From positions 1-64,000 of the forward strand of contig JAPSLB010000025.1 of the NCBI GenBank assembly GCA_031181145.1: DNA of 64,000 nucleotides, in the 5' to 3' direction. Under the pieces are notes generated by a model. The model was given only the letters and a program-made list of their open reading frames with translations. It did no database searches and was not told the origin of the DNA. Each line of letters begins with the position of its first letter. The stretch's first letter is position 1. The DNA is from Microvirga sp. GTDB lineage: Bacteria > Pseudomonadota > Alphaproteobacteria > Rhizobiales > Beijerinckiaceae. Below, in pieces: positions 1-64,000 of this stretch. The position numbers and the translations under genes were made by a program.

Positions 1-122
1 TGACGGATCGCCTCGTGGGCCGCCGCATGCGGGATGAGATGGGTAAATCCCTCGAAGGCGACGGTGTCCCCATCGCGGAGATTGTCCCTGACGGCCTCGT
101 AAAGGCTCTGAAACTTGGCCAT
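1..122 (-). CDS. CoA-transferase alpha subunit, N-terminus (partial)
   Basis: The first 40 codons of a leftward gene are present; the rest lies outside the window. The start of the protein (MAKFQSLYEAVRDNLRDGDT, then VAFEGFTHLIPHAAAHEAIR) matches the N-terminus of type I acyl-CoA:acetate/3-oxoacid CoA-transferase alpha subunits. It begins 11 nt after the pcaG stop, so it is probably the last part of the same operon. There it would be the 3-oxoadipate CoA-transferase (PcaI-like) that loads CoA onto the product of PcaD. The family call rests on 40 residues; the substrate is inferred from the neighbours. Confidence 0.75.
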   Translation of the reverse strand, partial: MAKFQSLYEAVRDNLRDGDTVAFEGFTHLIPHAAAHEAIR

Positions 123-133
123 GCTGCTCTCTG

Positions 134-760
134 TCAAATGTCGAAGAACACGGTTTCCTTCTCACCCTGCAGATGGATGTCGAAGGTGTAGGTAGGTATG
201 CTGTTCTCCTCGCTGCGTGAGGCAATGAGGGTCGAGATACGGACCTTGTGCTCGATCCGCGCCAGCACGGGGCATTCCGCGTTGGCAGCCTCTTCGTCGC
301 CGAAATACATGCGGGTATGAAGGCCGATATTGATGCCCCGCGCCACGATCCAGAACGTGATGTGGGGCGCCATGAGGCGGCCGTCCCTGTAGGGCACGCG
401 CCCCGGCTTGATCGTCTCGAATTTGAATTCGCCCGTCACGCCGTCAGTCGGCTGACGCCCCCAGCCGGTGAAATGCGGATCGGCCTTGCCGCGCCTTTCC
501 TGAGGACTGTTGTGGAGGCCCTGCCAATCCGCCTGCCAGATCTCCACCAGCGCATCCTTCAACGGCGTCCCGCTGCCGTCGAAGATATGGCCCTTCACGA
601 CGATGCGGTCGCCTTTCGCCCCAGGGCCGACGAGGACGAGGCCAAGATCCTCTTTCCACACTCCCGTGATCTCGACCCAGTTCGGCGTGGCGCCGATATG
701 GACGTAGGGACCTGCGGTCTGGGAAGGAGATTCCTTCAGTCGCTCGAGCTTCTGAACCAT
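134..760 (-). CDS. pcaG: Protocatechuate 3,4-dioxygenase alpha subunit
   Basis: This 208-aa protein is the alpha subunit of the intradiol ring-cleaving dioxygenase that converts protocatechuate to 3-carboxy-cis,cis-muconate. It has the intradiol fold signature (HIFDGSGTPLKDALVEIWQA, then GWGRQPTD and FETIKPGRVP) but lacks the iron-ligand Tyr/His set carried by the beta subunit, as is normal for PcaG. The ATG at 758-760 shares one base with the pcaH stop (TGATG), which implies translational coupling and fixes the start. A longer in-frame extension upstream only runs antisense-like through pcaH and is rejected. Confidence 0.95.
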   Translation of the reverse strand: MVQKLERLKESPSQTAGPYVHIGATPNWVEITGVWKEDLGLVLVGPGAKGDRIVVKGHIFDGSGTPLKDALVEIWQADWQGLHNSPQERRGKADPHFTGWGRQPTDGVTGEFKFETIKPGRVPYRDGRLMAPHITFWIVARGINIGLHTRMYFGDEEAANAECPVLARIEHKVRISTLIASRSEENSIPTYTFDIHLQGEKETVFFDI

Positions 761-1485
761 CAGTTCCCCTCCATGCGATTTTCGAACATCGTCGAGCGGC
801 GGCCGCGCAGAACGATGTCGAATTTGTAGGCGAGCGCATCCATCGGAAGCGTGGTCTCGCGGTCGAGGGCGGCGATCAGCTGCTCCACGGCTTGTCTGTC
901 GGGAATGGTCGAAACGATAGGGCAATGCCAGATCATCGGGTCGCCCTCGAAATACATCTGGGTGATGAGACGCTGCGCGAAGGCCTGTCCGAAGATCGAG
1001 AAATGGATGTGGGCTGGCCGCCAGTCGTTGATGCCGTTCGGCCAGGGATACGCGCCGGGCTTGATGGTGCGGAACCAGTAACGCCCCTCCTCATCCGTGA
1101 TCGTGCGCCCGCAGCCGCCGAAATTCGGGTCGATGGCGGCAAGATAGGTTTCCTTCTTGTGCCGGTACCGCCCGCCCGCATTGGCTTGCCAGAACTCCAC
1201 GAGGGCTCCGGGAACCGGGCGCGCATTCTCGTCGAGCACGCGGCCATAGACGACGATGCGCTGGCCGATGGGATCGCCGGTCTTGGCGAAGTTGCGGATC
1301 AGGTCGTTGTCGAGCGGCCCGAGCGTGTTGTGCCCGAATACGGGCCCTGTCATCTCCGAAATCGTATTCTCGAGCGACAGAAGCGGATATTGCGGAGAGC
1401 GTAAGATCGAAGTCTTGTATTGCGGCGTCAACGCCGGCGGGTGCCAGTTCCTGTCCCGCTGGTAGAATGATCCCTGATCCGACAT
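760..1485 (-). CDS. pcaH: Protocatechuate 3,4-dioxygenase beta subunit
   Basis: This 241-aa catalytic beta subunit carries the non-haem Fe(III) site. The expected ligands are visible: Tyr107 (GGRYRHK), Tyr146 (GAYPWPN) and His159/His161 (PAHIHFS), one residue offset from Pseudomonas numbering. The N-terminal HPP motif and length fit the family. It lies between pcaC and pcaG in one leftward operon, 35 nt after pcaC. The product is cytoplasmic and assembles with PcaG. Confidence 0.97.
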
Positions 1486-1520
1486 GGCTGCCCTCTCTGA
1501 AGAAACCGCTCTTCTTGCTC

Positions 1521-1913
1521 TTAAGCCTTTTCCATTTCGTCATAGGCTCTCTTCACGATCTTGTAGGCGCGATTGGCGGCGGGCACGCCCGCATAGACGG
1601 CCACATGCAAGAGAGCCTCGCGGACATCCTCCTTGGTCGCCCCGGTGTTGCGCGTGGCGCGCACATGCATGGCAACCTCTTCGTCATGTCCCAGCGCCGC
1701 GAGGAGCGCGATGGTGACGATGGAGCGCTCGCGCTTGGTGAAGTGTGGGCGCGACCACACCGAGCCCCAGGCTCCTTCCGTGATGAAGGTCTGGAAGTCG
1801 GCATCGAAATCGGTCATCTGCGCACTTGCCCGATCCACATGCGCGTCGCCGAGAACCTGGCGGCGGACCGCCATGCCGGACTTGTATCGTTCGCTCTCCT
1901 GTCCGTCAGACAA
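1521..1913 (-). CDS. pcaC: 4-carboxymuconolactone decarboxylase
   Basis: This 130-aa protein is full length for PcaC. It has the carboxymuconolactone decarboxylase core ([57 protein letters not shown]). It decarboxylates 4-carboxymuconolactone to the 3-oxoadipate enol-lactone. Its ATG overlaps the end of pcaD by 8 nt, so the two are coupled. No CxxC pair is present, which separates it from AhpD-type peroxidases. Confidence 0.96.
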
Positions 1914-2703
1914 GGCCAGTCTCCCGAAGATGATTGTGAATTAGGCGGCCAAGAACCGCAGGCTTCTCGACGCAAGGGATGTGCCCGCATCCGTCGATCA
2001 GCTCGAAGCGGGCACCCGGGACGAGGCTTGCAGTGCTGCGCACCACGTCGGGCGGAGTCGAGCCATCCTGATCGCCGGCCACGCAGAGGGTCGGCGCCGC
2101 GATCCTTCCCGCATCCGCCGTCAAGTCCGCGTCGCGGATCGCCGCGCAAGTCCCGGCATAGCCATGCGCCGGGATGCGTACCAGCATGTTGCGCCAGCCC
2201 GCCAAGTCATCCCGGCGTTTCTCTCGAAAGTCCGGCGTGAACCAGCGCTCCAGAACATTCTCCGCAATCGGCCCGATCCCGCCGCTCCTCTCGACGGCGG
2301 AGATCCGCTCCGCCCAGAGTTGCGGAGTTCCGATCTTCGCCGCCGTGCAGCAGAGAACCAGCGCCGTCACCCGGTCAGGCGCCCGCACGGCGGCACGCTG
2401 CGCGATCATGCCGCCGACCGACAGACCCACGAGAGCGGCGTTCCCGATCCCGAGACGGTCGAGAAGCGCGAGGAGATCATCCGTGTGATCGTCCATGGTG
2501 TAAGGTGCAGGCGGTGCGTCCGAGAGACCATGACCGCGCTTGTCATAGAGCACGACGCGGAAACGGTCCGCGAAAGCGGGCGCCACCTCCTGCCAGATGC
2601 GGAAATCGCTGCCCAGCGAGTTGCTGAAGACAAGCGCGGGTGCACCGGGCTTTCCGATGACCTGATGATGCAGAACGATCCCGTTTGCGCGAATGAATGC
2701 CAT
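1906..2703 (-). CDS. pcaD: 3-oxoadipate enol-lactonase
   Basis: This 265-aa alpha/beta hydrolase hydrolyses 3-oxoadipate enol-lactone to 3-oxoadipate. The nucleophile elbow is GLSVGG (Ser95), the oxyanion region is SNSLGSDFRIW, and the catalytic His is in DGCGHIPCVEKP near the C-terminus. The start is MAFIRANG at 2701-2703; a 33-codon upstream extension runs into livF and lacks protein character. It sits 7 nt after the livF-like gene, so the transporter and pca genes form one operon. Confidence 0.95.
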   Translation of the reverse strand: MAFIRANGIVLHHQVIGKPGAPALVFSNSLGSDFRIWQEVAPAFADRFRVVLYDKRGHGLSDAPPAPYTMDDHTDDLLALLDRLGIGNAALVGLSVGGMIAQRAAVRAPDRVTALVLCCTAAKIGTPQLWAERISAVERSGGIGPIAENVLERWFTPDFREKRRDDLAGWRNMLVRIPAHGYAGTCAAIRDADLTADAGRIAAPTLCVAGDQDGSTPPDVVRSTASLVPGARFELIDGCGHIPCVEKPAVLGRLIHNHLRETGLV

Positions 2704-2710
2704 ACCCACC

Positions 2711-3433
2711 TCAATGCACCGAGCCGACGCCGATGTAATGCTCGACGAGACCGTGATCGGCCCGCAGGGCCTCGCTCGTCCCCTGCCAGACGACGCGTCC
2801 ACGCTCCAGGATCAGGACGGTCTCGGCGAAATCGAGAGCGCTCTCCAGGCGCTGCTCCACGAGCAGGATGGTCATCTCTCCGCTGGAAGCCAGGCGCGTG
2901 AAGGCTGCCATCAGTTCCTCGCAGATCACAGGAGCCAGACCTTCAAGCGGCTCGTCGAGCAGAAGCACCGAGGGGCGCCCCAGGATCGTGCGGGCTGTCG
3001 ACAGCATCTGCTGTTCGCCCCCCGACAACTGCCACCCGAGATTGCTCCGGCGCTCGTAGAGACGCGGGAACATGTCGTACGCCTCCTGAATGACGCTGCG
3101 CGGGCGATCCTTGATGCCGACGATCAGATTCTCCTCCACAGTAAGCGAGCGGAAGATGTCGCGCGTTTGCGGCACGAGCCCTATGCCCTCTCGGGCGCGC
3201 TCCGAACTCTTCAGCGACGACAGGTCCTTGCCCTCGACCAGGATCTCCCCACCGTAGCGCCGGTTCATGCCCATAAGGGTCGAGAGCAGCGTGGTCTTGC
3301 CCATGCCGTTGCGGCCGAGGATCGACATGCGCGCTCCGGCGGGCACCGAGAACGACACATCCTCCAGCACCAATGTGGGGCCGTAGCCCGCGCTCAGGTT
3401 TCTGACGTCAAGCGACGCTGCGGGCATGGGCAT
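2711..3433 (-). CDS. ABC transporter ATP-binding protein, LivF type
   Basis: This is a 240-aa ATPase of the branched-chain amino acid/aromatic acid (HAAT) family. Walker A is GRNGMGKTT, the signature is LSGGEQQML, Walker B is LLLDEPLEGLAP, and the H-loop region reads ILLVEQRLESAL, typical of LivF. The start is MPMPAASL (3431-3433) or MPAASL six bases on; both overlap the end of livG. It powers uptake with the permeases and LivG partner encoded upstream. Position inside a pca operon suggests an aromatic substrate such as protocatechuate, which is inference. Confidence 0.9.
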   Translation of the reverse strand: MPMPAASLDVRNLSAGYGPTLVLEDVSFSVPAGARMSILGRNGMGKTTLLSTLMGMNRRYGGEILVEGKDLSSLKSSERAREGIGLVPQTRDIFRSLTVEENLIVGIKDRPRSVIQEAYDMFPRLYERRSNLGWQLSGGEQQMLSTARTILGRPSVLLLDEPLEGLAPVICEELMAAFTRLASSGEMTILLVEQRLESALDFAETVLILERGRVVWQGTSEALRADHGLVEHYIGVGSVH

Positions 3434-4172
3434 AGTTCCCCAAGTAGGCTTCTCGTACCTTCGGATCGGCAGCCACTTCCGACGGAAGACCTTCAAAAAT
3501 GATTTCGCCCGCCGCGAGCACCACCACGCGTTTGGCGAAGCGGAACACGAGATCCATGTCGTGCTCGATCATGAGCACTGCGAGGCTCGGCGGAAGGCGT
3601 TCCAGAGCCTGCTCGATCCGCGGCGTATCGGCAGAGGGTACGCCCGCCGCGGGCTCGTCGAGCAGAAGCACCTTCGGCTTCAGGGCAAGCGCAATGGCGA
3701 TCTCCAGCAAGCGCTGCTGGCCATAGGCAATCTGCCCCACCTTGCGGCGCGCGACCTCGTGCAATCCGAGGGTACCGAGAATGCCGTGAACCTCGTCCGC
3801 GACATGGGAGCTGCCGTGGAACCGGCTCAGGATCCGCGTGGCCTTCCGTTGCCGCTGCAGCACGGTGAGGGTCACATGCTCCTCGGGCGTTAGATCGGAG
3901 AAAAGGCGCGTCACTTGAAAGGTGCGCACCAGTCCCTTGCGGACGCGACGCACGGCGCCGAGCTGCGTGACATCCTCTCCGTTCAGCAGGACGCGCCCCG
4001 CGCTGGGCTTGAGCTGACCGGTCACCAGATTGACGAAGGTGGTCTTGCCGGCCCCGTTAGGTCCGATGAGCGCCAGGCGCTCACCCGCCGGCATCGACAG
4101 GGAGATGTCGCGGCTGACCGCCAGCCCGCCGAAGGATTTGGACAAGTTCTCGACGCGGAAGAGATCGCTCAT
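3408..4172 (-). CDS. ABC transporter ATP-binding protein, LivG type
   Basis: This 254-aa ATPase is the LivG partner. Walker A is GPNGAGKTT, the signature is the LivG-type variant AYGQQRLLEIA, Walker B is LLLDEPAAG, and the switch region is LMIEHDMDLVF. After Walker B the sequence reads VPSADTPRI instead of the usual LNP, a small divergence. The start MSDLFRVENL overlaps the livM stop by 4 nt (ATGA). The long upstream extension of the frame lies antisense-like inside livM and is rejected. Confidence 0.92.
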   Translation of the reverse strand: MSDLFRVENLSKSFGGLAVSRDISLSMPAGERLALIGPNGAGKTTFVNLVTGQLKPSAGRVLLNGEDVTQLGAVRRVRKGLVRTFQVTRLFSDLTPEEHVTLTVLQRQRKATRILSRFHGSSHVADEVHGILGTLGLHEVARRKVGQIAYGQQRLLEIAIALALKPKVLLLDEPAAGVPSADTPRIEQALERLPPSLAVLMIEHDMDLVFRFAKRVVVLAAGEIIFEGLPSEVAADPKVREAYLGNYAHARSVA

Positions 4173-5173
4173 GACTTCCCTCCCCTCGATGCGGAGATCC
4201 GTTCCACCAGGCTGCTCAAGCCGCCGGGCGCGGCCAACACCACGGCGATCAGCAATGCGCCCACCATCGTCATCCAGTGGAACGGGTTGATGGCCGACAC
4301 CATATGTTCGAAGCCCATGAAGATCACAGTTCCGATCAGCGCTCCATAGAGCGTGCCGAGGCCGCCCAACACCAGCATGACGAGCGCATTCGCCGAGAGT
4401 TCGAAGCTCACGCTGTCGAGTCCCACGACCTGAGTGGAAATCGCCGCCAGGGCGCCCCCTGCTCCGGCGACCGCGCCCGAGATCACGAACATCTTCAAGA
4501 GAACAGGAAAGACGAAGGAGCCCATGGCGCGGATGCGGACCGGGTCCTGCTTGATGCCGCGGCACAGCATCCCGAAGGGTGACGCCACGACGAATTTGAG
4601 CGCGATGAAGACGAGCAGGAGAAGGGTAAGACCCATCAGATAAGCCGTGCGCCCCCAGAGGTCGAATTCGAACACCCCGAAGAGGGGGCTCACCATCAGG
4701 CCGGCCAGTCCGTCGCTGCCGCCCGTATAGGCGGAGGCCTTGTTCGCAGCTTCATGGAACAGCTGCACGATGGCGATGGAGAGAACGAGCTGGGCCAGGC
4801 CGTGCGCGCGCAGCATGATGCCGCCCATAAGGAGCCCCGCCGCAGCGCCCGCGACCGCGCCGATGGCGATCAGCGTCATCGGCTCCGTCACGCCGTTCAC
4901 GCAGGCGATGCCGGCCGCATAGGCACCTGCGCCGAACAGCGCCGCCTGTCCCAAGGTGGCGACGCCGCAATAGCCGACGACGAGATCGATCGACAGCACC
5001 AGCAGGGCCACTGCGACGATCCGGGTGAGCAGCGCGAGATTGTCCGGAAACAGCCAGTAGCCTGCCGCGCCGAAAGCCGCGATCAGAGCAATTCCTGCGA
5101 CGTCGCGCCACCAGTGATGGCTCTTCGCTTTGGACATTGCCGACACTGTTCCCGCCTGGGCCATGATGTGCAT
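4169..5173 (-). CDS. ABC transporter permease, LivM type
   Basis: This hydrophobic protein of up to 334 aa has about eight to ten membrane segments and the LivM loop VGYCGVATLGQAALFGAGAYAAG, plus the EAA-like loop near GMLCRGIKQDPVRIRAMG. It forms the membrane channel with the LivH-like permease. The start may be the first Met or MSKAKSHHWW (13th codon); no clear ribosome binding site decides. It lies between the LivH- and LivG-type genes in the leftward operon. Confidence 0.9.
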   Translation of the reverse strand: MHIMAQAGTVSAMSKAKSHHWWRDVAGIALIAAFGAAGYWLFPDNLALLTRIVAVALLVLSIDLVVGYCGVATLGQAALFGAGAYAAGIACVNGVTEPMTLIAIGAVAGAAAGLLMGGIMLRAHGLAQLVLSIAIVQLFHEAANKASAYTGGSDGLAGLMVSPLFGVFEFDLWGRTAYLMGLTLLLLVFIALKFVVASPFGMLCRGIKQDPVRIRAMGSFVFPVLLKMFVISGAVAGAGGALAAISTQVVGLDSVSFELSANALVMLVLGGLGTLYGALIGTVIFMGFEHMVSAINPFHWMTMVGALLIAVVLAAPGGLSSLVERISASRGGKS

Positions 5174-5174
5174 G

Positions 5175-6038
5175 TTACTGAGCCCTTCCGAGGAAGCCGC
5201 GCGGGAACAGACAGACGATGAGGATCACCGCGGCGTAGAAGAAGAAATTACCGAAATCGGGCATCAGGTAGCGCCCCGTCGTATCCACGAGCCCGAGCAC
5301 GAGACATGCGATGAGAGCGCCCGGAATGGACCCCGCGCCGCCGACGGAGACGACCACGAGGAAAGTCACCATATAACGCAGTGCATAATACGGCTCGATG
5401 GGCAAAAACTCCGCTCCGACGACGCCGCCGAGCGCGGCAAGGCCGATGGCGATGGCGAAGCTGATGGCGTAGACCACCTGCGTGCGCACGCCGAGCGCAT
5501 CGCTCATGGCGGAGTTATCGACGGTCGCCCGCAGCTTGATGCCGAAGCTCGTCCGCTCGATGAGATACCACAGGCCGACGGCGACGGCCGCGCCGCAGGC
5601 GATCACGAAGAGCCGGTGCGCGGCAATGGTACGAAAGCCCACATCCACCGGCTGACTGAGAGCCTGCGGCAGCGGAATGGTCTTCAACGTCGGACCCATG
5701 AAATAATTGGTGATGCCGATAACGCAGAAAGTGAGACCTATGGTCATCAGCACCTGGGTCAGTTCGGAGCTGCCATAGATCCGCCGGTAGAGAAAACGCT
5801 CGAGCGGAATCGAGATCACGATCGTGCCGGTGATTGCAAGGAATATCGCGGCCGCGTAGCCGAGGCCGAGGTCTCGGGCGGCGTAAGAGGCGATATAACC
5901 TGCGATCATCGCGAAAGCGCCATGGGCCAGATTCACGACGCGCATCAGACCCATCGTGAGGGACAGGCCGATGCAGATGATGAACAGCACCATGCCGAAC
6001 GCCAGGGCGTCGATGGCAATGCTGAGAATGGTCCGCAT
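5175..6038 (-). CDS. ABC transporter permease, LivH type
   Basis: This 287-aa inner-membrane permease has the LivH signatures LSLTMGLMRVVNLAHGAF near the N-terminus and a GIKLRATVDNSAMSDALGV EAA-type loop. The start MRTILSIAIDALAFG is preferred because the 13 codons before it are charged and unlike the family. It ends one base before the LivM-type frame begins. It is the first membrane gene after the binding protein. Confidence 0.9.
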   Translation of the reverse strand: MRTILSIAIDALAFGMVLFIICIGLSLTMGLMRVVNLAHGAFAMIAGYIASYAARDLGLGYAAAIFLAITGTIVISIPLERFLYRRIYGSSELTQVLMTIGLTFCVIGITNYFMGPTLKTIPLPQALSQPVDVGFRTIAAHRLFVIACGAAVAVGLWYLIERTSFGIKLRATVDNSAMSDALGVRTQVVYAISFAIAIGLAALGGVVGAEFLPIEPYYALRYMVTFLVVVSVGGAGSIPGALIACLVLGLVDTTGRYLMPDFGNFFFYAAVILIVCLFPRGFLGRAQ

Positions 6039-6127
6039 GGAGCTCTTCCGCTTCCTCGTTCGGCGCTGAATGGACAATGACGGTGGACGCGATCGTCATG
6101 GGATGGCGCCCACCCTGTTCGCTTCGC

Positions 6128-7309
6128 TCACTGAGTGGCGAGACCGGGATCCTTCTGGTCCGGGAAGGTCTGAATTTCCTTGTTGATGTACTTCCCGTCC
6201 GCGTTCTTTGCGACCTCGCGCAGATAGATGTTCTGCGTGATGTGACGCGTCTCGGGCTCGATTCGGACCGGCCCGCGCGGGCTCGTCCAGGACAGGCCCT
6301 TCACGGCGTCCACCGCCTTCTGCGCGTCCTGCTTGCCGTCGGTGGCCTCGATCATCTTGTAGATGACGTGCATGCCGTCATAGGCACCGACCGCCGGGAA
6401 GGAGAGCTGGTCCGCCGAGCCGATGGCCTTGACAGCGGCTTCCACGAACCTCTTGTTCTCCGGGCTGTCATGCGCGACTGAGTAGTGGAAGCTGGTCTTC
6501 AGTCCTTCCGCCGCCTCGCCAAGGGCCGGCAGGTCGGATTCCTGCGTCAGATCGCCGGGCGCGTAGAACTTGGTGCCGGCTCTCTTGAGCCCCGTCTCGT
6601 TGAAAGCCTTCACGAAACCCAGGGTGGGCGGACCGGAGGGCAGGAACGCGAAGAGACCGGTCGCACCGGAATCGCGCACGCGCTGCATGATCGGGCTGAA
6701 ATCAGTGGTGTTCATCGGCATCCGGACGGATTCCACCACCTCGCCGCCTGCGGCCTCGAACGCCTTCTTGAACGCATTCTCGGCATCGACGCCCGGACCA
6801 TAGTCGCTGACGACGGTAATCGCCTTCCTCACGCCCTCGTCGAATGCGATCTTGCCGAGCGGGTTCGTCGTCTGCGCCGTGGTGAACGACGTGCGGACCA
6901 CGAGCGGCGAGGTGTTCATGATTGCGGAGGTGGCCGCGTTGAAGATGACGAGAGGCGTATTGGCCTGGGAAAGCAGAGGCGTGATCGCCATGGCGTCCGG
7001 CGTGAAATAGACGCCGCCGAGATACTGCACCTTCTCCTTTACCACGAGTTCCTGCGCCAGGGCGCGGGACTGTGCTGGATTGGCGGCGGGAAGGTCACGA
7101 TAGATGATCTCGACGTCATGTCCCTTCACGGATTTTCCGTTCAGCGCCCGATAGGCCTCCACGCCGGCCTGGAAATTCTTTCCCTGCAGGGCGAACGGAC
7201 CCGAGAACGGGCCGATGATGCCGACCTTGATGGTATCGGCATATGCGGAGCCGGAGCCCATCAGCACCGCACCGACGGCCGCACCCAAAATTTTCTTGCC
7301 TGCTGTCAT
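6128..7309 (-). CDS. Periplasmic substrate-binding protein of the aromatic/branched-chain ABC importer
   Basis: This 393-aa protein begins with a signal peptide (MTAGKKILGAAVGAVLMGSG...AYA) followed by the LivK-type fold (IKVGIIGPFSGPFALQGKNF, VVSDYGPGVDAENAFKKAFE, AYDGMHVIYKMIEATDG). It is the first gene of the leftward operon and 89 nt precede the LivH-like permease. Such proteins bind small acids or amino acids in the periplasm; linkage to pca genes points to an aromatic acid. Ligand identity cannot be read from the sequence. Confidence 0.9.
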   Translation of the reverse strand: MTAGKKILGAAVGAVLMGSGSAYADTIKVGIIGPFSGPFALQGKNFQAGVEAYRALNGKSVKGHDVEIIYRDLPAANPAQSRALAQELVVKEKVQYLGGVYFTPDAMAITPLLSQANTPLVIFNAATSAIMNTSPLVVRTSFTTAQTTNPLGKIAFDEGVRKAITVVSDYGPGVDAENAFKKAFEAAGGEVVESVRMPMNTTDFSPIMQRVRDSGATGLFAFLPSGPPTLGFVKAFNETGLKRAGTKFYAPGDLTQESDLPALGEAAEGLKTSFHYSVAHDSPENKRFVEAAVKAIGSADQLSFPAVGAYDGMHVIYKMIEATDGKQDAQKAVDAVKGLSWTSPRGPVRIEPETRHITQNIYLREVAKNADGKYINKEIQTFPDQKDPGLATQ

Positions 7310-7392
7310 CCTCGCTTCCCTCCCTGCGGGTCCACGGATCTCATTGGATGGACCGCGGTTTGCTGTTCAGGTCAATCAGCTTGTGCGCATCG

Positions 7393-7418
7393 CGAACATT
7401 GATTACCATATCGAACAT
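7393..7418. promoter_or_regulatory. Candidate IclR operator: two direct CGAACAT repeats
   Basis: The 176-bp gap between the divergent binding-protein and IclR genes holds two exact direct copies of CGAACAT at 7393-7399 and 7412-7418, 19 bp apart. IclR regulators of aromatic operons (PcaU, PobR, PcaR) often bind spaced 10-bp repeats in such gaps. The placement is suggestive, but the repeats are short and could be chance. Confidence 0.35.
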
Positions 7419-7485
7419 GAAGGACGATTCAAGGGCGCGGTGTCAAGACGCCTTGAGTCGAACCCGCCACTTTTTGGAGGGCAGC

Positions 7486-8268
7486 ATGCAGTCTGGGCGG
7501 ACGGGTGGTCAGGAGAGCGACGATCGCGATTTCGTCGCGAGCCTTGAAAAGGGCCTTCTGGTGATCGAGGCGTTCGACGCCAGTCGCCCGCGCCTGACTC
7601 TGTCCGACGTGGCCAAGATCACCGGCATCACCCGCGCGGCCGCCCGCCGATACCTGCGCACGCTCACCCGTCTCAACTACGCGGATTTCGACGGGCGCTA
7701 TTTCTCCTTGAGCCCGCGCATTCTCAGGCTCGGCTATGCCTATCTCTCCTCCACCGCGCTATCCACGCGCCTGCAGCCCTTCCTGGAGCGAATCTCGGAG
7801 GAGACGGGCGAGTCGAGTTCGGCGGCGATGCTGGACGGCGACGACATCGTCTATATCGCCCGCTCGGCCACGCGCCGCATCATGTCCATCGGATTGGGAG
7901 TTGGAAGCCGCCTGCCCGCCTATTGCACCTCCCTCGGCAGGGCGATACTGGCCTTTCACCCGCCTGAAACGGTCGAGACCTATCTCAGGCGCGTCGCTCT
8001 GGAGCCCCGCACGCCCAAGACCATCACGGACAAGGACCGGTTCCGGGCCGTGCTGGAGACCACGCGGCAACAGGGTTACGCCATCGTCAACGAAGAGCTG
8101 GAACTCGGCCTTCGCTCGATTGCCGTGCCGCTCGTGCAGAAGAACGGCCAAGTTTCGATTGCCCTCAACATCAGCGCCCAGGCCGCACGCGTGCCCGCCT
8201 CCGAGATGGAGGAACGCTTCCTGCCGTCTCTGAGGACTGCCAGCGAGGCCCTGCGCTACACCTTATGA
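7486..8268 (+). CDS. IclR-family regulator of the pca operon (PcaR/PcaU-like)
   Basis: This 260-aa regulator has an N-terminal winged helix (ASLEKGLLVIEAFDASRPRL, ITRAAARRYLRTLTRLNYA) and the IclR effector domain (VGSRLPAYCTSLGRAILA, GYAIVNEELELGLRSIAVPL). GGAGG at 7476-7480 fixes the ATG at 7486; the longer open frame covers the promoter. It is divergent from the Liv-pca operon, the usual position of PcaR/PcaU/PobR activators that respond to protocatechuate or 3-oxoadipate. Many Rhizobiales instead control pca with the LysR protein PcaQ. Confidence 0.9.
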   Translation: MQSGRTGGQESDDRDFVASLEKGLLVIEAFDASRPRLTLSDVAKITGITRAAARRYLRTLTRLNYADFDGRYFSLSPRILRLGYAYLSSTALSTRLQPFLERISEETGESSSAAMLDGDDIVYIARSATRRIMSIGLGVGSRLPAYCTSLGRAILAFHPPETVETYLRRVALEPRTPKTITDKDRFRAVLETTRQQGYAIVNEELELGLRSIAVPLVQKNGQVSIALNISAQAARVPASEMEERFLPSLRTASEALRYTL

Positions 8269-8352
8269 GGCCTCGCGGCCGGGCCGCAATGATCGAAATG
8301 GCCTCCTGAGCGTTAGCAGACAGATTCCAGCTTGCGCGACGAAGGACACGCC

Positions 8353-8670
8353 ATGGTTACCCTCGAGATTGCCGGCAAGGCGGTTGCCGTGACCAATGCC
8401 GACCAGGAGCAGGCCCAGGAGCTCTTTTTGAGCGAGAGCTTTAAAGATGACCTAAAATCGTTTAAGAGCGAGGGCCGATTCCTCTGGGACGGCTCAGCTG
8501 CCTTGACAACCAGACCCGCATCCGAAGATGAGATCGATGCGTTTTATGAGGTTCTGGACGAAGAGGATGAGGACGAGGTCGAAGGCGACGAAGACTCTGG
8601 CGATATCAACATCGATGTCGTGTTCCTGGTGTCGATCGACGAAATAGACGACGGTGCCGCCTCCGGCTGA
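8353..8670 (+). CDS. Small acidic hypothetical protein
   Basis: This 105-aa protein begins MVTLEIAGKAVAVTNADQEQ, preceded by GAAGGA. The C-terminal half is strongly acidic (VLDEEDEDEVEGDEDSG) and ends IDEIDDGAASG. I do not recognise a family. It lies 54 nt upstream of the RNA helicase gene on the same strand and may be co-transcribed. Codon usage is high-GC like its neighbours, which supports real coding. Confidence 0.65.
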   Translation: MVTLEIAGKAVAVTNADQEQAQELFLSESFKDDLKSFKSEGRFLWDGSAALTTRPASEDEIDAFYEVLDEEDEDEVEGDEDSGDINIDVVFLVSIDEIDDGAASG

Positions 8671-8724
8671 TCATCCTTATCGGAGCTTGGAAAGCTCCTT
8701 CCAACCGGTTCAGCCCCTATTCCC

Positions 8725-10566
8725 ATGCCCTTCCCCAAGACCAATCCGAGCCTCGAGCGTGCCCTTGCCGACCGAGGTTACAATGATCCCACCCCCGTCC
8801 AGGCTGCCGTCCTCGAACAGGATGCCCTCGACCGCGATCTTCTCGTCTCCGCCCAGACCGGGTCGGGCAAGACGGTAGCCTATGGCCTAGCCATGGCGTC
8901 GACCCTGCTCGGCGGGGCGGAGCGCTTCGGCGCCCCCCGCGAGCCTCTGGCGCTCATCATCGCGCCGACCCGCGAGCTGGCCCTCCAGGTCAACCGCGAG
9001 CTGATCTGGCTCTACGGCCCGGCGGGCGCGCGGGTCGTCTCCTGTGTCGGCGGCATGGATGTGCGCCGCGAGCAGCGCGCGCTGGAAGACGGTTGCCACA
9101 TCGTCGTCGGCACGCCCGGTCGCCTGCGAGACCATCTGGAGCGCGGGCGTCTCGACACCTCGAAGATGAAGGTCGTGGTGCTCGACGAGGCGGACGAAAT
9201 GCTCGATCTCGGCTTCCGCGAGGATTTGGAATTCATCCTCGACGCCACCCCCGAGGACCGTCGCACGCTCCTGTTCTCCGCAACCCTGCCGAAGAACATC
9301 GTGACGCTCGCTCGGCGCTACCAACGCGACGCGCATCGCATCGACACCCTGGTTCAGAACGAGCCGCACGGCGACATCGAGTACCGCGCCATCCGCTGCG
9401 CACCGAACGAAACCGAGCTCGCCACCGTGAACGTGCTGCGCTTCTACGAGAGCCGCGGCGCGATGGTGTTCTGCCATACCCGTGAGGCGGTGAGGCACCT
9501 TCATGCAAGTCTCGTGGAACGCGGCTTCGCTGCGGTCGCGCTCTCGGGCGAGCTCAGCCAGAGCGAACGCAGCCACGCCCTGCAGGCCCTGCGCGACGGA
9601 CGCGCCCGGGTCTGTGTCGCCACCGACGTCGCCGCACGCGGCATCGACCTCCCGGATCTCGGCCTCGTGATCCATGTGGATCTGCCCAACGATCACGAGA
9701 CACTCCTGCACCGCAGCGGCCGCACGGGCCGGGCCGGACGCAAGGGCGTGTGCGTCATGCTTGTGCCCTACACGCGCCGCCGCAAGGCCGAGCGCCTGAT
9801 CGACCAGGCGGGTATCGACGCAACATGGGCCGGGCCGCCATCGGCCGACGACATTCGCAAGCTCGATCGTGAGCGCCTGATGCAGGATCCGATCTTTTCC
9901 GAGGAAACGACGGAAGAGGATCTGGCCATGGCGCGCGTTCTTGTCGCAGAGAAGTCCGCCGAGGAGATCGCCAATGCACTGGCACGCTTTCACCGCTCGC
10001 GCCTGCCTGCACCGGAGGAGATCTTCGATCCGGGCGAGGATCGAGGCCCGCGCCAGCGCAAGGACAAGCGCGAGCGTGAGGAAGAACGAGCCCGTGGAGG
10101 TCGGGATTGGGGCCGCGGAGCCTCCGAGGGTGGAGCCTACGGCTCCTCGGAGGATATGATTTGGTTTCGCATGAGTGTGGGGCGCCGCAACAACGCCGAT
10201 CCACGCTGGCTTCTGCCGATCATCTGCCGTCTCGGCCACGTGACGAAGAAGGAGATCGGCTCGATCAAGATCTTCGACCGGGAATCGAAATTCCAGATCG
10301 CCAAATCCCACGCGCCGAAATTCGCCGCCGCCGTGCGCAAGACCAATGACGAGGACATCCGCATTGAGCCGGCCGATGCGCCACACGGCAAATCCTGGGA
10401 CGGTCCCGCCCCCAAAGGCCCGAAAGGCAGAGGCGACCTTTCCGAGCGCAAGCCTCCCCGAGAGAGCAGGCGCCCTCATGAATCGAAGCAGCCTCGCGAT
10501 CATAAGAGCTCGAAGGACAGCAAGCGCCCGAAAGACAAGAAGCGCGCGTCCGACAAACGCCGCTGA
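8725..10566 (+). CDS. DEAD-box RNA helicase (DbpA/CsdA type)
   Basis: This is a 613-aa ATP-dependent RNA helicase. The Q motif is PTPVQ (about 22-26), motif I AQTGSGKT (43-50), Ia PTRELA, Ib TPGRL, motif II DEAD (154-157), III SAT, and VI HRSGRTGRAGR. Residues about 478-540 form a DbpA-like RNA-binding domain (MIWFRMSVGRRNNADPRWLL, KKEIGSIKIFDRESKFQIA). The last 60 residues are rich in Lys/Arg/Ser/Pro and probably bind RNA. The likely role is ribosome assembly or mRNA remodelling. Confidence 0.93.
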   Translation: MPFPKTNPSLERALADRGYNDPTPVQAAVLEQDALDRDLLVSAQTGSGKTVAYGLAMASTLLGGAERFGAPREPLALIIAPTRELALQVNRELIWLYGPAGARVVSCVGGMDVRREQRALEDGCHIVVGTPGRLRDHLERGRLDTSKMKVVVLDEADEMLDLGFREDLEFILDATPEDRRTLLFSATLPKNIVTLARRYQRDAHRIDTLVQNEPHGDIEYRAIRCAPNETELATVNVLRFYESRGAMVFCHTREAVRHLHASLVERGFAAVALSGELSQSERSHALQALRDGRARVCVATDVAARGIDLPDLGLVIHVDLPNDHETLLHRSGRTGRAGRKGVCVMLVPYTRRRKAERLIDQAGIDATWAGPPSADDIRKLDRERLMQDPIFSEETTEEDLAMARVLVAEKSAEEIANALARFHRSRLPAPEEIFDPGEDRGPRQRKDKREREEERARGGRDWGRGASEGGAYGSSEDMIWFRMSVGRRNNADPRWLLPIICRLGHVTKKEIGSIKIFDRESKFQIAKSHAPKFAAAVRKTNDEDIRIEPADAPHGKSWDGPAPKGPKGRGDLSERKPPRESRRPHESKQPRDHKSSKDSKRPKDKKRASDKRR

Positions 10567-10575
10567 GAACGCAAA

Positions 10576-10607
10576 GCAGGCCGGAGCGCCCTCCCGCTCC
10601 GTCCTGC
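10576..10607 (+). terminator. Strong hairpin after the helicase gene
   Basis: GCAGG plus CGGAGCG pairs with CGCTCCG plus CCTGC across one mismatch, with a CCCTCC loop, starting 9 nt after the helicase stop. There is no U-run, as is common for alphaproteobacterial terminators. Confidence 0.6.
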
Positions 10608-10631
10608 TGCTGCCGAGGTGGCATCCAGCCA

Positions 10632-11006
10632 GAGCAGGACTCGTTGGCGGGCTTCTTGAGATTCTTGATCACAGCTCCCGACAGCGGCACGAGCATTGCC
10701 GGAAGGGCGGAGCCGATCGGATGACGCACGAAGCCGACGATCGACTGCCTCTTGCCGCGCACTTCGTCGCGCAGTTCCGTGAGCTGCAACTGGATGGCCA
10801 CGGCATCCGCCTCCAACGCCTGAAGAGCGGAGTTTCGCACTTCGAGCGCCAATTCAATCTCCCGTCCCGGCTTCGACTTCTCGGCCGCGGCCAGTAGCAG
10901 AACGGCGATGACGAGATTGCCGAGCGCGACCATCGCGGCAGCCCAGACGGAGCCCCAGCTCTGATCGAACGCGGATGTTGCGGACGATGCTGTCCATCAT
11001 GACCAT
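10632..11006 (-). pseudogene. Frameshifted small membrane-protein gene
   Basis: The reading starts MVMMDSIVRNIR at an ATG overlapping the upstream stop (TAATG at 11004-11008). Removing one base near 10970 joins it to FDQSWGSVWAAA MVALG and a single membrane helix (NLVIAVLLLAAAEK), followed by a helical stretch (EIELALEVRNSALQALEADA) and a second hydrophobic stretch near HPIGSALPAMLVPLSGAVIK. As written the frame is broken, and its 3' end runs on without a stop opposite the helicase gene. I do not know its function. Confidence 0.5.
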
Positions 11007-11305
11007 TAAGCCAGTCCCATCATGCGCCCGAGCGCCAGACCGAAAACGAGTGCATCCGGAACGGACACCAGCGGACGCTCGGCGATGAACTCTTTGATAC
11101 TGCCCTTGTGATCGGAGAATGCCTCGCTCAATTCACGCCCCTGCTCTTCGAGAGCGGCCGCTCATGATGCATCGCTGCCTTCCGCATCGCTCCCCACCTC
11201 CTACATTGCGGCATGCGACGCTGCCTTCGCGATGGCCCGGGAGGGTTTCCTCAACTCTGCGTGCAGGGAAGCAAGCTCACGATGAATAGAGGACGTGCGC
11301 GACAT
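11006..11305 (-). pseudogene. DUF883/ElaB-like membrane protein with two in-frame stops
   Basis: A 100-codon frame starts at ATG 11303-11305, three bases after the stop of the 78-aa gene. It reads MSRTSSIHRELASLHAELRK..., then TAG (11201-11203) and TGA (11162-11164) in frame, then ALEEQGRELSEAFSDHKGSI and KEFIAERPLVSVPDALVFGL with a terminal GRMMGLA. The coiled N-half, the I-x-E-R/K-P-L motif and the Gly-rich membrane end resemble DUF883/ElaB ribosome-associated membrane proteins. Two in-frame stops within a continuous family pattern indicate decay, unless they are sequencing errors. Confidence 0.6.
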
Positions 11306-11307
11306 GA

Positions 11308-11544
11308 TCAGAGGGCCCGCCGGATACGTGCAAAGGCGTCTTTGAGCTCGAAGCCGAGGATTTTCAGGGCACCTCCCACATCCCTGGCGCTCCTGCCGAG
11401 TTCAGCCCTGGTCTCGAAGGAGTTCCAACGCTGCTCGAGCCAGGACCACTCATCCTGAACCTCCTTCGAGCAGAGATGGATCTTCAGCCGAATCTCGTCG
11501 CGCGTGCGCTTGATATCCTCGGCGAGCTTCACAAGATCCGGCAT
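11308..11544 (-). CDS. Small helical hypothetical protein
   Basis: This 78-aa protein runs from MPDLVKLAEDIKRTRDEIRL to FELKDAFARIRRAL. It is predicted almost wholly alpha-helical and coiled (EVQDEWSWLEQRWNSFETRA). It is the first gene of a leftward trio whose next two members look broken. Such short helical proteins often accompany DUF883-type proteins in Rhizobiales. No enzymatic motif is visible. Confidence 0.6.
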   Translation of the reverse strand: MPDLVKLAEDIKRTRDEIRLKIHLCSKEVQDEWSWLEQRWNSFETRAELGRSARDVGGALKILGFELKDAFARIRRAL

Positions 11545-11704
11545 GGTTCTGTTCCTAGTCAAAGGGAAACCGGCCGATCGACCGTCACTGCCGTTTCCGG
11601 TACTTCTTGCTGGCCCCAGCGCAAGCTGGCATTGATCTTCGTCAAGGACGCCCGAGCTTCGGCTTTCCGTATCGCCGGATGCATTTCCTTTTCCGCCAGA
11701 GAAC

Positions 11705-12039
11705 GCAACAAAATCCACTCCCTGGGCGGAGAGCAGACAGGGGGGCGGCGAATCTGTAGATTCTTCTGCGTACCGTAGGGGCAGAACAATGAAACCCGAC
11801 ATGGACCAGATCTGCGCGCTCACCTCGTTTTCCGTCGGCACCCTCGACGGCCGGGATGCGATGATGGTGATCGAGATGGCCGCCACGGCCGAGGAGTACG
11901 AGCAAGGCGTCCGCCGGCAGATGCCGGTGGCCATGACGGCCGAGCATGCCCGCGAGCTGGGCGAGGCATTGCTGCTGGCCGCCAGGGCCGCCCTGATGGG
12001 CGACATGCCGTCATACGCCCTCAACTGAGCAGAGAAGCG
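11705..12039 (+). repeat. 335-bp direct repeat, copy 1
   Basis: By eye this segment is base-for-base the same as 14396-14730 (offset 2691). It starts at GCAACAAAATCCACTCCCTG and ends at CAGAGAAGCG. It contains the upstream region and the whole 79-aa gene. A short palindrome, GAATCT-GT-AGATTC (11750-11763), lies in its promoter-side part. Flanks on both sides differ from copy 2. Confidence 0.95.
11789..12028 (+). CDS. 79-aa hypothetical protein, copy 1 of a duplicated gene
   Basis: The 79-aa product begins MKPDMDQICALTSFSVGTLD and contains DAMMVIEMAATAEEYEQGVR and TAEHARELGEALLLAARAAL. It is small, mostly helical, with no signal peptide and no family I recognise. An identical protein is encoded at 14480-14719. 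A purine-rich AGGGGCAG stands 6-13 nt before the ATG. Preservation of both copies without a single change suggests a recent duplication. Confidence 0.75.
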   Translation: MKPDMDQICALTSFSVGTLDGRDAMMVIEMAATAEEYEQGVRRQMPVAMTAEHARELGEALLLAARAALMGDMPSYALN

Positions 12040-12154
12040 GATCGGCCTTCCCGCCGCCGCAGGCCGATCCGCTGCGAGGCAATACGGTTTTTGCATTGCA
12101 ACGCAGGCACCGCTCTGGCGTTATCCAGTCCTTGGAACCTGAAGGATACGCCCG

Positions 12155-13324
12155 ATGCAGCGCCTAGGGAACATGATCCGCCAATTGGCTCGCTATCGCA
12201 GCCAATGGGAAGGGTTGATGAAGGCCGCAGCCACGAGCGCATCGCCGCTTGAGCCATCGAAGGCGATTCCGCACCGCCTGGTCGAAACGGAAAAATTCGG
12301 CATCAATCTGGGCAATCTGCGCATGTTCACCTACGCGCCGCCGGAGCTCGCCCCGTCTCCGGCTTTGGTCGTGGTTCTTCACGGGTGCACCCAGAATGCC
12401 GCAGGCTACGACTTGGGCTCCGGATGGTCGGTCCTGGCCGAGCGCTACGGCTTCGTGGCGCTCTTCCCCGAGCAGAAGAAAGCCAACAATCCCAAGCGCT
12501 GCTTCAACTGGTTCCAAACCGGAGACATCGAACGCGACCGGGGAGAAGTTGCCTCGATCCGCCAGATGGTGGAAATCGCCATCCGTGAGCACGGCATTGA
12601 TCGCAGTCGCGTCTTCGTCACCGGACTGTCGGCAGGCGGCGCCATGACGGCCGCCATGCTGGCCACTTATCCGGAGGTGTTCGCCGGCGGAGCCATCATC
12701 GCAGGGTTGCCCTATCGATGCGCCACCAGCGTCTCGGAGGCCTTCGAGTGCATGTTCCAGGGACAAACCCGTACCGGGGGGGAATGGGGCGACCTGGTGC
12801 GCCATGCGTCGCTGCATCGAGGCCCCTGGCCCAAGGTATCCGTCTGGCACGGCAGCGCGGATGCCACCGTCAAGCCCATGAACGCGGGCGAGATCATCAA
12901 GCAATGGACCGACGTTCACGGTCTTACGGCCTCCGCGAGCCGCAGCGAGACGGTGGACGGCTACCCGCGCCGCGTCTGGACGAACAATGCTGGCGAGGAC
13001 CTGATCGAGGAATACATCATCAGCGGCATGGCCCATGGCACGCCGCTCGCCACAGGTAACGACGAGAACCACTATGGTGTCGCAGGTCCGTTCCTGCTCG
13101 AAGTGGGCATTTCCTCCAGCTATCACATCGCGCGATTCTGGGGGCTCACGGACAGCGTCGTTTCGAAACGCAAACCAAGCCTCGCAGCGGCAACCGGTGC
13201 GGGCGGTCACGTCCACGCGCGACTGCCTGAGGACGAGCGCATCCGGGGAGAGGCACCGTCGCCGGTTCAGGATATTGGCGGCGTCATCACGAGGGCGTTG
13301 AAAGCCGCAGGGCTCATGCGTTGA
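12155..13324 (+). CDS. PHB depolymerase-family esterase
   Basis: This 389-aa alpha/beta hydrolase belongs to the extracellular PHB depolymerase/LpqC/feruloyl esterase group. The oxyanion motif is VVLHGCTQNAAGYD, the nucleophile is GLSAGG (Ser159), the Asp region is VWHGSADATVKPMNA, and the His is in SGMAHGTPL. No clear signal peptide is visible at the N-terminus (MQRLGNMIRQLARYRSQWEG), so it may act inside the cell. The start has AAGGA upstream. It lies between the two 335-bp direct repeats. Confidence 0.88.
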   Translation: MQRLGNMIRQLARYRSQWEGLMKAAATSASPLEPSKAIPHRLVETEKFGINLGNLRMFTYAPPELAPSPALVVVLHGCTQNAAGYDLGSGWSVLAERYGFVALFPEQKKANNPKRCFNWFQTGDIERDRGEVASIRQMVEIAIREHGIDRSRVFVTGLSAGGAMTAAMLATYPEVFAGGAIIAGLPYRCATSVSEAFECMFQGQTRTGGEWGDLVRHASLHRGPWPKVSVWHGSADATVKPMNAGEIIKQWTDVHGLTASASRSETVDGYPRRVWTNNAGEDLIEEYIISGMAHGTPLATGNDENHYGVAGPFLLEVGISSSYHIARFWGLTDSVVSKRKPSLAAATGAGGHVHARLPEDERIRGEAPSPVQDIGGVITRALKAAGLMR

Positions 13325-13329
13325 AGGCG

Positions 13330-14133
13330 CTACGGATCTTTCTGCACGCTCAAGTCATCGTCCGTTCTCTTCTCCCCGGTGATGCAGTTCATGCGCGCCT
13401 GCGCCGGAATGACATGCGGGCTTCCGTCCTCGACCCCGGCAATCTCCCGCATGATCTTGGTCCGGATGACCATGGCGAACTGCTCCGAATCGTGAAGCGG
13501 GATCATGAACGAACCTGCGCCACCGATAACGCATTCCCTGTAATACACGTCCAGCCCGTCCATCTCCGGGCTGTTCTGGGCGTGCCCGAACATGATCGGC
13601 AATCCGTTGATGACGATGCCGTCCGCGACAGCCTCGTCCCTCGCGAGCACGACTTTGCGCCCATCGTTGTTGGGTCCGTCCCCTGAAATGTCGATGACGC
13701 GGCGTGCGGACATCCCGCCGAGTTCATTGAAGAGGCCGCGGCTGAAATCGATGATACCGGAAATCGATGTCATGCCAGCCTGGCGGATCGGCTTGGCGGC
13801 AAGATGATCCGCGAAGGCAATCGCTTTCTCCGGCCCGTCGATGACAGTCCACGGCACAACGGCCGTTTGATCCTTGGCGCCGGACCACTCGACATAGGTC
13901 ACCGCGATCCGGCCTGCTGCGCCGTTCCGGATGGCCTCGTGCACCAGGGAGGAGCGGAAAGCTTCCACGAAGCCGGCGCGCTGCAATCCCTGCTCTTCCG
14001 CCTCCATGGAGGAGGAGATGTCGACGGCCACGACGAGTGCGACATCGATCTGAGGCTCGGCAAGTGCCGGCGTTCGGTCGAGAAGACCGCTGATGAGGAG
14101 AAACGCAAGAATCCACCCGAAACGACGAAGCAT
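13330..14133 (-). CDS. DUF1194 secreted protein with von Willebrand A-like domain
   Basis: This 267-aa protein has a signal peptide (LRRFGWILAFLLISGLLDRT...ALA) and a vWA-like fold with the metal-site motif VDISSSM (D-x-S-x-S). Characteristic DUF1194 blocks follow: YVEWSGAKDQTAVVPWT, RVIDISGDGPNNDGR, INGLPIM, YYRECVIGGAGSFM. It is convergent with the esterase gene, with 5 nt between stops. GGAGG supports the ATG at 14133. The role is probably extracytoplasmic binding; function is unknown for the family. Confidence 0.88.
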   Translation of the reverse strand: MLRRFGWILAFLLISGLLDRTPALAEPQIDVALVVAVDISSSMEAEEQGLQRAGFVEAFRSSLVHEAIRNGAAGRIAVTYVEWSGAKDQTAVVPWTVIDGPEKAIAFADHLAAKPIRQAGMTSISGIIDFSRGLFNELGGMSARRVIDISGDGPNNDGRKVVLARDEAVADGIVINGLPIMFGHAQNSPEMDGLDVYYRECVIGGAGSFMIPLHDSEQFAMVIRTKIMREIAGVEDGSPHVIPAQARMNCITGEKRTDDDLSVQKDP

Positions 14134-14395
14134 GACGACCTCCGCCTCTATTCTTGATCGATGTGATCAATGCCGGTTGCCCCCTCTCAACGCGCCAAGC
14201 TGAACTTTGATGCGCCGTGAGGCGAATAAAGATGGGCCCCTCGTGGCGCGCATGGTTCGCCGTCGGAAGGCATTCCTCGGCGCGGCTGAGGGATTGGTAT
14301 GTGCGAACCCCGTTCTTCACCGATGGGCCTGGCCAGTTATGTGGAGCGCCTATGGCGGGAGCCCAGCCGGTTCATTTTACTTCAAGTCTCGGAAT

Positions 14396-14730
14396 GCAAC
14401 AAAATCCACTCCCTGGGCGGAGAGCAGACAGGGGGGCGGCGAATCTGTAGATTCTTCTGCGTACCGTAGGGGCAGAACAATGAAACCCGACATGGACCAG
14501 ATCTGCGCGCTCACCTCGTTTTCCGTCGGCACCCTCGACGGCCGGGATGCGATGATGGTGATCGAGATGGCCGCCACGGCCGAGGAGTACGAGCAAGGCG
14601 TCCGCCGGCAGATGCCGGTGGCCATGACGGCCGAGCATGCCCGCGAGCTGGGCGAGGCATTGCTGCTGGCCGCCAGGGCCGCCCTGATGGGCGACATGCC
14701 GTCATACGCCCTCAACTGAGCAGAGAAGCG
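14396..14730 (+). repeat. 335-bp direct repeat, copy 2
   Basis: This is the second copy of the segment at 11705-12039, with no difference seen. One mismatched base precedes it (C/T at 11704/14395) and similarity stops just outside at both ends. The two copies flank the esterase and DUF1194 genes in direct orientation. Confidence 0.95.
14480..14719 (+). CDS. 79-aa hypothetical protein, copy 2
   Basis: The product is identical to that of 11789-12028. The open frame here extends further upstream by chance through unique DNA; the ATG conserved between copies and its shared upstream region argue for the start at 14480. The stop lies 13 nt from the stop of the convergent extensin-like gene. Confidence 0.75.
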   Translation: MKPDMDQICALTSFSVGTLDGRDAMMVIEMAATAEEYEQGVRRQMPVAMTAEHARELGEALLLAARAALMGDMPSYALN

Positions 14731-14732
14731 TC

Positions 14733-15482
14733 TCATCGGCATGTCCGAGAGGCGCCCATGTCGAAATGAAAATGGTCACGGTGCGCCTCGTTGTAATCGG
14801 GGCTGAGTACTACGTCGAAGAAGGAACAGGCTCCGTCCCGCACCGATCTCAGGAAGGCTGCGTGGCGGGGCCTGTCTCCTTTCCAATCCCGTGCCACTGT
14901 CACTTCCTGCCCGTCAGCCAGCACAAAACCTGCAATGTCGATTGCATTGGCGGTCGCATGCTCGCTCCGGCGGCCCGTCGTACGATGATTAATGTTGCGG
15001 CAGGCATGAGTGCCTTGATGAACGGCACGCACGACAGCCTGTCCGAAGTGGCGGCGCGCCGCGGGACCGATCACATGGCTGTCGAGCAAGGCCCATGCCA
15101 CCGCGAGAGGGCATGAGGCTATGAAGCGCCGATTCAGGGATCGGGAAACCTCTCTCACTGAGACTGCATTGGAAAGCCCGCAGCCCTCATCGCTCGGACG
15201 ATCCGCAACGGGCGTGTAGGACACGTCCGAATCAGCCAGCACCGCCACGCATTGCGACGGGTTTCGTTCGAGACGGGAGAGCTTCATCCGCGTCAATCCG
15301 TTCACCTCATCGGCAATGCGCAACGGCGCGAACGGATTGAGGTGGCCGGGAACAGCGATGACCCCACGCCAGACGAGTCCGGAGAGGATCGCAAGCCCGA
15401 GCAAGAGCGCGACGGCAAGCCGGCCGAGGAGTATCGCGGGAAGGCGACTCCGGTGGCCTGATGGGAGGGAACTATCCTGCAC
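14733..15482 (-). CDS. Extensin-like family protein (M15-like peptidase fold)
   Basis: This protein of about 249 aa has an N-terminal membrane anchor (LAVALLLGLAILSGLVWRGV) and an extensin-like C-terminal domain. Hallmarks are CGLSNAVSVREVS, CPLAVAWALLDSHV, the NINHRTTGRRSEHATANAID metal-site region and AHRDHFHFDMG near the C-terminus. The fold resembles VanX/D,D-peptidases; the His and Asp positions suggest a Zn site. The start is probably GTG at 15482; no strong ribosome binding site is visible. It is likely periplasmic, acting on cell wall. Confidence 0.82.
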   Translation of the reverse strand: MQDSSLPSGHRSRLPAILLGRLAVALLLGLAILSGLVWRGVIAVPGHLNPFAPLRIADEVNGLTRMKLSRLERNPSQCVAVLADSDVSYTPVADRPSDEGCGLSNAVSVREVSRSLNRRFIASCPLAVAWALLDSHVIGPAARRHFGQAVVRAVHQGTHACRNINHRTTGRRSEHATANAIDIAGFVLADGQEVTVARDWKGDRPRHAAFLRSVRDGACSFFDVVLSPDYNEAHRDHFHFDMGASRTCR

Positions 15483-15541
15483 AGTATGAATCTAGGGCAG
15501 ACTTCTCATGGACCAAGCAGCGACGGGATGCGCGCTCTTCT

Positions 15542-16168
15542 TCAGGAGACCTGCGCAATACCACGGCAATGGAAGCCGAGCACGCGGGGGGCGCCTCCAA
15601 GATAATACTCCTCCATCTCCTGGATCGAGAACCCTGTCCGCTGAAAGAGTTCCGCCACCGGGCGCGTGAGATTGCAGCCCACCGCGAGCGAGCGCCAGAT
15701 CGGATTCAGCCGACGCTGCCACCGCGCGACGTGCTCCTCGGGCGACAACCCGTGCTCCAGGAAAAGTACTCTGCCATCGGGCTTCAGGACACGCCGCACT
15801 TCCCGGAGCGCACGGTCGGGATCGTCGACCGAGCACAAGGTGTAGGTGATCACCGCTGTGTCGACGGTGCAGTCCGTCAGGGGCAGCGCCTCGGCTGGGG
15901 CGTGCAGGATCTCCAGAGGCACTCGGCTCTTCCGGCGCCGCGCTTCGCCAAGGTGCAGGAAGGCCTCGTTCGGATCGACCCCGATGACCTTCGTCACCGC
16001 AAGAGGATTGTAGAGCGACAGGTTCAGTCCCGGTCCCATGCCGATCTCGAGCACCACTCCGCTTGCGAGGGGAATGACCCGTTCGCGCTCCGCCGTGATA
16101 TCGTCCATGGAGCAAAGGCAGCTGACCAGTTTCGGGCCGATATAGCGAGAATAGATGCCCATCTCCAT
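15542..16168 (-). CDS. Class I SAM-dependent methyltransferase
   Basis: This 208-aa methyltransferase has motif I VLEIGMGPGLN, the acidic post-I loop GVDPNE, motif II ALPLTDCTVDTAVITYTLCS and the motif III region ALREVRRVLKPDGRVLFLEH. The RWQRRLNPIWRSLAVGCNLT segment is typical of the UbiE/PmtA-like and METTL7-like group. It begins 6 nt after the DUF1127 stop. The substrate cannot be predicted. Confidence 0.85.
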   Translation of the reverse strand: MEMGIYSRYIGPKLVSCLCSMDDITAERERVIPLASGVVLEIGMGPGLNLSLYNPLAVTKVIGVDPNEAFLHLGEARRRKSRVPLEILHAPAEALPLTDCTVDTAVITYTLCSVDDPDRALREVRRVLKPDGRVLFLEHGLSPEEHVARWQRRLNPIWRSLAVGCNLTRPVAELFQRTGFSIQEMEEYYLGGAPRVLGFHCRGIAQVS

Positions 16169-16174
16169 TCCCTG

Positions 16175-16438
16175 TCAGGAGGAAATCCGCGAAGGCTTCG
16201 AATGCTGCCGGGCGGGGCTGCGCCAACCGTAATAGACGTCGAAAGGCTCGAGCCCGATATCCTGCAGCATTCGCTCATCCCATTGTGCCAACTGGCGACG
16301 GCTCCGCTCATGCGCCATGGCTTTCCGCACCAGCGCAATCAAACGACGAGCGGCCTTGAGGGCGTTCTCGACGGTGGCACGCGCGAAGGAGCCGGAATAG
16401 GCGACACCACCGCTTGTCGAAGCAACATTCCGCATCAT
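16175..16438 (-). CDS. DUF1127 small protein
   Basis: This 87-aa protein has the DUF1127 core (RRQLAQWDERMLQDIGLEPF), an Arg-rich helix also found in proteins that bind RNA and affect phosphate and carbon metabolism in Rhizobiales. GGGAGG lies 6-11 nt before the ATG. It is the first gene of a two-gene leftward unit with the methyltransferase and diverges from the Crp-like gene. Confidence 0.85.
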   Translation of the reverse strand: MMRNVASTSGGVAYSGSFARATVENALKAARRLIALVRKAMAHERSRRQLAQWDERMLQDIGLEPFDVYYGWRSPARQHSKPSRISS

Positions 16439-16563
16439 CGCATGCCTCCCAGCGTGTTTGATGCTAGATTGGGCCGGACCGAGGCCCGGCTATGCCGACA
16501 AAGGCAGAATAGGACTGCCGGTCATCGACAGGGTTGATGATGCACCTTGCGCGGCCCGGCTTC

Positions 16564-16579
16564 TGTGACCTCGGTCACA
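16564..16579. promoter_or_regulatory. Perfect CRP-type site (TGTGA-N6-TCACA) before the Crp-like gene
   Basis: TGTGACCTCGGTCACA is an exact two-fold match to the CRP consensus. It lies 33 nt before the ATG of the Crp-like regulator, where bound protein would probably repress or autoregulate. The divergent DUF1127 gene starts 126 nt away and could share it. Confidence 0.8.
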
Positions 16580-16612
16580 TTGCAGTCGCCGCCGTCGACG
16601 AAAGGGCCCATT

Positions 16613-17314
16613 ATGGCTGGACCGCACAATCTCGCCCTGCTGCTCAAGGCCAACCCTTTCTTTGCCGGCCTTGGCGATGAAGCGATCGATGCCATTGCCG
16701 TCCTGTGCGTGTCCAAGCGCCTCGAAGCGGGCGAGACGCTCTTCCTCAAAGGCGATCCGGGAGATGCGCTTTATGCGGTGCGCCGCGGGCAGATCCGCAT
16801 CGCGACAGGCATTTCGTCCGGCAGGCGCCTGACGCTGAATCTGCTCGGCCCAGGCGATGTTTTCGGCGAAGTCGCATTGCTCGACGGCCGCCCTCGCACT
16901 GCCGATGCGGTGGCAGTCGAGCCGACAGAGCTCTATACGGTACTCCGGCGGGACTTCTTCCGTTTTCTTGAGCAGCGCCCGTCCGTGGCGATCCGCATCG
17001 TCGAACTTCTCTGCGAGCGCATTCGCTGGATGAGTTCGCAGATGGAGGAGCGCGCATTGCTGCCGCTTGAAGCCCGGCTGGCCCATCGCCTCGTTGCGCT
17101 GAGTGCGGATTATGGGCGGGAGCTGCATGTGAGCCAAGAGGAGCTGGCTGTCTTCGTCGGTGCGAGCCGCGAAAGCGTCAACCGCCAGCTTCAGAGCTGG
17201 CGCCGCATGGGATGGATCGAATTGGGCCGCAACTGCATTCGCGTGCTCCACCCATCCCGTCTCTATCATCCTCCAGACGACCGCAAGGGCACCCTTATAC
17301 GCGGTCCCATGTGA
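16613..17314 (+). CDS. Crp/Fnr-family regulator, Crp-like
   Basis: This 233-aa regulator has a cyclic-nucleotide-binding domain (about 10-125), a dimer helix and a C-terminal HTH. The phosphate-binding cassette FGEVALLDGRPRTA keeps the Glu and Arg that contact cAMP in E. coli CRP; the C-helix position of Ser128 is Ser, Thr127 is replaced by Met. The recognition helix GASRESVNR keeps the R-E-x-x-x-R set that reads TGTGA. No Cys cluster is present, so it is not an Fnr-type Fe-S sensor. The start MAGPHNLALL is chosen over an upstream Met that would lie within the operator. Confidence 0.88.
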   Translation: MAGPHNLALLLKANPFFAGLGDEAIDAIAVLCVSKRLEAGETLFLKGDPGDALYAVRRGQIRIATGISSGRRLTLNLLGPGDVFGEVALLDGRPRTADAVAVEPTELYTVLRRDFFRFLEQRPSVAIRIVELLCERIRWMSSQMEERALLPLEARLAHRLVALSADYGRELHVSQEELAVFVGASRESVNRQLQSWRRMGWIELGRNCIRVLHPSRLYHPPDDRKGTLIRGPM

Positions 17315-17325
17315 TTCACCTCACA
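17310..17325. promoter_or_regulatory. Second perfect CRP-type site, overlapping the Crp-like stop codon
   Basis: TGTGATTCACCTCACA matches TGTGA-N6-TCACA exactly. It overlaps the regulator's stop codon and ends 55 nt before the ATG of the homocysteine methyltransferase-like gene, a suitable distance for an activator site. Confidence 0.7.
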
Positions 17326-17380
17326 GAAGGTTGCGTCGTCTGCACTCAGAATGCGGATCTCGGCTCGAGGGAAATGAACC

Positions 17381-18403
17381 ATGGCCTTGCATCGTTCCAA
17401 CCTTCCGCAACTTTCCGGCGGCGACTTCCTGACGGATGGCGGTCTGGAGACAAGCCTCGTCTTTCTCCACGGCATCGAACTGCCCTGCTTCGCCGCATTC
17501 CCGCTCGTGGCGAGCGAGGATGGGCGCGAGACGCTGAGGACATATTTCAATCCGTATCTCGAGATCGCCAGGCAGCGAAACCTCGGATTCATTCTCGATA
17601 CCGTCACATGGCGCGCGAACGCGGATTGGGGTGCGAAGCTGGGCTACGGCGCGAGAGATCTGGCGGATATCCTGCGCATGTCGGTGACTTTTGCCTGTGA
17701 GCTGCGTAATGCCTTTGCGACGAAAGACACACCCATCGTGATCAACGGCATCATCGGGCCGCGCGGCGACGGATACAGGGCCGACCACCGCATGGGGAGC
17801 GAGGAGGCGGAGCAATATCATGCACCCGAGGTCGAGGTCTTTTGCGACACGGCGGCGGACATGGTGAGCGCGATGACACTGACCTATCCCGAAGAGGCGA
17901 TCGGCATCGTGCGCGCCGCACAAACCCGCGGCGTGCCGATAGCGATTTCCTTCACCGTGGAAACCGATGGACGCCTGCCGTCCGGAGATACGCTGCAGGA
18001 GGCCATCCGGAAAGTCGATGACGCCACCGGCGCGGGGCCCATCTACTACCTGATCAACTGCGCCCATCCGAAGCATTTCGAGAGCACGGTGGCGACCCAG
18101 GGTCCATGGCTCGCCCGGATCAGGGGGGTCCGAGCCAACGCTTCTGCCTTGAGCCACGCCGAGCTCGATGCAGCGACCGAACTGGACGCAGGCGACCCGG
18201 AGGACCTCGGGCGCCGTTACCGGTCCTTGCGCGACAGGCTGACAGGCCTCTGCGTTCTGGGAGGCTGCTGCGGAACGGACCACCGCCACATCGCTGCGAT
18301 CTGCGAGTCCTGCACGCCTCGTGAGGCAAAGCCCGTCACGCCCTCACGAGGTCCCACGAGTGCCCGTTTCGGCATCACTCGTTATGCCGAAACTAACCCT
18401 TAA
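17381..18403 (+). CDS. Homocysteine S-methyltransferase-family protein
   Basis: This 340-aa Zn methyltransferase (Hcy-binding domain, like MmuM or BHMT) has an N-terminal FLTDGGLETSL. The Zn ligands appear as Cys in YYLINCAHP and the Cys pair in GGCCGTDHRH. It would transfer a methyl group from S-methylmethionine, betaine or a related donor. It lacks cobalamin and folate domains, so it is not full MetH. It follows the Crp-like gene with a CRP-type site between them. Confidence 0.85.
   Translation: MALHRSNLPQLSGGDFLTDGGLETSLVFLHGIELPCFAAFPLVASEDGRETLRTYFNPYLEIARQRNLGFILDTVTWRANADWGAKLGYGARDLADILRMSVTFACELRNAFATKDTPIVINGIIGPRGDGYRADHRMGSEEAEQYHAPEVEVFCDTAADMVSAMTLTYPEEAIGIVRAAQTRGVPIAISFTVETDGRLPSGDTLQEAIRKVDDATGAGPIYYLINCAHPKHFESTVATQGPWLARIRGVRANASALSHAELDAATELDAGDPEDLGRRYRSLRDRLTGLCVLGGCCGTDHRHIAAICESCTPREAKPVTPSRGPTSARFGITRYAETNP
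18366..18393 (+). terminator. Perfect 10-bp stem hairpin inside the end of the methyltransferase gene
   Basis: GTTTCGGCAT and ATGCCGAAAC pair perfectly around an 8-nt loop, ending 7 nt before the stop codon. It may terminate transcription or protect the mRNA end. There is no U-run. Confidence 0.5.
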
Positions 18404-18558
18404 GGAGTATGGGGACGCAAAAGAGTTGGGAGCCGCAGCATAGGGGCATAGTATGCTCTGGCAGCGAAACTCACAAGCAAGGCATAAACCGCGGCACAAT
18501 GTGAGAAGGACAAGCGTCCGCCAAAGGCAGTCGAGCGTTTGCACAATCGGATTATGCC

Positions 18559-19551
18559 ATGTCACGACGTTTCGAACACGCACGATCTCGGATGCGGGAA
18601 GCAGCGCTCACCTGCCTCATCGCCTGTGCCCTGGCCATTCTCGCAATGACGGATGGCGCTTGCGCGCAGGGCGCCTCGAGAAGAGTTCTTCATGTCGATT
18701 CCTATCACGCTGGCAATCAATGGAACGACGGGATCTTGGCCGCTCTCCAGGAAACCTTGAGCGGAAAGGCCATCGAGCTGCGTGTATTCCATATGGACAC
18801 AAAGCGGCGGCCGTCCCAAGACGACATTCACGCCTCCGCCCGGGGGGCCATTCGGGTGCTCGACGAGTTCAAGCCGCATGTGGTCACCGTCAGTGACGAC
18901 CCCGCGGCGCAATACCTGGTCATGCCCTTCCTGCGCGATGCTGCCGTTCCAGTCGTCTTCTGCGGCCTGAACTGGGATGCCTCCACCTATGGTCTCCCAT
19001 ACCGCAACACCACGGGCATGGTGGAGGTTTCCCCAATACCGCAGATCCTGAAACTGCTGCACCGGCATGCGCGCGGGCCGAGACTGGGGTTTCTTGCGGA
19101 GGACACCGAAGTCAAGCGCAAGGAGCTAGCCTATCACGAGCGGCTCTTCGGCGTCCGCTATGACAAGACATACTTCGTGAACTCGCATGCGGCTTGGAAG
19201 GAGGCATTCCTGCGCGCGCAGAAGGAAGTCGACATGCTCATGATCTTAGGCGTCGGGGCAGTACCGGACTGGGACCTCGCCGATGCAAGCCGCCTCGCGG
19301 AGGAGAGAAGCGAAATCCCGAGCGGCACGGACTTCGAATGGCTCACGGCCGTGAGCCTCATCGGCGTGGTGAAGAGCCCACAGGAACAGGGGCGCTGGAT
19401 GGGCCAGGCAACGCTTCGCATTCTCGATGGCGTTCAGCCCAGTGATATTCCCCTCTCATACAATCGCGAGGGCGAGTTGTTCTTCAATGACAGGATCGCC
19501 CGAAGGCTTGGCATCAAGGATCTTCCTCCCCTCGCCAGGGCCGTTCCATGA
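18559..19551 (+). CDS. Periplasmic binding protein of ABC_sub_bind type, signalling operon
   Basis: This 330-aa protein has a signal sequence (ALTCLIACALAILAMTDGACAQG) and a periplasmic-binding fold similar to the PF04392 (TrpX-like) group: RRVLHVDSYHAGNQWNDGI, VTVSDDPAAQYLVMPFLRDA, PVVFCGLNWD and GRWMGQATLRILDG. No permease or ATPase gene is nearby. Its stop overlaps the histidine kinase start (ATGA), so I infer it senses a ligand for the kinase instead of feeding a transporter. Confidence 0.8.
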   Translation: MSRRFEHARSRMREAALTCLIACALAILAMTDGACAQGASRRVLHVDSYHAGNQWNDGILAALQETLSGKAIELRVFHMDTKRRPSQDDIHASARGAIRVLDEFKPHVVTVSDDPAAQYLVMPFLRDAAVPVVFCGLNWDASTYGLPYRNTTGMVEVSPIPQILKLLHRHARGPRLGFLAEDTEVKRKELAYHERLFGVRYDKTYFVNSHAAWKEAFLRAQKEVDMLMILGVGAVPDWDLADASRLAEERSEIPSGTDFEWLTAVSLIGVVKSPQEQGRWMGQATLRILDGVQPSDIPLSYNREGELFFNDRIARRLGIKDLPPLARAVP

Positions 19552-22500
19552 CAAGCCTCACCTCGAACGAACCTCGCAAGGTTTCCAGCCCGAAACGCTC
19601 ACTCACGCTGCTGACGCTCCGCAAGATCGCGATCCGCATCAGTCTCGTGGTGGCCGCCGCTACCATCATGAGCTACTGGCACGTGAAGACGGGCTTCGAA
19701 CGGCAGGCGATTGAGAGCCTGGAGCGGTATGTCGAACAGAGACGCGTGCGGGAAAGCGCCATTTTCGATCTCGCGAGCAGCAACCTCCGCACCTTCTCGG
19801 AAAGCTATCTACGTGAAATCAGACAAATGGACCCGCAAGGAGCCGAACAACGTTTCGCTGCCCTGTTCGAGCAGCGCCCGGACGGCACCACCCGGCTGAC
19901 GGAGGATGTGTTCAAGACCTATGGTGTCACGGGGTTCATCGGCAAGCACGTGATGATCCAGCGCGATCTCAAGCGGCGGCTCGTGGTCGCCTTCGACCTG
20001 ATCACGCAGTTCGGACCCGCCTGGAAGAGCCAGTTCGCCAATCTTTATGTGATGACGCCGGAAGGCGCCGTGCTCATGTACTGGCCGGATCAGCCCTGGG
20101 CCCTGCGCGCGGGCGACTGGGAGATCTCAGGCAAGCTGAACCTGCTCTCCGATGGCAAGGATGACGTGCTCATTGCCAGTACTGGATCTATCGGCAGCTC
20201 CGGCAGGGAGCGCTGGTCCGAACTCTACTTCGATTACGGCATCAACGACTGGCTCGTGTCGGTGACCCGCCCGGCCCTGCTGGAGGATCGCCCGGCGATC
20301 CAGATCGGGCAGGACATCCTCGTGCATGACCTGATCGGTCGCGCCGCGAGCACCAATCTGGACGGCACCTACAACATCCTTTTCTCCGAGGAAGGGCGTA
20401 TCATCGCGCATCCGCGCTTCATGGACGCCATTCAGGCGCGCAGCGGATCGCTGCCCATTTCGGAGACAGGCGATCCGCTGCTCAAGGAGATTCACCGCCT
20501 GACGCGCGAGCGCCCGCCTCAACAGACAATTGTTCACGACCACGCCAACAACCAAGTGATAGCTGTCACGAAACTCAGCGGCCCCGCCTGGACCCTCGCC
20601 ACCGTCTATCCGCTGGATCGTGCCGCCGAGAACGCCTGGAAAACCGCTCGCCTCGTTCTCCTCATGGGCGCGCTGGCCCTGCTTTTCGAGATCGCCATTC
20701 TGAGCTCCACTCTCCGAAGCCAGATCGCGGTCCCCCTTCGGCTGCTGGTGCGGGCGACCAGCTCAGTAGCCAAGGGACAGTTCAAGACCCACCTCAACCT
20801 GAAGCGAGACGACGAAATCGGAGAACTGGCGGAGGCCTTCACGACGATGGCCCGGCAGATCGACGCTCGCGAAACGGCGCTCAACGAGCGCAGTGCGAGC
20901 CTAGCCAAGCTCAACGAGGAACTGGCGCATGAGCTGAGTGAGCGCGAACGAGCCGAGCGGGAGCTTGCCCGCCATCGAGAGCTCAATGCTCTTCTCGATA
21001 CCATCGATTACGGGATTCTTTTCTTAAGTCCGGATCTGAGGATCCGCTTAGCCAATCGCGCCTACAAGGAGATGTGGGCAGTGCCCGAGTCGCAACTCGT
21101 CAAGGGCACGCCCATCCGAGACGTGTTCGCCCATCACAGCAGGGCCATGAGCATTGAGCCCGAATATGAGGATGCCTTCATCGAGCGCAGCATGGAGGGT
21201 ATCCGGCACTGCGGCGAATCTCCGATCGAAATCCAGTCCCCCAACAGTCACGTGCTTCGCTATCACTGCGTGGCTCTGCCCGATGGCGGGCGCATGCTCA
21301 CCTATGTGGACATCACGGAGCAAAAGCGGGCTCTCGACGCGATCGCTCTCGCCGAGCAGCGCCAGCGGCGCCTCCTGGAGCTTGCTCCCTTCCCCCTGGT
21401 GGTGACGCGGATGTCGGACGGACGCATCCTCTACGCCAATGCCCGCACGGCGGAGGCGATCGGTCTCACGCAAGAGGAGCTGCGGGGGACCTCGGCGCCG
21501 AATTACTACGCGAACCCCGCCGACCGCGAACGTATTCTGAGAATACTCTCGCAGGAAGGCCGAGTGCAAGATGTGGAGGTGCCTCTGCAGCGTCACGACA
21601 GCAGCGAGTTCTGGGCCTTGGTCAACGCGAGCTACGCCGATTACGAATCCCACCCGGCGCTACTTTTCGCCTTCAACGACATTACCGAGTTGAAGCACAG
21701 GGAAGCGCAGCTCAAGCAGGCGAAGAAGGAAACCGAAGCCGCACTTCGCGATCTCAACGCGGTTCTCGAGACCATTCAATACGGAATCCTCTTCCTCGAT
21801 CCGGACTTCCACGTTCGGCTCGCCAATCGCGCCTATCGCGAGATCTGGCAGATGCCAGAGGGGTTCTACGACAAAGCACGCTCCCTGGAAGAGGACATGG
21901 AGAAGAGCCGGGAACTCGACAGCTACGACGTGTCGGACGAGGATTGGGAAGCCTACAAGGCAAGGCGCATCGGGGAGATCAAGAGCGGCGTCACCGCCAT
22001 GACCGAGATGCGACTGAAGAACGGCCAGGTTCTTCAGTACTGCATCATTGGTCTTCCCGACGGCGGCCGCATGCTCACCTATTTCGACATCACCGACCTG
22101 AAGCTGTTCGAGGATGTGCTGCGTCAGGCCAAAGAGCAGGCCGAGGAGGCAAGCCAGGCTAAGTCGCGCTTCCTGGCAAATGTGAGCCACGAGCTTCGCA
22201 CCCCGCTCAATGCGGTGCTCGGTTATACTGAGTTGCTGATCGACGGGCTCTATGGCGACCTGCCAGAGAAGGCACATGGCGTTCTCACCCGCGTTCAGGT
22301 GAACGGGCGGCATCTTCTGGCTCTCATCAACGATATTCTCGACCTCTCCAAGATCGAGGCGGGTGAGCTTCTGATCGCCGCGGATCCCTATTCGGTTTCC
22401 GATCTCGTCCATGCGGTCGTGACCACGGCGGAACCGCTCGCCAAGGCAAAGGGGATCGCGCTTCATGTCTTGATCCCCGAGGACCTCCCCTATGGCAGCG

Positions 22501-22853
22501 GCGACGAGCGCAGGCTCACCCAGGTGCTCGTCAACCTCGTCGGCAACGCGATCAAATTCACGGATCGGGGTTCCGTCGAGGTAAGCGCGGGGGTGGAAAG
22601 CGGACGGCTGAAGATCGCCGTCAAGGACACGGGCATCGGCATCTCCCCCAAGGACCAAAAGCTCATCTTCGAGGCGTTCCAGCAGGGCTCCAACGCAGTG
22701 AACGGAGGCACGGGAACCGGTCTCGGGCTCGCCATCTCCAAGCGCATCGTGCAGATGCACGGCGGAACGATCCACGTCCACTCGGCGGTTGGGCAAGGTT
22801 CGACCTTCACCATCGACCTTCCGCTGGATACCCGCGTAACGGAGGCCGCCTGA
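19548..22853 (+). CDS. Membrane sensor histidine kinase with HAMP and three PAS domains
   Basis: This 1101-aa kinase has TM1 at about 27-45, a large extracytoplasmic sensor (about 50-360, Cache-like), TM2 at about 365-388, HAMP to about 440, a coiled coil, and three PAS units (about 483-600, 608-720, 742-855). PAS1 and PAS3 are near-copies of each other (both contain YGILFL, LANRAY, LPDGGRMLTY). The HisKA H-box is FLANVSHELRTPLN (His881), with N box NLVGNAIKF, G1 DTGIGI and G2 GTGLGLAI. There is no receiver domain of its own; two receivers follow. Confidence 0.92.
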   Translation: MTSLTSNEPRKVSSPKRSLTLLTLRKIAIRISLVVAAATIMSYWHVKTGFERQAIESLERYVEQRRVRESAIFDLASSNLRTFSESYLREIRQMDPQGAEQRFAALFEQRPDGTTRLTEDVFKTYGVTGFIGKHVMIQRDLKRRLVVAFDLITQFGPAWKSQFANLYVMTPEGAVLMYWPDQPWALRAGDWEISGKLNLLSDGKDDVLIASTGSIGSSGRERWSELYFDYGINDWLVSVTRPALLEDRPAIQIGQDILVHDLIGRAASTNLDGTYNILFSEEGRIIAHPRFMDAIQARSGSLPISETGDPLLKEIHRLTRERPPQQTIVHDHANNQVIAVTKLSGPAWTLATVYPLDRAAENAWKTARLVLLMGALALLFEIAILSSTLRSQIAVPLRLLVRATSSVAKGQFKTHLNLKRDDEIGELAEAFTTMARQIDARETALNERSASLAKLNEELAHELSERERAERELARHRELNALLDTIDYGILFLSPDLRIRLANRAYKEMWAVPESQLVKGTPIRDVFAHHSRAMSIEPEYEDAFIERSMEGIRHCGESPIEIQSPNSHVLRYHCVALPDGGRMLTYVDITEQKRALDAIALAEQRQRRLLELAPFPLVVTRMSDGRILYANARTAEAIGLTQEELRGTSAPNYYANPADRERILRILSQEGRVQDVEVPLQRHDSSEFWALVNASYADYESHPALLFAFNDITELKHREAQLKQAKKETEAALRDLNAVLETIQYGILFLDPDFHVRLANRAYREIWQMPEGFYDKARSLEEDMEKSRELDSYDVSDEDWEAYKARRIGEIKSGVTAMTEMRLKNGQVLQYCIIGLPDGGRMLTYFDITDLKLFEDVLRQAKEQAEEASQAKSRFLANVSHELRTPLNAVLGYTELLIDGLYGDLPEKAHGVLTRVQVNGRHLLALINDILDLSKIEAGELLIAADPYSVSDLVHAVVTTAEPLAKAKGIALHVLIPEDLPYGSGDERRLTQVLVNLVGNAIKFTDRGSVEVSAGVESGRLKIAVKDTGIGISPKDQKLIFEAFQQGSNAVNGGTGTGLGLAISKRIVQMHGGTIHVHSAVGQGSTFTIDLPLDTRVTEAA

Positions 22854-23218
22854 TGAGCAAGCGGATCCTGATCGTGGAAGACACGGAGGACAACCGGCGC
22901 ATCCTGCGCGACCTCCTGTCCAACGCTGGCTTCGAAGTCTGCGAGGCGCATGACGGCCAAGCGGCTGTGACGGCGGCCGAGGAGTTCAAGCCCGATCTGA
23001 TCCTGATGGACATCCAACTCCCAATTCTCGACGGGTACGAGGCGATCCGGCACATCAAGGCGAATAGTGCGGCTCATGCGCCTCCGATCATCGCCGTGAC
23101 GTCCTATGCGCTTTCGGGAGACGAGGAAAAAGCCTGGAGAGCCGGTTGCGACGGCTACATCGCCAAGCCCTTCAGCCCACGGCAGATCCTCGCGAAGATT
23201 CGCGATCTTCTGGAATAG
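22853..23218 (+). CDS. Single-domain response regulator (DivK-like)
   Basis: This 121-aa receiver has the acidic pocket (VEDTEDN), phosphoacceptor Asp53 (LMDIQLP), Thr83 and Lys105 (AKPFS). It has no output domain, as in DivK or CheY-type relays. Its ATG overlaps the kinase stop (TGATG). It may receive phosphate from the kinase and pass it on or compete with the next receiver. Confidence 0.92.
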   Translation: MSKRILIVEDTEDNRRILRDLLSNAGFEVCEAHDGQAAVTAAEEFKPDLILMDIQLPILDGYEAIRHIKANSAAHAPPIIAVTSYALSGDEEKAWRAGCDGYIAKPFSPRQILAKIRDLLE

Positions 23219-23224
23219 CCCTCC

Positions 23225-24343
23225 ATGCGCGAGCGTCCTCTCATCCTGGTGGTCGACGATGTCGAGGAGAATATCGAGATCGTCCGGGTGCGCCTGGAGG
23301 CTCAAGGATACGACGTCGCAACGGCCACCAACGGGCCCGAGGCCCTGGAGCGCACGGAAATGCTTCGGCCCGACCTGATCCTGCTCGACATCATGATGCC
23401 GGGCATGGACGGCATCGCGGTGACCCAGCGCCTCAAAGGTGACGACGCGCTTCGGGCCATCCCCATCATTCTCCTGACCGCCAAATCCAGCATCAAGGAC
23501 GTCGTTGCGGGCCTCGACGCCGGAGGCGACGATTACCTGACGAAGCCATTCGAACCCGCCACCCTCGTTGCGCGGGTGCGCTCACTTCTCAGGATCAAAA
23601 CGCTTTACGACACGGTGCAGGCGCAGGCGGCAGAACTGTCCGTTCTGAACCGGGAACTGCAATTGCGCGTGAAGCAGCAGGTGCAAGAACTCGAACGCCT
23701 GCGCGATCTCAGGCGCTTCCTGGCGCCCCAGATTGCCGACATGATCGCCTCGAAGGGCGGCAATGCGGAAATTCTCGAGCATCATCGCCGGGAAATCGTC
23801 GTGCTCTTCTGCGATCTGCGCGGCTTCACGAGCTTCGCCGAGATAGCCGCTCCCGAGGAGGTGATGGCCCTGCTGAACGCCTATCACTCCAGACTCGGAC
23901 CGCTGATCCACGCTGCGGAGGGAACGCTCGAGCGGTTCACGGGGGACGGCATGATGATCTTCTTCAACGATCCAATCCCCTGCTCCGATGCCGCTGCTCG
24001 CGCCGTGAGGCTTGCCGTCGCCATGCGCGACAGCACCCAGGCACTCGCTCGCGACTGGGGCCTTCGCGGCTATTCCATCGGCTTTGGAATCGGCATTTCG
24101 CAGGGTTATGCGACGCTCGGCCGGATCGGTTTCGAGGGCCGGTTCGATTACGCGGCGATCGGCACCGTGACGAATGTCGCGGCGCGCCTCTGCTCGGATG
24201 CGCGCGACGGCCAGATCCTGGTAACGCAGCGCATCGCAACCGAGGTAGAGGACATGGCCACGGCGATCTCGCTGGGTGACTTTCAGTTGAAGGGCTTGAG
24301 CCGCCCGATCCCGATTTACAACGTCGAGGGCCTCAAGACCTGA
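23225..24343 (+). CDS. Response regulator with class III nucleotide cyclase domain
   Basis: This 372-aa protein has a receiver (1-125; Asp55, Thr85, Lys107), a coiled linker (VKQQVQELERLRDLRRFLAP) and a class III cyclase. Metal Asps are D197 (LFCDLRGF) and D241 (TGDGMM); transition-state Asn317 and Arg321 sit in VTNVAARL. The base-specifying pair is unusual: Arg in ERFTGD where Lys is usual and Ala in DYAAIG where Asp/Thr is usual, so cAMP versus cGMP cannot be called. It starts 6 nt after the receiver gene. It ends overlapping the tail of uxuB by 11 bp. Confidence 0.9.
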   Translation: MRERPLILVVDDVEENIEIVRVRLEAQGYDVATATNGPEALERTEMLRPDLILLDIMMPGMDGIAVTQRLKGDDALRAIPIILLTAKSSIKDVVAGLDAGGDDYLTKPFEPATLVARVRSLLRIKTLYDTVQAQAAELSVLNRELQLRVKQQVQELERLRDLRRFLAPQIADMIASKGGNAEILEHHRREIVVLFCDLRGFTSFAEIAAPEEVMALLNAYHSRLGPLIHAAEGTLERFTGDGMMIFFNDPIPCSDAAARAVRLAVAMRDSTQALARDWGLRGYSIGFGIGISQGYATLGRIGFEGRFDYAAIGTVTNVAARLCSDARDGQILVTQRIATEVEDMATAISLGDFQLKGLSRPIPIYNVEGLKT

Positions 24344-25820
24344 CAGACTGGGTCCACTCGGCGACAGTCCGCTTTGCACCCTTTGAATAGAGTTTCGCCA
24401 GGGCAGCGCTGACCGGGCCGGTGAAGCGCTCGTCGTTAGGAAGGTCGTCCCCGAAGATATCCCGCACGGCGAACAACTCTCTGGCCAGCCGCTCCGGCGA
24501 GCCTCCCGCCTGATCGGCCCTCTCCCGCAGGCACGCGGCCATGGGGTCGCGCACGTCGATGGGAGCCCCCTTTTCGTCGATGCCGGTCACGTAGCGCATC
24601 CAGGCCGCGACGCCCAGCGCGAGCCGGTCAATGGGAGCATCCTCGCGCAAGCGGTCCCGGACTGTGCCGAGCAGGCGTTGCGGCAGCTTCTGGGAGCCGT
24701 CCATGGCAATCTGCCATGTGCGATGCCGGAGGGCGGGATTCCTGAACCTCTCGATGAGGGCGCGCTTATAGGCTCTGAGATCGGCGCCTGCGGGCATGTG
24801 GAGCGTAGGCGTCACCTCTTCGTCCATCAGCTCCGCGATCAGCCCCTCGAAGGCCGGGTCGGCCATGGTGTCCGCGACCGTTTCATAACCGGCGAGATAG
24901 CCGAGATAGGACAGAGTCGAATGACTCCCGTTGAGGAGCCGCAGCTTCATGTGCTCATAGGGCTCCACGTCCGCCACGAACTCCGCTCCGGCGCTTTCCC
25001 ACGCCGGGCGGCCCTGCGGGAACCGGTCTTCGATGACCCATTGCGTGAAGCGCTCGGTCACCACAGGCCATGCGTCGGTTACGCCCAACGCCTCCCGAAT
25101 GCGCCTACGGTCCTCGTCGCTTGTTGCGGGGACGATCCGGTCGACCATGGTCGACGGACAGGACACCTCATCCGCCACGAACCGTCCGAAGGCGGGATCG
25201 GACAATTCCGCGAACCGCGTCAGGACGCGTTTCACCGTACGTCCGTTGGACGGAAGATTGTCGCAGGTGAGAACCGTGAAGGGCGCGATCCGGGCGACCC
25301 GCCGGCGCCGCAGGGCCTCCAGAATGAAGCCGGGCGCGGATCGGGGCAGATGCGGGTTCTGCAGATCGTGCACGACATCTGGATGGGATTCGTTCAGCGT
25401 TCCCGTTGCAGGGTCGTGGCAATAGCCCTTCTCGGTCACGGTCAAGGAGACGATCCGCGTTTTCGGATCGGCCATGACGCGCAGAAGATCCTCCACGGCC
25501 TGCGGGGCGACGATGACGCGCTGGATGGCGCCGATGACTCGAAGCGCCTCTCCCTCGCCCGAGCGGACGGAGAGCGTGTAAAGACCGTCCTGAGGCACTA
25601 GCGCATCGTAGGTGTCCGGACTGCGTAGGCTCGCCGCCGCGATCCCCCAGCGCGGATCCTGCGCCAGGATATCATCGACATACACCGCCTGATGGGCCCG
25701 ATGAAATGCGCCCACGCCGAGATGTACGATGCCGGTCGTCACCTCGCGACGGTCGTAGCTGGGGAGCGCGACGGCGGAAGGAAGATCGGCGAGGTTCGTC
25801 TCGCTCAAACGTTTCGGCAT
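24333..25820 (-). CDS. uxuB: Fructuronate reductase/mannitol dehydrogenase-family protein
   Basis: This 495-aa polyol dehydrogenase of the long-chain mannitol dehydrogenase family has the N-terminal nucleotide motif GIVHLGVGAFHRAHQAVY, VTEKGYC, and the catalytic Lys region YEHMKLRLLNGSHS. It reduces D-fructuronate to D-mannonate; with no uxaB visible it may also act on tagaturonate. It is the last gene of the uxaC-transporter operon. GAGGA supports the ATG. Confidence 0.9.
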   Translation of the reverse strand: MPKRLSETNLADLPSAVALPSYDRREVTTGIVHLGVGAFHRAHQAVYVDDILAQDPRWGIAAASLRSPDTYDALVPQDGLYTLSVRSGEGEALRVIGAIQRVIVAPQAVEDLLRVMADPKTRIVSLTVTEKGYCHDPATGTLNESHPDVVHDLQNPHLPRSAPGFILEALRRRRVARIAPFTVLTCDNLPSNGRTVKRVLTRFAELSDPAFGRFVADEVSCPSTMVDRIVPATSDEDRRRIREALGVTDAWPVVTERFTQWVIEDRFPQGRPAWESAGAEFVADVEPYEHMKLRLLNGSHSTLSYLGYLAGYETVADTMADPAFEGLIAELMDEEVTPTLHMPAGADLRAYKRALIERFRNPALRHRTWQIAMDGSQKLPQRLLGTVRDRLREDAPIDRLALGVAAWMRYVTGIDEKGAPIDVRDPMAACLRERADQAGGSPERLARELFAVRDIFGDDLPNDERFTGPVSAALAKLYSKGAKRTVAEWTQSVRS

Positions 25821-25827
25821 GGTATCC

Positions 25828-26673
25828 TCAATGCGCAGGCTGCTGTTTGGCGCGGGTGACGATCTGGGTCGGGTTCACGAAGCGGAGGGCGATGACGAGC
25901 CAGACCAGGGTGGTGGCCATGTAGACCACTGCCATGGCGTCGATGGACTGCACGGCGCGAACGCCTGCGGCAAAGACTGCGTAATAGAGTGCCACGACCA
26001 GCGTCTGGCTCGTCGGTCCCGCGACCAGGAAGGTCAGCTCGAACATGGCGATGGTGCGCACGAGGACCAGCAGCAGCGCCGCCAGGATGCCCGGAAGCAG
26101 GAGAGGCAGAAGCACGTGGATGAAGAGCTTGAAGGTATTGGCCCCGAACACCCGGGCTGCCGCCTCGATCTTCGGATCGATCTGCTCGATGAAGGGGATC
26201 ATGACGAGGATCACGAAGGGAACCGTCGGGACCAGATTGGCCACGACGACGCCCCAGAACGTGCCCGCAAGACCTGTCCGGTAGAGAACGGTCGCCAGGG
26301 GAATGCCGAAGGTGATCGGCGGGATCAGCAGCGGCAGCAGGAAGAGCAGCACCAGAAGGCGCTTTCCCGGAAAGTCGCGTCGGGCGAGCGCATAGGCGGC
26401 GGTGACGCCGAGCGCCCCCGAGAGCAGGACCACCAGTCCGACGACCTGAAAGGTGACGATCAGGACGTCCCAGAGCTGGAACTCGCTCCAGGCGGACGAG
26501 TACCATCGCGTCGTCCAGCCGAGCGGCAGCCACGTGCCCAGCCAGCGGGTGGCGAAGGAACTCGTGACCACCGTCGCGATCATGGCCAGGAGGTTGATGA
26601 CGAAGAAGCCGACCAGGCTCCAGACAGCCACGGCCCACAGCTTCGCGCCAAGCGTCGTGTCGCGGATCATCAT
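25828..26673 (-). CDS. ABC transporter permease (PotC-like)
   Basis: This inner-membrane permease of about 281 aa has six predicted helices and a BPD_transp_1 EAA loop (EAAARVFGANTFKLFIHVLL). The start MMIRDTTLG is preferred to a charged 10-codon extension that overlaps the other permease. It pairs with the next permease and the ATPase in a spermidine/putrescine/iron-type importer. In this operon the substrate is probably a hexuronate or uronate oligomer, which is inference. Confidence 0.88.
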   Translation of the reverse strand: MMIRDTTLGAKLWAVAVWSLVGFFVINLLAMIATVVTSSFATRWLGTWLPLGWTTRWYSSAWSEFQLWDVLIVTFQVVGLVVLLSGALGVTAAYALARRDFPGKRLLVLLFLLPLLIPPITFGIPLATVLYRTGLAGTFWGVVVANLVPTVPFVILVMIPFIEQIDPKIEAAARVFGANTFKLFIHVLLPLLLPGILAALLLVLVRTIAMFELTFLVAGPTSQTLVVALYYAVFAAGVRAVQSIDAMAVVYMATTLVWLVIALRFVNPTQIVTRAKQQPAH

Positions 26674-26674
26674 C

Positions 26675-27586
26675 TTATCCTTTCGCGCCGGAGGCCGGGC
26701 CACGGTAGAACAGCCCGCGCGAGGCGAGCACCAGCACGACGATGGCGAGCTGGACGAAACCCATGATCATCGCAACCGAAGAGGCCATGGAGTAATCATA
26801 TTCCTCGAAGGCGGCCTGATAGGCTGCAATGGAAATCACGCGGGTCGAGCCCGCAGGCTCGCCGAGCAGGACCGCGGAGGGGAAGACCGAGAAAGCCTGC
26901 ACAAAGGACAGGCAGAACGTGATGGCGAAACCCGGCATCAGGAGCGGTAGATAGACATGAAAGAAGCGCTGCCACGCGTTGGCTCCGAGCGTCGCCGCCG
27001 CTTGCTCCAGCGCCGGATCGATGCCGGTGACATAGGACAGTGTCAGCAGGAACGTAAACGGGAAGCCTGTAATCACGAGAGAGGCGAAAACGCCCCAGTA
27101 GTTGTGAACCAGCCGCAAGGGTTGATCGATGAACCCGAGAGTGATGAGTGTGCGATTGAACCACCCCTGGGGACCGAGATAATTCAGAAGCCCTTCCGCG
27201 ACCAGAACAGTCCCGAGTGTGATCGGCAGAACGAGGATCGTCGTCAGAAGGCGCTGACGCCGCATGAGCCGCACGCGAAACGAAACTGGTACTGCGAGCA
27301 GCAGGTTCAGCAGCGTGACTGGAACGGATAGCCCAAGCGTGTTGGCAATCGTGTCGTAGAAATAGGAATCGGAGAAGAAGCGCTGGTAATTGGCAAGCCA
27401 GCCGCCGCTCTTCGGTTCGAAGGAGAGAATGAAGCCGAAGGCGAAGGGGTAGACGAAGAGCAACAGGCTGAAGATGGCGGCTGGAACGACCAGCAGGGTC
27501 ACGGCGTCGAACCCCTTGGCAGCCAGTCGCTGCCGCAAGTTCGGCCCGTGGTCGACATGGGCCGTGGACGCAATTGCCTCCATCAT
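26675..27586 (-). CDS. ABC transporter permease (PotB-like)
   Basis: This 303-aa permease has six predicted helices and the EAA loop EQAAATLGANAWQRFFHVYL. Its start overlaps the ATPase stop by 4 nt (ATGA) and its stop is 1 nt before the next permease start, so these are tightly coupled. It belongs to the same importer. Confidence 0.88.
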   Translation of the reverse strand: MMEAIASTAHVDHGPNLRQRLAAKGFDAVTLLVVPAAIFSLLLFVYPFAFGFILSFEPKSGGWLANYQRFFSDSYFYDTIANTLGLSVPVTLLNLLLAVPVSFRVRLMRRQRLLTTILVLPITLGTVLVAEGLLNYLGPQGWFNRTLITLGFIDQPLRLVHNYWGVFASLVITGFPFTFLLTLSYVTGIDPALEQAAATLGANAWQRFFHVYLPLLMPGFAITFCLSFVQAFSVFPSAVLLGEPAGSTRVISIAAYQAAFEEYDYSMASSVAMIMGFVQLAIVVLVLASRGLFYRGPASGAKG

Positions 27587-28668
27587 TTCCTCCCCTTGAT
27601 CGGCTCGGCGAAGACGAGGACGCGCTGATCGTCAGCTTGCAGGTGAACGGTCGATCCCAGCTCGACCGGCTGATGAGCGCGAAACACGAAGTCGAGTCCG
27701 CCCTCTGAATGCGCCGTACCGACGAATTCACGACCCCGGTATTCAATGGTGTCCACCCTGACCTGCAGCGCGTTCCCACCGGCCTCGCCAAGGACAAGAT
27801 CGTCCGGGCGGATCGCCGCATAGGCGATCGAGCCCACGGACAGCGTCTCGCGGGCGACGCCGCTGATCCGCATGCCCTCCACATCGAGAAGCGCCCTACC
27901 GTTCTCGACCGCGACGACATTGCCCTTCAGCCTGTTTCGAAAACCCATGAAATCCGCGACATCGAGATGGGCGGGCCCTTCATAGAGCTCCTTCGGCGTT
28001 CCCACCTGGCGGACGACGCCGTCGCGGAGAACCACGATCCGATCGGCGAGCGACAGGGCCTCGTCCTGGTCGTGCGTCACATAGATCGTCGTCGCGCCAA
28101 GCTCGTTGTGGATGCGCCTGATCTCGGCCCGCATTTCGAGACGCAGCTTCGCGTCGAGATTGGACAGCGGCTCGTCCATGAGAACGAGCGGCGGCTCGAT
28201 GACGATGGCGCGGGCGATGGCGACACGTTGCTGCTGACCACCTGACAGCTGACCGGGCAGCTTGTTCTCCTGCCCATGGAGATGGACGAGGCTGAGCGCC
28301 TCGTTCACCTTCCGATCGATCTCCGCTCTCGGAATTCCACGCATCTTGAGGCCGAAGCCGATGTTCTGGCGGACATTGAGATGGGGAAAGAGCGCATAGT
28401 TCTGGAAAACCATTCCGAACCCGCGCTCTTCCGGACGCAGCGTGTCGATGCGGTTCTTGTCGAGCCAAATGGCCCCGCCGGTGACGGGGAGAAGACCCGC
28501 GATGCAGTTCAACGTCGTCGACTTGCCGCAGCCGGACGGCCCGAGCAAGGCGATGAACTCACGCCGCTGGATCGTCAGAGAGACATCGCGAAGAGCGTTG
28601 AGGGCGCCGAACTCGCGACTGACGCGATCGAGCCGGACTTCGTTGAACTGAGATAGAGCTATGGTCAT
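27583..28668 (-). CDS. ABC transporter ATP-binding protein (PotA/UgpC-like)
   Basis: This 361-aa ATPase has Walker A GPSGCGKST, signature LSGGQQQR, Walker B VLMDEPLSNLD and the H-loop VTHDQDEA. Residues after about 240 form a TOBE domain (SIAYAAIRPDDLVL). It powers the adjacent permeases; it lies 15 nt after the binding protein gene. Confidence 0.92.
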   Translation of the reverse strand: MTIALSQFNEVRLDRVSREFGALNALRDVSLTIQRREFIALLGPSGCGKSTTLNCIAGLLPVTGGAIWLDKNRIDTLRPEERGFGMVFQNYALFPHLNVRQNIGFGLKMRGIPRAEIDRKVNEALSLVHLHGQENKLPGQLSGGQQQRVAIARAIVIEPPLVLMDEPLSNLDAKLRLEMRAEIRRIHNELGATTIYVTHDQDEALSLADRIVVLRDGVVRQVGTPKELYEGPAHLDVADFMGFRNRLKGNVVAVENGRALLDVEGMRISGVARETLSVGSIAYAAIRPDDLVLGEAGGNALQVRVDTIEYRGREFVGTAHSEGGLDFVFRAHQPVELGSTVHLQADDQRVLVFAEPIKGRK

Positions 28669-28683
28669 CGCGGGTCCTCGAGT

Positions 28684-29871
28684 TTACTTGCGCTTTGCTC
28701 CGCCGACCTGCTCGTCCCACATGCGGAACGCGACCACCATCTGCTCCGGCTGGAGCGGCAGCTCGATCGGATTTTCGGCGATCCACTTCTCGTATTCTGG
28801 ACGTCCGTACTCTTTGATCGCGGCCTGGCTTTCCGGAGGAGCCATGTCGAGGGTGACATCCTTCACGGCAGGACCGGGATAGAAGTAGCCCTCGTCGTAG
28901 GTGTAAGCCTGCTGCTCCTTGGTAAGGAGGAAGCTCATCAGGTCGAGAAGAACGGCGATCTTCTCGTTCGACAATCCCTTCGGGATGCACATATAGTGCG
29001 CGTCCGCGACCCAATGGAAGCCTTTGAGGGCGGCAACCTTCGCCTCTTTCGGAACGACACCGAGCACGCGTGGATTGATGTCCCAACCGGTCGTCGTCAC
29101 GGTCATGTCGCGGGAGCCTTCGCCTAGCTCCTTCATGACCGCGCCCGTGCCGGACGGGTAATATTCGATGTTCTGACCAAGCTCCTTGAGATAGGCCCAG
29201 GTCTTGTCCCACCCCTTGGCGGGATCCTGCGGATTGCTGTCGCCGAGCAGGTAAGGCAGGCCCATGATGAAGGTACGGCCGGGTCCCGAATTCGCCGGCC
29301 GGGCATAGATCATCCGGTTCGGGTTCTCCTTGGCCCAGGCCAGCAGTTCCTCCGCCGTCGTCGGCACGTTCTTCACGCGGTCCGGCATGTACTCGAGCAG
29401 CGGGCCCGATGGATAATAGGTGACGACGACGCCCTGCCCTTTGGCCAGAGTCTGCATCTTGGCGGCGGCCGGAAGATAGATGTCGTCGAGCTTGGGCAAG
29501 GCGTTCGCGTGCTGCGGCAGCAGATCCACCCAGAGCTTCTGCTCTATGCCGGCGGAGAGTGCGTCGGTCCCGGTCAGTACGAGATCGATATCGACGCGAC
29601 CCGCATCCTGCTGCGCCTTGAGCTTGCCCGCGAGCTCCGGCGCTGGAGCCTTGGTGAATGTGATGCGGGACACGAGATTGGGCTTCGCTTTACGATAGTT
29701 CTCGATGGCCTTCTGGGTCAGAGCCAGATTGCCTGCGACGTCAATGACGCTGAGGGTAACCGGACTCGTCGGCAGTGCCAGTTGAGCGAGGCTTGGCCCG
29801 CCGAAAGCGGCCACGCCGGCGGCGCCGGCCACCCCGCCCACGAAGGTTCGTCTGCTGATCAGGTTCGTCAT
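28684..29871 (-). CDS. Extracellular solute-binding protein, Tat-exported
   Basis: This 395-aa family 1 binding protein begins MTNLISRRTFVGGVAGAAGV, a twin-arginine signal (SRRTF) ending near SLAQ. The body (LSVIDVAGNLALTQKAIENY, VVTYYPSGPLLEYMPDR, NPQDPAKGWDKTWAYLKELG) resembles PotD/iron/sugar-binding proteins. The start is the ATG at 29869-29871, not an upstream Met without export signal. It lies directly after uxaC in the operon. Confidence 0.88.
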   Translation of the reverse strand: MTNLISRRTFVGGVAGAAGVAAFGGPSLAQLALPTSPVTLSVIDVAGNLALTQKAIENYRKAKPNLVSRITFTKAPAPELAGKLKAQQDAGRVDIDLVLTGTDALSAGIEQKLWVDLLPQHANALPKLDDIYLPAAAKMQTLAKGQGVVVTYYPSGPLLEYMPDRVKNVPTTAEELLAWAKENPNRMIYARPANSGPGRTFIMGLPYLLGDSNPQDPAKGWDKTWAYLKELGQNIEYYPSGTGAVMKELGEGSRDMTVTTTGWDINPRVLGVVPKEAKVAALKGFHWVADAHYMCIPKGLSNEKIAVLLDLMSFLLTKEQQAYTYDEGYFYPGPAVKDVTLDMAPPESQAAIKEYGRPEYEKWIAENPIELPLQPEQMVVAFRMWDEQVGGAKRK

Positions 29872-29921
29872 GTCTTCCTCCCGTTCTGTGCGACTGGCCT
29901 CTTTGGCGAGCCAGTCGGTTC

Positions 29922-31325
29922 TCACAGCTTGTAGGCCTCTTTCGCGAGGCGGTATGCGAGGTCGTAGGCCAGCTCGTGCGCCTCATACTCATCAAGGCGA
30001 TGAGCGGCGACCAGTTGGCTCAGGAAAGCGCAGTCGACCCGGCGCGCCACATCGTGGCGGGCGGGAATCGATAGATAGGCCCGCGTATCGTCGTTGAACC
30101 CGACCGTATTGTAGAACCCGGCCGTCTCGGTCGCGAGTTCGCGAAAGCGCCGCATGCCGTCAGGCGCGTCGAAGAACCACCAGGCAGGACCGAGCCTCAG
30201 CGCCGGGTAATGACCCGCGAGTGGCGCGAGCTCGCGCGAGTAGCTCGTCTCATCGAGCGTGAAAACAATGAGCGTGAAGTTGCGCTCGTTGCCGAAACGG
30301 TCGAGGAGCGGCTTGAGCGCGTGAACGTAATCGGTGCGAGTGGGAATGTCGGCTCCCATGTCCCGGCCGAAGCGGCTGAAGATCGCGTTGTTGTGATTGC
30401 GGAACGAGCCCGGATGGATCTGCATGACCATGCCGTCTTCGACGCTCATGGCAGCCATCTCCGTGAGCATCTGCGCGCGAAACAGCTCGGCGTCGTCTGG
30501 AGCGGCGGCGCCCGACGAGACGCGGCCGAACAGGGCCTCGGCATCCGCCCGCGGCAGGTCGGCGGTTCGCGCCGTCGGGTGCCCGTGATCGGTGGAAGTC
30601 GCGCCGTAGCTGCGGAAGAACGCACGCCGCTTGCGATGCGCCTCCAGATAGCCGCTCCAGCTCGAGGTGTCGCAGCCCGTGATCTCCCCGAAGAGGACAA
30701 GATTCTGCCGGAAGCCTTCGAAATCGGGGTCCACTACCGGATCGGGACGATAGGCCGTCACGACGCGCCCTCCCCAGCCCGACTGGCGAATGGCCTCGTG
30801 ATGCCTCAAGGGATCGAGCGGACTCTCCGTCGTGGCGATGGCCTCGATGCGGAAGCGCTCGAACAAGGCGCGCGGACGGAATTCCGGCGTGCGCAGGGCC
30901 GCATCGATCCGGTCGTAATAGGCATCGGCATTGTCGGCGCAGAGCCGCTCGGTGAAACCGAAGAGCGTCGCGAAGGTATGATCGAGCCACGCGCGCGTCG
31001 GCGTGCCGCGAAACAGGTGGTAATGCGCGGCGAAGCGCCGCCAGATCATCCGGGGATCGCGCTCGACCGGCGCGCCGTCCTTGAACGGGATGCCCAGCTC
31101 CTCAAGGCTCACGCCCTGGCTGTAGAGCATCCGGAAGATATAGTGATCGGGAATGACGAACAGCGCGGCCGGATCCGGAAACGGCTCGTTCTCGGCATAC
31201 CAGCGCGGGTCCGTGTGGCCATGCGGAGAGATGATCGGCAGATCGCAAATTCCCTCGTAGAGCCGACGCGCTACATCCCGCGCGACAGGCTCGGCAGGGA
31301 ATAGCCGGTCCGGGTGGATCAGCAT
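29922..31325 (-). CDS. uxaC: Glucuronate/galacturonate isomerase
   Basis: This 467-aa uronate isomerase (amidohydrolase fold) has the N-terminal metal motif ISPHGHTDPRWYAEN, DHYIFRMLYSQG, the TTESPLD loop, MQIHPGSFRNHN and the C-terminal GFNDDTRAYLSIPARHDVAR. It converts D-glucuronate to D-fructuronate and D-galacturonate to D-tagaturonate. The start MLIHPDRLFPAEP matches the family N-terminus. It is the first gene of the leftward operon. Confidence 0.95.
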   Translation of the reverse strand: MLIHPDRLFPAEPVARDVARRLYEGICDLPIISPHGHTDPRWYAENEPFPDPAALFVIPDHYIFRMLYSQGVSLEELGIPFKDGAPVERDPRMIWRRFAAHYHLFRGTPTRAWLDHTFATLFGFTERLCADNADAYYDRIDAALRTPEFRPRALFERFRIEAIATTESPLDPLRHHEAIRQSGWGGRVVTAYRPDPVVDPDFEGFRQNLVLFGEITGCDTSSWSGYLEAHRKRRAFFRSYGATSTDHGHPTARTADLPRADAEALFGRVSSGAAAPDDAELFRAQMLTEMAAMSVEDGMVMQIHPGSFRNHNNAIFSRFGRDMGADIPTRTDYVHALKPLLDRFGNERNFTLIVFTLDETSYSRELAPLAGHYPALRLGPAWWFFDAPDGMRRFRELATETAGFYNTVGFNDDTRAYLSIPARHDVARRVDCAFLSQLVAAHRLDEYEAHELAYDLAYRLAKEAYKL

Positions 31326-31418
31326 GGCACTCTCCCTAAACGTTTCGCCTCGACCTTTGCGGTCGTATTTCGCGATCGTGTCCAAAGCTTAGAGCGATTG
31401 ATCCGGCTTTGCAATGGC

Positions 31419-31433
31419 CTACTAGTATGGTAG
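31419..31433. promoter_or_regulatory. Candidate GntR operator, CTAC-N7-GTAG
   Basis: An imperfect palindrome CTACTAGTATGGTAG lies in the gap between divergent uxaC and the GntR gene, 10 nt before the GntR start. FadR-subfamily GntR proteins usually bind such sites in their own control region. The match is short. Confidence 0.4.
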
Positions 31434-31443
31434 TGTGCCACTT

Positions 31444-32172
31444 ATGACTAATAGACCTCGCCTCGCGAAACTCGATGTTAGCCGCGAACCCATGGCGCGG
31501 CAGGTCACGCGTGCCCTTCGTCAGGCTATCGTGACCATGCAGATCTCGCCGGGAGAAATGCTATCCGAGCAGGATCTCGCGCAGAAGTTCGGGGTCAGCC
31601 GCTCGCCCGTGAGGGAGGCTCTGATCAAGCTGAGCGAGGCCGGGCTCGTGCGGGTTCTGCCCCAGCGGGGCACGCAGGTGGTGAAGATTTCGCGAACGGG
31701 CGTAGAGGACGCGCGCTTCATCCGGGAGGCGGTCGAATGCGCAGTCGTCCGCGAGGCGGCATTGAAGGCGACGCCGATCATGCTCACCGAGTTGAATGCC
31801 AGCCTCGCCCGCCAGCGCCGCGCACAACGCTCCGCCTCGACGGAGGAGTTTCTTTCGCTCGACGAAGAATTTCACCGACTCCTCGCGGAGACGGCAGGGC
31901 GCCCCTCGGCATGGCGGATGATCGAAGACATCAAGCCGCAGATGGATCGCGTACGCTTTCTCGACATGGCGAAGGCCGTGCCGAGACACGTGGTTCTCGC
32001 GCAGCACGTGCTTATTGTGGACGCCATCAAGAAGAAGGATCCCACGGCCGCACAGGAAGCGATGCACCAGCACCTGAGCGAGATCCTACGCACGCTGCCG
32101 GAACTCGCCGCGCAGCACCCGCACCTTTTCGAATCCGAGCCCGAGACGTCTCCGGACGTTCTCAGCGCCTGA
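31444..32172 (+). CDS. GntR-family regulator (FadR/FCD subfamily) of hexuronate genes
   Basis: This 242-aa regulator has a winged helix (GEMLSEQDLAQKFGVSRSPV, EAGLVRVLPQRGTQV) and an FCD ligand domain with metal-site residues in DEEFHRLLAETAG and the HQHLSEIL end. It is divergent from uxaC and directly upstream of uxaA and uxuA, the position of UxuR/ExuR-type repressors. No ribosome binding site is evident; GTG at 31435 is an alternative start. Confidence 0.88.
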   Translation: MTNRPRLAKLDVSREPMARQVTRALRQAIVTMQISPGEMLSEQDLAQKFGVSRSPVREALIKLSEAGLVRVLPQRGTQVVKISRTGVEDARFIREAVECAVVREAALKATPIMLTELNASLARQRRAQRSASTEEFLSLDEEFHRLLAETAGRPSAWRMIEDIKPQMDRVRFLDMAKAVPRHVVLAQHVLIVDAIKKKDPTAAQEAMHQHLSEILRTLPELAAQHPHLFESEPETSPDVLSA

Positions 32173-32185
32173 GCGTTCGGTCGCG

Positions 32186-33748
32186 ATGAACAGAGCCCTG
32201 CCGGACGAAACGACGATGCCGGATAAGCCGGCCCCAGCGCCGCGGATCGTGCGTCTCCACGAGCGCGACAATCTCGTTGTGGCCGTCGAGTCCATCATGC
32301 CCGGATCCTTCGTGCATGGGGTCATGGCCCGGGACCGCGTGCCCAAGGGGCACAAGATGGCGATCGCCGCCATCGTTCAAGGCGCGCCGATCTTCAAATT
32401 CGGCCAGATCATCGGATTCGCCTCGAAGCCTGTCGAGGCAGGCGAGTGGCTCCATGAACATAACGTGGAGATGCATGCCTTCGCCCGTGACTGGCACTTC
32501 GCGGAGGATGCGAGGCCCACGCCCTTTCTGCCGTTCGAAGCGCGCGCCACGTTCCAGGGCTATCGGCGCGAGAACGGCAAGGTCGGCACACGCAATTATC
32601 TGGCGATCCTCACGAGCGTGAACTGCTCGGCCTCCGTTGCCCGCTTCATTGCGCAGGAAGTCGAGCGCTCCGGCCTTCTCGACGATTATCCCAACATCGA
32701 CGGCGTCATCCCCCTCGTGCACGGCACAGGCTGCGGCATGGACCAAAAGGGCGAAGGCGCCGAGATCCTGAGGCGAACGCAATGGGGCTACGCCTCCAAT
32801 CCCAACATGGCCGGGGTGCTCATGGTGGGGCTGGGCTGCGAGGTCTTTCAGATCGGGCGCTGGAAAGAACTCTACAGCATCGTGGAGAGCGACACGTTCC
32901 GATCCCTGACGATTCAGGAGAGCGGCGGCACGCGCAAATCCGTCGAAGCCGGCATCGCAGCGATCCGCGACATGCTTCCGCTCGCCAACCGCTTCCGACG
33001 CGAGACGGTGCCCGCTTCCGAGTTGACGCTCGCCCTGCAGTGCGGCGGCTCGGACGGCTATTCGGGGATCACCGCGAATCCCGCTCTGGGAGCCGCCGTG
33101 GACATTCTCGTCCGGAATGGCGGCACCGCGATCCTGTCGGAAACGCCGGAGATCTACGGGGCCGAGCATCTCCTGACCCGGCGCGCAGCGACCCGTGAGG
33201 TCGGCGAGAAGCTCGTCTCCCGGATCCGCTGGTGGGAAGAGTATACCGCACGCAACGGTGGGGAGATGAACAACAACCCGTCTCCCGGCAACAAGGCGGG
33301 CGGCCTCACCACGATCCTGGAGAAATCTCTGGGCGCGGCGGCCAAGAGCGGCACGACGCCCCTCAACGGCGTGTACCGCTATGCCGATCCGGTGACGGCA
33401 AAGGGTTTCGTCTTCATGGACACCCCCGGCTACGATCCGGTCTCGGCGACTGGACAGGTGGCCGGCGGCGCGAACGTCCTGTGCTTCACCACCGGGCGCG
33501 GCTCGGCCTATGGCTGCAAGCCCACCCCGTCGATCAAGCTGGCGACCAACAGCGATGTCTATCGCCGGATGATCGACGACATGGACATCAATTGCGGCGA
33601 TATCCTGGATGGCGTCCCGATCGAGGAAAAAGGCCGGGAGATCTTCGAGACGATCCTGAAAGTCGCATCGGGAGAGCGATCGAAATCGGAACTTCTCGGA
33701 TATGGTGACGCCGAGTTCCTGCCCTGGCAGATCGGCGCGGTGATGTAG
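32186..33748 (+). CDS. uxaA: Altronate dehydratase
   Basis: This 520-aa protein has the N-terminal SAF-like domain (DNLVVAVESIMPGSFVHGVM, VPKGHKMAIAAI) joined to the large UxaA domain (YRRENGKVGTRNYLAILTSV, CGGSDGYSGITANPALG, NNNPSPGNKAGGLTTILEKS, FTTGRGSAYGCKPTPSIKLA). It dehydrates D-altronate to 2-keto-3-deoxygluconate. It lies 13 nt after the GntR gene. Met 11 (32216) is a possible alternative start. Confidence 0.94.
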   Translation: MNRALPDETTMPDKPAPAPRIVRLHERDNLVVAVESIMPGSFVHGVMARDRVPKGHKMAIAAIVQGAPIFKFGQIIGFASKPVEAGEWLHEHNVEMHAFARDWHFAEDARPTPFLPFEARATFQGYRRENGKVGTRNYLAILTSVNCSASVARFIAQEVERSGLLDDYPNIDGVIPLVHGTGCGMDQKGEGAEILRRTQWGYASNPNMAGVLMVGLGCEVFQIGRWKELYSIVESDTFRSLTIQESGGTRKSVEAGIAAIRDMLPLANRFRRETVPASELTLALQCGGSDGYSGITANPALGAAVDILVRNGGTAILSETPEIYGAEHLLTRRAATREVGEKLVSRIRWWEEYTARNGGEMNNNPSPGNKAGGLTTILEKSLGAAAKSGTTPLNGVYRYADPVTAKGFVFMDTPGYDPVSATGQVAGGANVLCFTTGRGSAYGCKPTPSIKLATNSDVYRRMIDDMDINCGDILDGVPIEEKGREIFETILKVASGERSKSELLGYGDAEFLPWQIGAVM

Positions 33749-33809
33749 GAACTAGGATTCAACCTCCATGGCCGATCCGGGAGGTCGGCGTGATCCGTAA
33801 GGTGCTTTC

Positions 33810-35006
33810 ATGGAACAGACTTGGCGCTGGTTCGGTCCCGACGATGCCGTTCAGCTTCCTCATATCCGGCAGACCGGCGCGACGGGGATCGTGACGGCGC
33901 TGCATCATATTCCCTACGGCGTCGTCTGGAGTGTGGAGGAGATCGAGCATCGCAAGGCCGAAATCGCCGCCGACAGCTCGCTGGGTCTGCGGTGGAGCGT
34001 GGTCGAGAGTCTGCCGATTCATGAAAACATCAAGATCGGCGAAGGGGATCTCACCACCCTCTTCGACAATTACCGCCAGTCCCTGCGCAATCTCGCGCGA
34101 TGCGGCATCACGACGGTGTGCTACAACTTCATGCCGGTCGTGGACTGGACACGCACGGAACTCGCCCATCCGCTTCCCGGCGGAGGAACGGCGCTGCGCT
34201 TCAACGCGCATGAATATGCCGCTTTCGACTGCTTCATGCTGCGTCGTCCGGGGGCGGAGGCGGAACAATCCCCCGAGGTCCTGGCGCGCGCGAGGGAGTG
34301 GTATGACCGCTCCTCGGAATCGGACCGCAGCAAGCTGCTCGCCAGCATCATGGCGGGACTGCCCGGCGCCTACGAGCGCTACGACATCCCGGGGCTGCGC
34401 GCTATGCTCGACCGCTACGAAGGCATCGACGGCGACGCCCTGCGCGAAAACCTGACGCGTTTCCTGCGCGAGGTCATTCCCGTTGCCGAGGAAGTCGGGA
34501 TCCGGATGTGCGTCCATCCCGACGATCCGCCGCGCCCGCTGATGGGCTTGCCGCGCATCGTCTCGAACACGGAGGATCTTGCCTTTATCCTCGGTGCGGT
34601 CGACTCGCCTGCGAACGGCATCACGCTCTGTAGCGGCTCACTCGGAGCCGGTCCGTCCAATGATGTGCCCGCCATCGCACGGCGGTTCGCGAGCCGCATC
34701 TGGTTCGCCCACCTGCGCAACGTCGCCAAGGATCCGGATGGCTCCTTCATGGAAGCGGATCATCTCGGAGGCGACACCGACATGGTGGCCGTCGTCACTG
34801 CCCTTCTCGAAGAGCAGAAGCGCCGCAAGGATTCCGGCGACGAACGCTGGCGTATTCCCATGCGCCCTGACCACGGACACGAGCTGCTCGACGACGTGGG
34901 CAAGCCGACTCACCCGGGCTACCCGGCCATCGGCCGTCTGAAAGGGCTTGCCGAACTGCGCGGCGTGATGACGGCCGTCTCGGCGCTTCGAGGCCTACCG
35001 CTCTAG
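33810..35006 (+). CDS. uxuA: Mannonate dehydratase
   Basis: This 398-aa TIM-barrel enzyme is full length for UxuA. Motifs are MEQTWRWFGPDDAVQL, GIVTALHHIPYGVVW, CYNFMPVVDWTRT, MCVHPDDPPRPLMGLPRIVS, LCSGSLGAG and FAHLRNVAKDPDGSFMEADH. It dehydrates D-mannonate to 2-keto-3-deoxygluconate, completing the glucuronate branch with UxaC and UxuB. AAGGTG precedes the ATG. KDG kinase and aldolase are not in the window. Confidence 0.96.
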   Translation: MEQTWRWFGPDDAVQLPHIRQTGATGIVTALHHIPYGVVWSVEEIEHRKAEIAADSSLGLRWSVVESLPIHENIKIGEGDLTTLFDNYRQSLRNLARCGITTVCYNFMPVVDWTRTELAHPLPGGGTALRFNAHEYAAFDCFMLRRPGAEAEQSPEVLARAREWYDRSSESDRSKLLASIMAGLPGAYERYDIPGLRAMLDRYEGIDGDALRENLTRFLREVIPVAEEVGIRMCVHPDDPPRPLMGLPRIVSNTEDLAFILGAVDSPANGITLCSGSLGAGPSNDVPAIARRFASRIWFAHLRNVAKDPDGSFMEADHLGGDTDMVAVVTALLEEQKRRKDSGDERWRIPMRPDHGHELLDDVGKPTHPGYPAIGRLKGLAELRGVMTAVSALRGLPL

Positions 35007-35237
35007 GCGACACAACCGCTGAGGGGCACCGCACATCCCGAGGGGCCCCACGATTGCGGATATGGGCGGGCCATCGGCAATCCGAATCAACGGTTTTGTT
35101 CGTTATGGAGAACGCACCCGTCCTCTCATTGGTCATTGGGCACATGAAATCCGGCTCCGGACATCGGCAACCCATTCTGCTCCCGGCTCCATTTGCCCCT
35201 TGAGGAGCCCCCTCCAGTCCGCAGGTTCAGTCCGAAT

Positions 35238-35289
35238 TGTTCTTTTAACAGAACTTTTCCGTTGACAAGGACAAAACTCGGCGTTTTGT
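35238..35289. promoter_or_regulatory. Two palindromes and a TTGACA box upstream of the binding protein gene
   Basis: The 320-bp gap before the binding protein gene holds GTTCT-TTTAAC-AGAAC (35238-35253), TTGACA (35262-35267) and a perfect ACAAAAC-TCGGC-GTTTTGT (35271-35289) ending 37 nt before the ATG. The second palindrome overlaps the likely promoter downstream of the -35 box, where a repressor would block it. The rest of the gap shows nothing else. Confidence 0.5.
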
Positions 35290-35326
35290 CTCCTCCCGAA
35301 CGAACTCATTCACGGGAGAGCGAACA

Positions 35327-36556
35327 ATGCCTTGCAATCACCGGGTCGCCCTGACGGCGGCGATCGGCACCATCGTCCTGGGGGCCCTGCCCGCCACGGC
35401 TCAAACGGCGGAGGCGATCTCCGACGGGGTGGTCAAGATCGGCGTGCTGAACGACCAGTCGGGCATCTATGCCGACATGGCCGGTCCGGGCTCGACCATC
35501 GCCGCCCAGATGGCCGTCGAGGATTTCGGCGGCAAGGTGCTTGGGAAACCCGTCGAGATCGTTTCGGGCGATCATCAGAACAAGCCCGATGTCGGCTCCG
35601 CCGTGGCCAATCGCTGGATCGACGTGGAGCAGGTGGATACCATCGTCGATCTTCCCACGTCGTCCGTCATGCTAGCCATCCAGGAGATCGGCCGTCAGAA
35701 AAATCGTTTGATCATCGCATCGACGGGCGGATCCTCGGATTTCACCGGCAAGTTCTGCTCACCCGTCGGCATTCACTGGACCTATGACACCTACGGGCTC
35801 GCGGTCGGCACGGGACAGCCCCTCGCAAGCCGCGGTCCCTGGTTCTTTCTGACCGCGGACTATGCCTTCGGGCACGCGCTGGAGCGCGATACCGCCGATG
35901 CCGTGATCAAGGCCGGCGGCAAGGTCGCCGGCGGCGTGAGACACCCTCAGGGCAACCACGACTTCTCCTCGTTCCTCCTCCAGGCCCAAAGCTCGGGAGC
36001 CAAGATCATCGGCATCGCCAATTCCGGTGCGGATACGGTGAATGCGATCAAGCAGGCCCACGAGTTCGGGATGACGGATTCCGGCCTGCAGCTCGCCGGC
36101 CTCTACATGCATATCACTGATGTCCATGCCATTGGCCTCGAACAGGCGCAGGGCCTCCTGATGACCCAGGCCTTCTATTGGGACCTCAATGACGAGACGC
36201 GTGCCTGGTCGAAGCGCTTCTACGAGCGCCACAAGGCCATGCCGACGATGGGTCAGGCGGGCGTCTACTCGTCAATCATCCATTACCTCAGGGCCATCGA
36301 GGCCGCCGGCACGGACGAGGCGCAGGCCGTCGCGAAGAAGATGAAGGAGCTGCCGGTGAACGACTTCTTCGCCAAGAACGGCAAGGTTCGCGAAGACGGA
36401 CGCATGGTCCACGATCTCTACGTGCTCGAGGTGAAGAAGCCGGAGGAATCCCGCGAACCCTGGGACTACCTCAAACTGATCCGCACCATCCCGGGCGACG
36501 AGGCCTTCCGCCCAATCTCGGACAGCGAATGCCCGCTCGTCAAGGTGAGCCAATAA
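35327..36556 (+). CDS. LivK-type periplasmic binding protein, orphan
   Basis: This 409-aa protein has a signal peptide (LTAAIGTIVLGALPATAQT) and a type I periplasmic-binding fold (VVKIGVLNDQSGIYADMAGP, GSTIAAQMAVEDFGG, FFLTADYAFGHALERDTADA). The fold group (often called urea/short-chain amide or branched-chain) does not name the ligand. No permease or ATPase adjoins it, so it must share a transporter encoded elsewhere. A strong hairpin follows its stop. Confidence 0.88.
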   Translation: MPCNHRVALTAAIGTIVLGALPATAQTAEAISDGVVKIGVLNDQSGIYADMAGPGSTIAAQMAVEDFGGKVLGKPVEIVSGDHQNKPDVGSAVANRWIDVEQVDTIVDLPTSSVMLAIQEIGRQKNRLIIASTGGSSDFTGKFCSPVGIHWTYDTYGLAVGTGQPLASRGPWFFLTADYAFGHALERDTADAVIKAGGKVAGGVRHPQGNHDFSSFLLQAQSSGAKIIGIANSGADTVNAIKQAHEFGMTDSGLQLAGLYMHITDVHAIGLEQAQGLLMTQAFYWDLNDETRAWSKRFYERHKAMPTMGQAGVYSSIIHYLRAIEAAGTDEAQAVAKKMKELPVNDFFAKNGKVREDGRMVHDLYVLEVKKPEESREPWDYLKLIRTIPGDEAFRPISDSECPLVKVSQ

Positions 36557-36566
36557 CCCCCACGAA

Positions 36567-36593
36567 GCAGGGCCGCCCGCGAGGCGGCCCTGC
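36567..36593 (+). terminator. Perfect GC-rich hairpin after the binding protein gene
   Basis: GCAGGGCCGCC and GGCGGCCCTGC pair perfectly (11 bp) around CGCGA, 10 nt after the stop. It has no long U-run but is the clearest terminator-like structure in the window. Confidence 0.75.
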
Positions 36594-36757
36594 CCGTTCA
36601 TCAACACGCCTTATTGCCAAGGCATGCCCGCCGTGAACACCCGAGACGAGTGCACGGGCATTTGATAGGATCGGGCTACACAGAAACATCCTGCCAGGTC
36701 CGGCCCGTTAGGACCCGGAGTCCTCGGCACTTATCGGCAGACATTGGGGAAGCGCTC

Positions 36758-38398
36758 GTGACTTCGACTGTTTACGACACGAATCTCGATAAGAATCCGG
36801 CGAATTACCAGTCGTTATCGCCCCTCCCGTTCCTGGAGCGGGCCGCAAGCGTTCACCCCGAACATACGGCCATCATCCACGGCTCCCTACGGCGCAGCTA
36901 CCGCGACTTCTATGCCCGCTCCCGGCGCCTCGCATCGGCTCTGACCCGGCGCGGGATCGGGCGTGGCGACACGGTATCCGTGGTGCTTCCCAATACCCCG
37001 GCCATGCTCGAATGCCATTATGGCGTGCCCATGGCGGGGGCGGTGCTCAACACGCTCAACACCCGCCTCGACGCCAAGATCATCGCCTTCTCCCTCGAGC
37101 ACAGCGGCGCAAAAGTGCTCATCACGGACCGGGAGTACTCGGGCGTCGTGAAGGCCGCTCTCGAGCTCATCGCCGTCAAGCCTCTCGTCATCGACTACGA
37201 CGATCCCGAGTTCAGCGGCCCGGGAGAGCGCCTGGGCACTCTCGAATATGAGGATCTTCTGGCCGAGGGCGATCCTGACTTCGCCTGGAGCCTGCCCGGC
37301 GACGAGTGGGACGCCATCACCCTGAACTACACGTCCGGTACGACAGGCGATCCGAAGGGCGTCGTCTATCATCACCGCGGTGCGTATCTGCTCGCGATGG
37401 GCAACATCGTCACCGGCGCCATGGGCCAGCACTCCGTTTACCTGTGGACGCTGCCCATGTTCCACTGCAACGGCTGGTGCTTTCCCTGGTCGCTCTCGAT
37501 CGTCGCCGGTACGCATGTCTGCCTGCGCGCCGTGCGCTCGAAGCCCATGTACGACGCTCTGGCCGAACACGGGGTCACCCATCTCTGCGGCGCGCCGATC
37601 GTCATGTCGACGCTCCTCAATGCTCCCGCTGCTGAAAAACGCGCGTTCCCCCAGACGGTCCGTTTCATGACGGCCGCCGCCCCGCCGCCTGAAGCCGTGC
37701 TCGCCGCCATGAAGGATGCGGGTTTCGACGTCACGCATCTCTATGGCCTGACGGAGGTTTACGGCCCCGCGGTCGTCAACGAATGGCACGCGGATTGGGA
37801 CAAGCTGTCGCCTGCGGAATATGCGGCGAGGAAGGCGCGCCAGGGCGTGCGTTATCCGGTCCTGGAGGCGCTCGACGTGCTCGACCCGGAAACCATGCAA
37901 CCCGTGCCGGCGGACGGAAAGACCCTCGGCGAGGTGATGTTCCGCGGCAACGTCGTGATGAAGGGCTATCTCAAGAACCCCGCCGCGACCGAGAAGGCCT
38001 TCGCGGGCGGCTGGTTCCATTCCGGCGATCTCGGCGTGAAATATCCCGACGGTTATGTGCAGCTCAAGGACCGCTCGAAGGACATCATCATCTCCGGCGG
38101 CGAGAACATCTCCTCCATTGAGGTGGAGGATGCGCTCTACAAGCACCCTGCGGTCCAGGCGGTCGCCGTGGTCGCGATGCCCGACGAGAAATGGGGCGAG
38201 ACTCCCTGCGCCTTCGTAGAGCTAAGGGCTGATCAGTCGGCGACGGCCGAAGACCTCATCGCCTGGTGCAGACAGCACCTCGCCTCCTTCAAGTGCCCGC
38301 GTACGGTGATCTTCACCGAGTTGCCGAAAACCTCCACCGGCAAGATCCAGAAGTTCCAGCTGCGCGACATGGCGCGGGCCCATGCACGCAGCGCGTAG
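36758..38398 (+). CDS. Acyl-CoA synthetase (AMP-forming)
   Basis: This 546-aa ANL-superfamily enzyme has the P-loop LNYTSGTTGDPKGV, the A5 motif LYGLTEVYGP, WFHSGDLGVKYPDGYVQLKD with KDIIISGGENIS, and the catalytic Lys in PKTSTGKIQKFQLRD. It resembles the medium-chain/AlkK/FadD3-like group, activating a fatty or aromatic acid to CoA. The start is GTG at 36758 with GGGGA 7-11 nt upstream; the longer frame runs into the preceding hairpin region. The enoyl-CoA hydratase gene is convergent. Confidence 0.9.
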   Translation: MTSTVYDTNLDKNPANYQSLSPLPFLERAASVHPEHTAIIHGSLRRSYRDFYARSRRLASALTRRGIGRGDTVSVVLPNTPAMLECHYGVPMAGAVLNTLNTRLDAKIIAFSLEHSGAKVLITDREYSGVVKAALELIAVKPLVIDYDDPEFSGPGERLGTLEYEDLLAEGDPDFAWSLPGDEWDAITLNYTSGTTGDPKGVVYHHRGAYLLAMGNIVTGAMGQHSVYLWTLPMFHCNGWCFPWSLSIVAGTHVCLRAVRSKPMYDALAEHGVTHLCGAPIVMSTLLNAPAAEKRAFPQTVRFMTAAAPPPEAVLAAMKDAGFDVTHLYGLTEVYGPAVVNEWHADWDKLSPAEYAARKARQGVRYPVLEALDVLDPETMQPVPADGKTLGEVMFRGNVVMKGYLKNPAATEKAFAGGWFHSGDLGVKYPDGYVQLKDRSKDIIISGGENISSIEVEDALYKHPAVQAVAVVAMPDEKWGETPCAFVELRADQSATAEDLIAWCRQHLASFKCPRTVIFTELPKTSTGKIQKFQLRDMARAHARSA

Positions 38399-38433
38399 GA
38401 CGTGTGAAATGCAAGGCCGGAAAAAGGACGCTG

Positions 38434-39231
38434 CTAGCGTCCCTTCCACACGGGCTTGCGCTTGTCGATGAAGGCATCGATGCCTTCCGCCGCATCCTCG
38501 GCCATCATGTTGCAGGCCATCACCTGGCCTGCATAGGCATAGGCCTCTTCCAGGCTCATGCTGCGCTGGCGGCCGAACATGGCCTTACCGGTGCGGATCG
38601 CGACAGGACTCTTGGAGCAGATGTCGGACGTGAGAGAGGCGACGGCCGCATCGAGTTCCACATTCGGCACGACGCGATTGATCAGGCCATAGGAGAGCGC
38701 CTCGGCGGCCGAGATGAAGCGCCCCGTCACCAGCATCTCGAAAGCCTGCTTGGGTGCGACGTTGCGGGAGAGCGCGACCGCCGGCGTGGAGCAGAAGAGG
38801 CCCACATTGATGCCGGAGACGGCGAATGTCGCGCTCTCGGCAGCCACGGCGAGATCGCAGGACGCGACGAGCTGGCACCCTGCCGCCGTTGCCATGCCCT
38901 GGACGCGAGCGATCACCGGAACCGGCAGGTTCACGATGCTCTGCATGACGCGCCCGCACCGCCGGAACAGATCCTCGTAGTATTCCTGACGCGGGTTGGA
39001 ACGCATCTGCTTGAGATCGTGACCTGCGCAGAACGCCTTGCCCGCGGCCGCGATCACGACGCAACGGACGTTCTCGTCGGCGGCCAATTCGTCCAGGTTC
39101 TGCTGCAGCGCCTCCAGCATCTCCTCGGACAGCGCATTGTACTGGCCGGGCCGGTTCAGCGTCAGGGTCGCGACTCCCTCCCGCTCTTCGCGAATCAGGA
39201 TGGGCTCATCGGAAGCAATCTGCACGCTCAT
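38434..39231 (-). CDS. Enoyl-CoA hydratase/isomerase-family protein
   Basis: This 265-aa crotonase has the CoA/oxyanion motifs AAAGKAFCAGHDLKQM and IARVQGMATAAGCQLVASCD, and LFCSTPAVALSRNV. Where typical hydratases carry the first Glu, the motif reads Thr-Ala-Ala-Gly, and the second position region is FCSTP, so activity may differ from simple hydration. GGAGAGAGG precedes the ATG at 39231. The gene is convergent with the acyl-CoA synthetase. Confidence 0.88.
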   Translation of the reverse strand: MSVQIASDEPILIREEREGVATLTLNRPGQYNALSEEMLEALQQNLDELAADENVRCVVIAAAGKAFCAGHDLKQMRSNPRQEYYEDLFRRCGRVMQSIVNLPVPVIARVQGMATAAGCQLVASCDLAVAAESATFAVSGINVGLFCSTPAVALSRNVAPKQAFEMLVTGRFISAAEALSYGLINRVVPNVELDAAVASLTSDICSKSPVAIRTGKAMFGRQRSMSLEEAYAYAGQVMACNMMAEDAAEGIDAFIDKRKPVWKGR

Positions 39232-39354
39232 GGATCCTCTCTCCTGACTCCACATTTAAGCGCGTTGCCCGATGGAGCCAAGCTGAATAAGCTGACGCCC
39301 AACAAACAGCGCGGCCGTTTCCATGCCGCAGCGTCAAAAAAGGGAGGAGGCCCC

Positions 39355-39948
39355 ATGAGCAAGGCGCCGATCAGCCGTTTCCCCACGCCGGAGATCGCCG
39401 ATCTGCCGGACGATATCCGGACGCGCATCCTCGCCGTCCAGGAGAAGTCGGGCTTCGTGCCGAACGTCTTCCTTGTCCTGGCCCGCCGCCCCGACGAGTT
39501 CCGCGCCTTCTTCGCCTACCACGACGCGCTGATGGACAAGCCGGGGAATCTCTCCAAAGCGGAACGTGAGATGATCGTGGTTGCGACGAGCAATGCGAAC
39601 CAGTGTCAGTATTGCGTGGTCGCGCACGGGGCGATCCTGCGCATCAGGGCGAAGAACCCGCTGATCGCCGATCAGATCGCCATCAACTACCGCAAGGCAG
39701 ACATAACGGACCGGCAGAAGGCGATGCTCGACTTCGCCATGAAGGTCGCCTTCGAGGCCTATGCCGTGAACGATGCGGACTTGGCCCGCCTGAGCGCCCA
39801 CGGGTTCAGCGAGGAGGACGCCTGGGACATCGCCGCGATCGCGGCCTTCTTCGGCATGTCGAATCGCATGGCCAACGTCACGAGCATGCGCCCCAACGAC
39901 GAATTCTACACGTTGGGCAGGACAGAGACCCCGGCCGCCAGCCGGTGA
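39355..39948 (+). CDS. Peroxidase-related (AhpD/carboxymuconolactone decarboxylase-like) protein
   Basis: This 197-aa protein of the AhpD-like superfamily has the redox motif CQYCVVAHGAIL (CxxC plus His) and the family end FFGMSNRMANVTSMRPNDEF typical of the 'uncharacterised peroxidase-related enzyme' group. It probably handles peroxides or alkylhydroperoxides. A strong AGGGAGGAGG fixes the ATG; the long upstream open frame is antisense to the hydratase gene. Confidence 0.88.
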   Translation: MSKAPISRFPTPEIADLPDDIRTRILAVQEKSGFVPNVFLVLARRPDEFRAFFAYHDALMDKPGNLSKAEREMIVVATSNANQCQYCVVAHGAILRIRAKNPLIADQIAINYRKADITDRQKAMLDFAMKVAFEAYAVNDADLARLSAHGFSEEDAWDIAAIAAFFGMSNRMANVTSMRPNDEFYTLGRTETPAASR

Positions 39949-40005
39949 TGTCGGCGGCAGGCCCGCCCGTCTCCGGCCTCCAGGGCGCTCCGGCCCGAGC
40001 TCTCG

Positions 40006-40686
40006 TCAGGCGGCCGTGAGAATCTCGTCGGCGGGCCCGAAGAACTCGTAGTGGGTGCGGGTCGACCGAGCCCCGGCGACGGCCAGCCCGCCCACGAAGG
40101 CTCGCAGGAACGGCCGCGGACCGCAGAGGTAGTAACCCGCCTCGGGCCGCGACTCGACGTGGAAGGTCGTGGCCCGGATGTTGGAGTGGGCCCCGGCCAG
40201 GGACCGGACGCGGTCCTTCATGGCATGGGTCGACCCGTTCAGCGTGCCGTGCACGTAATGGGTGGCCTTGTTGTGGGGTACCGGGCCGCGATGGTCTCAA
40301 GGATGCCATCATCGAGGTGAGCCCGACGCCGCCGCTCAGGAGCGCCACCGGCCAGGGCGATTCCTCGTTGAGGAAGAAGCCGCCCGCGGGCGGCGCGACC
40401 TCGAGGACGGCCCCGCCTTCGGTGTTGTCGTGCATCCAGATGGACACGATGCCCTGCGGCTCCCGCTTCACAGTGATGCGGTAGGTCTCGCCGTTCGGCG
40501 CGCTGGAGATGCTGTAGTTGCGTTTGAGCGGAGCTGGTCCGGAATGTCGATCCAGAAGGTCAGGGTACTGGCCGGGTTGATGCCGCAGCACTGGCTGCCC
40601 GTCCTCCGGCCGAAGCACGAAGGAGGTGACGATGGTGCGAGGGCACCGAGATTGTCGATGTTCTGGGCGTAAGCCAGAACGGCCAT
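40006..40686 (-). pseudogene. hmp: Flavohemoprotein (NO dioxygenase) remnant with deletions and frameshifts
   Basis: Three frames together read parts of an Hmp protein. A scrap of the globin domain (AVLAYAQNIDNLGAL) jumps to the FAD domain (RPEDGQPVLRHQPGQY, then LTFWIDIPDQ in another frame, then LKRNYSISSAPNG). The NAD domain follows (PVALLSGGVGLTSMMASL), then another shift before YYLCGPRPFLRAFVGGLAVA and the C-terminal THYEFFGPADEIL. Most of the globin domain is missing and at least three frame changes are needed, so no active enzyme is made. Confidence 0.9.
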
Positions 40687-40870
40687 GGCTAGCGCCTTGG
40701 GCCGGGAGCCGATCTCTCCCTAAAGGATGTTGCTGACCACCCTTGACCGCAGGATCGGAATAGCAGGCCGATCTGCCGGATATGGATGTTCTGGCGCTCC
40801 AACCCTCGACCGGGAGCAGGAGTAACGCGGCCGATGGAAGCAGGTTCGGAGCCGCCCGGACCGGCCCCTC

Positions 40871-41848
40871 TCATCCCGGAACTTTCGGCATCACGGCGAC
40901 TTGCGCGTAGCGCCGAGCGAGCACCGCCCCGACGAGGATCTGAATCTGGTTGTAGACCATGATCGGCAGCACGATCATGCCGAACCCGGGAGCGGCCGCG
41001 AACAGCACCTTGGCCAGCGGCAGGCCCGACGCCAAGCTCTTCTTCGAGCCGCAGAACACCGCGGCGATCTCGTCCCCCCGGGAGAAGCCGAAACGTCGGG
41101 CGACGAAGGCCGTGACCGCCAGCACGATCGCCAGCAGCACCAGGCACAGCACCGCCGTCAGGGCCACGCTGGCCGGCGGGAGCCGGGACCACAATCCATC
41201 GACCACCGACTGCGAGAACGCCGTGTAGACGATCAGCAGGATGATGGCCTGATCGAGATGGCCGATCCGGCGCTCGTGCCGGGTCATGACACCGGCCAGC
41301 CATGGGCGGGCCGCCTGACCGGCTGCGAACGGGACCAGGAGCTGAAGGACCACATCGCCCAAGGCCCTGGCGAGGTCGAAGCCGCCCTCGAAGGAGGTCC
41401 GGGCGAGCAGCGACAGCAGCACCGGCGTCAGCAGCAGACCGAAGACGTTGGACGCCGCCGAGCTGCAGATCGCCGCCGGCACGTTGCCCTTCGCCATGGC
41501 GGTGAACGCAATGGACGACGAGACCGCCGATGGCAACGCCGCAAGATAAAGGAAGCCTAAGAGCAGGTCGGCCGGCATCCACGCCGGTGGCAGGACACCG
41601 AACGGCATCACGGCCAAGGGAAAGACCACGAAGGTGATGGCGAAGATGAAGAGGTGCAGCCGCCATTGGACGAGCCCCTCGATCACCACCTCCCTCGGCA
41701 GAGCCGCACCGTGGACGAAAAACAGCAACGCGATGCCGAGGATCCCTAACGTGTCGAGAGCCTCGGCGCTCGCACCCTGGGCCGGGATGATGCTGGCGAC
41801 GGCGACGGCCGCCATGATCAGAAAGAGAAACGGGTCGATCTTGCGCAT
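40871..41848 (-). CDS. Bile acid:sodium symporter-family (BASS, SBF-like) transporter
   Basis: This 325-aa membrane protein has about ten helices and the BASS/YfeH-like motifs MRKIDPFLFLIMAAVAVASI, FFVHGAALPREVV, LAALPSAVSSSIAFTAMAKG and AAVFCGSKKSLASGLPLAKV. Substrates of this branch are mostly unknown organic anions. The start MRKIDPF is preferred over a polar 20-codon extension. A 50-aa membrane gene and a divergent GntR regulator lie upstream. Confidence 0.88.
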   Translation of the reverse strand: MRKIDPFLFLIMAAVAVASIIPAQGASAEALDTLGILGIALLFFVHGAALPREVVIEGLVQWRLHLFIFAITFVVFPLAVMPFGVLPPAWMPADLLLGFLYLAALPSAVSSSIAFTAMAKGNVPAAICSSAASNVFGLLLTPVLLSLLARTSFEGGFDLARALGDVVLQLLVPFAAGQAARPWLAGVMTRHERRIGHLDQAIILLIVYTAFSQSVVDGLWSRLPPASVALTAVLCLVLLAIVLAVTAFVARRFGFSRGDEIAAVFCGSKKSLASGLPLAKVLFAAAPGFGMIVLPIMVYNQIQILVGAVLARRYAQVAVMPKVPG

Positions 41849-41911
41849 TGTCGGCTCGTGTTGAAGTGTCGGACTGACCCGCGGCAGCGCGCCGGCCAGC
41901 CCTGTCATGGC

Positions 41912-42064
41912 TCACAGGCTCCGAACGAGGCCGTCGACGACGATCCAGACGAACATCGGATAGATCGGAAGCCCAATGGCGGTGCCGATGAGGCGGCCCA
42001 AACGGACTGCCGGATCAGGGGTGGGTTCATCGCCGAAAAATCGGTCTGCAATCGTGGTCCTCAT
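41912..42064 (-). CDS. 50-aa single-helix membrane protein
   Basis: The frame MRTTIADRFFGDEPTPDPAV continues with RLGRLIGTAIGLPIYPMFVW and IVVDGLVRSL, giving one probable membrane helix. GGAGGAG lies 8-14 nt before the ATG, a strong start signal. It lies 63 nt upstream of the BASS transporter start on the same strand. Its function is unknown; it may be an accessory subunit. Confidence 0.6.
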   Translation of the reverse strand: MRTTIADRFFGDEPTPDPAVRLGRLIGTAIGLPIYPMFVWIVVDGLVRSL

Positions 42065-42209
42065 CAGACGTTCTCCTCCGCTCTCCTGAGCCGTTTTTCT
42101 TCCTCGGCATCGTCCCGGCGGAACGCGGACGCATAATCCTCGCCCGTTCCGCCGGATGCTCCCGCGACTTTCGCGTCCGGCTCGGGCCTGTTACATAGGC
42201 CAAGTACTT

Positions 42210-42228
42210 ATTGGTCCGAAAATTGGTC
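42210..42228. promoter_or_regulatory. Two direct ATTGGTC repeats before the GntR gene
   Basis: ATTGGTC occurs at 42210-42216 and 42222-42228, 12 bp apart, just before the GntR start and in the gap shared with the divergent transporter unit. TGGTC half-sites are usual for FadR-type GntR proteins, though normally inverted. Confidence 0.4.
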
Positions 42229-42236
42229 TGGAACTC

Positions 42237-42929
42237 ATGCCCCGGGCACGCCTGACGACGGAGAAGGCCACGCGCCGCCTCCGCGCCCATCTGCACCAGC
42301 GGGCGTATAGTCCGCAGGACCGGCTGGAGCCGGAGCGGGTCCTGGCGCCCAAGATCGGCTGCAGCCGCGAGACCTTGCGCGCCGCGCTCGATGTCCTGGA
42401 GAAGGAGGGGCTCATCTGGCGTCATGTGGGCCAGGGCACATTCGTGGGACCGCGCCCGCCCCATGAGCCGATCCGTCCGTCGGTCCTGGCCGAGATGGCG
42501 TCCCCGGCAGACGTGCTCGATGCCCGGCTCCTGGTCGAGCCGCCCATCGCCGGGGCCGCAGCGCTGCGAGCCACGGCGGAGGACATCGCTCTCCTCCGGG
42601 ACCATGCCCTGCGGAGCAGTCAGGCACCCGACTGGCAGGCCTATGAGCAGGCGGACGATGCCTTCCACAAGGGGATTGCCCGGATCACCGGCAATCCGCT
42701 GCTGATTGCCTTTCTGGACGTTCTGTCGTCGGTGCGCGGCCGCGCCCGCTGGCAGCGGCAGCACGACCTCGCCTTCCGCCGGGCTCGCAAGAAGGAATAC
42801 GCGGCGCAGCAGGGACGCATGCATCTGGACATCGTCGCGGCCATCGCGGCGCGCGACCCGGAGGCCGCCAGACAGGCTATGTTCGACCACCTGAGCGCCA
42901 TTCGGGCCATCATGGTCCAGGAGTTGTAG
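42237..42929 (+). CDS. GntR-family regulator (FCD subfamily)
   Basis: This 230-aa regulator starts MPRARLTTEKATRRLRAHLH with a winged helix (LAPKIGCSRETLRAALDVLE, KEGLIWRHVGQGTFV) and an FCD domain (DARLLVEPPIAGAAALRATA, DDAFHKGIARITGNPLL). It is divergent from the 50-aa membrane gene and BASS transporter, which it probably controls. The start is chosen for the HTH position; no clear ribosome binding site is seen. Confidence 0.86.
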   Translation: MPRARLTTEKATRRLRAHLHQRAYSPQDRLEPERVLAPKIGCSRETLRAALDVLEKEGLIWRHVGQGTFVGPRPPHEPIRPSVLAEMASPADVLDARLLVEPPIAGAAALRATAEDIALLRDHALRSSQAPDWQAYEQADDAFHKGIARITGNPLLIAFLDVLSSVRGRARWQRQHDLAFRRARKKEYAAQQGRMHLDIVAAIAARDPEAARQAMFDHLSAIRAIMVQEL

Positions 42930-43053
42930 AGGCCACGCCGCCGGAAGGCGGAAAGATCCGCGGCGTCAGCCAGAGATTCTGTCCAGGCCATTGGATTTTT
43001 CGTGCCTCGATCCTACCTCTCGGAGGAGCTTTGGCACATCGCTGGAGGTATTC

Positions 43054-43221
43054 ATGAACCCCACCGGTTCCCAATGGACCTATGAAGCCGTCCAAACTCT
43101 CATCGCTTTGGCCAAGGAGGGAGCGCCCGCCTCGGTGATCAGTCTTAAGCTGAAACGTCCGATCAGCGAGGTTCGGGCCAAGATCGTGGATCTGGGGCTT
43201 GCTACCCCCGCAGAGGCCTGA
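43054..43221 (+). CDS. 55-aa hypothetical protein
   Basis: The protein begins MNPTGSQWTYEAVQTLIALA and contains KEGAPASVISLKLKRPISEV. It looks like a small two-helix, HTH-like regulator domain common as a stand-alone protein in Rhizobiales. GGAGG is 5 nt upstream of the ATG. Its end overlaps the convergent pseudouridine synthase gene by 20 bp. Confidence 0.6.
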   Translation: MNPTGSQWTYEAVQTLIALAKEGAPASVISLKLKRPISEVRAKIVDLGLATPAEA

Positions 43222-44008
43222 GCAGGTCCGGGGCGGTGCGGACTGGAAGATCCAGCCTCGCCTTCTCGGCAGGCGTCAGATGCCGGACCGCGCCCCTGGG
43301 CAGGTCGCCTAGTTGCACTCCCCCGACATCGACGCGCACGAGCCGGAGCACATCCGCACCGTGAGCACCGAGCAGGCGCCGGATCTGGCGGTTCCTGCCC
43401 TCGCTGAGGATGATCTCGAGCCATGCGTTGCGGATGCCGGCACGGAGCAGGCTCGCCGATTTCGCGACAAGACGCTCGCCGTCGAGCACCATGCCCGCCT
43501 GAAGCCGTTCCAGCATTCCCTCAACCGGCAGGCGGTCGATCTGGACGTGATAGATCTTTTCGACGTTCGATACGGGATCCAGCACGCGCTGCGCCCAGCG
43601 CGTGTCATTGGTCATCAGGAGCAGCCCCTCGCTCGCCTTGTCGAGGCGCCCCACGGGCGCAACGAACGGAAGATCGTGTCCCTCCAGGCACTCGTAGACC
43701 GTAGCCCGCTCGTGCGGGTCGTCGCGGGTCGTGACCAGGCCGCGAGGCTTGTTGAGCATCAGGTAGACCTTGCGCTCGGCCACGACCGGATCACCGTCCA
43801 CGGAGATGCGAGCGCGTCCCGGATCGACACGGGTGGCGATGTTGCGGGCAACCCGGCCATCGACGCGGACGCGCCCCTCGGCGATCAGGGTCTCGGCTTG
43901 CGTGCGGGAGCAGAATCCGAGCTTCGACAGGGCGCGCGGCAGGCTGACCGCGGCGCCGCTCGAACGCCGCGGACTGCTCGCGCCCCGTGATCGGGGCGGT
44001 GGTTTCAT
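43202..44008 (-). CDS. RsuA/RluB-family pseudouridine synthase
   Basis: This 268-aa enzyme has an S4 RNA-binding domain (SLPRALSKLGFCSRTQAETL, IAEGRVRVDGRVARN) and a catalytic domain with GRLDKASEGLLLMTND (catalytic Asp), LNKPRGLVTT and GRNRQIRRLLGAHG. It isomerises uridine in rRNA. The N-terminus is Arg/Ser-rich. It starts 20 nt after the glutamate dehydrogenase stop. Confidence 0.92.
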   Translation of the reverse strand: MKPPPRSRGASSPRRSSGAAVSLPRALSKLGFCSRTQAETLIAEGRVRVDGRVARNIATRVDPGRARISVDGDPVVAERKVYLMLNKPRGLVTTRDDPHERATVYECLEGHDLPFVAPVGRLDKASEGLLLMTNDTRWAQRVLDPVSNVEKIYHVQIDRLPVEGMLERLQAGMVLDGERLVAKSASLLRAGIRNAWLEIILSEGRNRQIRRLLGAHGADVLRLVRVDVGGVQLGDLPRGAVRHLTPAEKARLDLPVRTAPDLLRPLRG

Positions 44009-44028
44009 GATGGTGTTGTTCCGGTACG

Positions 44029-45291
44029 TCAGCTCGTGAAGAACTGCTGCGTGCCGTGCGCCTCGATGGCGCTCGCCAGGCGGGAGAGCGCATGCACGTA
44101 GGCAGCGCTGCGCAGGGTAATGCCCTTGTCCTGGGCGAGTGCCCAGATCGCGTCCCCTTCCCGCTCCATCATCGTTCTCAGCCGCTCATGGACCTCCTCG
44201 ATAGGCCAGTAATAACCCTGCCGGTTCTGGACCCATTCGAAGTAGGAGACGGTGACGCCGCCGGCATTCGCCAGGATATCGGGAAGAACGAGGACGTTCT
44301 TCTTGGCTAGGATTTCATCCGCCTCGGGCGTAACCGGACCGTTGGCGAGTTCGAGAACGACGCGAGCCTTCACGCTGGCGGCGTTGTCCTCGTGGATCAT
44401 GTCTTCCAGGGCAGCCGGAACGAGCAACTCGCAATCGACCGCAACAAGATCGTCGGCGGGAAGAGTGGAGATTCCATCTGAACCTGCAAGGCTCGTGAGG
44501 CTCCCCTGCCCCTTGGCTGCGAGCAGCTTGCCGACATCGAGCCCCGAGGTGCAATGGATCGCCCCCTTGGAGTCGGAGACTGCCACGATCCTGTATCCGT
44601 CCGCCGCGAGCAGCCGTGCGATGTGCTGGCCCGCATTGCCGAAGCCTTGGACCGCGACCCGTGCCCCCGGCTCCAATCCGAGCTGCCGGGCCAGGCGCCG
44701 GACGAGATAGTAGCCGCCGCGGGCCGTCGCGTCGTCACGGCCGAGCGAGCCTCCAAGGGCAATGGGCTTGCCCGTGATCACCGCCGGCGTCGCTTCGCCC
44801 ACGATGGAGGCGTACTCGTCCGCCATCCAGCCCATGACCATGGAGTTGGTGTAGACGTCTGGCGCCGGGATGTCCCGGTCGGGTCCGATGATCTTGGAGA
44901 AGGCCTGGACATAGGCGCGGGAAAGGCGTTCCAGCTCGGCCTTGGACAGGGTGTGAGGATCGACCTGCACGGCGCCTTTGCCGCCACCATAGGGCAGGTT
45001 CATCACCGCGCACTTGAAGGTCATCCAGAAAGCGAGCGTCTCCACTTCCTCGATGGTCGAGTCCGGATGAAAGCGGATGCCGCCCTTGGTCGGACCGCGG
45101 GTGTCGTCATAGCGGCAGCGCCAGGCCATGAAGGATTTGCGAGAGCCGTCGTCCAGGCGGATCATCAGACGGACCTTCGTGGTTTCCCGGGGGTATTTCA
45201 GCTTTTCGAGAACATCCGGGTCGAGGTCGAGGTGCCGGGCTGCTTCGTCAAGGCGTATCAAGGCCTGGTCCAGCATGGAGGCTGCATGCAA
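44029..45291 (-). CDS. gdhA: Glutamate dehydrogenase (Glu/Leu/Phe/Val family)
   Basis: This 420-aa enzyme has the catalytic Lys region MNLPYGGGKGAVQVDPHTLS, the GPTKGGIRFHP motif, PAPDVYTNSMVMGWMADEY, and the Rossmann motif VAVQGFGNAGQHIARLLAAD. It interconverts glutamate and 2-oxoglutarate. The best start is TTG at 45291, with AGGAG 9 nt before it; the first in-frame ATG (45276) is 24 nt from that site. Confidence 0.93.
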   Translation of the reverse strand: MHAASMLDQALIRLDEAARHLDLDPDVLEKLKYPRETTKVRLMIRLDDGSRKSFMAWRCRYDDTRGPTKGGIRFHPDSTIEEVETLAFWMTFKCAVMNLPYGGGKGAVQVDPHTLSKAELERLSRAYVQAFSKIIGPDRDIPAPDVYTNSMVMGWMADEYASIVGEATPAVITGKPIALGGSLGRDDATARGGYYLVRRLARQLGLEPGARVAVQGFGNAGQHIARLLAADGYRIVAVSDSKGAIHCTSGLDVGKLLAAKGQGSLTSLAGSDGISTLPADDLVAVDCELLVPAALEDMIHEDNAASVKARVVLELANGPVTPEADEILAKKNVLVLPDILANAGGVTVSYFEWVQNRQGYYWPIEEVHERLRTMMEREGDAIWALAQDKGITLRSAAYVHALSRLASAIEAHGTQQFFTS

Positions 45292-45735
45292 TTGATCTTA
45301 CTCCTGTCTGTTGGCGTGCCGATCTTGTCGCTAGGGAACCTTAATGGCGGCTTCCGTGCCGGAGTGCAATATGCCCGGCAAAGGCCGCGTCGATCCGGAA
45401 CAGACGGCATGCAGCCCTGTGCTCGCGGGGTCCCCCCGCACGGGACCCGCGCCGCTAGCAGGCTTGCATTCGCGGACAACAGGACTATCTTGTAAGTGTT
45501 ATGAATACGCTTGTGCAAAATCTTCGCCTTCTGACGCACGCGGGTTGCCTCAAAGCAGGAAGGTAAGCCCCAGGAGCCGGCTTGACCCGCTGTGGTCGCC
45601 GGCGCTTCGGGGCCTCAAACATCTCCCCACGACCATGCCGCCTCATGCGCCTGATCAGGCACATGTCAGCCAGTCATGTCTGCCCTGCGGGAGCGCGCCC
45701 GCGCGCCCGGCAGCGACCGTTTTGAGGAGGTTTTC
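45292..45735. other. Divergent intergenic region, no gene
   Basis: This 444-bp gap between divergent gdhA and the first Rnk-like gene has no convincing coding frame. It contains a GCCGGC pair separated by 16 nt (45575-45602) and two GCCTCAAA copies (near 45547 and 45611). I could not assign a riboswitch. Confidence 0.5.
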
Positions 45736-46185
45736 ATGAACGTGCACCAGGATCTCCCCCCGATCATCCTCGCGGCCAACGACTACAACCGCCTGCTGTT
45801 CACCGCGATGATTCGGCAGAAACACGACCGCCGGGCGCACGACTTCCTGCTCAAGGAGCTGCGCCGCGCAGAGGTCTGCCATCCGGCGGCGTTGCCGGAG
45901 AATGTCGTCTCGACGAATTGCCGTGTGATCTATCGCGTCGACAACGAGCCGAGATCGCGCGCACACCTCCTCGTCCATCCGGAAGACCTCGTCTGGCCCG
46001 GTGCGGAGATCTGCGTGACCACGCCGCTGGGAACGGCGCTTCTCGGCCTGCGCGTCGGCGACCGCATGGCGTTCGTGGAGACGGATGGCAGTGCCCACGA
46101 GGTGTTCGTGGAGGGCATCGGCCTCCGCTTCCTGGACGACGGCTCGACCGTCACGCGCATCCCTGGCGGCATCATGTGGGTCTGA
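45736..46185 (+). CDS. Rnk/GreA C-terminal-like protein 1
   Basis: This 149-aa protein has an N-terminal helical part (AANDYNRLLFTAMIRQKHDR, RAHDFLLKELRRAEV) and a GreA/GreB C-terminal FKBP-like domain (LLVHPEDLVWPGAEICVTTP, LGTALLGLRVGDRM). It is like Rnk, which binds RNA polymerase near the secondary channel, but with an extra C-terminal tail (IPGGIMWV). It belongs to the LVHPED subclass with the protein at 47692. GAGGAGG precedes the ATG. It is followed 15 nt on by a second member. Confidence 0.82.
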   Translation: MNVHQDLPPIILAANDYNRLLFTAMIRQKHDRRAHDFLLKELRRAEVCHPAALPENVVSTNCRVIYRVDNEPRSRAHLLVHPEDLVWPGAEICVTTPLGTALLGLRVGDRMAFVETDGSAHEVFVEGIGLRFLDDGSTVTRIPGGIMWV

Positions 46186-46200
46186 GGCGACAGGGACACC

Positions 46201-46638
46201 ATGATCAAGCAGGAAAAACTTCCACCCGTGACGATCTCGGCGGGTGACTACGACCGCCTTGCCTGGATCGCGACCAGCGGCATGGACGATTCCCGGGACC
46301 GCCAGGCCGCCGCGATGCTTGCCAACGAGTTGATGCGGGCGACCGTCGTGACGGAAAGGGCAATCCCACGATCTGTGGCAACGATGCATGCGCGGCTGGA
46401 ATTCCGGGATGACGTCACTTGGGATGTCCGGTGCGCCACCTTGGTCTATCCCGACGAAGCCGATGGCGAGCCGGACCGGATCTCCGTGCTGACCCCCATC
46501 GGGGCGGCGCTGATCGGCCTGCGCGGGGAGCAGTCGATCACCTGGAAGACATCGAAGGGGTGGCGCAGCCTGACGCTGCTGCGCGTCCTCTACCAGCCGC
46601 ATGGACAGTTCATCGAGCCGTGGAGGGAAATCTCATGA
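46201..46638 (+). CDS. Rnk/GreA C-terminal-like protein 2
   Basis: This 145-aa protein has the Rnk layout: SAGDYDRLAWIATSGMDDSR, a helical segment (LANELMRATVV), then LVYPDEADGEPDRISVLTPI and GAALIGLRGEQSITWKT. It belongs to the LVYP/ISVL subclass with 49919 and 51971. It lies in tandem with protein 1 but is clearly different from it in sequence, so the pair is old or came from separate sources. Confidence 0.85.
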   Translation: MIKQEKLPPVTISAGDYDRLAWIATSGMDDSRDRQAAAMLANELMRATVVTERAIPRSVATMHARLEFRDDVTWDVRCATLVYPDEADGEPDRISVLTPIGAALIGLRGEQSITWKTSKGWRSLTLLRVLYQPHGQFIEPWREIS

Positions 46639-46707
46639 GGCATGTCCGGGCGGTCGCGCCCGACGGCTGGCGTCCTGGACCGGCCTTCTCATGATGGCGG
46701 ATCGATT

Positions 46708-46824
46708 ATGCCGAGCCACGTGGTTTCATCCGCAGCGCTTATCCTGGGCTGCTTCCTCGTCTACCAAGTGGTCGTTCGCCCGGGGAGCGCATCGCATCCC
46801 GACGACCGCAAAGCCCGGGAGTGA
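46708..46824 (+). CDS. Possible 38-aa membrane peptide
   Basis: The frame MPSHVVSSAALILGCFLVYQ, VVVRPGSASHPDDRKARE has one hydrophobic segment and a basic tail. The ribosome binding site is weak (GGCGGA). It may be chance; the stretch up to the hemD end is otherwise empty. Confidence 0.3.
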   Translation: MPSHVVSSAALILGCFLVYQVVVRPGSASHPDDRKARE

Positions 46825-46932
46825 ACCCTCGACAGAGCCATGTCGTCCCCAGCGGTGGTCCACCCCGAAGGCCTTGCGGAGCATCGGCAGCCTTGAACGG
46901 TATCGGGGCGCTGCCGGAGCCCGTTCCGGAGA

Positions 46933-47682
46933 TCACCCCTCTCTTCGGACTTTGGGCATTCCCGCGGCGACATGCAGAACGGCATCGACGATACCGTCGA
47001 TGCTGGGTGTTTTTGAGACGACCACCTGACCGAAGCCCGCCGGTCGCAGTGCCTCCGCCACCTTTGCGCTGATCGCTACGGCCGTCATGCAGGCGCAGGC
47101 ACTCACGATGCCGGACGCGATGACGAGGCTGCAGAAAATGGCCGCCGTCCGCGCGGACAGGAACACGGCCGCATTAACACGCTCTTGGGAGAGCTCGCGC
47201 CTGACCTTCATGCTCAATCGCTCCGCCGCGAAGGCACGGTAAACGACCACGTGATCAGCGGCCAATCCCGCCGGTGCGAGGCTGGCGGCGAGATCGAGCG
47301 TGATGTTCAAGCCGCTGAGATAGAGAAGCGGCCCCGCATGCGGGGCCGCGTGCCGGCGGACATAGCCGATGAGGCTCACCGCCGTCCCGTCTGCGGCTTG
47401 GACATTCGAGAAACCTTCGGCGAGGAGCGGCGCCGCGGTGTCCGGCCCGACCGCGTAGATCGGCATGTCCCGACGAACCCCGTGAATCCGGAGGAATTCG
47501 CGGGCTGCGTTGGCCGACGTGAGCATCAGCGCCTGTCGGCCGGCAAGGACATCCGGGCTCCAGGAAACCGGAACGATCCTGAGCAGGGGCTCCCCGAGCC
47601 ACTCGATGCCCTGCCTCTTGAGGACGGCCCCAAGCTCTTCCGTTTGCGCCTGCGGACGCGTCAGCAGTACCCGCATCGCCAT
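46933..47682 (-). CDS. hemD: Uroporphyrinogen-III synthase
   Basis: This 249-aa protein has the HemD pattern: MRVLLTRPQAQTEELGAVLK, MLTSANAAREFLRIHG, PIYAVGPDTAAPLLAEGFSN, LYLSGLNITLDLAASL and AVFLSARTAAIFCSL. It closes the tetrapyrrole ring for haem and cobalamin. Its position among stress-type genes, apart from other hem genes, suggests it may be a second copy. Confidence 0.86.
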   Translation of the reverse strand: MAMRVLLTRPQAQTEELGAVLKRQGIEWLGEPLLRIVPVSWSPDVLAGRQALMLTSANAAREFLRIHGVRRDMPIYAVGPDTAAPLLAEGFSNVQAADGTAVSLIGYVRRHAAPHAGPLLYLSGLNITLDLAASLAPAGLAADHVVVYRAFAAERLSMKVRRELSQERVNAAVFLSARTAAIFCSLVIASGIVSACACMTAVAISAKVAEALRPAGFGQVVVSKTPSIDGIVDAVLHVAAGMPKVRREG

Positions 47683-47691
47683 CTCGCCCCG

Positions 47692-48147
47692 CTAGATCCC
47701 GATCGGCACGAACGCACCGGTGACCCTCGGCCCGACGTCCTCGACTTCAACGCATGCGCCCATTGGCCTGTCCGAGCCGATCAACGGCATCCGGTCCCCG
47801 GGCCGTAGCCCAAGGAGAGACAGGCCCAGCGGCGTCAGGACGGACAGCTCGGCGGGCGGCCAGGTGAGGTCCTCCGGATGAACCAGAGCCCGCCGTTCGG
47901 ACCGACCGCCATCGACAAGCCGGTAAGTCACGAACGTGTCGAGCGTCACCACATCCTCCGGGAGCTGATCCGCGGGGCAAAGGATGGCCCTGTGGAGTTC
48001 CTGCAGAAGAGGCTGCGCGATCGGGTGGGCCTGCTCCGCGAGTTCCTGAGCCGTCCGTATCAGGCGCCGGCGGTCATGCGGCGTCACCAGAACGGGAGGC
48101 AGCCGTGTGTTTATAGCGAATCTCCTTGTCTCGAATACCTTTGTCAT
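47692..48147 (-). CDS. Rnk/GreA C-terminal-like protein 3
   Basis: This 151-aa protein has HDRRRLIRTAQELAEQAHPI, the helical LLQELHRAILCPADQLPEDV, then LVHPEDLTWPPAELSVLTPL and GLSLLGLRPGDRMPLIG. It shares the LVHPED-x-WP-x-AE block with protein 1, marking a distinct subclass. It lies 9 nt upstream of hemD on the same strand, so the two may be coexpressed. Confidence 0.82.
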   Translation of the reverse strand: MTKVFETRRFAINTRLPPVLVTPHDRRRLIRTAQELAEQAHPIAQPLLQELHRAILCPADQLPEDVVTLDTFVTYRLVDGGRSERRALVHPEDLTWPPAELSVLTPLGLSLLGLRPGDRMPLIGSDRPMGACVEVEDVGPRVTGAFVPIGI

Positions 48148-48166
48148 CGTTTCGGAAGCGGCATTC

Positions 48167-48631
48167 TTAGGGGATCAGGGGATTGCCCGCGGGCTGAGGC
48201 TGGCCGCCCTGGGGAATGATCGCGATTGCGGCGATTTCCACGACGGCGGAGGGCTCGAACAATGCGGAAACCTCCACGAGCACCATCGCCGGATAATGAT
48301 TTCCCATGATCTCGCGGTAAACCGCGCCGAGTTCGCCCTCGCGCGCCCGGTAGAAGTCCAGGTCGAGCACGTACCATGTCATCTGCGCGATATGCTCAGG
48401 CCTCCCTCCCGCTTCGGCGAGTACCGTCCGTACGTTCCGCAGCGCCTGACGGGCCTGAGGAACGAGCCCGACGGAAGTCACCCGGCCTGCATTGTCGGCC
48501 GCAATCTGTCCGCCGACGAACACGAAGGTGCCGGTACCGGCGACCGCGTGCGAATAGCCGCAGGGGCTAGGCCATTTGGGTGGATCGACCCTGCGCAGCG
48601 GGGTCGCCAAAGACGGTGGAACGATGGTCAT
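48167..48631 (-). CDS. RidA-family protein
   Basis: This 154-aa protein has the RidA/YjgF pattern (SHAVAGTGTFVFVGGQIAAD, QARQALRNVRTVLAEAGGRP, MTWYVLDLDFYRAREGELGA, PAMVLVEVSALFEPSAVVEI). The canonical imine-binding Arg region is changed: the motif here is LVEVSALFEPSAVVEI where the Arg normally precedes Val, so it may be a non-RidA subfamily. The start is MTIVPPSL. Confidence 0.85.
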   Translation of the reverse strand: MTIVPPSLATPLRRVDPPKWPSPCGYSHAVAGTGTFVFVGGQIAADNAGRVTSVGLVPQARQALRNVRTVLAEAGGRPEHIAQMTWYVLDLDFYRAREGELGAVYREIMGNHYPAMVLVEVSALFEPSAVVEIAAIAIIPQGGQPQPAGNPLIP

Positions 48632-48702
48632 GGTGTGCTCCTGTCGGGCTCCGCAACAGAGTGGAGCGGGCCGTGATGATCCGTTTGCAATCGCGTGAAG
48701 CC

Positions 48703-48742
48703 CCCGTGGGGTGCGGACCTGACCGGCCCCGCACCCCACGGG
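48703..48742. terminator. Perfect 14-bp stem hairpin downstream of speE
   Basis: CCCGTGGGGTGCGG and CCGCACCCCACGGG pair perfectly around a 12-nt loop, ending 1 nt from the speE stop. It lies between speE and the RidA gene, so it probably ends the speE transcript. Confidence 0.7.
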
Positions 48743-48743
48743 C

Positions 48744-49628
48744 TCACGTTCCTGTTTTCAGGAGACCTGCGGATGTCGGATCGCCGCGCCGTAAGGCAGG
48801 AGAGAACGTGGAGGCAAGCGTGAACGCGGCCTGATGCACCTCGGGCGTGTAGTACCGCGTCTGAGCCCGAAGCGGCGGAAAGCGCTGCTGCAGAACCTCG
48901 CACGGAGGACACAGCGCGTCGCGGGACTCACCCGCTGCGACGAGCGCGAGCATGCCGCCGGCGTAGGTCGGAACAGGCGCGAGGTACGGCCGCACTCCGG
49001 CGAACGATCCGGAGAGCTGGTCGCAGACCATCTTCAACTGGCCGGGCTGGAAGAACGGAGCGCCACTCTGCACCACCATCAGGCCCCCGGGGCGAAGGCG
49101 GCTTCGACATGCCTGATAGAACGCCGACCCGAAGAGAGGCTCGTCCGGTCCCGCCGAGTCAGTCGTGTCGACGATGAGCACGTCGAACTGGTCCTTGGCC
49201 TCGGCCACATATTGCGTCCCGTTCATGGCCACCGTGTTCGCCCGAGGATCATCGAACGCTCCTCCCGAAACCATCGGAAGATAGCGCCGTGACAGGTCGA
49301 TCAGCTCGTCATCGAGCTCCACGAGGGTGGCCCGTTCGACGGGATGCTTCAGCACCTCCCTCAGGGTACCGCCGTCACCGCCGCCGATGATGAGCACGTC
49401 CCGCGCCGAGCCGTGGGCCATCAAGGGAATGTGGGCGATCATCTCGCGACAGATATGGTTGTCCCGCTCGGTCAATTGCACGATGCCGTCGAGCACCAGC
49501 ACCTTTCCGAAAACCGCGTTCTCGAAGATCAGCACGTCCTGGAACAACGTCCGCCAATGGTAAAGCACGGTATCGATGGAGAGCATCCGTTTGTGATGCT
49601 CGTAGAGTTTCTCCTGAAACCACGTCAC
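48744..49628 (-). CDS. speE: Spermidine synthase (polyamine aminopropyltransferase)
   Basis: This 294-aa SpeE has MTWFQEKLYEHHKRMLSIDT, LVLDGIVQLTERDNHICREM, the SAM motif VLIIGGGDGGTLREVLKHP, LVELDDELIDLSRRYLP and DVLIVDTTDSAGPDEPLF with catalytic Asp. It makes spermidine from putrescine and decarboxylated SAM. Its start overlaps the stop of a small upstream gene by 4 nt (ATGA). Confidence 0.93.
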   Translation of the reverse strand: MTWFQEKLYEHHKRMLSIDTVLYHWRTLFQDVLIFENAVFGKVLVLDGIVQLTERDNHICREMIAHIPLMAHGSARDVLIIGGGDGGTLREVLKHPVERATLVELDDELIDLSRRYLPMVSGGAFDDPRANTVAMNGTQYVAEAKDQFDVLIVDTTDSAGPDEPLFGSAFYQACRSRLRPGGLMVVQSGAPFFQPGQLKMVCDQLSGSFAGVRPYLAPVPTYAGGMLALVAAGESRDALCPPCEVLQQRFPPLRAQTRYYTPEVHQAAFTLASTFSPALRRGDPTSAGLLKTGT

Positions 49629-49813
49629 AGGAGCCCTCCCCGCACGTTCTCGGCATGGATGACCGACCCCGGCGGGAACACGCCCTCGAGGGCCCAGATC
49701 GTTTTATGCGACTGCTCATTGTCACCCATGAAGGCGCCAACCGCCGCGCAGGAGATCTCGGGTCGACGCATGCTGGTGACGTCAATCGCGCTGAGACGGG
49801 TGCATTCAGCCAT
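49625..49813 (-). CDS. 62-aa hypothetical protein coupled to speE
   Basis: The protein begins MAECTRLSAIDVTSMRRPEI and contains FMGDNEQSHKTIWALEGVFP. The start at 49813 is supported by CGGAGA 6-11 nt upstream; an ATG at 49831 lacks a site. The stop overlaps the speE ATG (ATGA), which argues for real translation. No family is recognised and it is far too short for SAM decarboxylase. Confidence 0.5.
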   Translation of the reverse strand: MAECTRLSAIDVTSMRRPEISCAAVGAFMGDNEQSHKTIWALEGVFPPGSVIHAENVRGGLL

Positions 49814-49918
49814 TCGGTTCTCCGTTGTCATGAGTCCCGCCGGTTACAAAATAGGATTGAGCCCCGCGGTCGGTGATAGCTGCAGGGCACATGACTTCCT
49901 TGGCGGATGCACGTCCAC

Positions 49919-50344
49919 CTATGCGGGCTGCGATTCCGCGGCGGGCTCGCGCACCTGCTGCACCGTCAGGCGCTTCGACTCCCCGGTGCGCGTGGTCCAA
50001 TCAATCGACTTGCCGACGGAAAGCCCGATCAAGGCCGTGCCGATGGGTGTCAGGACCGAGATCCTGCCCTTCGAGATGTCGGCCTCGTTGGGGTAGACAA
50101 GAGTCACCGTCTGCACCCGCCCCGTCATGTCGTCGCGGAAATCGACCTCGCAGCCCATGCACACGGTGTCGACGGGATGGCGCCCTTTCGGCAGGACATG
50201 CGCGCGATCAAGCTCCTCGGCGAGTTCGGCGGCAACGTCGGGCATGGTATTCGCGGCGGCGTTGGCGAGCACCGAGAGCTTCTCGTGGTCCGCTGCCGTC
50301 AGGATGATGCGCGGCTTGACGCCTCCGGTAGCTTTCTTCGTCAT
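49919..50344 (-). CDS. rnk: Nucleoside diphosphate kinase regulator (Rnk), protein 4
   Basis: This 141-aa protein is the most canonical Rnk of the cluster: PRIILTAADHEKLSVLANAA, LAEELDRAHVLPKGRHPVDT, VCMGCEVDFRDDMTGRVQTV, LVYPNEADISKGRISVLTPI and GTALIGLSVGKSIDW. The protein binds RNA polymerase in E. coli and raises Ndk activity. It stands alone, leftward, before the 54-aa gene. Confidence 0.88.
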   Translation of the reverse strand: MTKKATGGVKPRIILTAADHEKLSVLANAAANTMPDVAAELAEELDRAHVLPKGRHPVDTVCMGCEVDFRDDMTGRVQTVTLVYPNEADISKGRISVLTPIGTALIGLSVGKSIDWTTRTGESKRLTVQQVREPAAESQPA

Positions 50345-50380
50345 GTCAGGTCTCCTGTTCTGGTGTGGACACCGCGCCGG

Positions 50381-50545
50381 TCATGCGGCGCTTGGTCCGG
50401 GATCGTCGTCGTCCGCTCCCTGCGGTTCGGGGATGCTTTCCGGCTCCATGCGCCGCCGTGGCGTGAACCGGATGACCTTGCCGTCGATCTGCTCATTGTC
50501 CTGGCACCCGGGCTTGGGGGTCTGATTGTCCGGGGACTGCTGCAT
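50381..50545 (-). CDS. 54-aa polar hypothetical protein
   Basis: The protein MQQSPDNQTPKPGCQDNEQI ... EPESIPEPQGADDDDPGPSA is proline- and acid-rich and probably disordered. GAGGAGA 8-14 nt before the ATG supports it. It lies directly upstream of rnk on the same strand. Confidence 0.4.
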   Translation of the reverse strand: MQQSPDNQTPKPGCQDNEQIDGKVIRFTPRRRMEPESIPEPQGADDDDPGPSAA

Positions 50546-50939
50546 TGCACGGTCTCCTCTGCGTTGGATGAGAGACGAAACGGGGATACTTTGGGGTTTC
50601 TCGTCGAGAACTCGGGCCGATCGGCTTGCATACCGCATATGAGGCAGCCGTCGTCAGCCTGCGGCGCCCGCCAGCCGGATGTGCGGCTTGGTACTCCGCC
50701 AGGCGGAGCATGAGTTTGGAGAAGTGTTGAAGCATACCGCGGCACCGGATGCGTCAGCACCCGACCTCACAAGATGTCCGAATGTATAGGATCTTGCACT
50801 ACCCCGAACTCGGGGTGCGGATGCACGTCGAGCTCGGGGCTATTAGCCCGCGATGAGGTTGCCCGCACGAAGCAGGCCACGACGATATTCTGACAAGCTC
50901 AACATAATACGCCGATGCTGGTACACATTGCCCCGTTTG

Positions 50940-51443
50940 TCAAATCGCTACAGCCGGTGTGGCGGAATGTCCTGCCACGGGCTCGCCTTGGGGCTCTCGC
51001 CAGGCGTCGCTCGTCAGCAGGATGTGGATGGCCTCTGCATCCTTCGCGGATCTGAGGCGCGTCGCAACATCACGGTCGCGCAGCCGTCGCGCCACACAGG
51101 CCAGCGCGCGCAGATGCGTGGGATCGTCGTCGCCGGGGCTCAGCAGCAGGAATACGAGATCGGCGGGGATGTCGTCCGCAGCACCGAAATCGTGCGCGGG
51201 GTCGAGACGCGCAAAAGCGCCGATGGGATGGCTGAGGCTTGGGATCGCCGCATGAGGAATCGCGATGCCGCGCCCGAAACCGAAAGTGGATGTTTCGCCG
51301 CGCTCCAGAACTGCGCGGCAGACTGCCTCGTGATCCAGATCAGCTTCCGCCGTCGCGACGCAGGCGAGCCTATCGACGGCGTGCCGGGCGTTGCGTGCGC
51401 GCAGTCGCGGGACCACGTACGAGGGAGAAATCAGCGTTGCCAT
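50940..51443 (-). CDS. PTS EIIA-Ntr-like protein (PtsN-like)
   Basis: This protein of about 167 aa has the PTS_EIIA type 2 fold: LISPSYVVPRLRARNARHAV, the phosphorylatable His in GRGIAIPHAAIPSL, and FLLLSPGDDDPTHLRALACV. Such proteins take phosphate from NPr and regulate potassium transport and stress responses, not sugar import. Several in-frame Mets at 51443-51461 are possible starts; the family N-terminus favours MATLISPSY. No PTS transporter domain is attached. Confidence 0.82.
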   Translation of the reverse strand: MATLISPSYVVPRLRARNARHAVDRLACVATAEADLDHEAVCRAVLERGETSTFGFGRGIAIPHAAIPSLSHPIGAFARLDPAHDFGAADDIPADLVFLLLSPGDDDPTHLRALACVARRLRDRDVATRLRSAKDAEAIHILLTSDAWREPQGEPVAGHSATPAVAI

Positions 51444-51818
51444 CATGCTAGATGCCATCATCGATGCCGGCCCGGATCGGGCCACCTCATGGTTTCCGAG
51501 AGCAGGACACAGACGCTCGCCCCGTGCGGCGAGGTACCGCCATGGGATCACGGGCCCGTTTGGAGAAGCCCTTTCCGGAACAAGATGCGTTGCATGAGAA
51601 GGCGTGTGTTCATGGTATCGGGGCAACGCTTAACGGTGAGGTAAGTTCAAGCTCGCGCGGGAGCTATCCTTAAGAGTCTTCGCACATCACGTCCGTCGAC
51701 CCGTGACCGCTCACTTGAATGGCCGCTGCTTCAAACTATGTTGATGGTGCCATGCTAAGGTTGCTCAACGCTCACTTCATTGCCGTCCACGCGCCCCGCC
51801 GCGCCTCAGGCTGTTGAG

Positions 51819-51848
51819 CCAGGCGCAAGACGAACATCTTGCGCCTGG
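51819..51848. repeat. Perfect 11-bp inverted repeat in intergenic DNA
   Basis: CCAGGCGCAAG and CTTGCGCCTGG are exact inverses around an 8-nt loop in the 527-bp gap between the EIIA-Ntr-like gene and the fifth Rnk-like gene. It could be a terminator, an RNA structure in the leader of the Rnk-like gene, or an operator. The rest of that gap shows no gene. Confidence 0.6.
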
Positions 51849-51970
51849 GAGATCCTGCTGATCGGCAATCACACTGTCCATGAATGGCCCTTCGGAGCCG
51901 GAATCCGGGTGGCGCGATTTGTCCAGGTACGGCGTTACCCGCAACACGATGTCTGTTTCAGGAGAATGAG

Positions 51971-52453
51971 GTGTCCTCATCCCACATAACCCTAACTGTA
52001 TCCTCGATCGATCATACCCGGCTCGAGCGGATCGCCTCGGCCGGCATGCGAATCCGAAGAGCACCTCCTTCGGTGCAATTCCTCGCCGCAGAGCTCGAAC
52101 GGGCTCGGGTCGTCAGCCCCGAAAGCCTTCCTCCGGACGTGATCTCCATGCACTCGGTGTTCGACATCCGGGACGGGATCATCGCCCGGGTCCGGCGCGC
52201 CATGCTGGTCTACCCCGGCGAGGAAGATGCCGGATCGGGTCGGATCTCAGTGCTGTCGCCGCTCGGCGCCGCGCTGATCGGTCTGGCCGAGGGGCAGTCG
52301 TTTCAATGGCGCAGCGCCACGGGCATGCTGCGAACGCTGCAGGTCATCCGTGTGGTTCATCAGCCGGAGCCCGCGAGTGCGACTGTGGACCGGCACGGGC
52401 ACGACGACAGAGGGTCGGCGGAAAGTGGCCCGACGACGCACACGATACCTTGA
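51971..52453 (+). CDS. Rnk/GreA C-terminal-like protein 5
   Basis: This 160-aa protein has SSIDHTRLERIASAGMRIRR, FLAAELERARVVSPESLPPD, then LVYPGEEDAGSGRISVLSPL and GAALIGLAEGQSFQWRS, followed by a polar tail of about 30 residues. It is closest to proteins 2 and 4. The start is probably GTG at 51971 with AGGAG 6-10 nt upstream. Confidence 0.83.
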   Translation: MSSSHITLTVSSIDHTRLERIASAGMRIRRAPPSVQFLAAELERARVVSPESLPPDVISMHSVFDIRDGIIARVRRAMLVYPGEEDAGSGRISVLSPLGAALIGLAEGQSFQWRSATGMLRTLQVIRVVHQPEPASATVDRHGHDDRGSAESGPTTHTIP

Positions 52454-52495
52454 TGATTGTTCCGGGCCGGAGATGTCCTCCGACCCGGAGCGGGC

Positions 52496-52843
52496 TTAGG
52501 CGAGCACGGAAGCCGGCGTCTCACCTCGAGATCTCTCCGAGATCCGCTGTTTCCTCCGATGCAATCGGCGGCCGATCTTTCCGAGCGCCTGGTCGAATGC
52601 CCGATCGCAGTCGCCCGCTGACGCCTCGGCCACGATCATCTTGAGATTGTTGACTTGGACGTTGATGGTGCAGCTGTACGAGTGTCCCTCACGGGTGAAC
52701 CCGACAGTCGCGTGGTTCAAATGCCCGAAATACATCCTGGTCACATGCACGATCTCCTCCCGCACCTTATGAGGCAGGGGCTCCGCGAGCTCGATGTTGG
52801 AACTGTTGATCTTGATCGGCGCGCCTGTGCCATTCTGGTTCAT
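52496..52843 (-). CDS. hpf: Ribosome hibernation-promoting factor/RaiA-like protein
   Basis: This 115-aa HPF-like protein has PIKINSSNIELAEPLPHKVR, VTRMYFGHLNHATVGFTREG, VNVQV-type strands (CTINVQVNNLKMIVAEASAG) and DCDRAFDQALGKIGRRLHRR. Size fits the short form that dimerises or silences ribosomes in slow growth. AAGGAGG before the ATG at 52843 decides the start. It is convergent with the fifth Rnk-like gene. Confidence 0.85.
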   Translation of the reverse strand: MNQNGTGAPIKINSSNIELAEPLPHKVREEIVHVTRMYFGHLNHATVGFTREGHSYSCTINVQVNNLKMIVAEASAGDCDRAFDQALGKIGRRLHRRKQRISERSRGETPASVLA

Positions 52844-52854
52844 GAATGCCTCCT

Positions 52855-53055
52855 TCATAGGGTCGTGGCGTGGAACTTGTCCCGATGAGGCATGCGCCTC
52901 ATCGTGCCCTTCCGGAGAGTGTCGTCCGGGTGTCGGGGCGTTTTGGATCTGGCCGGTTCATCGTTTCCGTAGGAACACCAAGGGCACCGTGCCGCAGCCC
53001 TTGGCAAACTGCGCTTGCAGATACTGCAGACGTCCCGCCGTAAGCGCCTCAGCAT
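52855..53055 (-). CDS. Small zinc-ribbon-like protein
   Basis: The 66-aa frame has CSIC then CPWC eleven residues on, a likely four-Cys zinc ribbon, in MLRRLRRDVCSICKRSLPRA...CPWCSYGNDE. AGGAG stands 8 nt before the ATG, a good start signal. It ends 11 nt upstream of the hpf start. It overlaps the frame at 52958-53146, and both cannot be judged with certainty. Confidence 0.45.
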   Translation of the reverse strand: MLRRLRRDVCSICKRSLPRAAARCPWCSYGNDEPARSKTPRHPDDTLRKGTMRRMPHRDKFHATTL

Positions 53056-53146
53056 CGATGATCTCCTGTCGAGTTTTGTTCGCCGTTGACAGCCTGCGCA
53101 AAAGTCGCCGCCGGGAAAGCAGTCGGTGTTTCAGGTCTTCGCGCAT
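52958..53146 (-). CDS. Possible 62-aa basic helical protein
   Basis: The frame begins MREDLKHRLLSRRRLLRRLS and contains EIIDAEALTAGRLQYLQAQF. It is basic and helical. It starts 20 nt after the stop of the upstream membrane gene but lacks a ribosome binding site, and it overlaps the zinc-ribbon frame by 98 bp. One of the two is probably spurious. Confidence 0.3.
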   Translation of the reverse strand: MREDLKHRLLSRRRLLRRLSTANKTRQEIIDAEALTAGRLQYLQAQFAKGCGTVPLVFLRKR

Positions 53147-53166
53147 GTCGGCTTTTTCACATGTGG

Positions 53167-53355
53167 CTAGCGCCTCTTGCCCGGCTGAAATGCGTGTGTC
53201 GCCGCCACTCGGGCTGCAAGGATCAGCGTCAGGGAAGCCGACAGGCCCAGGATGCTGATCGACGCCGCGCATCCGAACGCCTCGCCCAGACTTTCCCAGA
53301 AGATGACCTGCGCAAACGTCAGCGCGAGGAGGGTTGCAAAGATGACAATGGACAT
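53167..53355 (-). CDS. 62-aa two-helix membrane protein
   Basis: The protein MSIVIFATLLALTFAQVIFW ... GCAASISILGLSASLTLILA has two probable membrane helices and a basic end. GAGG lies 4 nt before the ATG. It is the first of a short leftward series ending at hpf. No family recognised. Confidence 0.5.
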   Translation of the reverse strand: MSIVIFATLLALTFAQVIFWESLGEAFGCAASISILGLSASLTLILAARVAATHAFQPGKRR

Positions 53356-53989
53356 GACCTCACCATGCGGCGCTCTCGTCGAGACGCCGTTCCTGAAATT
53401 TCGATTGTGTTCGCAAGCAAACCCGCACGCCGGTGCGGTCCTCGGCGTGGATGGCGATGCAGTTACGACTTGTCGGGTTTTTGCGGTGTAACGATCATCC
53501 CCGGACTACAAGCGTCCGGGGCTCAGGATCCCGTCTTCAGACGGCCTGCGCGCAAAGCGGAAATGGTACGGATCGTAGACATGATGCCGCTAATGTCGGC
53601 CGCGTCCTCTCGAAAGTCAAGGTTGGCGGCTGCGTCGGAAAGTGCCGTTTGACAATGCGTTGCGGCGGCCTAAGTTGATCGCGCTATGTTGACGTCTTCA
53701 AGACATGTCCGTGGCCACTGCCACGCAGGAACCCTGATCGCGGGACATTAGCCCCGAGGTTCGGCGCCGACAATGCGCGAGCCCCGGGGTACGAGAGCTG
53801 CCAAACATTCAAGCAGACACAGCCCAGACGTTTGGAAGGTCCGGGTACGATATCGGCCGAATTTCTCGCAGGTTGGCTCGCCACGTCGCAGTGATCTCAT
53901 GTCCCATGCTCGTATCGAGGCGCACACGGCCGGAACGCGGGACCCCAACGGCGGCAATGTGAGGACCGCGACAGGCGAGGCGGAGTGCA
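53356..53989. other. Intergenic region, no gene seen
   Basis: This 634-bp stretch lies between divergent small genes. Open frames here are short, lack ribosome binding sites and overlap each other. I see no RNA gene. Confidence 0.5.
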
Positions 53990-54205
53990 ATGAGCAAAGA
54001 ATCGAAGAAGAGATCGTTGAGCTATCGAGTCACGACGCCAGAGGAACGGATCAAGCGTCAGGCGGAGAACGAAGAACGCTCCGAGCGCATCATCGCACTG
54101 AGGGCGCAGGGCCTCAACTACGTCACCATCGCGCTCCGCATGGGCTTGAGCACGAGCACCGTCAGTCGCATTGCGCGGGAATACAGCCGGCAGTCACACG
54201 AGTAG
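53990..54205 (+). CDS. 71-aa helix-turn-helix protein
   Basis: The protein has a basic N-terminus (MSKESKKRSLSYRVTTPEER), a charged helix and a C-terminal HTH of the resolvase/GcrA-like type (GLNYVTIALRMGLSTSTVSR, IAREYSRQ). It is probably a DNA-binding protein. The stop codon is also the first base set of a palindromic-repeat remnant. Function is unknown. Confidence 0.6.
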   Translation: MSKESKKRSLSYRVTTPEERIKRQAENEERSERIIALRAQGLNYVTIALRMGLSTSTVSRIAREYSRQSHE

Positions 54206-54240
54206 AGCATCGGACGTGAAACGCGGAATCCACCGTTGGA
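54203..54240 (+). repeat. Partial copy of a Rhizobiales-type palindromic repeat
   Basis: TAGAGCATCGGACGTGAAA matches one arm of the full element at 62301-62346, followed by a diverged GCGGAATCCACCGTTGGATC. The second arm is not recognisable, so this is a decayed copy. Confidence 0.6.
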
Positions 54241-54751
54241 TCGGTTCGAGCTCTCTCTGGCAGGATGCGCTAGGATCCGCCGTGTTAATCGAGAATGCAT
54301 CCATCGAGTGCAGCATCACCCGGAAGCATATTCGGCAGCATCCGTTCTGCCTGGAAGCAAGCGTGCTGAGAGCTTGAGTGCCATCCCCTTCATACGGGCC
54401 GGCGTCAGATCGACCTGGCGCGGCAAGAGAACTCCCTGCCGACGATCCCGTTTCGGTCCTGTGCTGTTGACGGGACGAGCTTCTGGGACCCTGCATGCAC
54501 CTATTGCCTTGCCCGCTGCCGACCCGAGATCATCCATGCGGTTCCTTCGCGCCGCGATTTGCCACTGGATCTTTTGTCATGACATCTACAAGAGCACCTG
54601 AAAGCACACCTGCCAGCCAGTCGGCCCGTTCGGGGCCACCCCACCCGAACTTTCTGAAACTTGGGCCGGATGCGTGCGTCCCCGCCATGGAACCAGCCCG
54701 TGATGCAAGGCATGAAGAGGTGGATATACCGGGCCACGGAACGAGGTGCCA
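54241..54751. other. Intergenic region, no gene seen
   Basis: This stretch of about 510 bp between the HTH gene and the membrane protein gene has no frame with convincing protein character or start signals. Confidence 0.45.
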
Positions 54752-55570
54752 GTGACAAGCGAACGCTATGCCATAGGCTTGGCACGCGCCTTCGGCGGCG
54801 CGATCCTTTTCGGCATCCCGCTGCTGATGACGATGGAGATGTGGTCCTTGGGCTTCTCGATGGGACGGGGCCGGCTTCTGCTGCTCATGAGCTTCACCTT
54901 TGCGGTCCTGGTCGGTCTTTCCTATTTCTCCGGCTTCGAGAAAACCTTCAGCCTGAAGGAGGACGCCATGGACGCGTTCGCCGCCTTCGGGGTCGGCGTG
55001 ATCACGTCCGCCGTGCTGCTCATGGTGTTTGCCGTGATCAGCCTCGACATGACCTGGGGCGAGATCGTCGGTCGTGTGGCGCTGCAAAGCGTACCCGCGA
55101 GCACGGGCGCCATGCTCGGGCGCAAGCAGCTAGGCGCGGAGCAGGACATGGAGGCGGAGGCTGAACGCAAGCGGGAGGCGGGCTATGGCGGCGAACTCTT
55201 CCTCATGCTGGCGGGCGCCCTGTTCCTCGCCTTCAACATGGCCCCGACGGAGGAGATGGTGCTGATCGCGTTCCAAATGACACCCTGGCACGGCCTGGCG
55301 CTGGGTGCGCTCTCCATCGTGCTCCTGCACGCCTTCGTCTACAGCATCGGCTTCTCAGGCCAGGAGAGCCGTCCCGAAGGCGGCAGCTTCCTGTCGACCT
55401 TCGTGCATTTCACGTTGGTCGGCTACGCCATCGCTCTCCTGATGAGCCTCTACGTCCTCTGGACTTTCGGGCGGACGGACGGCGTGGCCCTGGCCGAGAT
55501 CGCGAATATGCTGGTGGTGCTGGGCTTCCCGGCATCCTTGGGCGCGGCGACCGCGCGGCTGGTAGTGTGA
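54752..55570 (+). CDS. TIGR02587-family membrane protein (DUF2391)
   Basis: This 272-aa protein has about seven membrane helices and family blocks ARAFGGAILFGIPLLMTMEM, WSLGFSMGRGRLLLLM, LSYFSGFEKTF, NMAPTEEMVLIAFQMTPWHG. A GTG start at 54752 with GAGG 5 nt upstream is preferred over GTG at 54746. It is followed 7 nt on by its usual partner, a TIGR02588-type protein. Function of the pair is unknown. Confidence 0.85.
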   Translation: MTSERYAIGLARAFGGAILFGIPLLMTMEMWSLGFSMGRGRLLLLMSFTFAVLVGLSYFSGFEKTFSLKEDAMDAFAAFGVGVITSAVLLMVFAVISLDMTWGEIVGRVALQSVPASTGAMLGRKQLGAEQDMEAEAERKREAGYGGELFLMLAGALFLAFNMAPTEEMVLIAFQMTPWHGLALGALSIVLLHAFVYSIGFSGQESRPEGGSFLSTFVHFTLVGYAIALLMSLYVLWTFGRTDGVALAEIANMLVVLGFPASLGAATARLVV

Positions 55571-55577
55571 GGCGCAG

Positions 55578-56000
55578 ATGAACCGGGACCGCAGAACAGG
55601 AGCTACTCGAACCACAAAGACTGAGCAGCGGGTGCCGTGGCTGGAATGGCTGGCCGCCGGGCTCGGCCTGATCCTCGTGCTCGGCCTCTTCGGCATGATC
55701 GGCTGGCAGGTGTTCAACGGCGCCACCACGCCTCCTGCCATCACCGTCGAGGTGGAGGACATGGCTCCGGTGGAGGGAGGGTACCGGGTCCTCTTCCGGG
55801 CGCGCAACGGTGCGGGCGAGGCCGCCGCGCAGGTGGAGATCGAGGGCAAAGTGTCCGGGCCCGGCACCGAGAACGAAACGAGCCGGGTCGTTCTCGACTA
55901 CATCCCAGGCCGTTCGATACGGCGGGGCGGTCTGTTTTTCACCCGCGACCCTCGCGCCGGCGTTCTGACGGTGCGTGCCACGGGCTTCGCGGAACCTTGA
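55578..56000 (+). CDS. TIGR02588-family protein
   Basis: This 140-aa protein has an N-terminal membrane helix (WLEWLAAGLGLILVLGLFGM, IGWQVFNG) and an extracytoplasmic beta domain (GYRVLFRARNGAGEAAAQVE, DYIPGRSIRRGGLFF, DPRAGVL). It is the standard partner of the TIGR02587 membrane protein. GAGG precedes the ATG. A run of nine C follows at 56060-56068. Confidence 0.85.
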   Translation: MNRDRRTGATRTTKTEQRVPWLEWLAAGLGLILVLGLFGMIGWQVFNGATTPPAITVEVEDMAPVEGGYRVLFRARNGAGEAAAQVEIEGKVSGPGTENETSRVVLDYIPGRSIRRGGLFFTRDPRAGVLTVRATGFAEP

Positions 56001-56755
56001 GCCTCTTGCCCCCGCTGCCCTGCCTCACATCCTAAGCACCGTGACGCAGTAGAAGCCAGCCCCCCCCCAGGCAGTCCCCGTTGGCGCCCCTGGTGCGCCA
56101 GCCCGCACTGCTCAAAAGCGTCTTGGGCTGTAGTATCTTGGGCTTGCCGAGGAGTTGCTCGCTTGAATTGAGGTACGGGGAGAATCCCTATTTCATGCGG
56201 GAGGCTACCAGCGCCTTTACCAGGAAATACGGAAACGTTGGCGGAATCGGTGTCGCGCAGCCGAAGCGGCGTAGAATAGACACGCTACGGAGGATGATTT
56301 TTTAGGAGGACCAACGTACCAGAGCTCCACGCAGAGACCTTTGAAAATACGAAATCGGCTTCTTCCCTCGGGTCAGTTCCCGCCCGCGCACGAACGGCTG
56401 CGATCCGGCACAATATCGGCGAAACTTTTTGGTGACCGGCGCGGATTGTGTGAAGTTCCAAAGGAACAGCGCGCCCAGACGGGCAGGCGTTCAGGAACAG
56501 CAGTGCCCTGAGCCGGCCACCCTCGGGCAATGTCTGATTTGTCGACCGGAGCGGACGAGACCGCAGGGTCTTAGATGTGCCAAAACACGACCTTCCCGAT
56601 TTGGAAAATTCGCTAAGCGGAGAGATTTTGATCCAGTTTGGCGGATCAGCCCTGCCGCTCGCGAATCAGGCTCTCAGGTCCTGAAAGGTCGTTATCGGAA
56701 CGGTCGTCGAGATGAAGGCACCACGAGATCGTCCCTGCGGCAGTTGCTCGGGCGA
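56001..56755. other. Intergenic region of 755 bp, no gene seen
   Basis: The composition looks less GC-rich and frames are short and without start signals. A short frame at about 56195-56305 (MREATSAFTRKYGNVGGIGV) has no family resemblance. I see no tRNA or repeat. Confidence 0.5.
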
Positions 56756-57217
56756 TTAGACATTGAGCGGATTCTTACGCGCCATCATCTTCATGTGGAT
56801 GAGCGGATATGGACGGCCCGTGCCGTCCAACTCGGAGCGGCCGACTTCTCTGAAGCCCATCCTCTGATAAAAGGCGCGCGCTCCTTCGTTCTGTTCGTTG
56901 ACGTCAACCGCCAAGCCATCCTCAAGGCCGCGGGCGTGCTCGACGAGCAGACGTCCGATCCCCTTGCCGTGTTGATCAGGGGCGACGAAGAGCGCATCGA
57001 TCATTGGCCCTGTCATGCCCATGAAGGCGACGGGCCTGTCCGAGGCATCGACGACGACCCAGAACCGGCCATGAGGCAGGTAGTCGTTGCGAACCATATT
57101 GGAAAAGAACTCAACATCGGCCTCGCTCAGAAAGTGATGGGTCGCCTGCACAGCGGCAAGCCAGATGGTGCACATGATTGCGGTGTCGTCAGGACAAGAA
57201 GGGCGAATGGTCAGCAT
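56756..57217 (-). CDS. GNAT acetyltransferase (YjaB-like)
   Basis: This 153-aa protein has the GNAT acetyl-CoA motif DQHGKGIGRLLVEHA, an N-terminal TIRPSCPDDTAIMCTIWLAA, and AFYQRMGFREVGRSE near the end. It resembles YjaB-type N-acetyltransferases. The substrate is unknown. It ends the leftward unit. Confidence 0.86.
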   Translation of the reverse strand: MLTIRPSCPDDTAIMCTIWLAAVQATHHFLSEADVEFFSNMVRNDYLPHGRFWVVVDASDRPVAFMGMTGPMIDALFVAPDQHGKGIGRLLVEHARGLEDGLAVDVNEQNEGARAFYQRMGFREVGRSELDGTGRPYPLIHMKMMARKNPLNV

Positions 57218-57348
57218 ACTCTGCGCTCCATAGGTTGCGGTTCGGCGGAATCAGGCCACGATTCCAGGCGGGACAGCAGACGGCGAAAGCGTTCGAGGTT
57301 CATGCCCTTGATGTAAGTGTTGGATAACGGCGACGCCAAAGCATTGAT

Positions 57349-57840
57349 ATGGACCAGGACGCGAACACAACACCCTTTCCGGAGACCATCAGACCAGCCT
57401 CCCTAAATGAAGCTGGTGAGGTGGCGCGGCTCCACCGCTACGTTGTACAGACATGCCTGCCCTATCTGCCTGATCTGCACACACCAGAGGAAGATCTTTG
57501 GTACTTCACAAACCGCTTGTTTCCTGATCATCAGGTCTGGGTTTATGTCGAAGGCTCCATCAAGGGCTACTGCGGCTTCCGTAAGGGATGGGTTAGCCAT
57601 CTCTATATCAGTCCGGAAGTCCATGGAAAGGGCGTAGGATCCTTGCTGTTGAGGAAGGCTACGGAGGCTTACTCCCCCCTGCGGCTATGGGTATTTCAAC
57701 GAAACACACGTGCAATCCGCTTCTATGAGAGGCATGGGTTCCGCCTGATTAAGACGTCCGATGGCGCAAGAAATGAGGAGAAGGAGCCGGACGCTTTGTA
57801 CGGGTGGGGATTGTGGCCAAGCGACCTATATCCGAGGTGA
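57349..57840 (+). CDS. GNAT acetyltransferase
   Basis: This 163-aa protein has GNAT motifs VSHLYISPEVHGKGVGSLLL and NTRAIRFYERHGF, with TIRPASLNEAGEVARLHRYV at the start. The second half carries EEKEPDALYGWGL. It is divergent from the YjaB-like gene. No clear ribosome binding site. Confidence 0.83.
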   Translation: MDQDANTTPFPETIRPASLNEAGEVARLHRYVVQTCLPYLPDLHTPEEDLWYFTNRLFPDHQVWVYVEGSIKGYCGFRKGWVSHLYISPEVHGKGVGSLLLRKATEAYSPLRLWVFQRNTRAIRFYERHGFRLIKTSDGARNEEKEPDALYGWGLWPSDLYPR

Positions 57841-58100
57841 TACGGTTTTGCACTGCTCCGGAGCAAGGCCTCCCATCTCTCTTGGCGTGACCACGGCAAG
57901 GAAAGCCGATGTTTCTGGTCGAGGAACGGACCGATTTGCAAAAGTCCGCGTTAGGGCAGAGGAAGAGGTTTTATAGCCGTCAAACGCATCCAGGGCTCCA
58001 CCTTGAACAGCCTCTCGACCGCCCAGTGTTCATTTCAATCTGAGGCGTACCGTATTGGAATAGTCTTCGGTGCTTGAGATGACTTGTGCATTTACAATGG

Positions 58101-58736
58101 CTATCCGCGGCATGACGAGACACCCACAAGGAATGTCCGTACGGCCGATGCCACGCACACCTGAACCTCCTCTTTGGAAGGTAGAGCACCGACGCCCAGT
58201 AAAGCTCTAAGGTGTAGGTCGCCTTTGACTATCTCCAGAAAGTGTCGTGCCGAGAGACCAGGGTCGACTATGTCGAGGGCACCTATTGCGTGCTGGCGCT
58301 TGAGGTATTCGGAAAGCCGGTGCGCAGCGATCCCAGGGCCAGCCTCGTAGATCGCATGGCTGAGTTCCGGGCGTCGCGCCCCCTCGCTCACGGCAATACG
58401 ATACAAGCCAAGACTCACGGGCTCCAGCAGAAGCCACATGTACGCGAGACCGAAACTGAGCAACACCTCATCCGCGGGACCAACAGACCCGTCATCCAGT
58501 GCCGGTAGGGTGCAGACCATCCTCTCGCAGATCTGGCTAATCAGGGCGGCGAAGAGCCCTTCCTTACCCTTGAACTCCGCATAAAGAGTGCTGAGTGAAC
58601 CACCTGAGCGGCTGATTACCTGCTCGAGACGAGCGCCCTCATAGCCCTGCTCCAGAAACACCTCAGCAGCAGCTTGCAAGATTGCGTTTCGACGCTGACA
58701 CCGTCTGTCCTTTTGGGACTTTCTTGTTTCTGGCAC
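58101..58736 (-). CDS. TetR-family regulator
   Basis: This 211-aa repressor has an N-terminal HTH (RRNAILQAAAEVFLEQGYEG, GGSLSTLYAEFKGKEGLFAA) and an AcrR-like C-terminal domain (LLEPVSLGLYRIAVSEGARR). It is divergent from the SpoIIAA-like gene; the gap holds a perfect palindrome that is its likely operator. Confidence 0.9.
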   Translation of the reverse strand: MPETRKSQKDRRCQRRNAILQAAAEVFLEQGYEGARLEQVISRSGGSLSTLYAEFKGKEGLFAALISQICERMVCTLPALDDGSVGPADEVLLSFGLAYMWLLLEPVSLGLYRIAVSEGARRPELSHAIYEAGPGIAAHRLSEYLKRQHAIGALDIVDPGLSARHFLEIVKGDLHLRALLGVGALPSKEEVQVCVASAVRTFLVGVSSCRG

Positions 58737-58760
58737 TTGACTTTAAGACCGCTCGACAAA

Positions 58761-58780
58761 AGTGTAATCCTCATTACACT
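58761..58780. promoter_or_regulatory. Perfect palindromic operator for the TetR regulator
   Basis: AGTGTAATCCTCATTACACT has 8-bp exact arms with a 4-bp centre. It lies 24 nt from the TetR start and 36 nt from the start of the divergent gene, so one site could repress both. Confidence 0.8.
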
Positions 58781-58816
58781 ACCATCCTGACATCCTCGAG
58801 TCCAGCGAGCGGCACC

Positions 58817-59218
58817 ATGACCCCATCCATCGCAGATCCGAGCTTCGCGCTCACGGTCGGCTATGACGCGGACATTTCCTGTGTGACTATGACTTGGAAG
58901 GGCTACGCCACCAGCCGGGAGTTCCGAGAAGGCAATGAGCGCATTCTTGGGGCCCTCACCGAGAGGCGAGCCACAAAGCTGCTTGGAGATATCAAGGACT
59001 TCGTGCTCATCGGGGCGGATGATCAGCACTGGCTCTCGAGCAACTGGATTCCCCGAGCTATGGACGCAGGTCTCCGAACCGTCGCGATGATCACGCCCGT
59101 GTTCTACTTCAACCGGGTCGCTGTCGAGAGTGTCGGCCAAATGCTCGATCCCGAGGCTTTGATCTTACGATATTTCGACAACCGTGATGCCGCGCGCCAG
59201 TGGCTCGGATCCGTGTAG
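58817..59218 (+). CDS. SpoIIAA-like (STAS/SEC14) domain protein
   Basis: This 133-aa protein reads MTPSIADPSFALTVGYDADI ... LLGDIKDFVLIGADDQHWLS ... GLRTVAMITPVFYFNRVAVE, a pattern of SpoIIAA-like cytoplasmic proteins found beside TetR regulators. The ATG at 58817 is preferred; the longer frame crosses the operator. It is followed 24 nt on by a GNAT gene, probably one transcript. Confidence 0.65.
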   Translation: MTPSIADPSFALTVGYDADISCVTMTWKGYATSREFREGNERILGALTERRATKLLGDIKDFVLIGADDQHWLSSNWIPRAMDAGLRTVAMITPVFYFNRVAVESVGQMLDPEALILRYFDNRDAARQWLGSV

Positions 59219-59242
59219 CGCGCTTCCAACAAGGAAAACGAA

Positions 59243-59710
59243 ATGCACGTCCGAAGATTTCAGGACGATGATGCTCCGGAACTCGTAGAGCTGTACAAGA
59301 GGTCCGTCCGCAGCATTGGCCCTAAGGACTATTCGACCAGACAGATAGAAGCGTGGTTGTCGCTCGCTCCCAGCCTTGAGGCGATGCGCGCAAGATGTAC
59401 AGACGGCCGTGCCGTTCTACTGGCGGTTGGGAACAATGGTCGGCCACTCGCTTTTGGCGACATCGAGACTGACGGGCACATTGGATACTTCTATTGCGCT
59501 CCTGAGCACGCAGGCTCCGGTGTTGCGCTAGAGGTCTATAACTCTCTGGAGCGGCATGCTCTGGGAGCCGGGTTGTCCAGAATGTACGTCGCGGCCAGTG
59601 AGGCAGCACGGCGCTTCTTCCTTCGTCGCGGCTTCCACGTACTAGCGCGTCGAGATCTCCGGATAGACGGCGTCCCGATCCACAATTTCTCGATGGAAAA
59701 GCAATTGTGA
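59243..59710 (+). CDS. GNAT acetyltransferase
   Basis: This 155-aa protein has GNAT features (MHVRRFQDDDAPELVELYKR, SVRSIGPKDYSTRQIEAWL, YFYCAPEHAGSGVALEVYNS, FFLRRGFHVLARRDLRIDGV). The Q/RxxGxG loop is changed to HAGSGV, so acetyl-CoA binding may differ. It follows the SpoIIAA-like gene. Confidence 0.82.
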   Translation: MHVRRFQDDDAPELVELYKRSVRSIGPKDYSTRQIEAWLSLAPSLEAMRARCTDGRAVLLAVGNNGRPLAFGDIETDGHIGYFYCAPEHAGSGVALEVYNSLERHALGAGLSRMYVAASEAARRFFLRRGFHVLARRDLRIDGVPIHNFSMEKQL

Positions 59711-59885
59711 CTTCGAGATGCATCGTTCCATGACCATTCGCCTTCAGCCCATCACACCGCATCTGCCTGGAGGTTTCTCCGGGAATGCCCCTCCGAACGC
59801 ATTGCGCGATGACCGGCTCACTCCCTTTCTAAAGGAAGTGATAGCATCCCATAACGACCTATACCCAAGGAACGGGACGCGATAG

Positions 59886-60149
59886 CCCTCCGGGACCGGC
59901 GCCTATATCCTCTCCAAGCACGGCATCCGCGTGAACGCGGTGAACCCCGGTCTGATCGACACGCAGGTCGCCCGCGACGTTGTTGACGGGGATGAGCGGG
60001 CATACGCCGACTTTGCGCAGCAGGTTTCCATCGGCCGGGCGGACCGACTTGAGGGGATCGCCTCGGCCGTGCTGTGGCTTTGCAGCCGAGGGGCGAGATA
60101 CATCGTCGGGCAAGCGCTCACCGTGGATGGCGGAATGACGGTGCCGTAA
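59886..60149 (+). pseudogene. C-terminal fragment of a short-chain dehydrogenase/reductase
   Basis: The frame reads SKHGIRVNAVNPGLIDTQVA, ADRLEGIASAVLWLCS, ARYIVGQALTVDGGMTVP, which is the last third of a classical SDR. The Rossmann motif, the Ser-Tyr-Lys catalytic site and any start are absent; a stop lies at 59883-59885. The piece directly before the C-part (GAYILSKHG) suggests an internal deletion. Confidence 0.9.
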
Positions 60150-60378
60150 TCACGCTCTCATTGTATGCTCTACGGGAGCTTCGGGCCTTTCGGGCGCGCC
60201 CGAGTTGTACATTTGGGTTCCGGACGCAAGGATAATGTTCGAAACTCACCGATCTCGGAGTTTCATTGTTGACTTGGGTCAAGATCGACGATCTGCCGTG
60301 TCCACTCCTCCCGTCTACGGCCTGCTCTAAGTTCCCTTGGACCCGGGACCCCACCCATTTTCCTCGGCAGGGCCGTGC

Positions 60379-61770
60379 ATGTCTGACATGAAGAGCCGGA
60401 ACGTCGGCTTCCCCCATAGGGTTGCGAACGGCCTGCGTCTGCCCTGGCCCCCCACTTCCTCAAAGGATCGTCCTCAGGCCAGCACTCGACAGGCGGAGCT
60501 TGAGGGTCTCCAATTCGCTTTCTATGCAAGGCTGACGGCGATCGTCGTCGTGTCCGCATGGCTGTTCTGGATCGTGCCCTGGCCGCGCGACCTCTATTAC
60601 GGAACATACGCGTTCGCCTTCTTCCTACTAGGCTATATTCCCTACCTCTTGCGACGCCATCCTTATGGCGAGACGATCAAACTTGGCTTCACCGTACTCG
60701 ATGTAGCCTTAGTGTCGGCCGCGATCCTGCTACCGCCCCCTACCCTCGTCGGCACTGACTGGCCCGTCCAGACCCGGTTGCGCGGGCAGGAATTCCTCTA
60801 CGTTCTCCTCCTCCTCGCAGAAGCTGCCCTCACCTACTCGCCGAGACGTGTCGTCTGGACAGGATTGTCGATCCTCGTCATCTGGTCGATCGGGGTCTTC
60901 ACGATCTATTCCCTGCCCGACACGATGCGGTTCAACGATGTTGCCGCGGAAGGGGCACTGTCGTCGGCCGCAGTCCTGGACCTTTCCTTTCGGCCCACCT
61001 TCGTCGGCCTGACGGCTTGGTACACCCAGCTTGTCGCAACCTTCCTGTTCACCCTGCTCCTGACCCTGACTGTCTGGCGCAGCCGGCGGACTTTGTTGAA
61101 CCAGGTCGAGGCAGAGGTCGTGCGGGCGGATCTCGCACGCTATGTCTCTCCGGATGTGGCTGCGGCGCTGATCAATCGCGGCGGTTCAGATTTTGGAGCC
61201 CCGGCGACCAGGACCGTCGCAGTCCTGTTCGCCGACATCGTCGGCTTCACCAAGCTCACTGAGCCTCTCTCGCCCGAGCGAACATTTGCCTTGCTGCGGA
61301 GCTTTCAGGAGCGGAGCTGCGCCATCGTCTTCAAGCATGGCGGCACGCTCGACAAGTACCTGGGCGATGGCTTCATGGCGACCTTCGGCTCCATCGAGCT
61401 GCAGCCGGACGCACCGGCCCGTGCGCTCGCCTGTGCCTTCGAGCTCCAGCAGGAGATCGCCCGCTGGAACGGGAAAAGGTCCGGCCGTGGCGCGGATCCC
61501 CTTCGTGTATCGGTTGGCATCCATTGCGGCCCGGTTACGGTGGGGAATCTCGGCGGCAGGGAGCGCATCGAGTTTACCGTCGTGGGCGACGTCGTGAACG
61601 TGGCGAGCAGGCTTGAGGAGGCGACCCGGGAGGTTGGCGGCTCGATCGTCGCCTCGGAGGATTGCATCCGGGCCGCAGGAGCTCAGGAGTGGATCACGAG
61701 GTTCCAGTCGTCCCGTGAGATCCAGCTTCGAGGCCGGCAGCAGGGCATCATCGTTCATATCTCGACATGA
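60379..61770 (+). CDS. Membrane adenylate cyclase, class III, with six-helix sensor
   Basis: This 463-aa protein has about six membrane helices in residues 60-260 and a class III cyclase domain. Metal Asps are in LFADIVGF and LDKYLGDGFMATF; Lys (DKYLGD) and Thr (EFTVVGD) match the adenylate-specifying pair; Asn and Arg are in VVNVASRLE. It therefore probably makes cAMP. The start is MSDMKSRN at 60379. Confidence 0.9.
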   Translation: MSDMKSRNVGFPHRVANGLRLPWPPTSSKDRPQASTRQAELEGLQFAFYARLTAIVVVSAWLFWIVPWPRDLYYGTYAFAFFLLGYIPYLLRRHPYGETIKLGFTVLDVALVSAAILLPPPTLVGTDWPVQTRLRGQEFLYVLLLLAEAALTYSPRRVVWTGLSILVIWSIGVFTIYSLPDTMRFNDVAAEGALSSAAVLDLSFRPTFVGLTAWYTQLVATFLFTLLLTLTVWRSRRTLLNQVEAEVVRADLARYVSPDVAAALINRGGSDFGAPATRTVAVLFADIVGFTKLTEPLSPERTFALLRSFQERSCAIVFKHGGTLDKYLGDGFMATFGSIELQPDAPARALACAFELQQEIARWNGKRSGRGADPLRVSVGIHCGPVTVGNLGGRERIEFTVVGDVVNVASRLEEATREVGGSIVASEDCIRAAGAQEWITRFQSSREIQLRGRQQGIIVHIST

Positions 61771-61860
61771 CGGAGGCCGCATTTCTCCGCATGGCGGGCA
61801 TCTTCCCGGCTTTCACCGCATTCATAAGCAGGCGCGATAACTCCTATCGGAATCGGTGGG

Positions 61861-62292
61861 CTATTCTCGGCCAAGCGGGCGCCCATCATAGTAAGCGGCA
61901 TGCCGGAGCGCCGCGGAAGGAAATCCGGCTTGCTCAATTCCATCGAGAGTGACCGGACAAGAACCCGCTCGCAGCGGCACTGGCGTCGCTTTCACTCCTT
62001 GGTGCACCCCTGGCCCATGCCAATCAGGGTCAAGGCGCGGCCAGACGCTTTGGAGCAGGCGCATTCCGGCCTTGGTCGGCGAGACGCTGTGCGTGGTTCG
62101 GGTCGGAAGCCGCAGCCCAAGCCGCTCCTCGCGCTGGCGAATCGTCTGGCTCAGTGTCGATTGCGAGACCCCAGGCCGTGCCGCTGCCTTCGTGAAGCTG
62201 TGCTGCCTCGCCTGTTCGCCGACCTCGACGGACATGACCTGCACCGGGCCGTGAACACCATCGGCGAGGAATTCGGCGTCAGGACACTTCAT
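61861..62292 (-). pseudogene. LysR-family regulator remnant
   Basis: The frame contains the LysR HTH core (HSFTKAAARPGVSQSTLSQT, IRQREERLGLRLPTRTTHSV, SPTKAGMRLLQSVWPRLD) but the first helix is disrupted (MSVEVGEQARQ) and the frame then passes into unrelated residues and ends without a ligand domain. It is a truncated or frame-shifted copy. It abuts a palindromic repeat. Confidence 0.8.
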
Positions 62293-62300
62293 CTCTAGGA

Positions 62301-62346
62301 CATCGGACGTGAAAAGTGGATTCGCACTTTTGGGATAAATCCGATG
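62301..62346. repeat. Palindromic intergenic repeat with nested stems
   Basis: CATCGGA (62301-62307) pairs with TCCGATG (62340-62346), and inside it AAAAGTG (62312-62318) pairs with CACTTTT (62325-62331). The sequence strongly resembles palindromic elements that are scattered through Rhizobiales genomes. A decayed arm is at 54203. Confidence 0.75.
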
Positions 62347-62468
62347 CTCTAGATCCCTGAGAGGTGATCCATCGTCACCCCTCCGTTGGCACACCATGTA
62401 CCTTGATTGAGAAAGCGCACCGATGGCCTAGCTTTCACGTAGCAGCTCGTGCAGGCCAAGGAGTACCC

Positions 62469-63551
62469 GTGTTATCGCGCAGACGTTTTGTCCAAGCCCT
62501 CGGATCGCTTCCGTTCCTCGGCACAACCTCGGTCGCCAACGCAGCGTCAGGAGGATTCTACTACAGCGGCCCGCCGAGCGATCACTTCGACGGACAGCGC
62601 TTCCACAATCCCGGTGACGACGGATCACGCAGGTTTGGAGATTTCCTGCGCTGGCAACTCACCAAGCGGGCCGCGCCATGGCCCGACAGCTATCCGAGCC
62701 CGTTCCAGGATACCCCTCCGGCCCGTATCAGCGGCAAGGATCTGCGCATCAGTCTCGTCGGGCACGCGACCTTCCTGATCCAGACAGCCGGCTACAACAT
62801 CCTGACCGATCCCGTCTGGTCCAAGCGCGCCAGTCCCTTTCCCTTTGCCGGCCCGAGGCGTTACAACCCTCCTGGGATTCCGTTCGACCGATTGCCCCGG
62901 GTCGACGTGGTTCTGATCTCGCACAACCATTACGACCACATGGATTTCCCAACCATCGTGACGCTTTGGGAGCGAGATCGGCCGATGATCGTCGCTCCGC
63001 TCGGCAACGACACGATCATCCGGGCTCACGCGCCGTCCGTTTCTGTTGCGACCATGGATTGGGGGGATCGTCTGGAGGCTGCCCCTGGACTTCACGTCTT
63101 CATGGAGCCGGCGCATCATTGGTCGGCGCGGGCGACCAACGACCGCAATCACGCCCTCTGGGGTGCATTCGTCATCCGAGCCGCCGGTCGCTCCGTCTAC
63201 TTTGCCGGCGATACGGGTTATGGCGGTGGCAGACACTTCCGGAGAACAGCCGCCCGTCATCCGAGTCTTGACGTCGCGCTGCTTCCGATCGGGGCCTACG
63301 AGCCGCGGTGGATCATGGCGTCCAACCACATGAACCCTTCGGATGCCGTGAGCGCATTCCGCATCCTGCGTTCCGGCTCCGCCTTGGGATATCACTGGGG
63401 CACTTTCAGGCTGACGGACGAGGGCATCGACCAGCCAGTCCACGACCTTGCCGCCGCGCTCAGGGGTGCAGGTATCCCGAATCGGCGCTTCACCGCCATG
63501 CGGCCGGGACAGGTTTGGACCCCTAGCCGAGGTGCGAGCACCAGCGCATAG
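62469..63551 (+). CDS. MBL-fold metallohydrolase, Tat-exported (NAPE-PLD/UlaG-like)
   Basis: This 360-aa protein begins with a twin-arginine signal (LSRRRFVQALGSLPFLGTTS). The metallo-beta-lactamase core has the metal motif SHNHYDHMD, the preceding DVVLIS strand, the EPAHHWSARATNDRN block, and FAGDTGYGGGRHF. It is like the L-ascorbate-6-phosphate lactonase/NAPE-PLD group. The start is GTG with AGGAG upstream. Substrate unknown. Confidence 0.88.
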   Translation: MLSRRRFVQALGSLPFLGTTSVANAASGGFYYSGPPSDHFDGQRFHNPGDDGSRRFGDFLRWQLTKRAAPWPDSYPSPFQDTPPARISGKDLRISLVGHATFLIQTAGYNILTDPVWSKRASPFPFAGPRRYNPPGIPFDRLPRVDVVLISHNHYDHMDFPTIVTLWERDRPMIVAPLGNDTIIRAHAPSVSVATMDWGDRLEAAPGLHVFMEPAHHWSARATNDRNHALWGAFVIRAAGRSVYFAGDTGYGGGRHFRRTAARHPSLDVALLPIGAYEPRWIMASNHMNPSDAVSAFRILRSGSALGYHWGTFRLTDEGIDQPVHDLAAALRGAGIPNRRFTAMRPGQVWTPSRGASTSA

Positions 63552-63849
63552 CGGGCATGTCACGCGCCACTGCGTGACAGCCTCAGGAGCCGATCCTTCG
63601 TCCTGCGGCGCCCGGCCATCCAGCGTCATGCGCAGGATCTTGCCCGCCGGGATCGGCCGTCGAAGCGCACCTGGAGGGCCTTGTCTCCATTGCCGAGCCG
63701 GTTCTGCAGGAGTGGTACAGGTAGGCCAGCCCACCGGTCAGGAAGTCCGGGGGGAGCGCCATGCCCAAAAGGCCGCTTCCGCCATGACGATCACGTCGCC
63801 GACCCGATTGGGATCCCAGGGATAGGAGAGATCCTCCACGATCACATCC

Positions 63850-64000
63850 ATTGACCATCCGCTGCGTCTCCGCGATGCCGCCGATCCGTGAGCCTGTGAT
63901 CGACCGGCGCCTGAAGATCGGCGCGGAGAGGTCCGGCGTGGGATGCGGTTTCCCGGGCACGCCCACCAGGATCGTCGTGCCGCTGCGCTTCAGGCGGCGG
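63850..64000 (-). pseudogene. Zinc-type alcohol dehydrogenase fragment (window edge)
   Basis: The frame entering from the right edge reads RRLKRSGTTILVGVPGKPHP, DLSAPIFRRRSITGSRIGGI, AETQRMVN, the pattern before the end of YahK/AdhA-like NADPH alcohol dehydrogenases. After MVN the pattern stops and the frame carries unrelated sequence, so the C-terminal third is missing. The preceding 63560-63849 holds further scraps without a whole gene. The 5' part is beyond the window. Confidence 0.7.

Follow-up and report, generated by a model that had tools for sequence, protein, structure and literature searches.

The window, a 64-kb stretch of the genome of a Microvirga soil bacterium, contains five genes of the Rnk/GreA C-terminal type within 6.7 kb, as had been reported, at the same positions, in a preliminary description of this DNA. 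These genes are:

45736..46185, + strand: RnkA, Rnk-like, HPEDL clade, basic coiled-coil tip
46201..46638, + strand: RnkB, Rnk of the canonical side, separated from RnkA by 15 nt
47692..48147, - strand: RnkC, HPEDL clade, start codon uncertain
49919..50344, - strand: RnkD, nearest to ordinary Rnk, weakly acidic tip
51971..52453, + strand: RnkE, starts with GTG, tip of the coiled coil basic (RIRRAPP)

Both the GreA_GreB (PF01272) and Rnk_N (PF14760) profiles match all five proteins (all E<0.004), and the common segment that had been noticed at the same place in each is invariant and in register as V-x-x-P-x-G-x-x-L-x-G-L. RnkB, RnkD and RnkE score above both Pfam cut-offs and above that of NCBIfam NF004396 (115, 155 and 117 bits versus 109). 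RnkA and RnkC are divergent, with 87 and 89 bits against the NF004396 cut-off of 109 and scores that also miss the Rnk_N cut-off; the GreA_GreB score of RnkA is borderline, at 26.4 versus a cut-off of 26.9 in one profile search and above it, at 28.0, in another. We class these two as Rnk-like, not as proven Rnk. The source genome encodes a sixth Rnk, on contig C32, and two more GreA_GreB-domain proteins besides.

The two subclasses that had been distinguished by their motifs correspond to the two sides of a single deep split in the tree (support 99/99), which separates RnkA and RnkC (the HPEDL type, 44 rows) from RnkB, RnkD and RnkE (76 rows). The classes are separate lineages, mostly with good support and with characteristic tips, and pN/pS values of 0.16–0.40 between the window genes and their orthologs indicate purifying selection in all five. 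Partner genes of family f42 are not called orthologs here, as their grouping with the HPEDL side rests on long branches. The multiplicity of Rnk in Microvirga is more than chance, because 23 of 48 genomes of the genus carry 3–11 Rnk genes, versus at most two Rnk_N copies per genome outside it among the best 23 or 18 candidates of each. Any Rnk_N protein at all was found in 65 of 297 genomes of the order and 76 of 398 of the phylum (the source genome counted). Counts in these samples may be too low, since scoring in each genome was limited to 23 or 18 top candidates of the first look. When all candidates were scored in 24 genomes of other families, NF004396 matched 0–4 proteins in each, Gre proteins counted in.

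The GreA C-terminal-type fold that had been proposed for the five proteins is borne out for RnkA and RnkE, the two that were modelled with AlphaFold2 (mean pLDDT 80.9 and 86.3; best PDB matches 2pn0 and E. coli Rnk, 3bmb). The long coiled coil with an acidic tip that is the hallmark of GreA/GreB was not seen: the coiled-coil helices of the two models are short, at 12–15 residues, and the tips range by class from basic to weakly acidic. Tip charge is +2.8 in RnkE, +2.1 in RnkA, +0.2 in RnkB, -1.2 in RnkC and -1.3 in RnkD. The calculation covered 114 of the 120 rows and two PDB sequences as well, 15 of the 114 rows being left as 'other'. E. coli Rnk and the Nitrosomonas europaea protein 2pn0 share with the Microvirga proteins the domain order, the short coiled coil with the GreA C-terminal fold, and PxGxxLxGL. 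E. coli has a single rnk gene, whereas the Microvirga genome has six Rnk, drawn from both sides of the deep split and with a tip charge specific to each class.

According to two reviews, E. coli Rnk binds the secondary channel of RNA polymerase, its effect there being given as unknown, and one of the two describes the rnk deletion as without phenotype in normal growth (PMC4598747, PMC8632087). The first of these also reports binding to RNA polymerase in competition with Gre/DksA (PMC4598747), and the second states that Rnk rises in P. aeruginosa when growth is arrested under anoxia (PMC8632087). We found no prior account of such an Rnk cluster or of its function in the open-access literature searched. 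It is plausible that RnkA to RnkE are competing variants at RNA polymerase; that RnkA and RnkB, encoded by neighbouring genes, may form a heteromer is an idea we raise in passing.

The Rnk genes are intermixed with hemD, RidA, speE, EIIA-Ntr-like and hpf genes, all of which are present in the island as first described:

46933..47682, - strand: hemD, one of two hemD in the genome
48167..48739, - strand: RidA-family protein, profile match
48744..49628, - strand: speE, spermidine synthase, profile match
50381..50545, - strand: small conserved ORF ahead of RnkD, 54 or 85 aa, DDDDPGPSAA tail, no Pfam match
50940..51626, - strand: PtsN-like EIIA-Ntr; the genome has two PTS_EIIA_2 proteins, this one included
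52496..52858, - strand: hpf, short-type ribosome hibernation factor; the genome has five S30AE matches, this one included
52958..53272, - strand: small ORF ahead of hpf, conserved mainly in its C-terminal part
53990..54205, + strand: 71-aa HTH protein, Pfam match to HTH_23

In relatives, speD lies between RnkD and speE; the source genome has a weak 27% match only. The genes are not scattered in relatives: of 22 Microvirga genomes looked at closely, 11 have the five together and in this order. Plain gene amplification, in which Rnk copies are kept for dosage or by hitch-hiking of the island and have no distinct roles, would fit the patchy presence of the island in the genus, where second copies and partial clusters occur, and its location on plasmids in two strains. 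We nevertheless consider amplification an unlikely explanation, given that the classes are separate, mostly well supported, equipped with their own tips and under purifying selection, and that all five recur together in a single order.

The strongest hint that the island genes work together is the presence of uORF-plus-hairpin leaders, that of hpf included. These precede five putative units, namely RnkA-RnkB, RnkD-speE-ridA-RnkC-hemD, RnkE, orf-hpf and the small HTH gene:

45501..45566, + strand: uORF 1, 21 codons, MNTLVQNLRLLTHAGCLKAGR-stop, ahead of RnkA-RnkB
45567..45613, + strand: hairpin abutting the stop of uORF 1, RNA fold -31.7 kcal/mol, weak covariation
50843..50905, - strand: uORF 2, MLSLSEYRRGLLRAGNLIAG-stop, ahead of orf-RnkD-speE-ridA-RnkC-hemD
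50801..50840, - strand: hairpin after uORF 2, -30.2 kcal/mol, covariation across 29 sequences
51752..51817, + strand: uORF 3, MLRLLNAHFIAVHAPRRASGC-stop, ahead of RnkE, without the common motif
51819..51848, + strand: hairpin after uORF 3, -27.7 kcal/mol over 70 nt
53523..53582, - strand: uORF 4, MSTIRTISALRAGRLKTGS-stop, ahead of orf-hpf
53499..53521, - strand: hairpin after uORF 4, -20.3 kcal/mol over 70 nt
53686..53751, + strand: uORF 5, MLTSSRHVRGHCHAGTLIAGH-stop, ahead of the HTH gene and pointing away from uORF 4
53751..53790, + strand: hairpin after uORF 5, the fold including the last base of the stop

Each of the five leaders consists of a promoter-like site (TTGCAT-16-TATCTT for uORF 1), a uORF of 19–21 codons whose ATG follows the -10 box by 9 nt, and a GC hairpin that lies 0–2 nt from the uORF stop or includes its last base. 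The spacing of ATG and -10 box means that the uORFs are probably leaderless. Four of the five peptides carry [RH]AGxLxxG near their end, and by eye none of the leader peptides compared has the codon run of an amino-acid attenuator. The Microvirga hairpins, those of the window included, lack the U-run that would point to intrinsic termination, and the RnkA leader taken as a whole (239 nt) is not unusually stable (z -1.0). Rfam 15 has no matches in the window, all matches in the leader 1 region (45400-45760) being far below gathering scores. The window and six loci were also scanned for FixK, anaerobox, EcfG and RpoN consensus sites, and nothing consistent emerged. No comparable leader was found for ptsN, and the single scan match assigned to gdhA (window 45737-) is without the motif and looks like chance.

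The leaders can be recovered without reference to their peptide. A pattern-free scan of the window gave 12 candidates, six with a strong hairpin, of which four are at island units; the reversed window gave one candidate and none with a strong hairpin. Applied to selected loci that overlap in part and total 772 kb, the same scan gave 129 matches versus four in the reversed control. Once identical copies, loci that recur and alternative ATGs are discounted, the set shrinks to 94 leaders, many of them orthologous to one another; 66 end in the motif, and in 75 the distance from -10 box to ATG is exactly 9 nt. The RnkA-type pattern occurs 28 times, in 23 of 48 genomes (once in the reversed control), with 26 of these matches 194–670 nt upstream of RnkA or RnkB, and the frame of uORF 1 is open in all 28 distinct homologous sequences. 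In 1.2 Mb of the one-contig relative G028, all ten motif uORFs fall within Rnk islands. Searches of plasmid sequences for the leader gave two records, both from Microvirga.

Within the genus, leaders of the RnkA, RnkD and hpf types are conserved with constraint at the peptide level, although the constraint sets were gathered by patterns containing the motif, which favours conservation and makes residue frequencies partly circular; the 94 leaders serve as the pattern-free check. Alternative start codons and two leaders of the CBS type are counted in the RnkA set, and the HTH pattern returned no rows and went unscored, so that class-weighted residue frequencies cannot exceed 0.86. The RnkA2 leader is weakly conserved, with pN/pS of 0.80 in the last nine codons. 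Peptide constraint would be expected if the uORFs worked in trans, as microproteins with a function of their own or as dual-function attenuator sRNAs, for which peTrpL/rnTrpL of Sinorhizobium meliloti, as outlined in PMC10117765, is a precedent. However, constraint in the RnkD and hpf leaders is tighter in the last nine codons, beside the stop and hairpin, than over the whole uORF, and the peptides of the RnkE and CBS-gene leaders are not conserved (last-nine-codon pN/pS 1.41 and 1.93), which makes a role in trans improbable.

The hairpin of the RnkD leader covaries, with 15 doubly changed cells across 29 sequences versus 4.5 after shuffling (0/500), while that of the RnkA leader does so weakly. 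A stem inside the RnkA uORF with seeming covariation across leader classes was dropped as independent evidence, because conserved L-x-A-G codons already account for its core pairs. That the hairpins are instead DNA operators, inverted repeats for a regulator such as the island's 71-aa HTH protein with the uORF incidental or a separate microprotein, is quite unlikely: the HTH gene does adjoin the repeats, and repeats such as CCCCGAGCTC..GAGCTCGGGG appear palindromic, but two pairs of the RnkD leader tolerate G-U (GU in 8 and UG in 10 of 29 sequences) and its inner stem changes from CG to UA in 8 of 29, which is RNA-like, and each window repeat is tied to a uORF stop.

The reading we prefer, with a probability of roughly 0.55, is that this is a conserved Microvirga growth-arrest island, whose Rnk, hpf and HTH units form one regulon through leader-peptide elements under ribosome-controlled attenuation. 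It encodes five diverged Rnk, extra copies of hpf, ptsN and hemD as growth-control genes, and polyamine synthesis. From the leader anatomy we infer an attenuation mechanism in which a ribosome slow or arrested at the uORF stop would cover the 5' arm of the hairpin, and a ribosome terminating freely would allow the hairpin to form. With Rho or by itself (at two loci of another family it resembles a terminator), the hairpin would then gate transcription into the Rnk/hpf genes, so that these operons would track the state of translation in the manner of a TnaC-like attenuator. The Rnk variants, differing by tip charge, may bind the RNA polymerase secondary channel as E. coli Rnk does and drive out Gre factors or DksA, with ribosomes meanwhile parked by HPF. 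If the leaders do respond to ribosome state, they would connect translation directly with the accessory factors of RNA polymerase and with hibernation.

Leaders at rnk are also present in other families of the order. Among 20 rnk loci from other genera, chosen by hand and not at random from Rnk_N-matching loci, 15 have a uORF and hairpin upstream, including the already known G123, versus 0.26 expected (reversed 0, antisense 1); G675, G113, G141, G181 and G229 had no match. At G252 and G071 the hairpins have a U-rich tail. A terminator-like stem and 17-codon ORF upstream of rnk in E. coli K-12 were not counted, because rna ends just before them. We suggest, tentatively and at somewhat below even odds, that a nascent-peptide rnk switch exists throughout the Hyphomicrobiales and has been multiplied into a regulon in Microvirga, with leaderless peptides reading ribosome state and jointly setting secondary-channel proteins and a hibernation factor. 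One translation-sensing circuit would then slow both transcription and translation. Microvirga, with its many Rnk and with the element also at rnk in other families, is a setting in which Rnk function and the inducing signal can be tested.

Among known leader systems, the RAG of the Microvirga motif recalls SecM-type arrest peptides (RAGP), a superficial likeness, as it has no proline after RAG, lies 7–9 residues ahead of the stop and has no secretion gene in view. The trpL/rnTrpL leader of Sinorhizobium meliloti is likewise a short leaderless uORF of an alphaproteobacterium; unlike it, the Microvirga leaders have no regulatory codon run, and the genes behind them are for factors of RNA polymerase and the ribosome instead of biosynthesis. 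TnaC, as described in PMC8429421, stalls at its own stop, beside a rut site. The Microvirga leaders differ from TnaC in having no Trp or Pro end, a hairpin in place of the known rut site, and membership of a family common to several operons, with arrest and a role for Rho as proposals. The peptides of the RnkE and CBS leaders depart further, in their lack of conservation. The RnkA, RnkD and hpf leaders have the anatomy of the tnaCAB leader, a short uORF of about 20 codons with conserved residues by the stop and a candidate control element immediately 3'.

The gene calls of the window place five Rnk-type genes, RnkA to RnkE, at 45736, 46201, 47692, 49919 and 51971, as the preliminary description proposed, and its attribution of a GreA C-terminal-type domain is confirmed by matches of all five proteins to both GreA_GreB and Rnk_N. 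The NCBIfam Rnk call is made for RnkB, RnkD and RnkE, with RnkA and RnkC under the cut-off. The TPxGxxLxGL signature said to be shared by the five is found in their alignment as V-x-x-P-x-G-x-x-L-x-G-L, among 19 invariant columns. The genome has eight GreA_GreB matches. Besides the five in the window, these comprise one more Rnk, the sixth, on contig C32 and two further proteins. It also has five S30AE (HPF-type) matches, on contigs C16, C22, C25, C58 and C70, two HEM4 and two PTS_EIIA_2 matches, thus the hpf, hemD and ptsN genes of the island have further copies. When the best 23 or 18 candidates per genome were scored, the order sample had Rnk_N in 65 of its 297 genomes and the phylum sample in 76 of its 398, this genome included in each; outside Microvirga, there are at most two per genome among those best candidates. 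Within Microvirga, 39 of 48 genomes carry at least one Rnk_N and 23 carry 3–11, with orthologs of RnkA (at least 72% identity) in 21 and of RnkE (at least 65%) in 12.

Rather than being scattered in relatives, all five classes lie in one stretch, with the same order and relative strands, in 11 of 22 genomes (this one and 21 other Microvirga with cluster stretches), and these complete clusters keep the intermixed neighbors ridA, speE, ptsN, hpf and, mostly, hemD. In G036, RnkA, RnkB, RnkC and RnkE are clustered and RnkD is ~16 kb off; in G026, a single open frame spans RnkA and RnkB. The remaining Microvirga stretches carry subsets of the classes, or a second pair of paralogs, RnkA2-RnkB2. This pair, seen in loci L050, L051, L056–L058 and L078, adjoins rsuA in the first two, and has a leader of its own type, ending RGGRLLAG or similar, plus a hairpin. 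The cluster is plasmid-borne in M. lotononidis and Microvirga sp. VF16, and lies on a single 4.4-Mb contig in G028. On the Bradyrhizobium sp. 195 plasmid p195_1, typed as conjugative, several genes of Gre/Rnk type lie close to universal stress, PAS and DUF488 genes and possibly form a parallel island. Of 15 related stretches searched with a speD query taken from one of them, 12 have this gene between RnkD and speE (74–100% in 11, 63% in one); at this position in the window, 49625–49919, there is a weak 27% match only. Directly before RnkD is the following feature:

50381–50638, minus strand: small conserved ORF with an acidic tail, ending DDDDPGPSAA

This ORF has no Pfam match, and is a possible Rnk partner.

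For the leaders of the cluster, anatomy, position and conservation are established. By alignment, the region upstream of RnkA comprises a promoter-like site, a 21-codon upstream ORF (uORF) and a hairpin. A generic scan for a promoter, a near-leaderless ORF of 14–36 codons and a hairpin, in which the peptide pattern was not used, returned 12 candidates in the whole window, six of them with a strong hairpin, against one and zero in the reversed sequence. Four of these six are the leaders of RnkA-RnkB, of the unit beginning with the small ORF and RnkD, of RnkE, and of an HTH gene; a fifth leader, before an ORF and hpf, was found through its peptide motif and has a weaker hairpin. A distance of 9 nt separates the -10 box from the ATG in each of the five leaders. 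Of the hairpins, four begin 0–2 nt past the uORF stop; the one in the HTH gene leader (uORF 5) includes the last stop base. Applied to 772 kb of chosen loci that partly overlap, the same kind of scan gave 129 matches versus four in the reversed control, leaving 94 leaders once additional ATGs, duplicate loci and identical copies were removed. The spacing is exactly 9 nt in 75 of the 94, and 66 end in [AGST]GxLxxG(x); 13 of the 28 without this motif are assigned to RnkE. Genes preceded by leaders in relatives also include one for a CBS-domain protein (annotated in VF16), one that is LysR-like (recognized by eye) and, judged by position, that for homospermidine synthase in VF16. RnkD-type leaders precede stand-alone Rnk genes elsewhere in Microvirga and the Rnk of contig C32.

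In leader sets gathered using the motif itself, class-weighted residue frequencies counted from the stop are 0.80 for G(-2), 0.74 for L(-5), 0.70 for G(-7) and 0.54 for R(-9), with a possible maximum of 0.86. For the final nine codons, pN/pS is 0.44 in the RnkA, 0.36 in the RnkD and 0.28 in the hpf leaders, and 0.80, 1.41 and 1.93 in those of RnkA2, RnkE and CBS. This indicates constraint on the peptide in the former three, but not in the latter. The RnkD-leader hairpin shows covariation (15 doubly changed cells versus 4.5 shuffled, a count reached in none of 500 shuffles). It also accepts G-U pairs, as expected of RNA; covariation in the RnkA hairpin is much weaker. The RnkA-type pattern, allowing at most one mismatch, matches 28 times, in 23 of the 48 genomes (reversed control, one), with 26 matches upstream of RnkA or RnkB, and in 1.2 Mb (27%) of G028 all ten uORFs with the C-terminal motif lie inside Rnk islands.

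Twenty rnk loci were hand-picked outside Microvirga, 19 of them representing 12 other families and the last a different genus of the same family. A uORF with a strong hairpin is also found upstream of rnk in 15 of these 20; the 15 come from ten families and include one locus, G123, already known to carry a leader; 0.26 were expected from the G028 background rate, and reversed and antisense controls gave zero and one. By the same criteria, none was found at the other five. The peptides are mostly unlike the Microvirga motif, several ending I-A-G/E-x-stop, and in family f36 (G252 and G071) U-rich tracts follow the hairpins, resembling intrinsic terminators. In E. coli K-12, the interval between rna and rnk contains a 17-codon ORF near a -10-like box, and also a GC hairpin with a U-run; this hairpin could be either the rna terminator or an rnk attenuator.

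We infer from this arrangement that ribosomes exert control through the uORF stop and the hairpin. A ribosome at the stop would cover the 5' arm, so that slow termination or arrest would keep the hairpin open, while quick release would let it form; once formed, it might end transcription, require Rho, or act on mRNA fate. TnaC offers a parallel, in which the ribosome hides a rut site adjacent to the stop (PMC8429421), although here it is a hairpin arm that would be covered. Rfam gave no matches, and we found no account of such a system in the literature on Rnk, Gre paralogs, leader and arrest peptides and hibernation, in a search covering few subscription journals. The presence of hpf, polyamine synthesis and Rnk among the leader targets is consistent with a role in growth arrest. 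Rnk is reported to be up during anoxic growth arrest in Pseudomonas aeruginosa, where its effect is uncharacterized (PMC8632087).

The two subclasses noted previously correspond to a single deep split of the tree (support 99/99; 120 rows, 145 columns): the HPEDL type holds RnkA, RnkA2, RnkC and long-branched partners from other genera, and the canonical type the genus Rnk, RnkD, then RnkB, RnkB2 and RnkE. Between the window genes and their orthologs, pN/pS is 0.16–0.40 in all classes. The GreA C-terminal fold is present in the models of RnkA and RnkE, with a short two-helix coiled coil, the best PDB matches being 2pn0 (Nitrosomonas europaea) and 3bmb (E. coli Rnk). Mean charge over the 11 residues around the inter-helix loop, scored for 114 of the 120 rows, is positive in RnkE (+2.8, 9 rows), RnkA (+2.1, 19), RnkA2 (+1.7, 6), RnkB2 (+0.8, 6) and RnkB (+0.2, 15), and negative in RnkC (-1.2, 12), RnkD (-1.3, 32) and others (-0.3, 15); E. 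coli Rnk and 2pn0 are each at -1. Two important acidic tip residues are described as typical of secondary-channel factors (PMC4598747). Some of the Rnk variants therefore carry a tip of the opposite kind.

Elsewhere in the window, two 79-aa ORFs on the plus strand (11789–12028 and 14480–14719), 2.7 kb apart, are identical in their first 40 residues.
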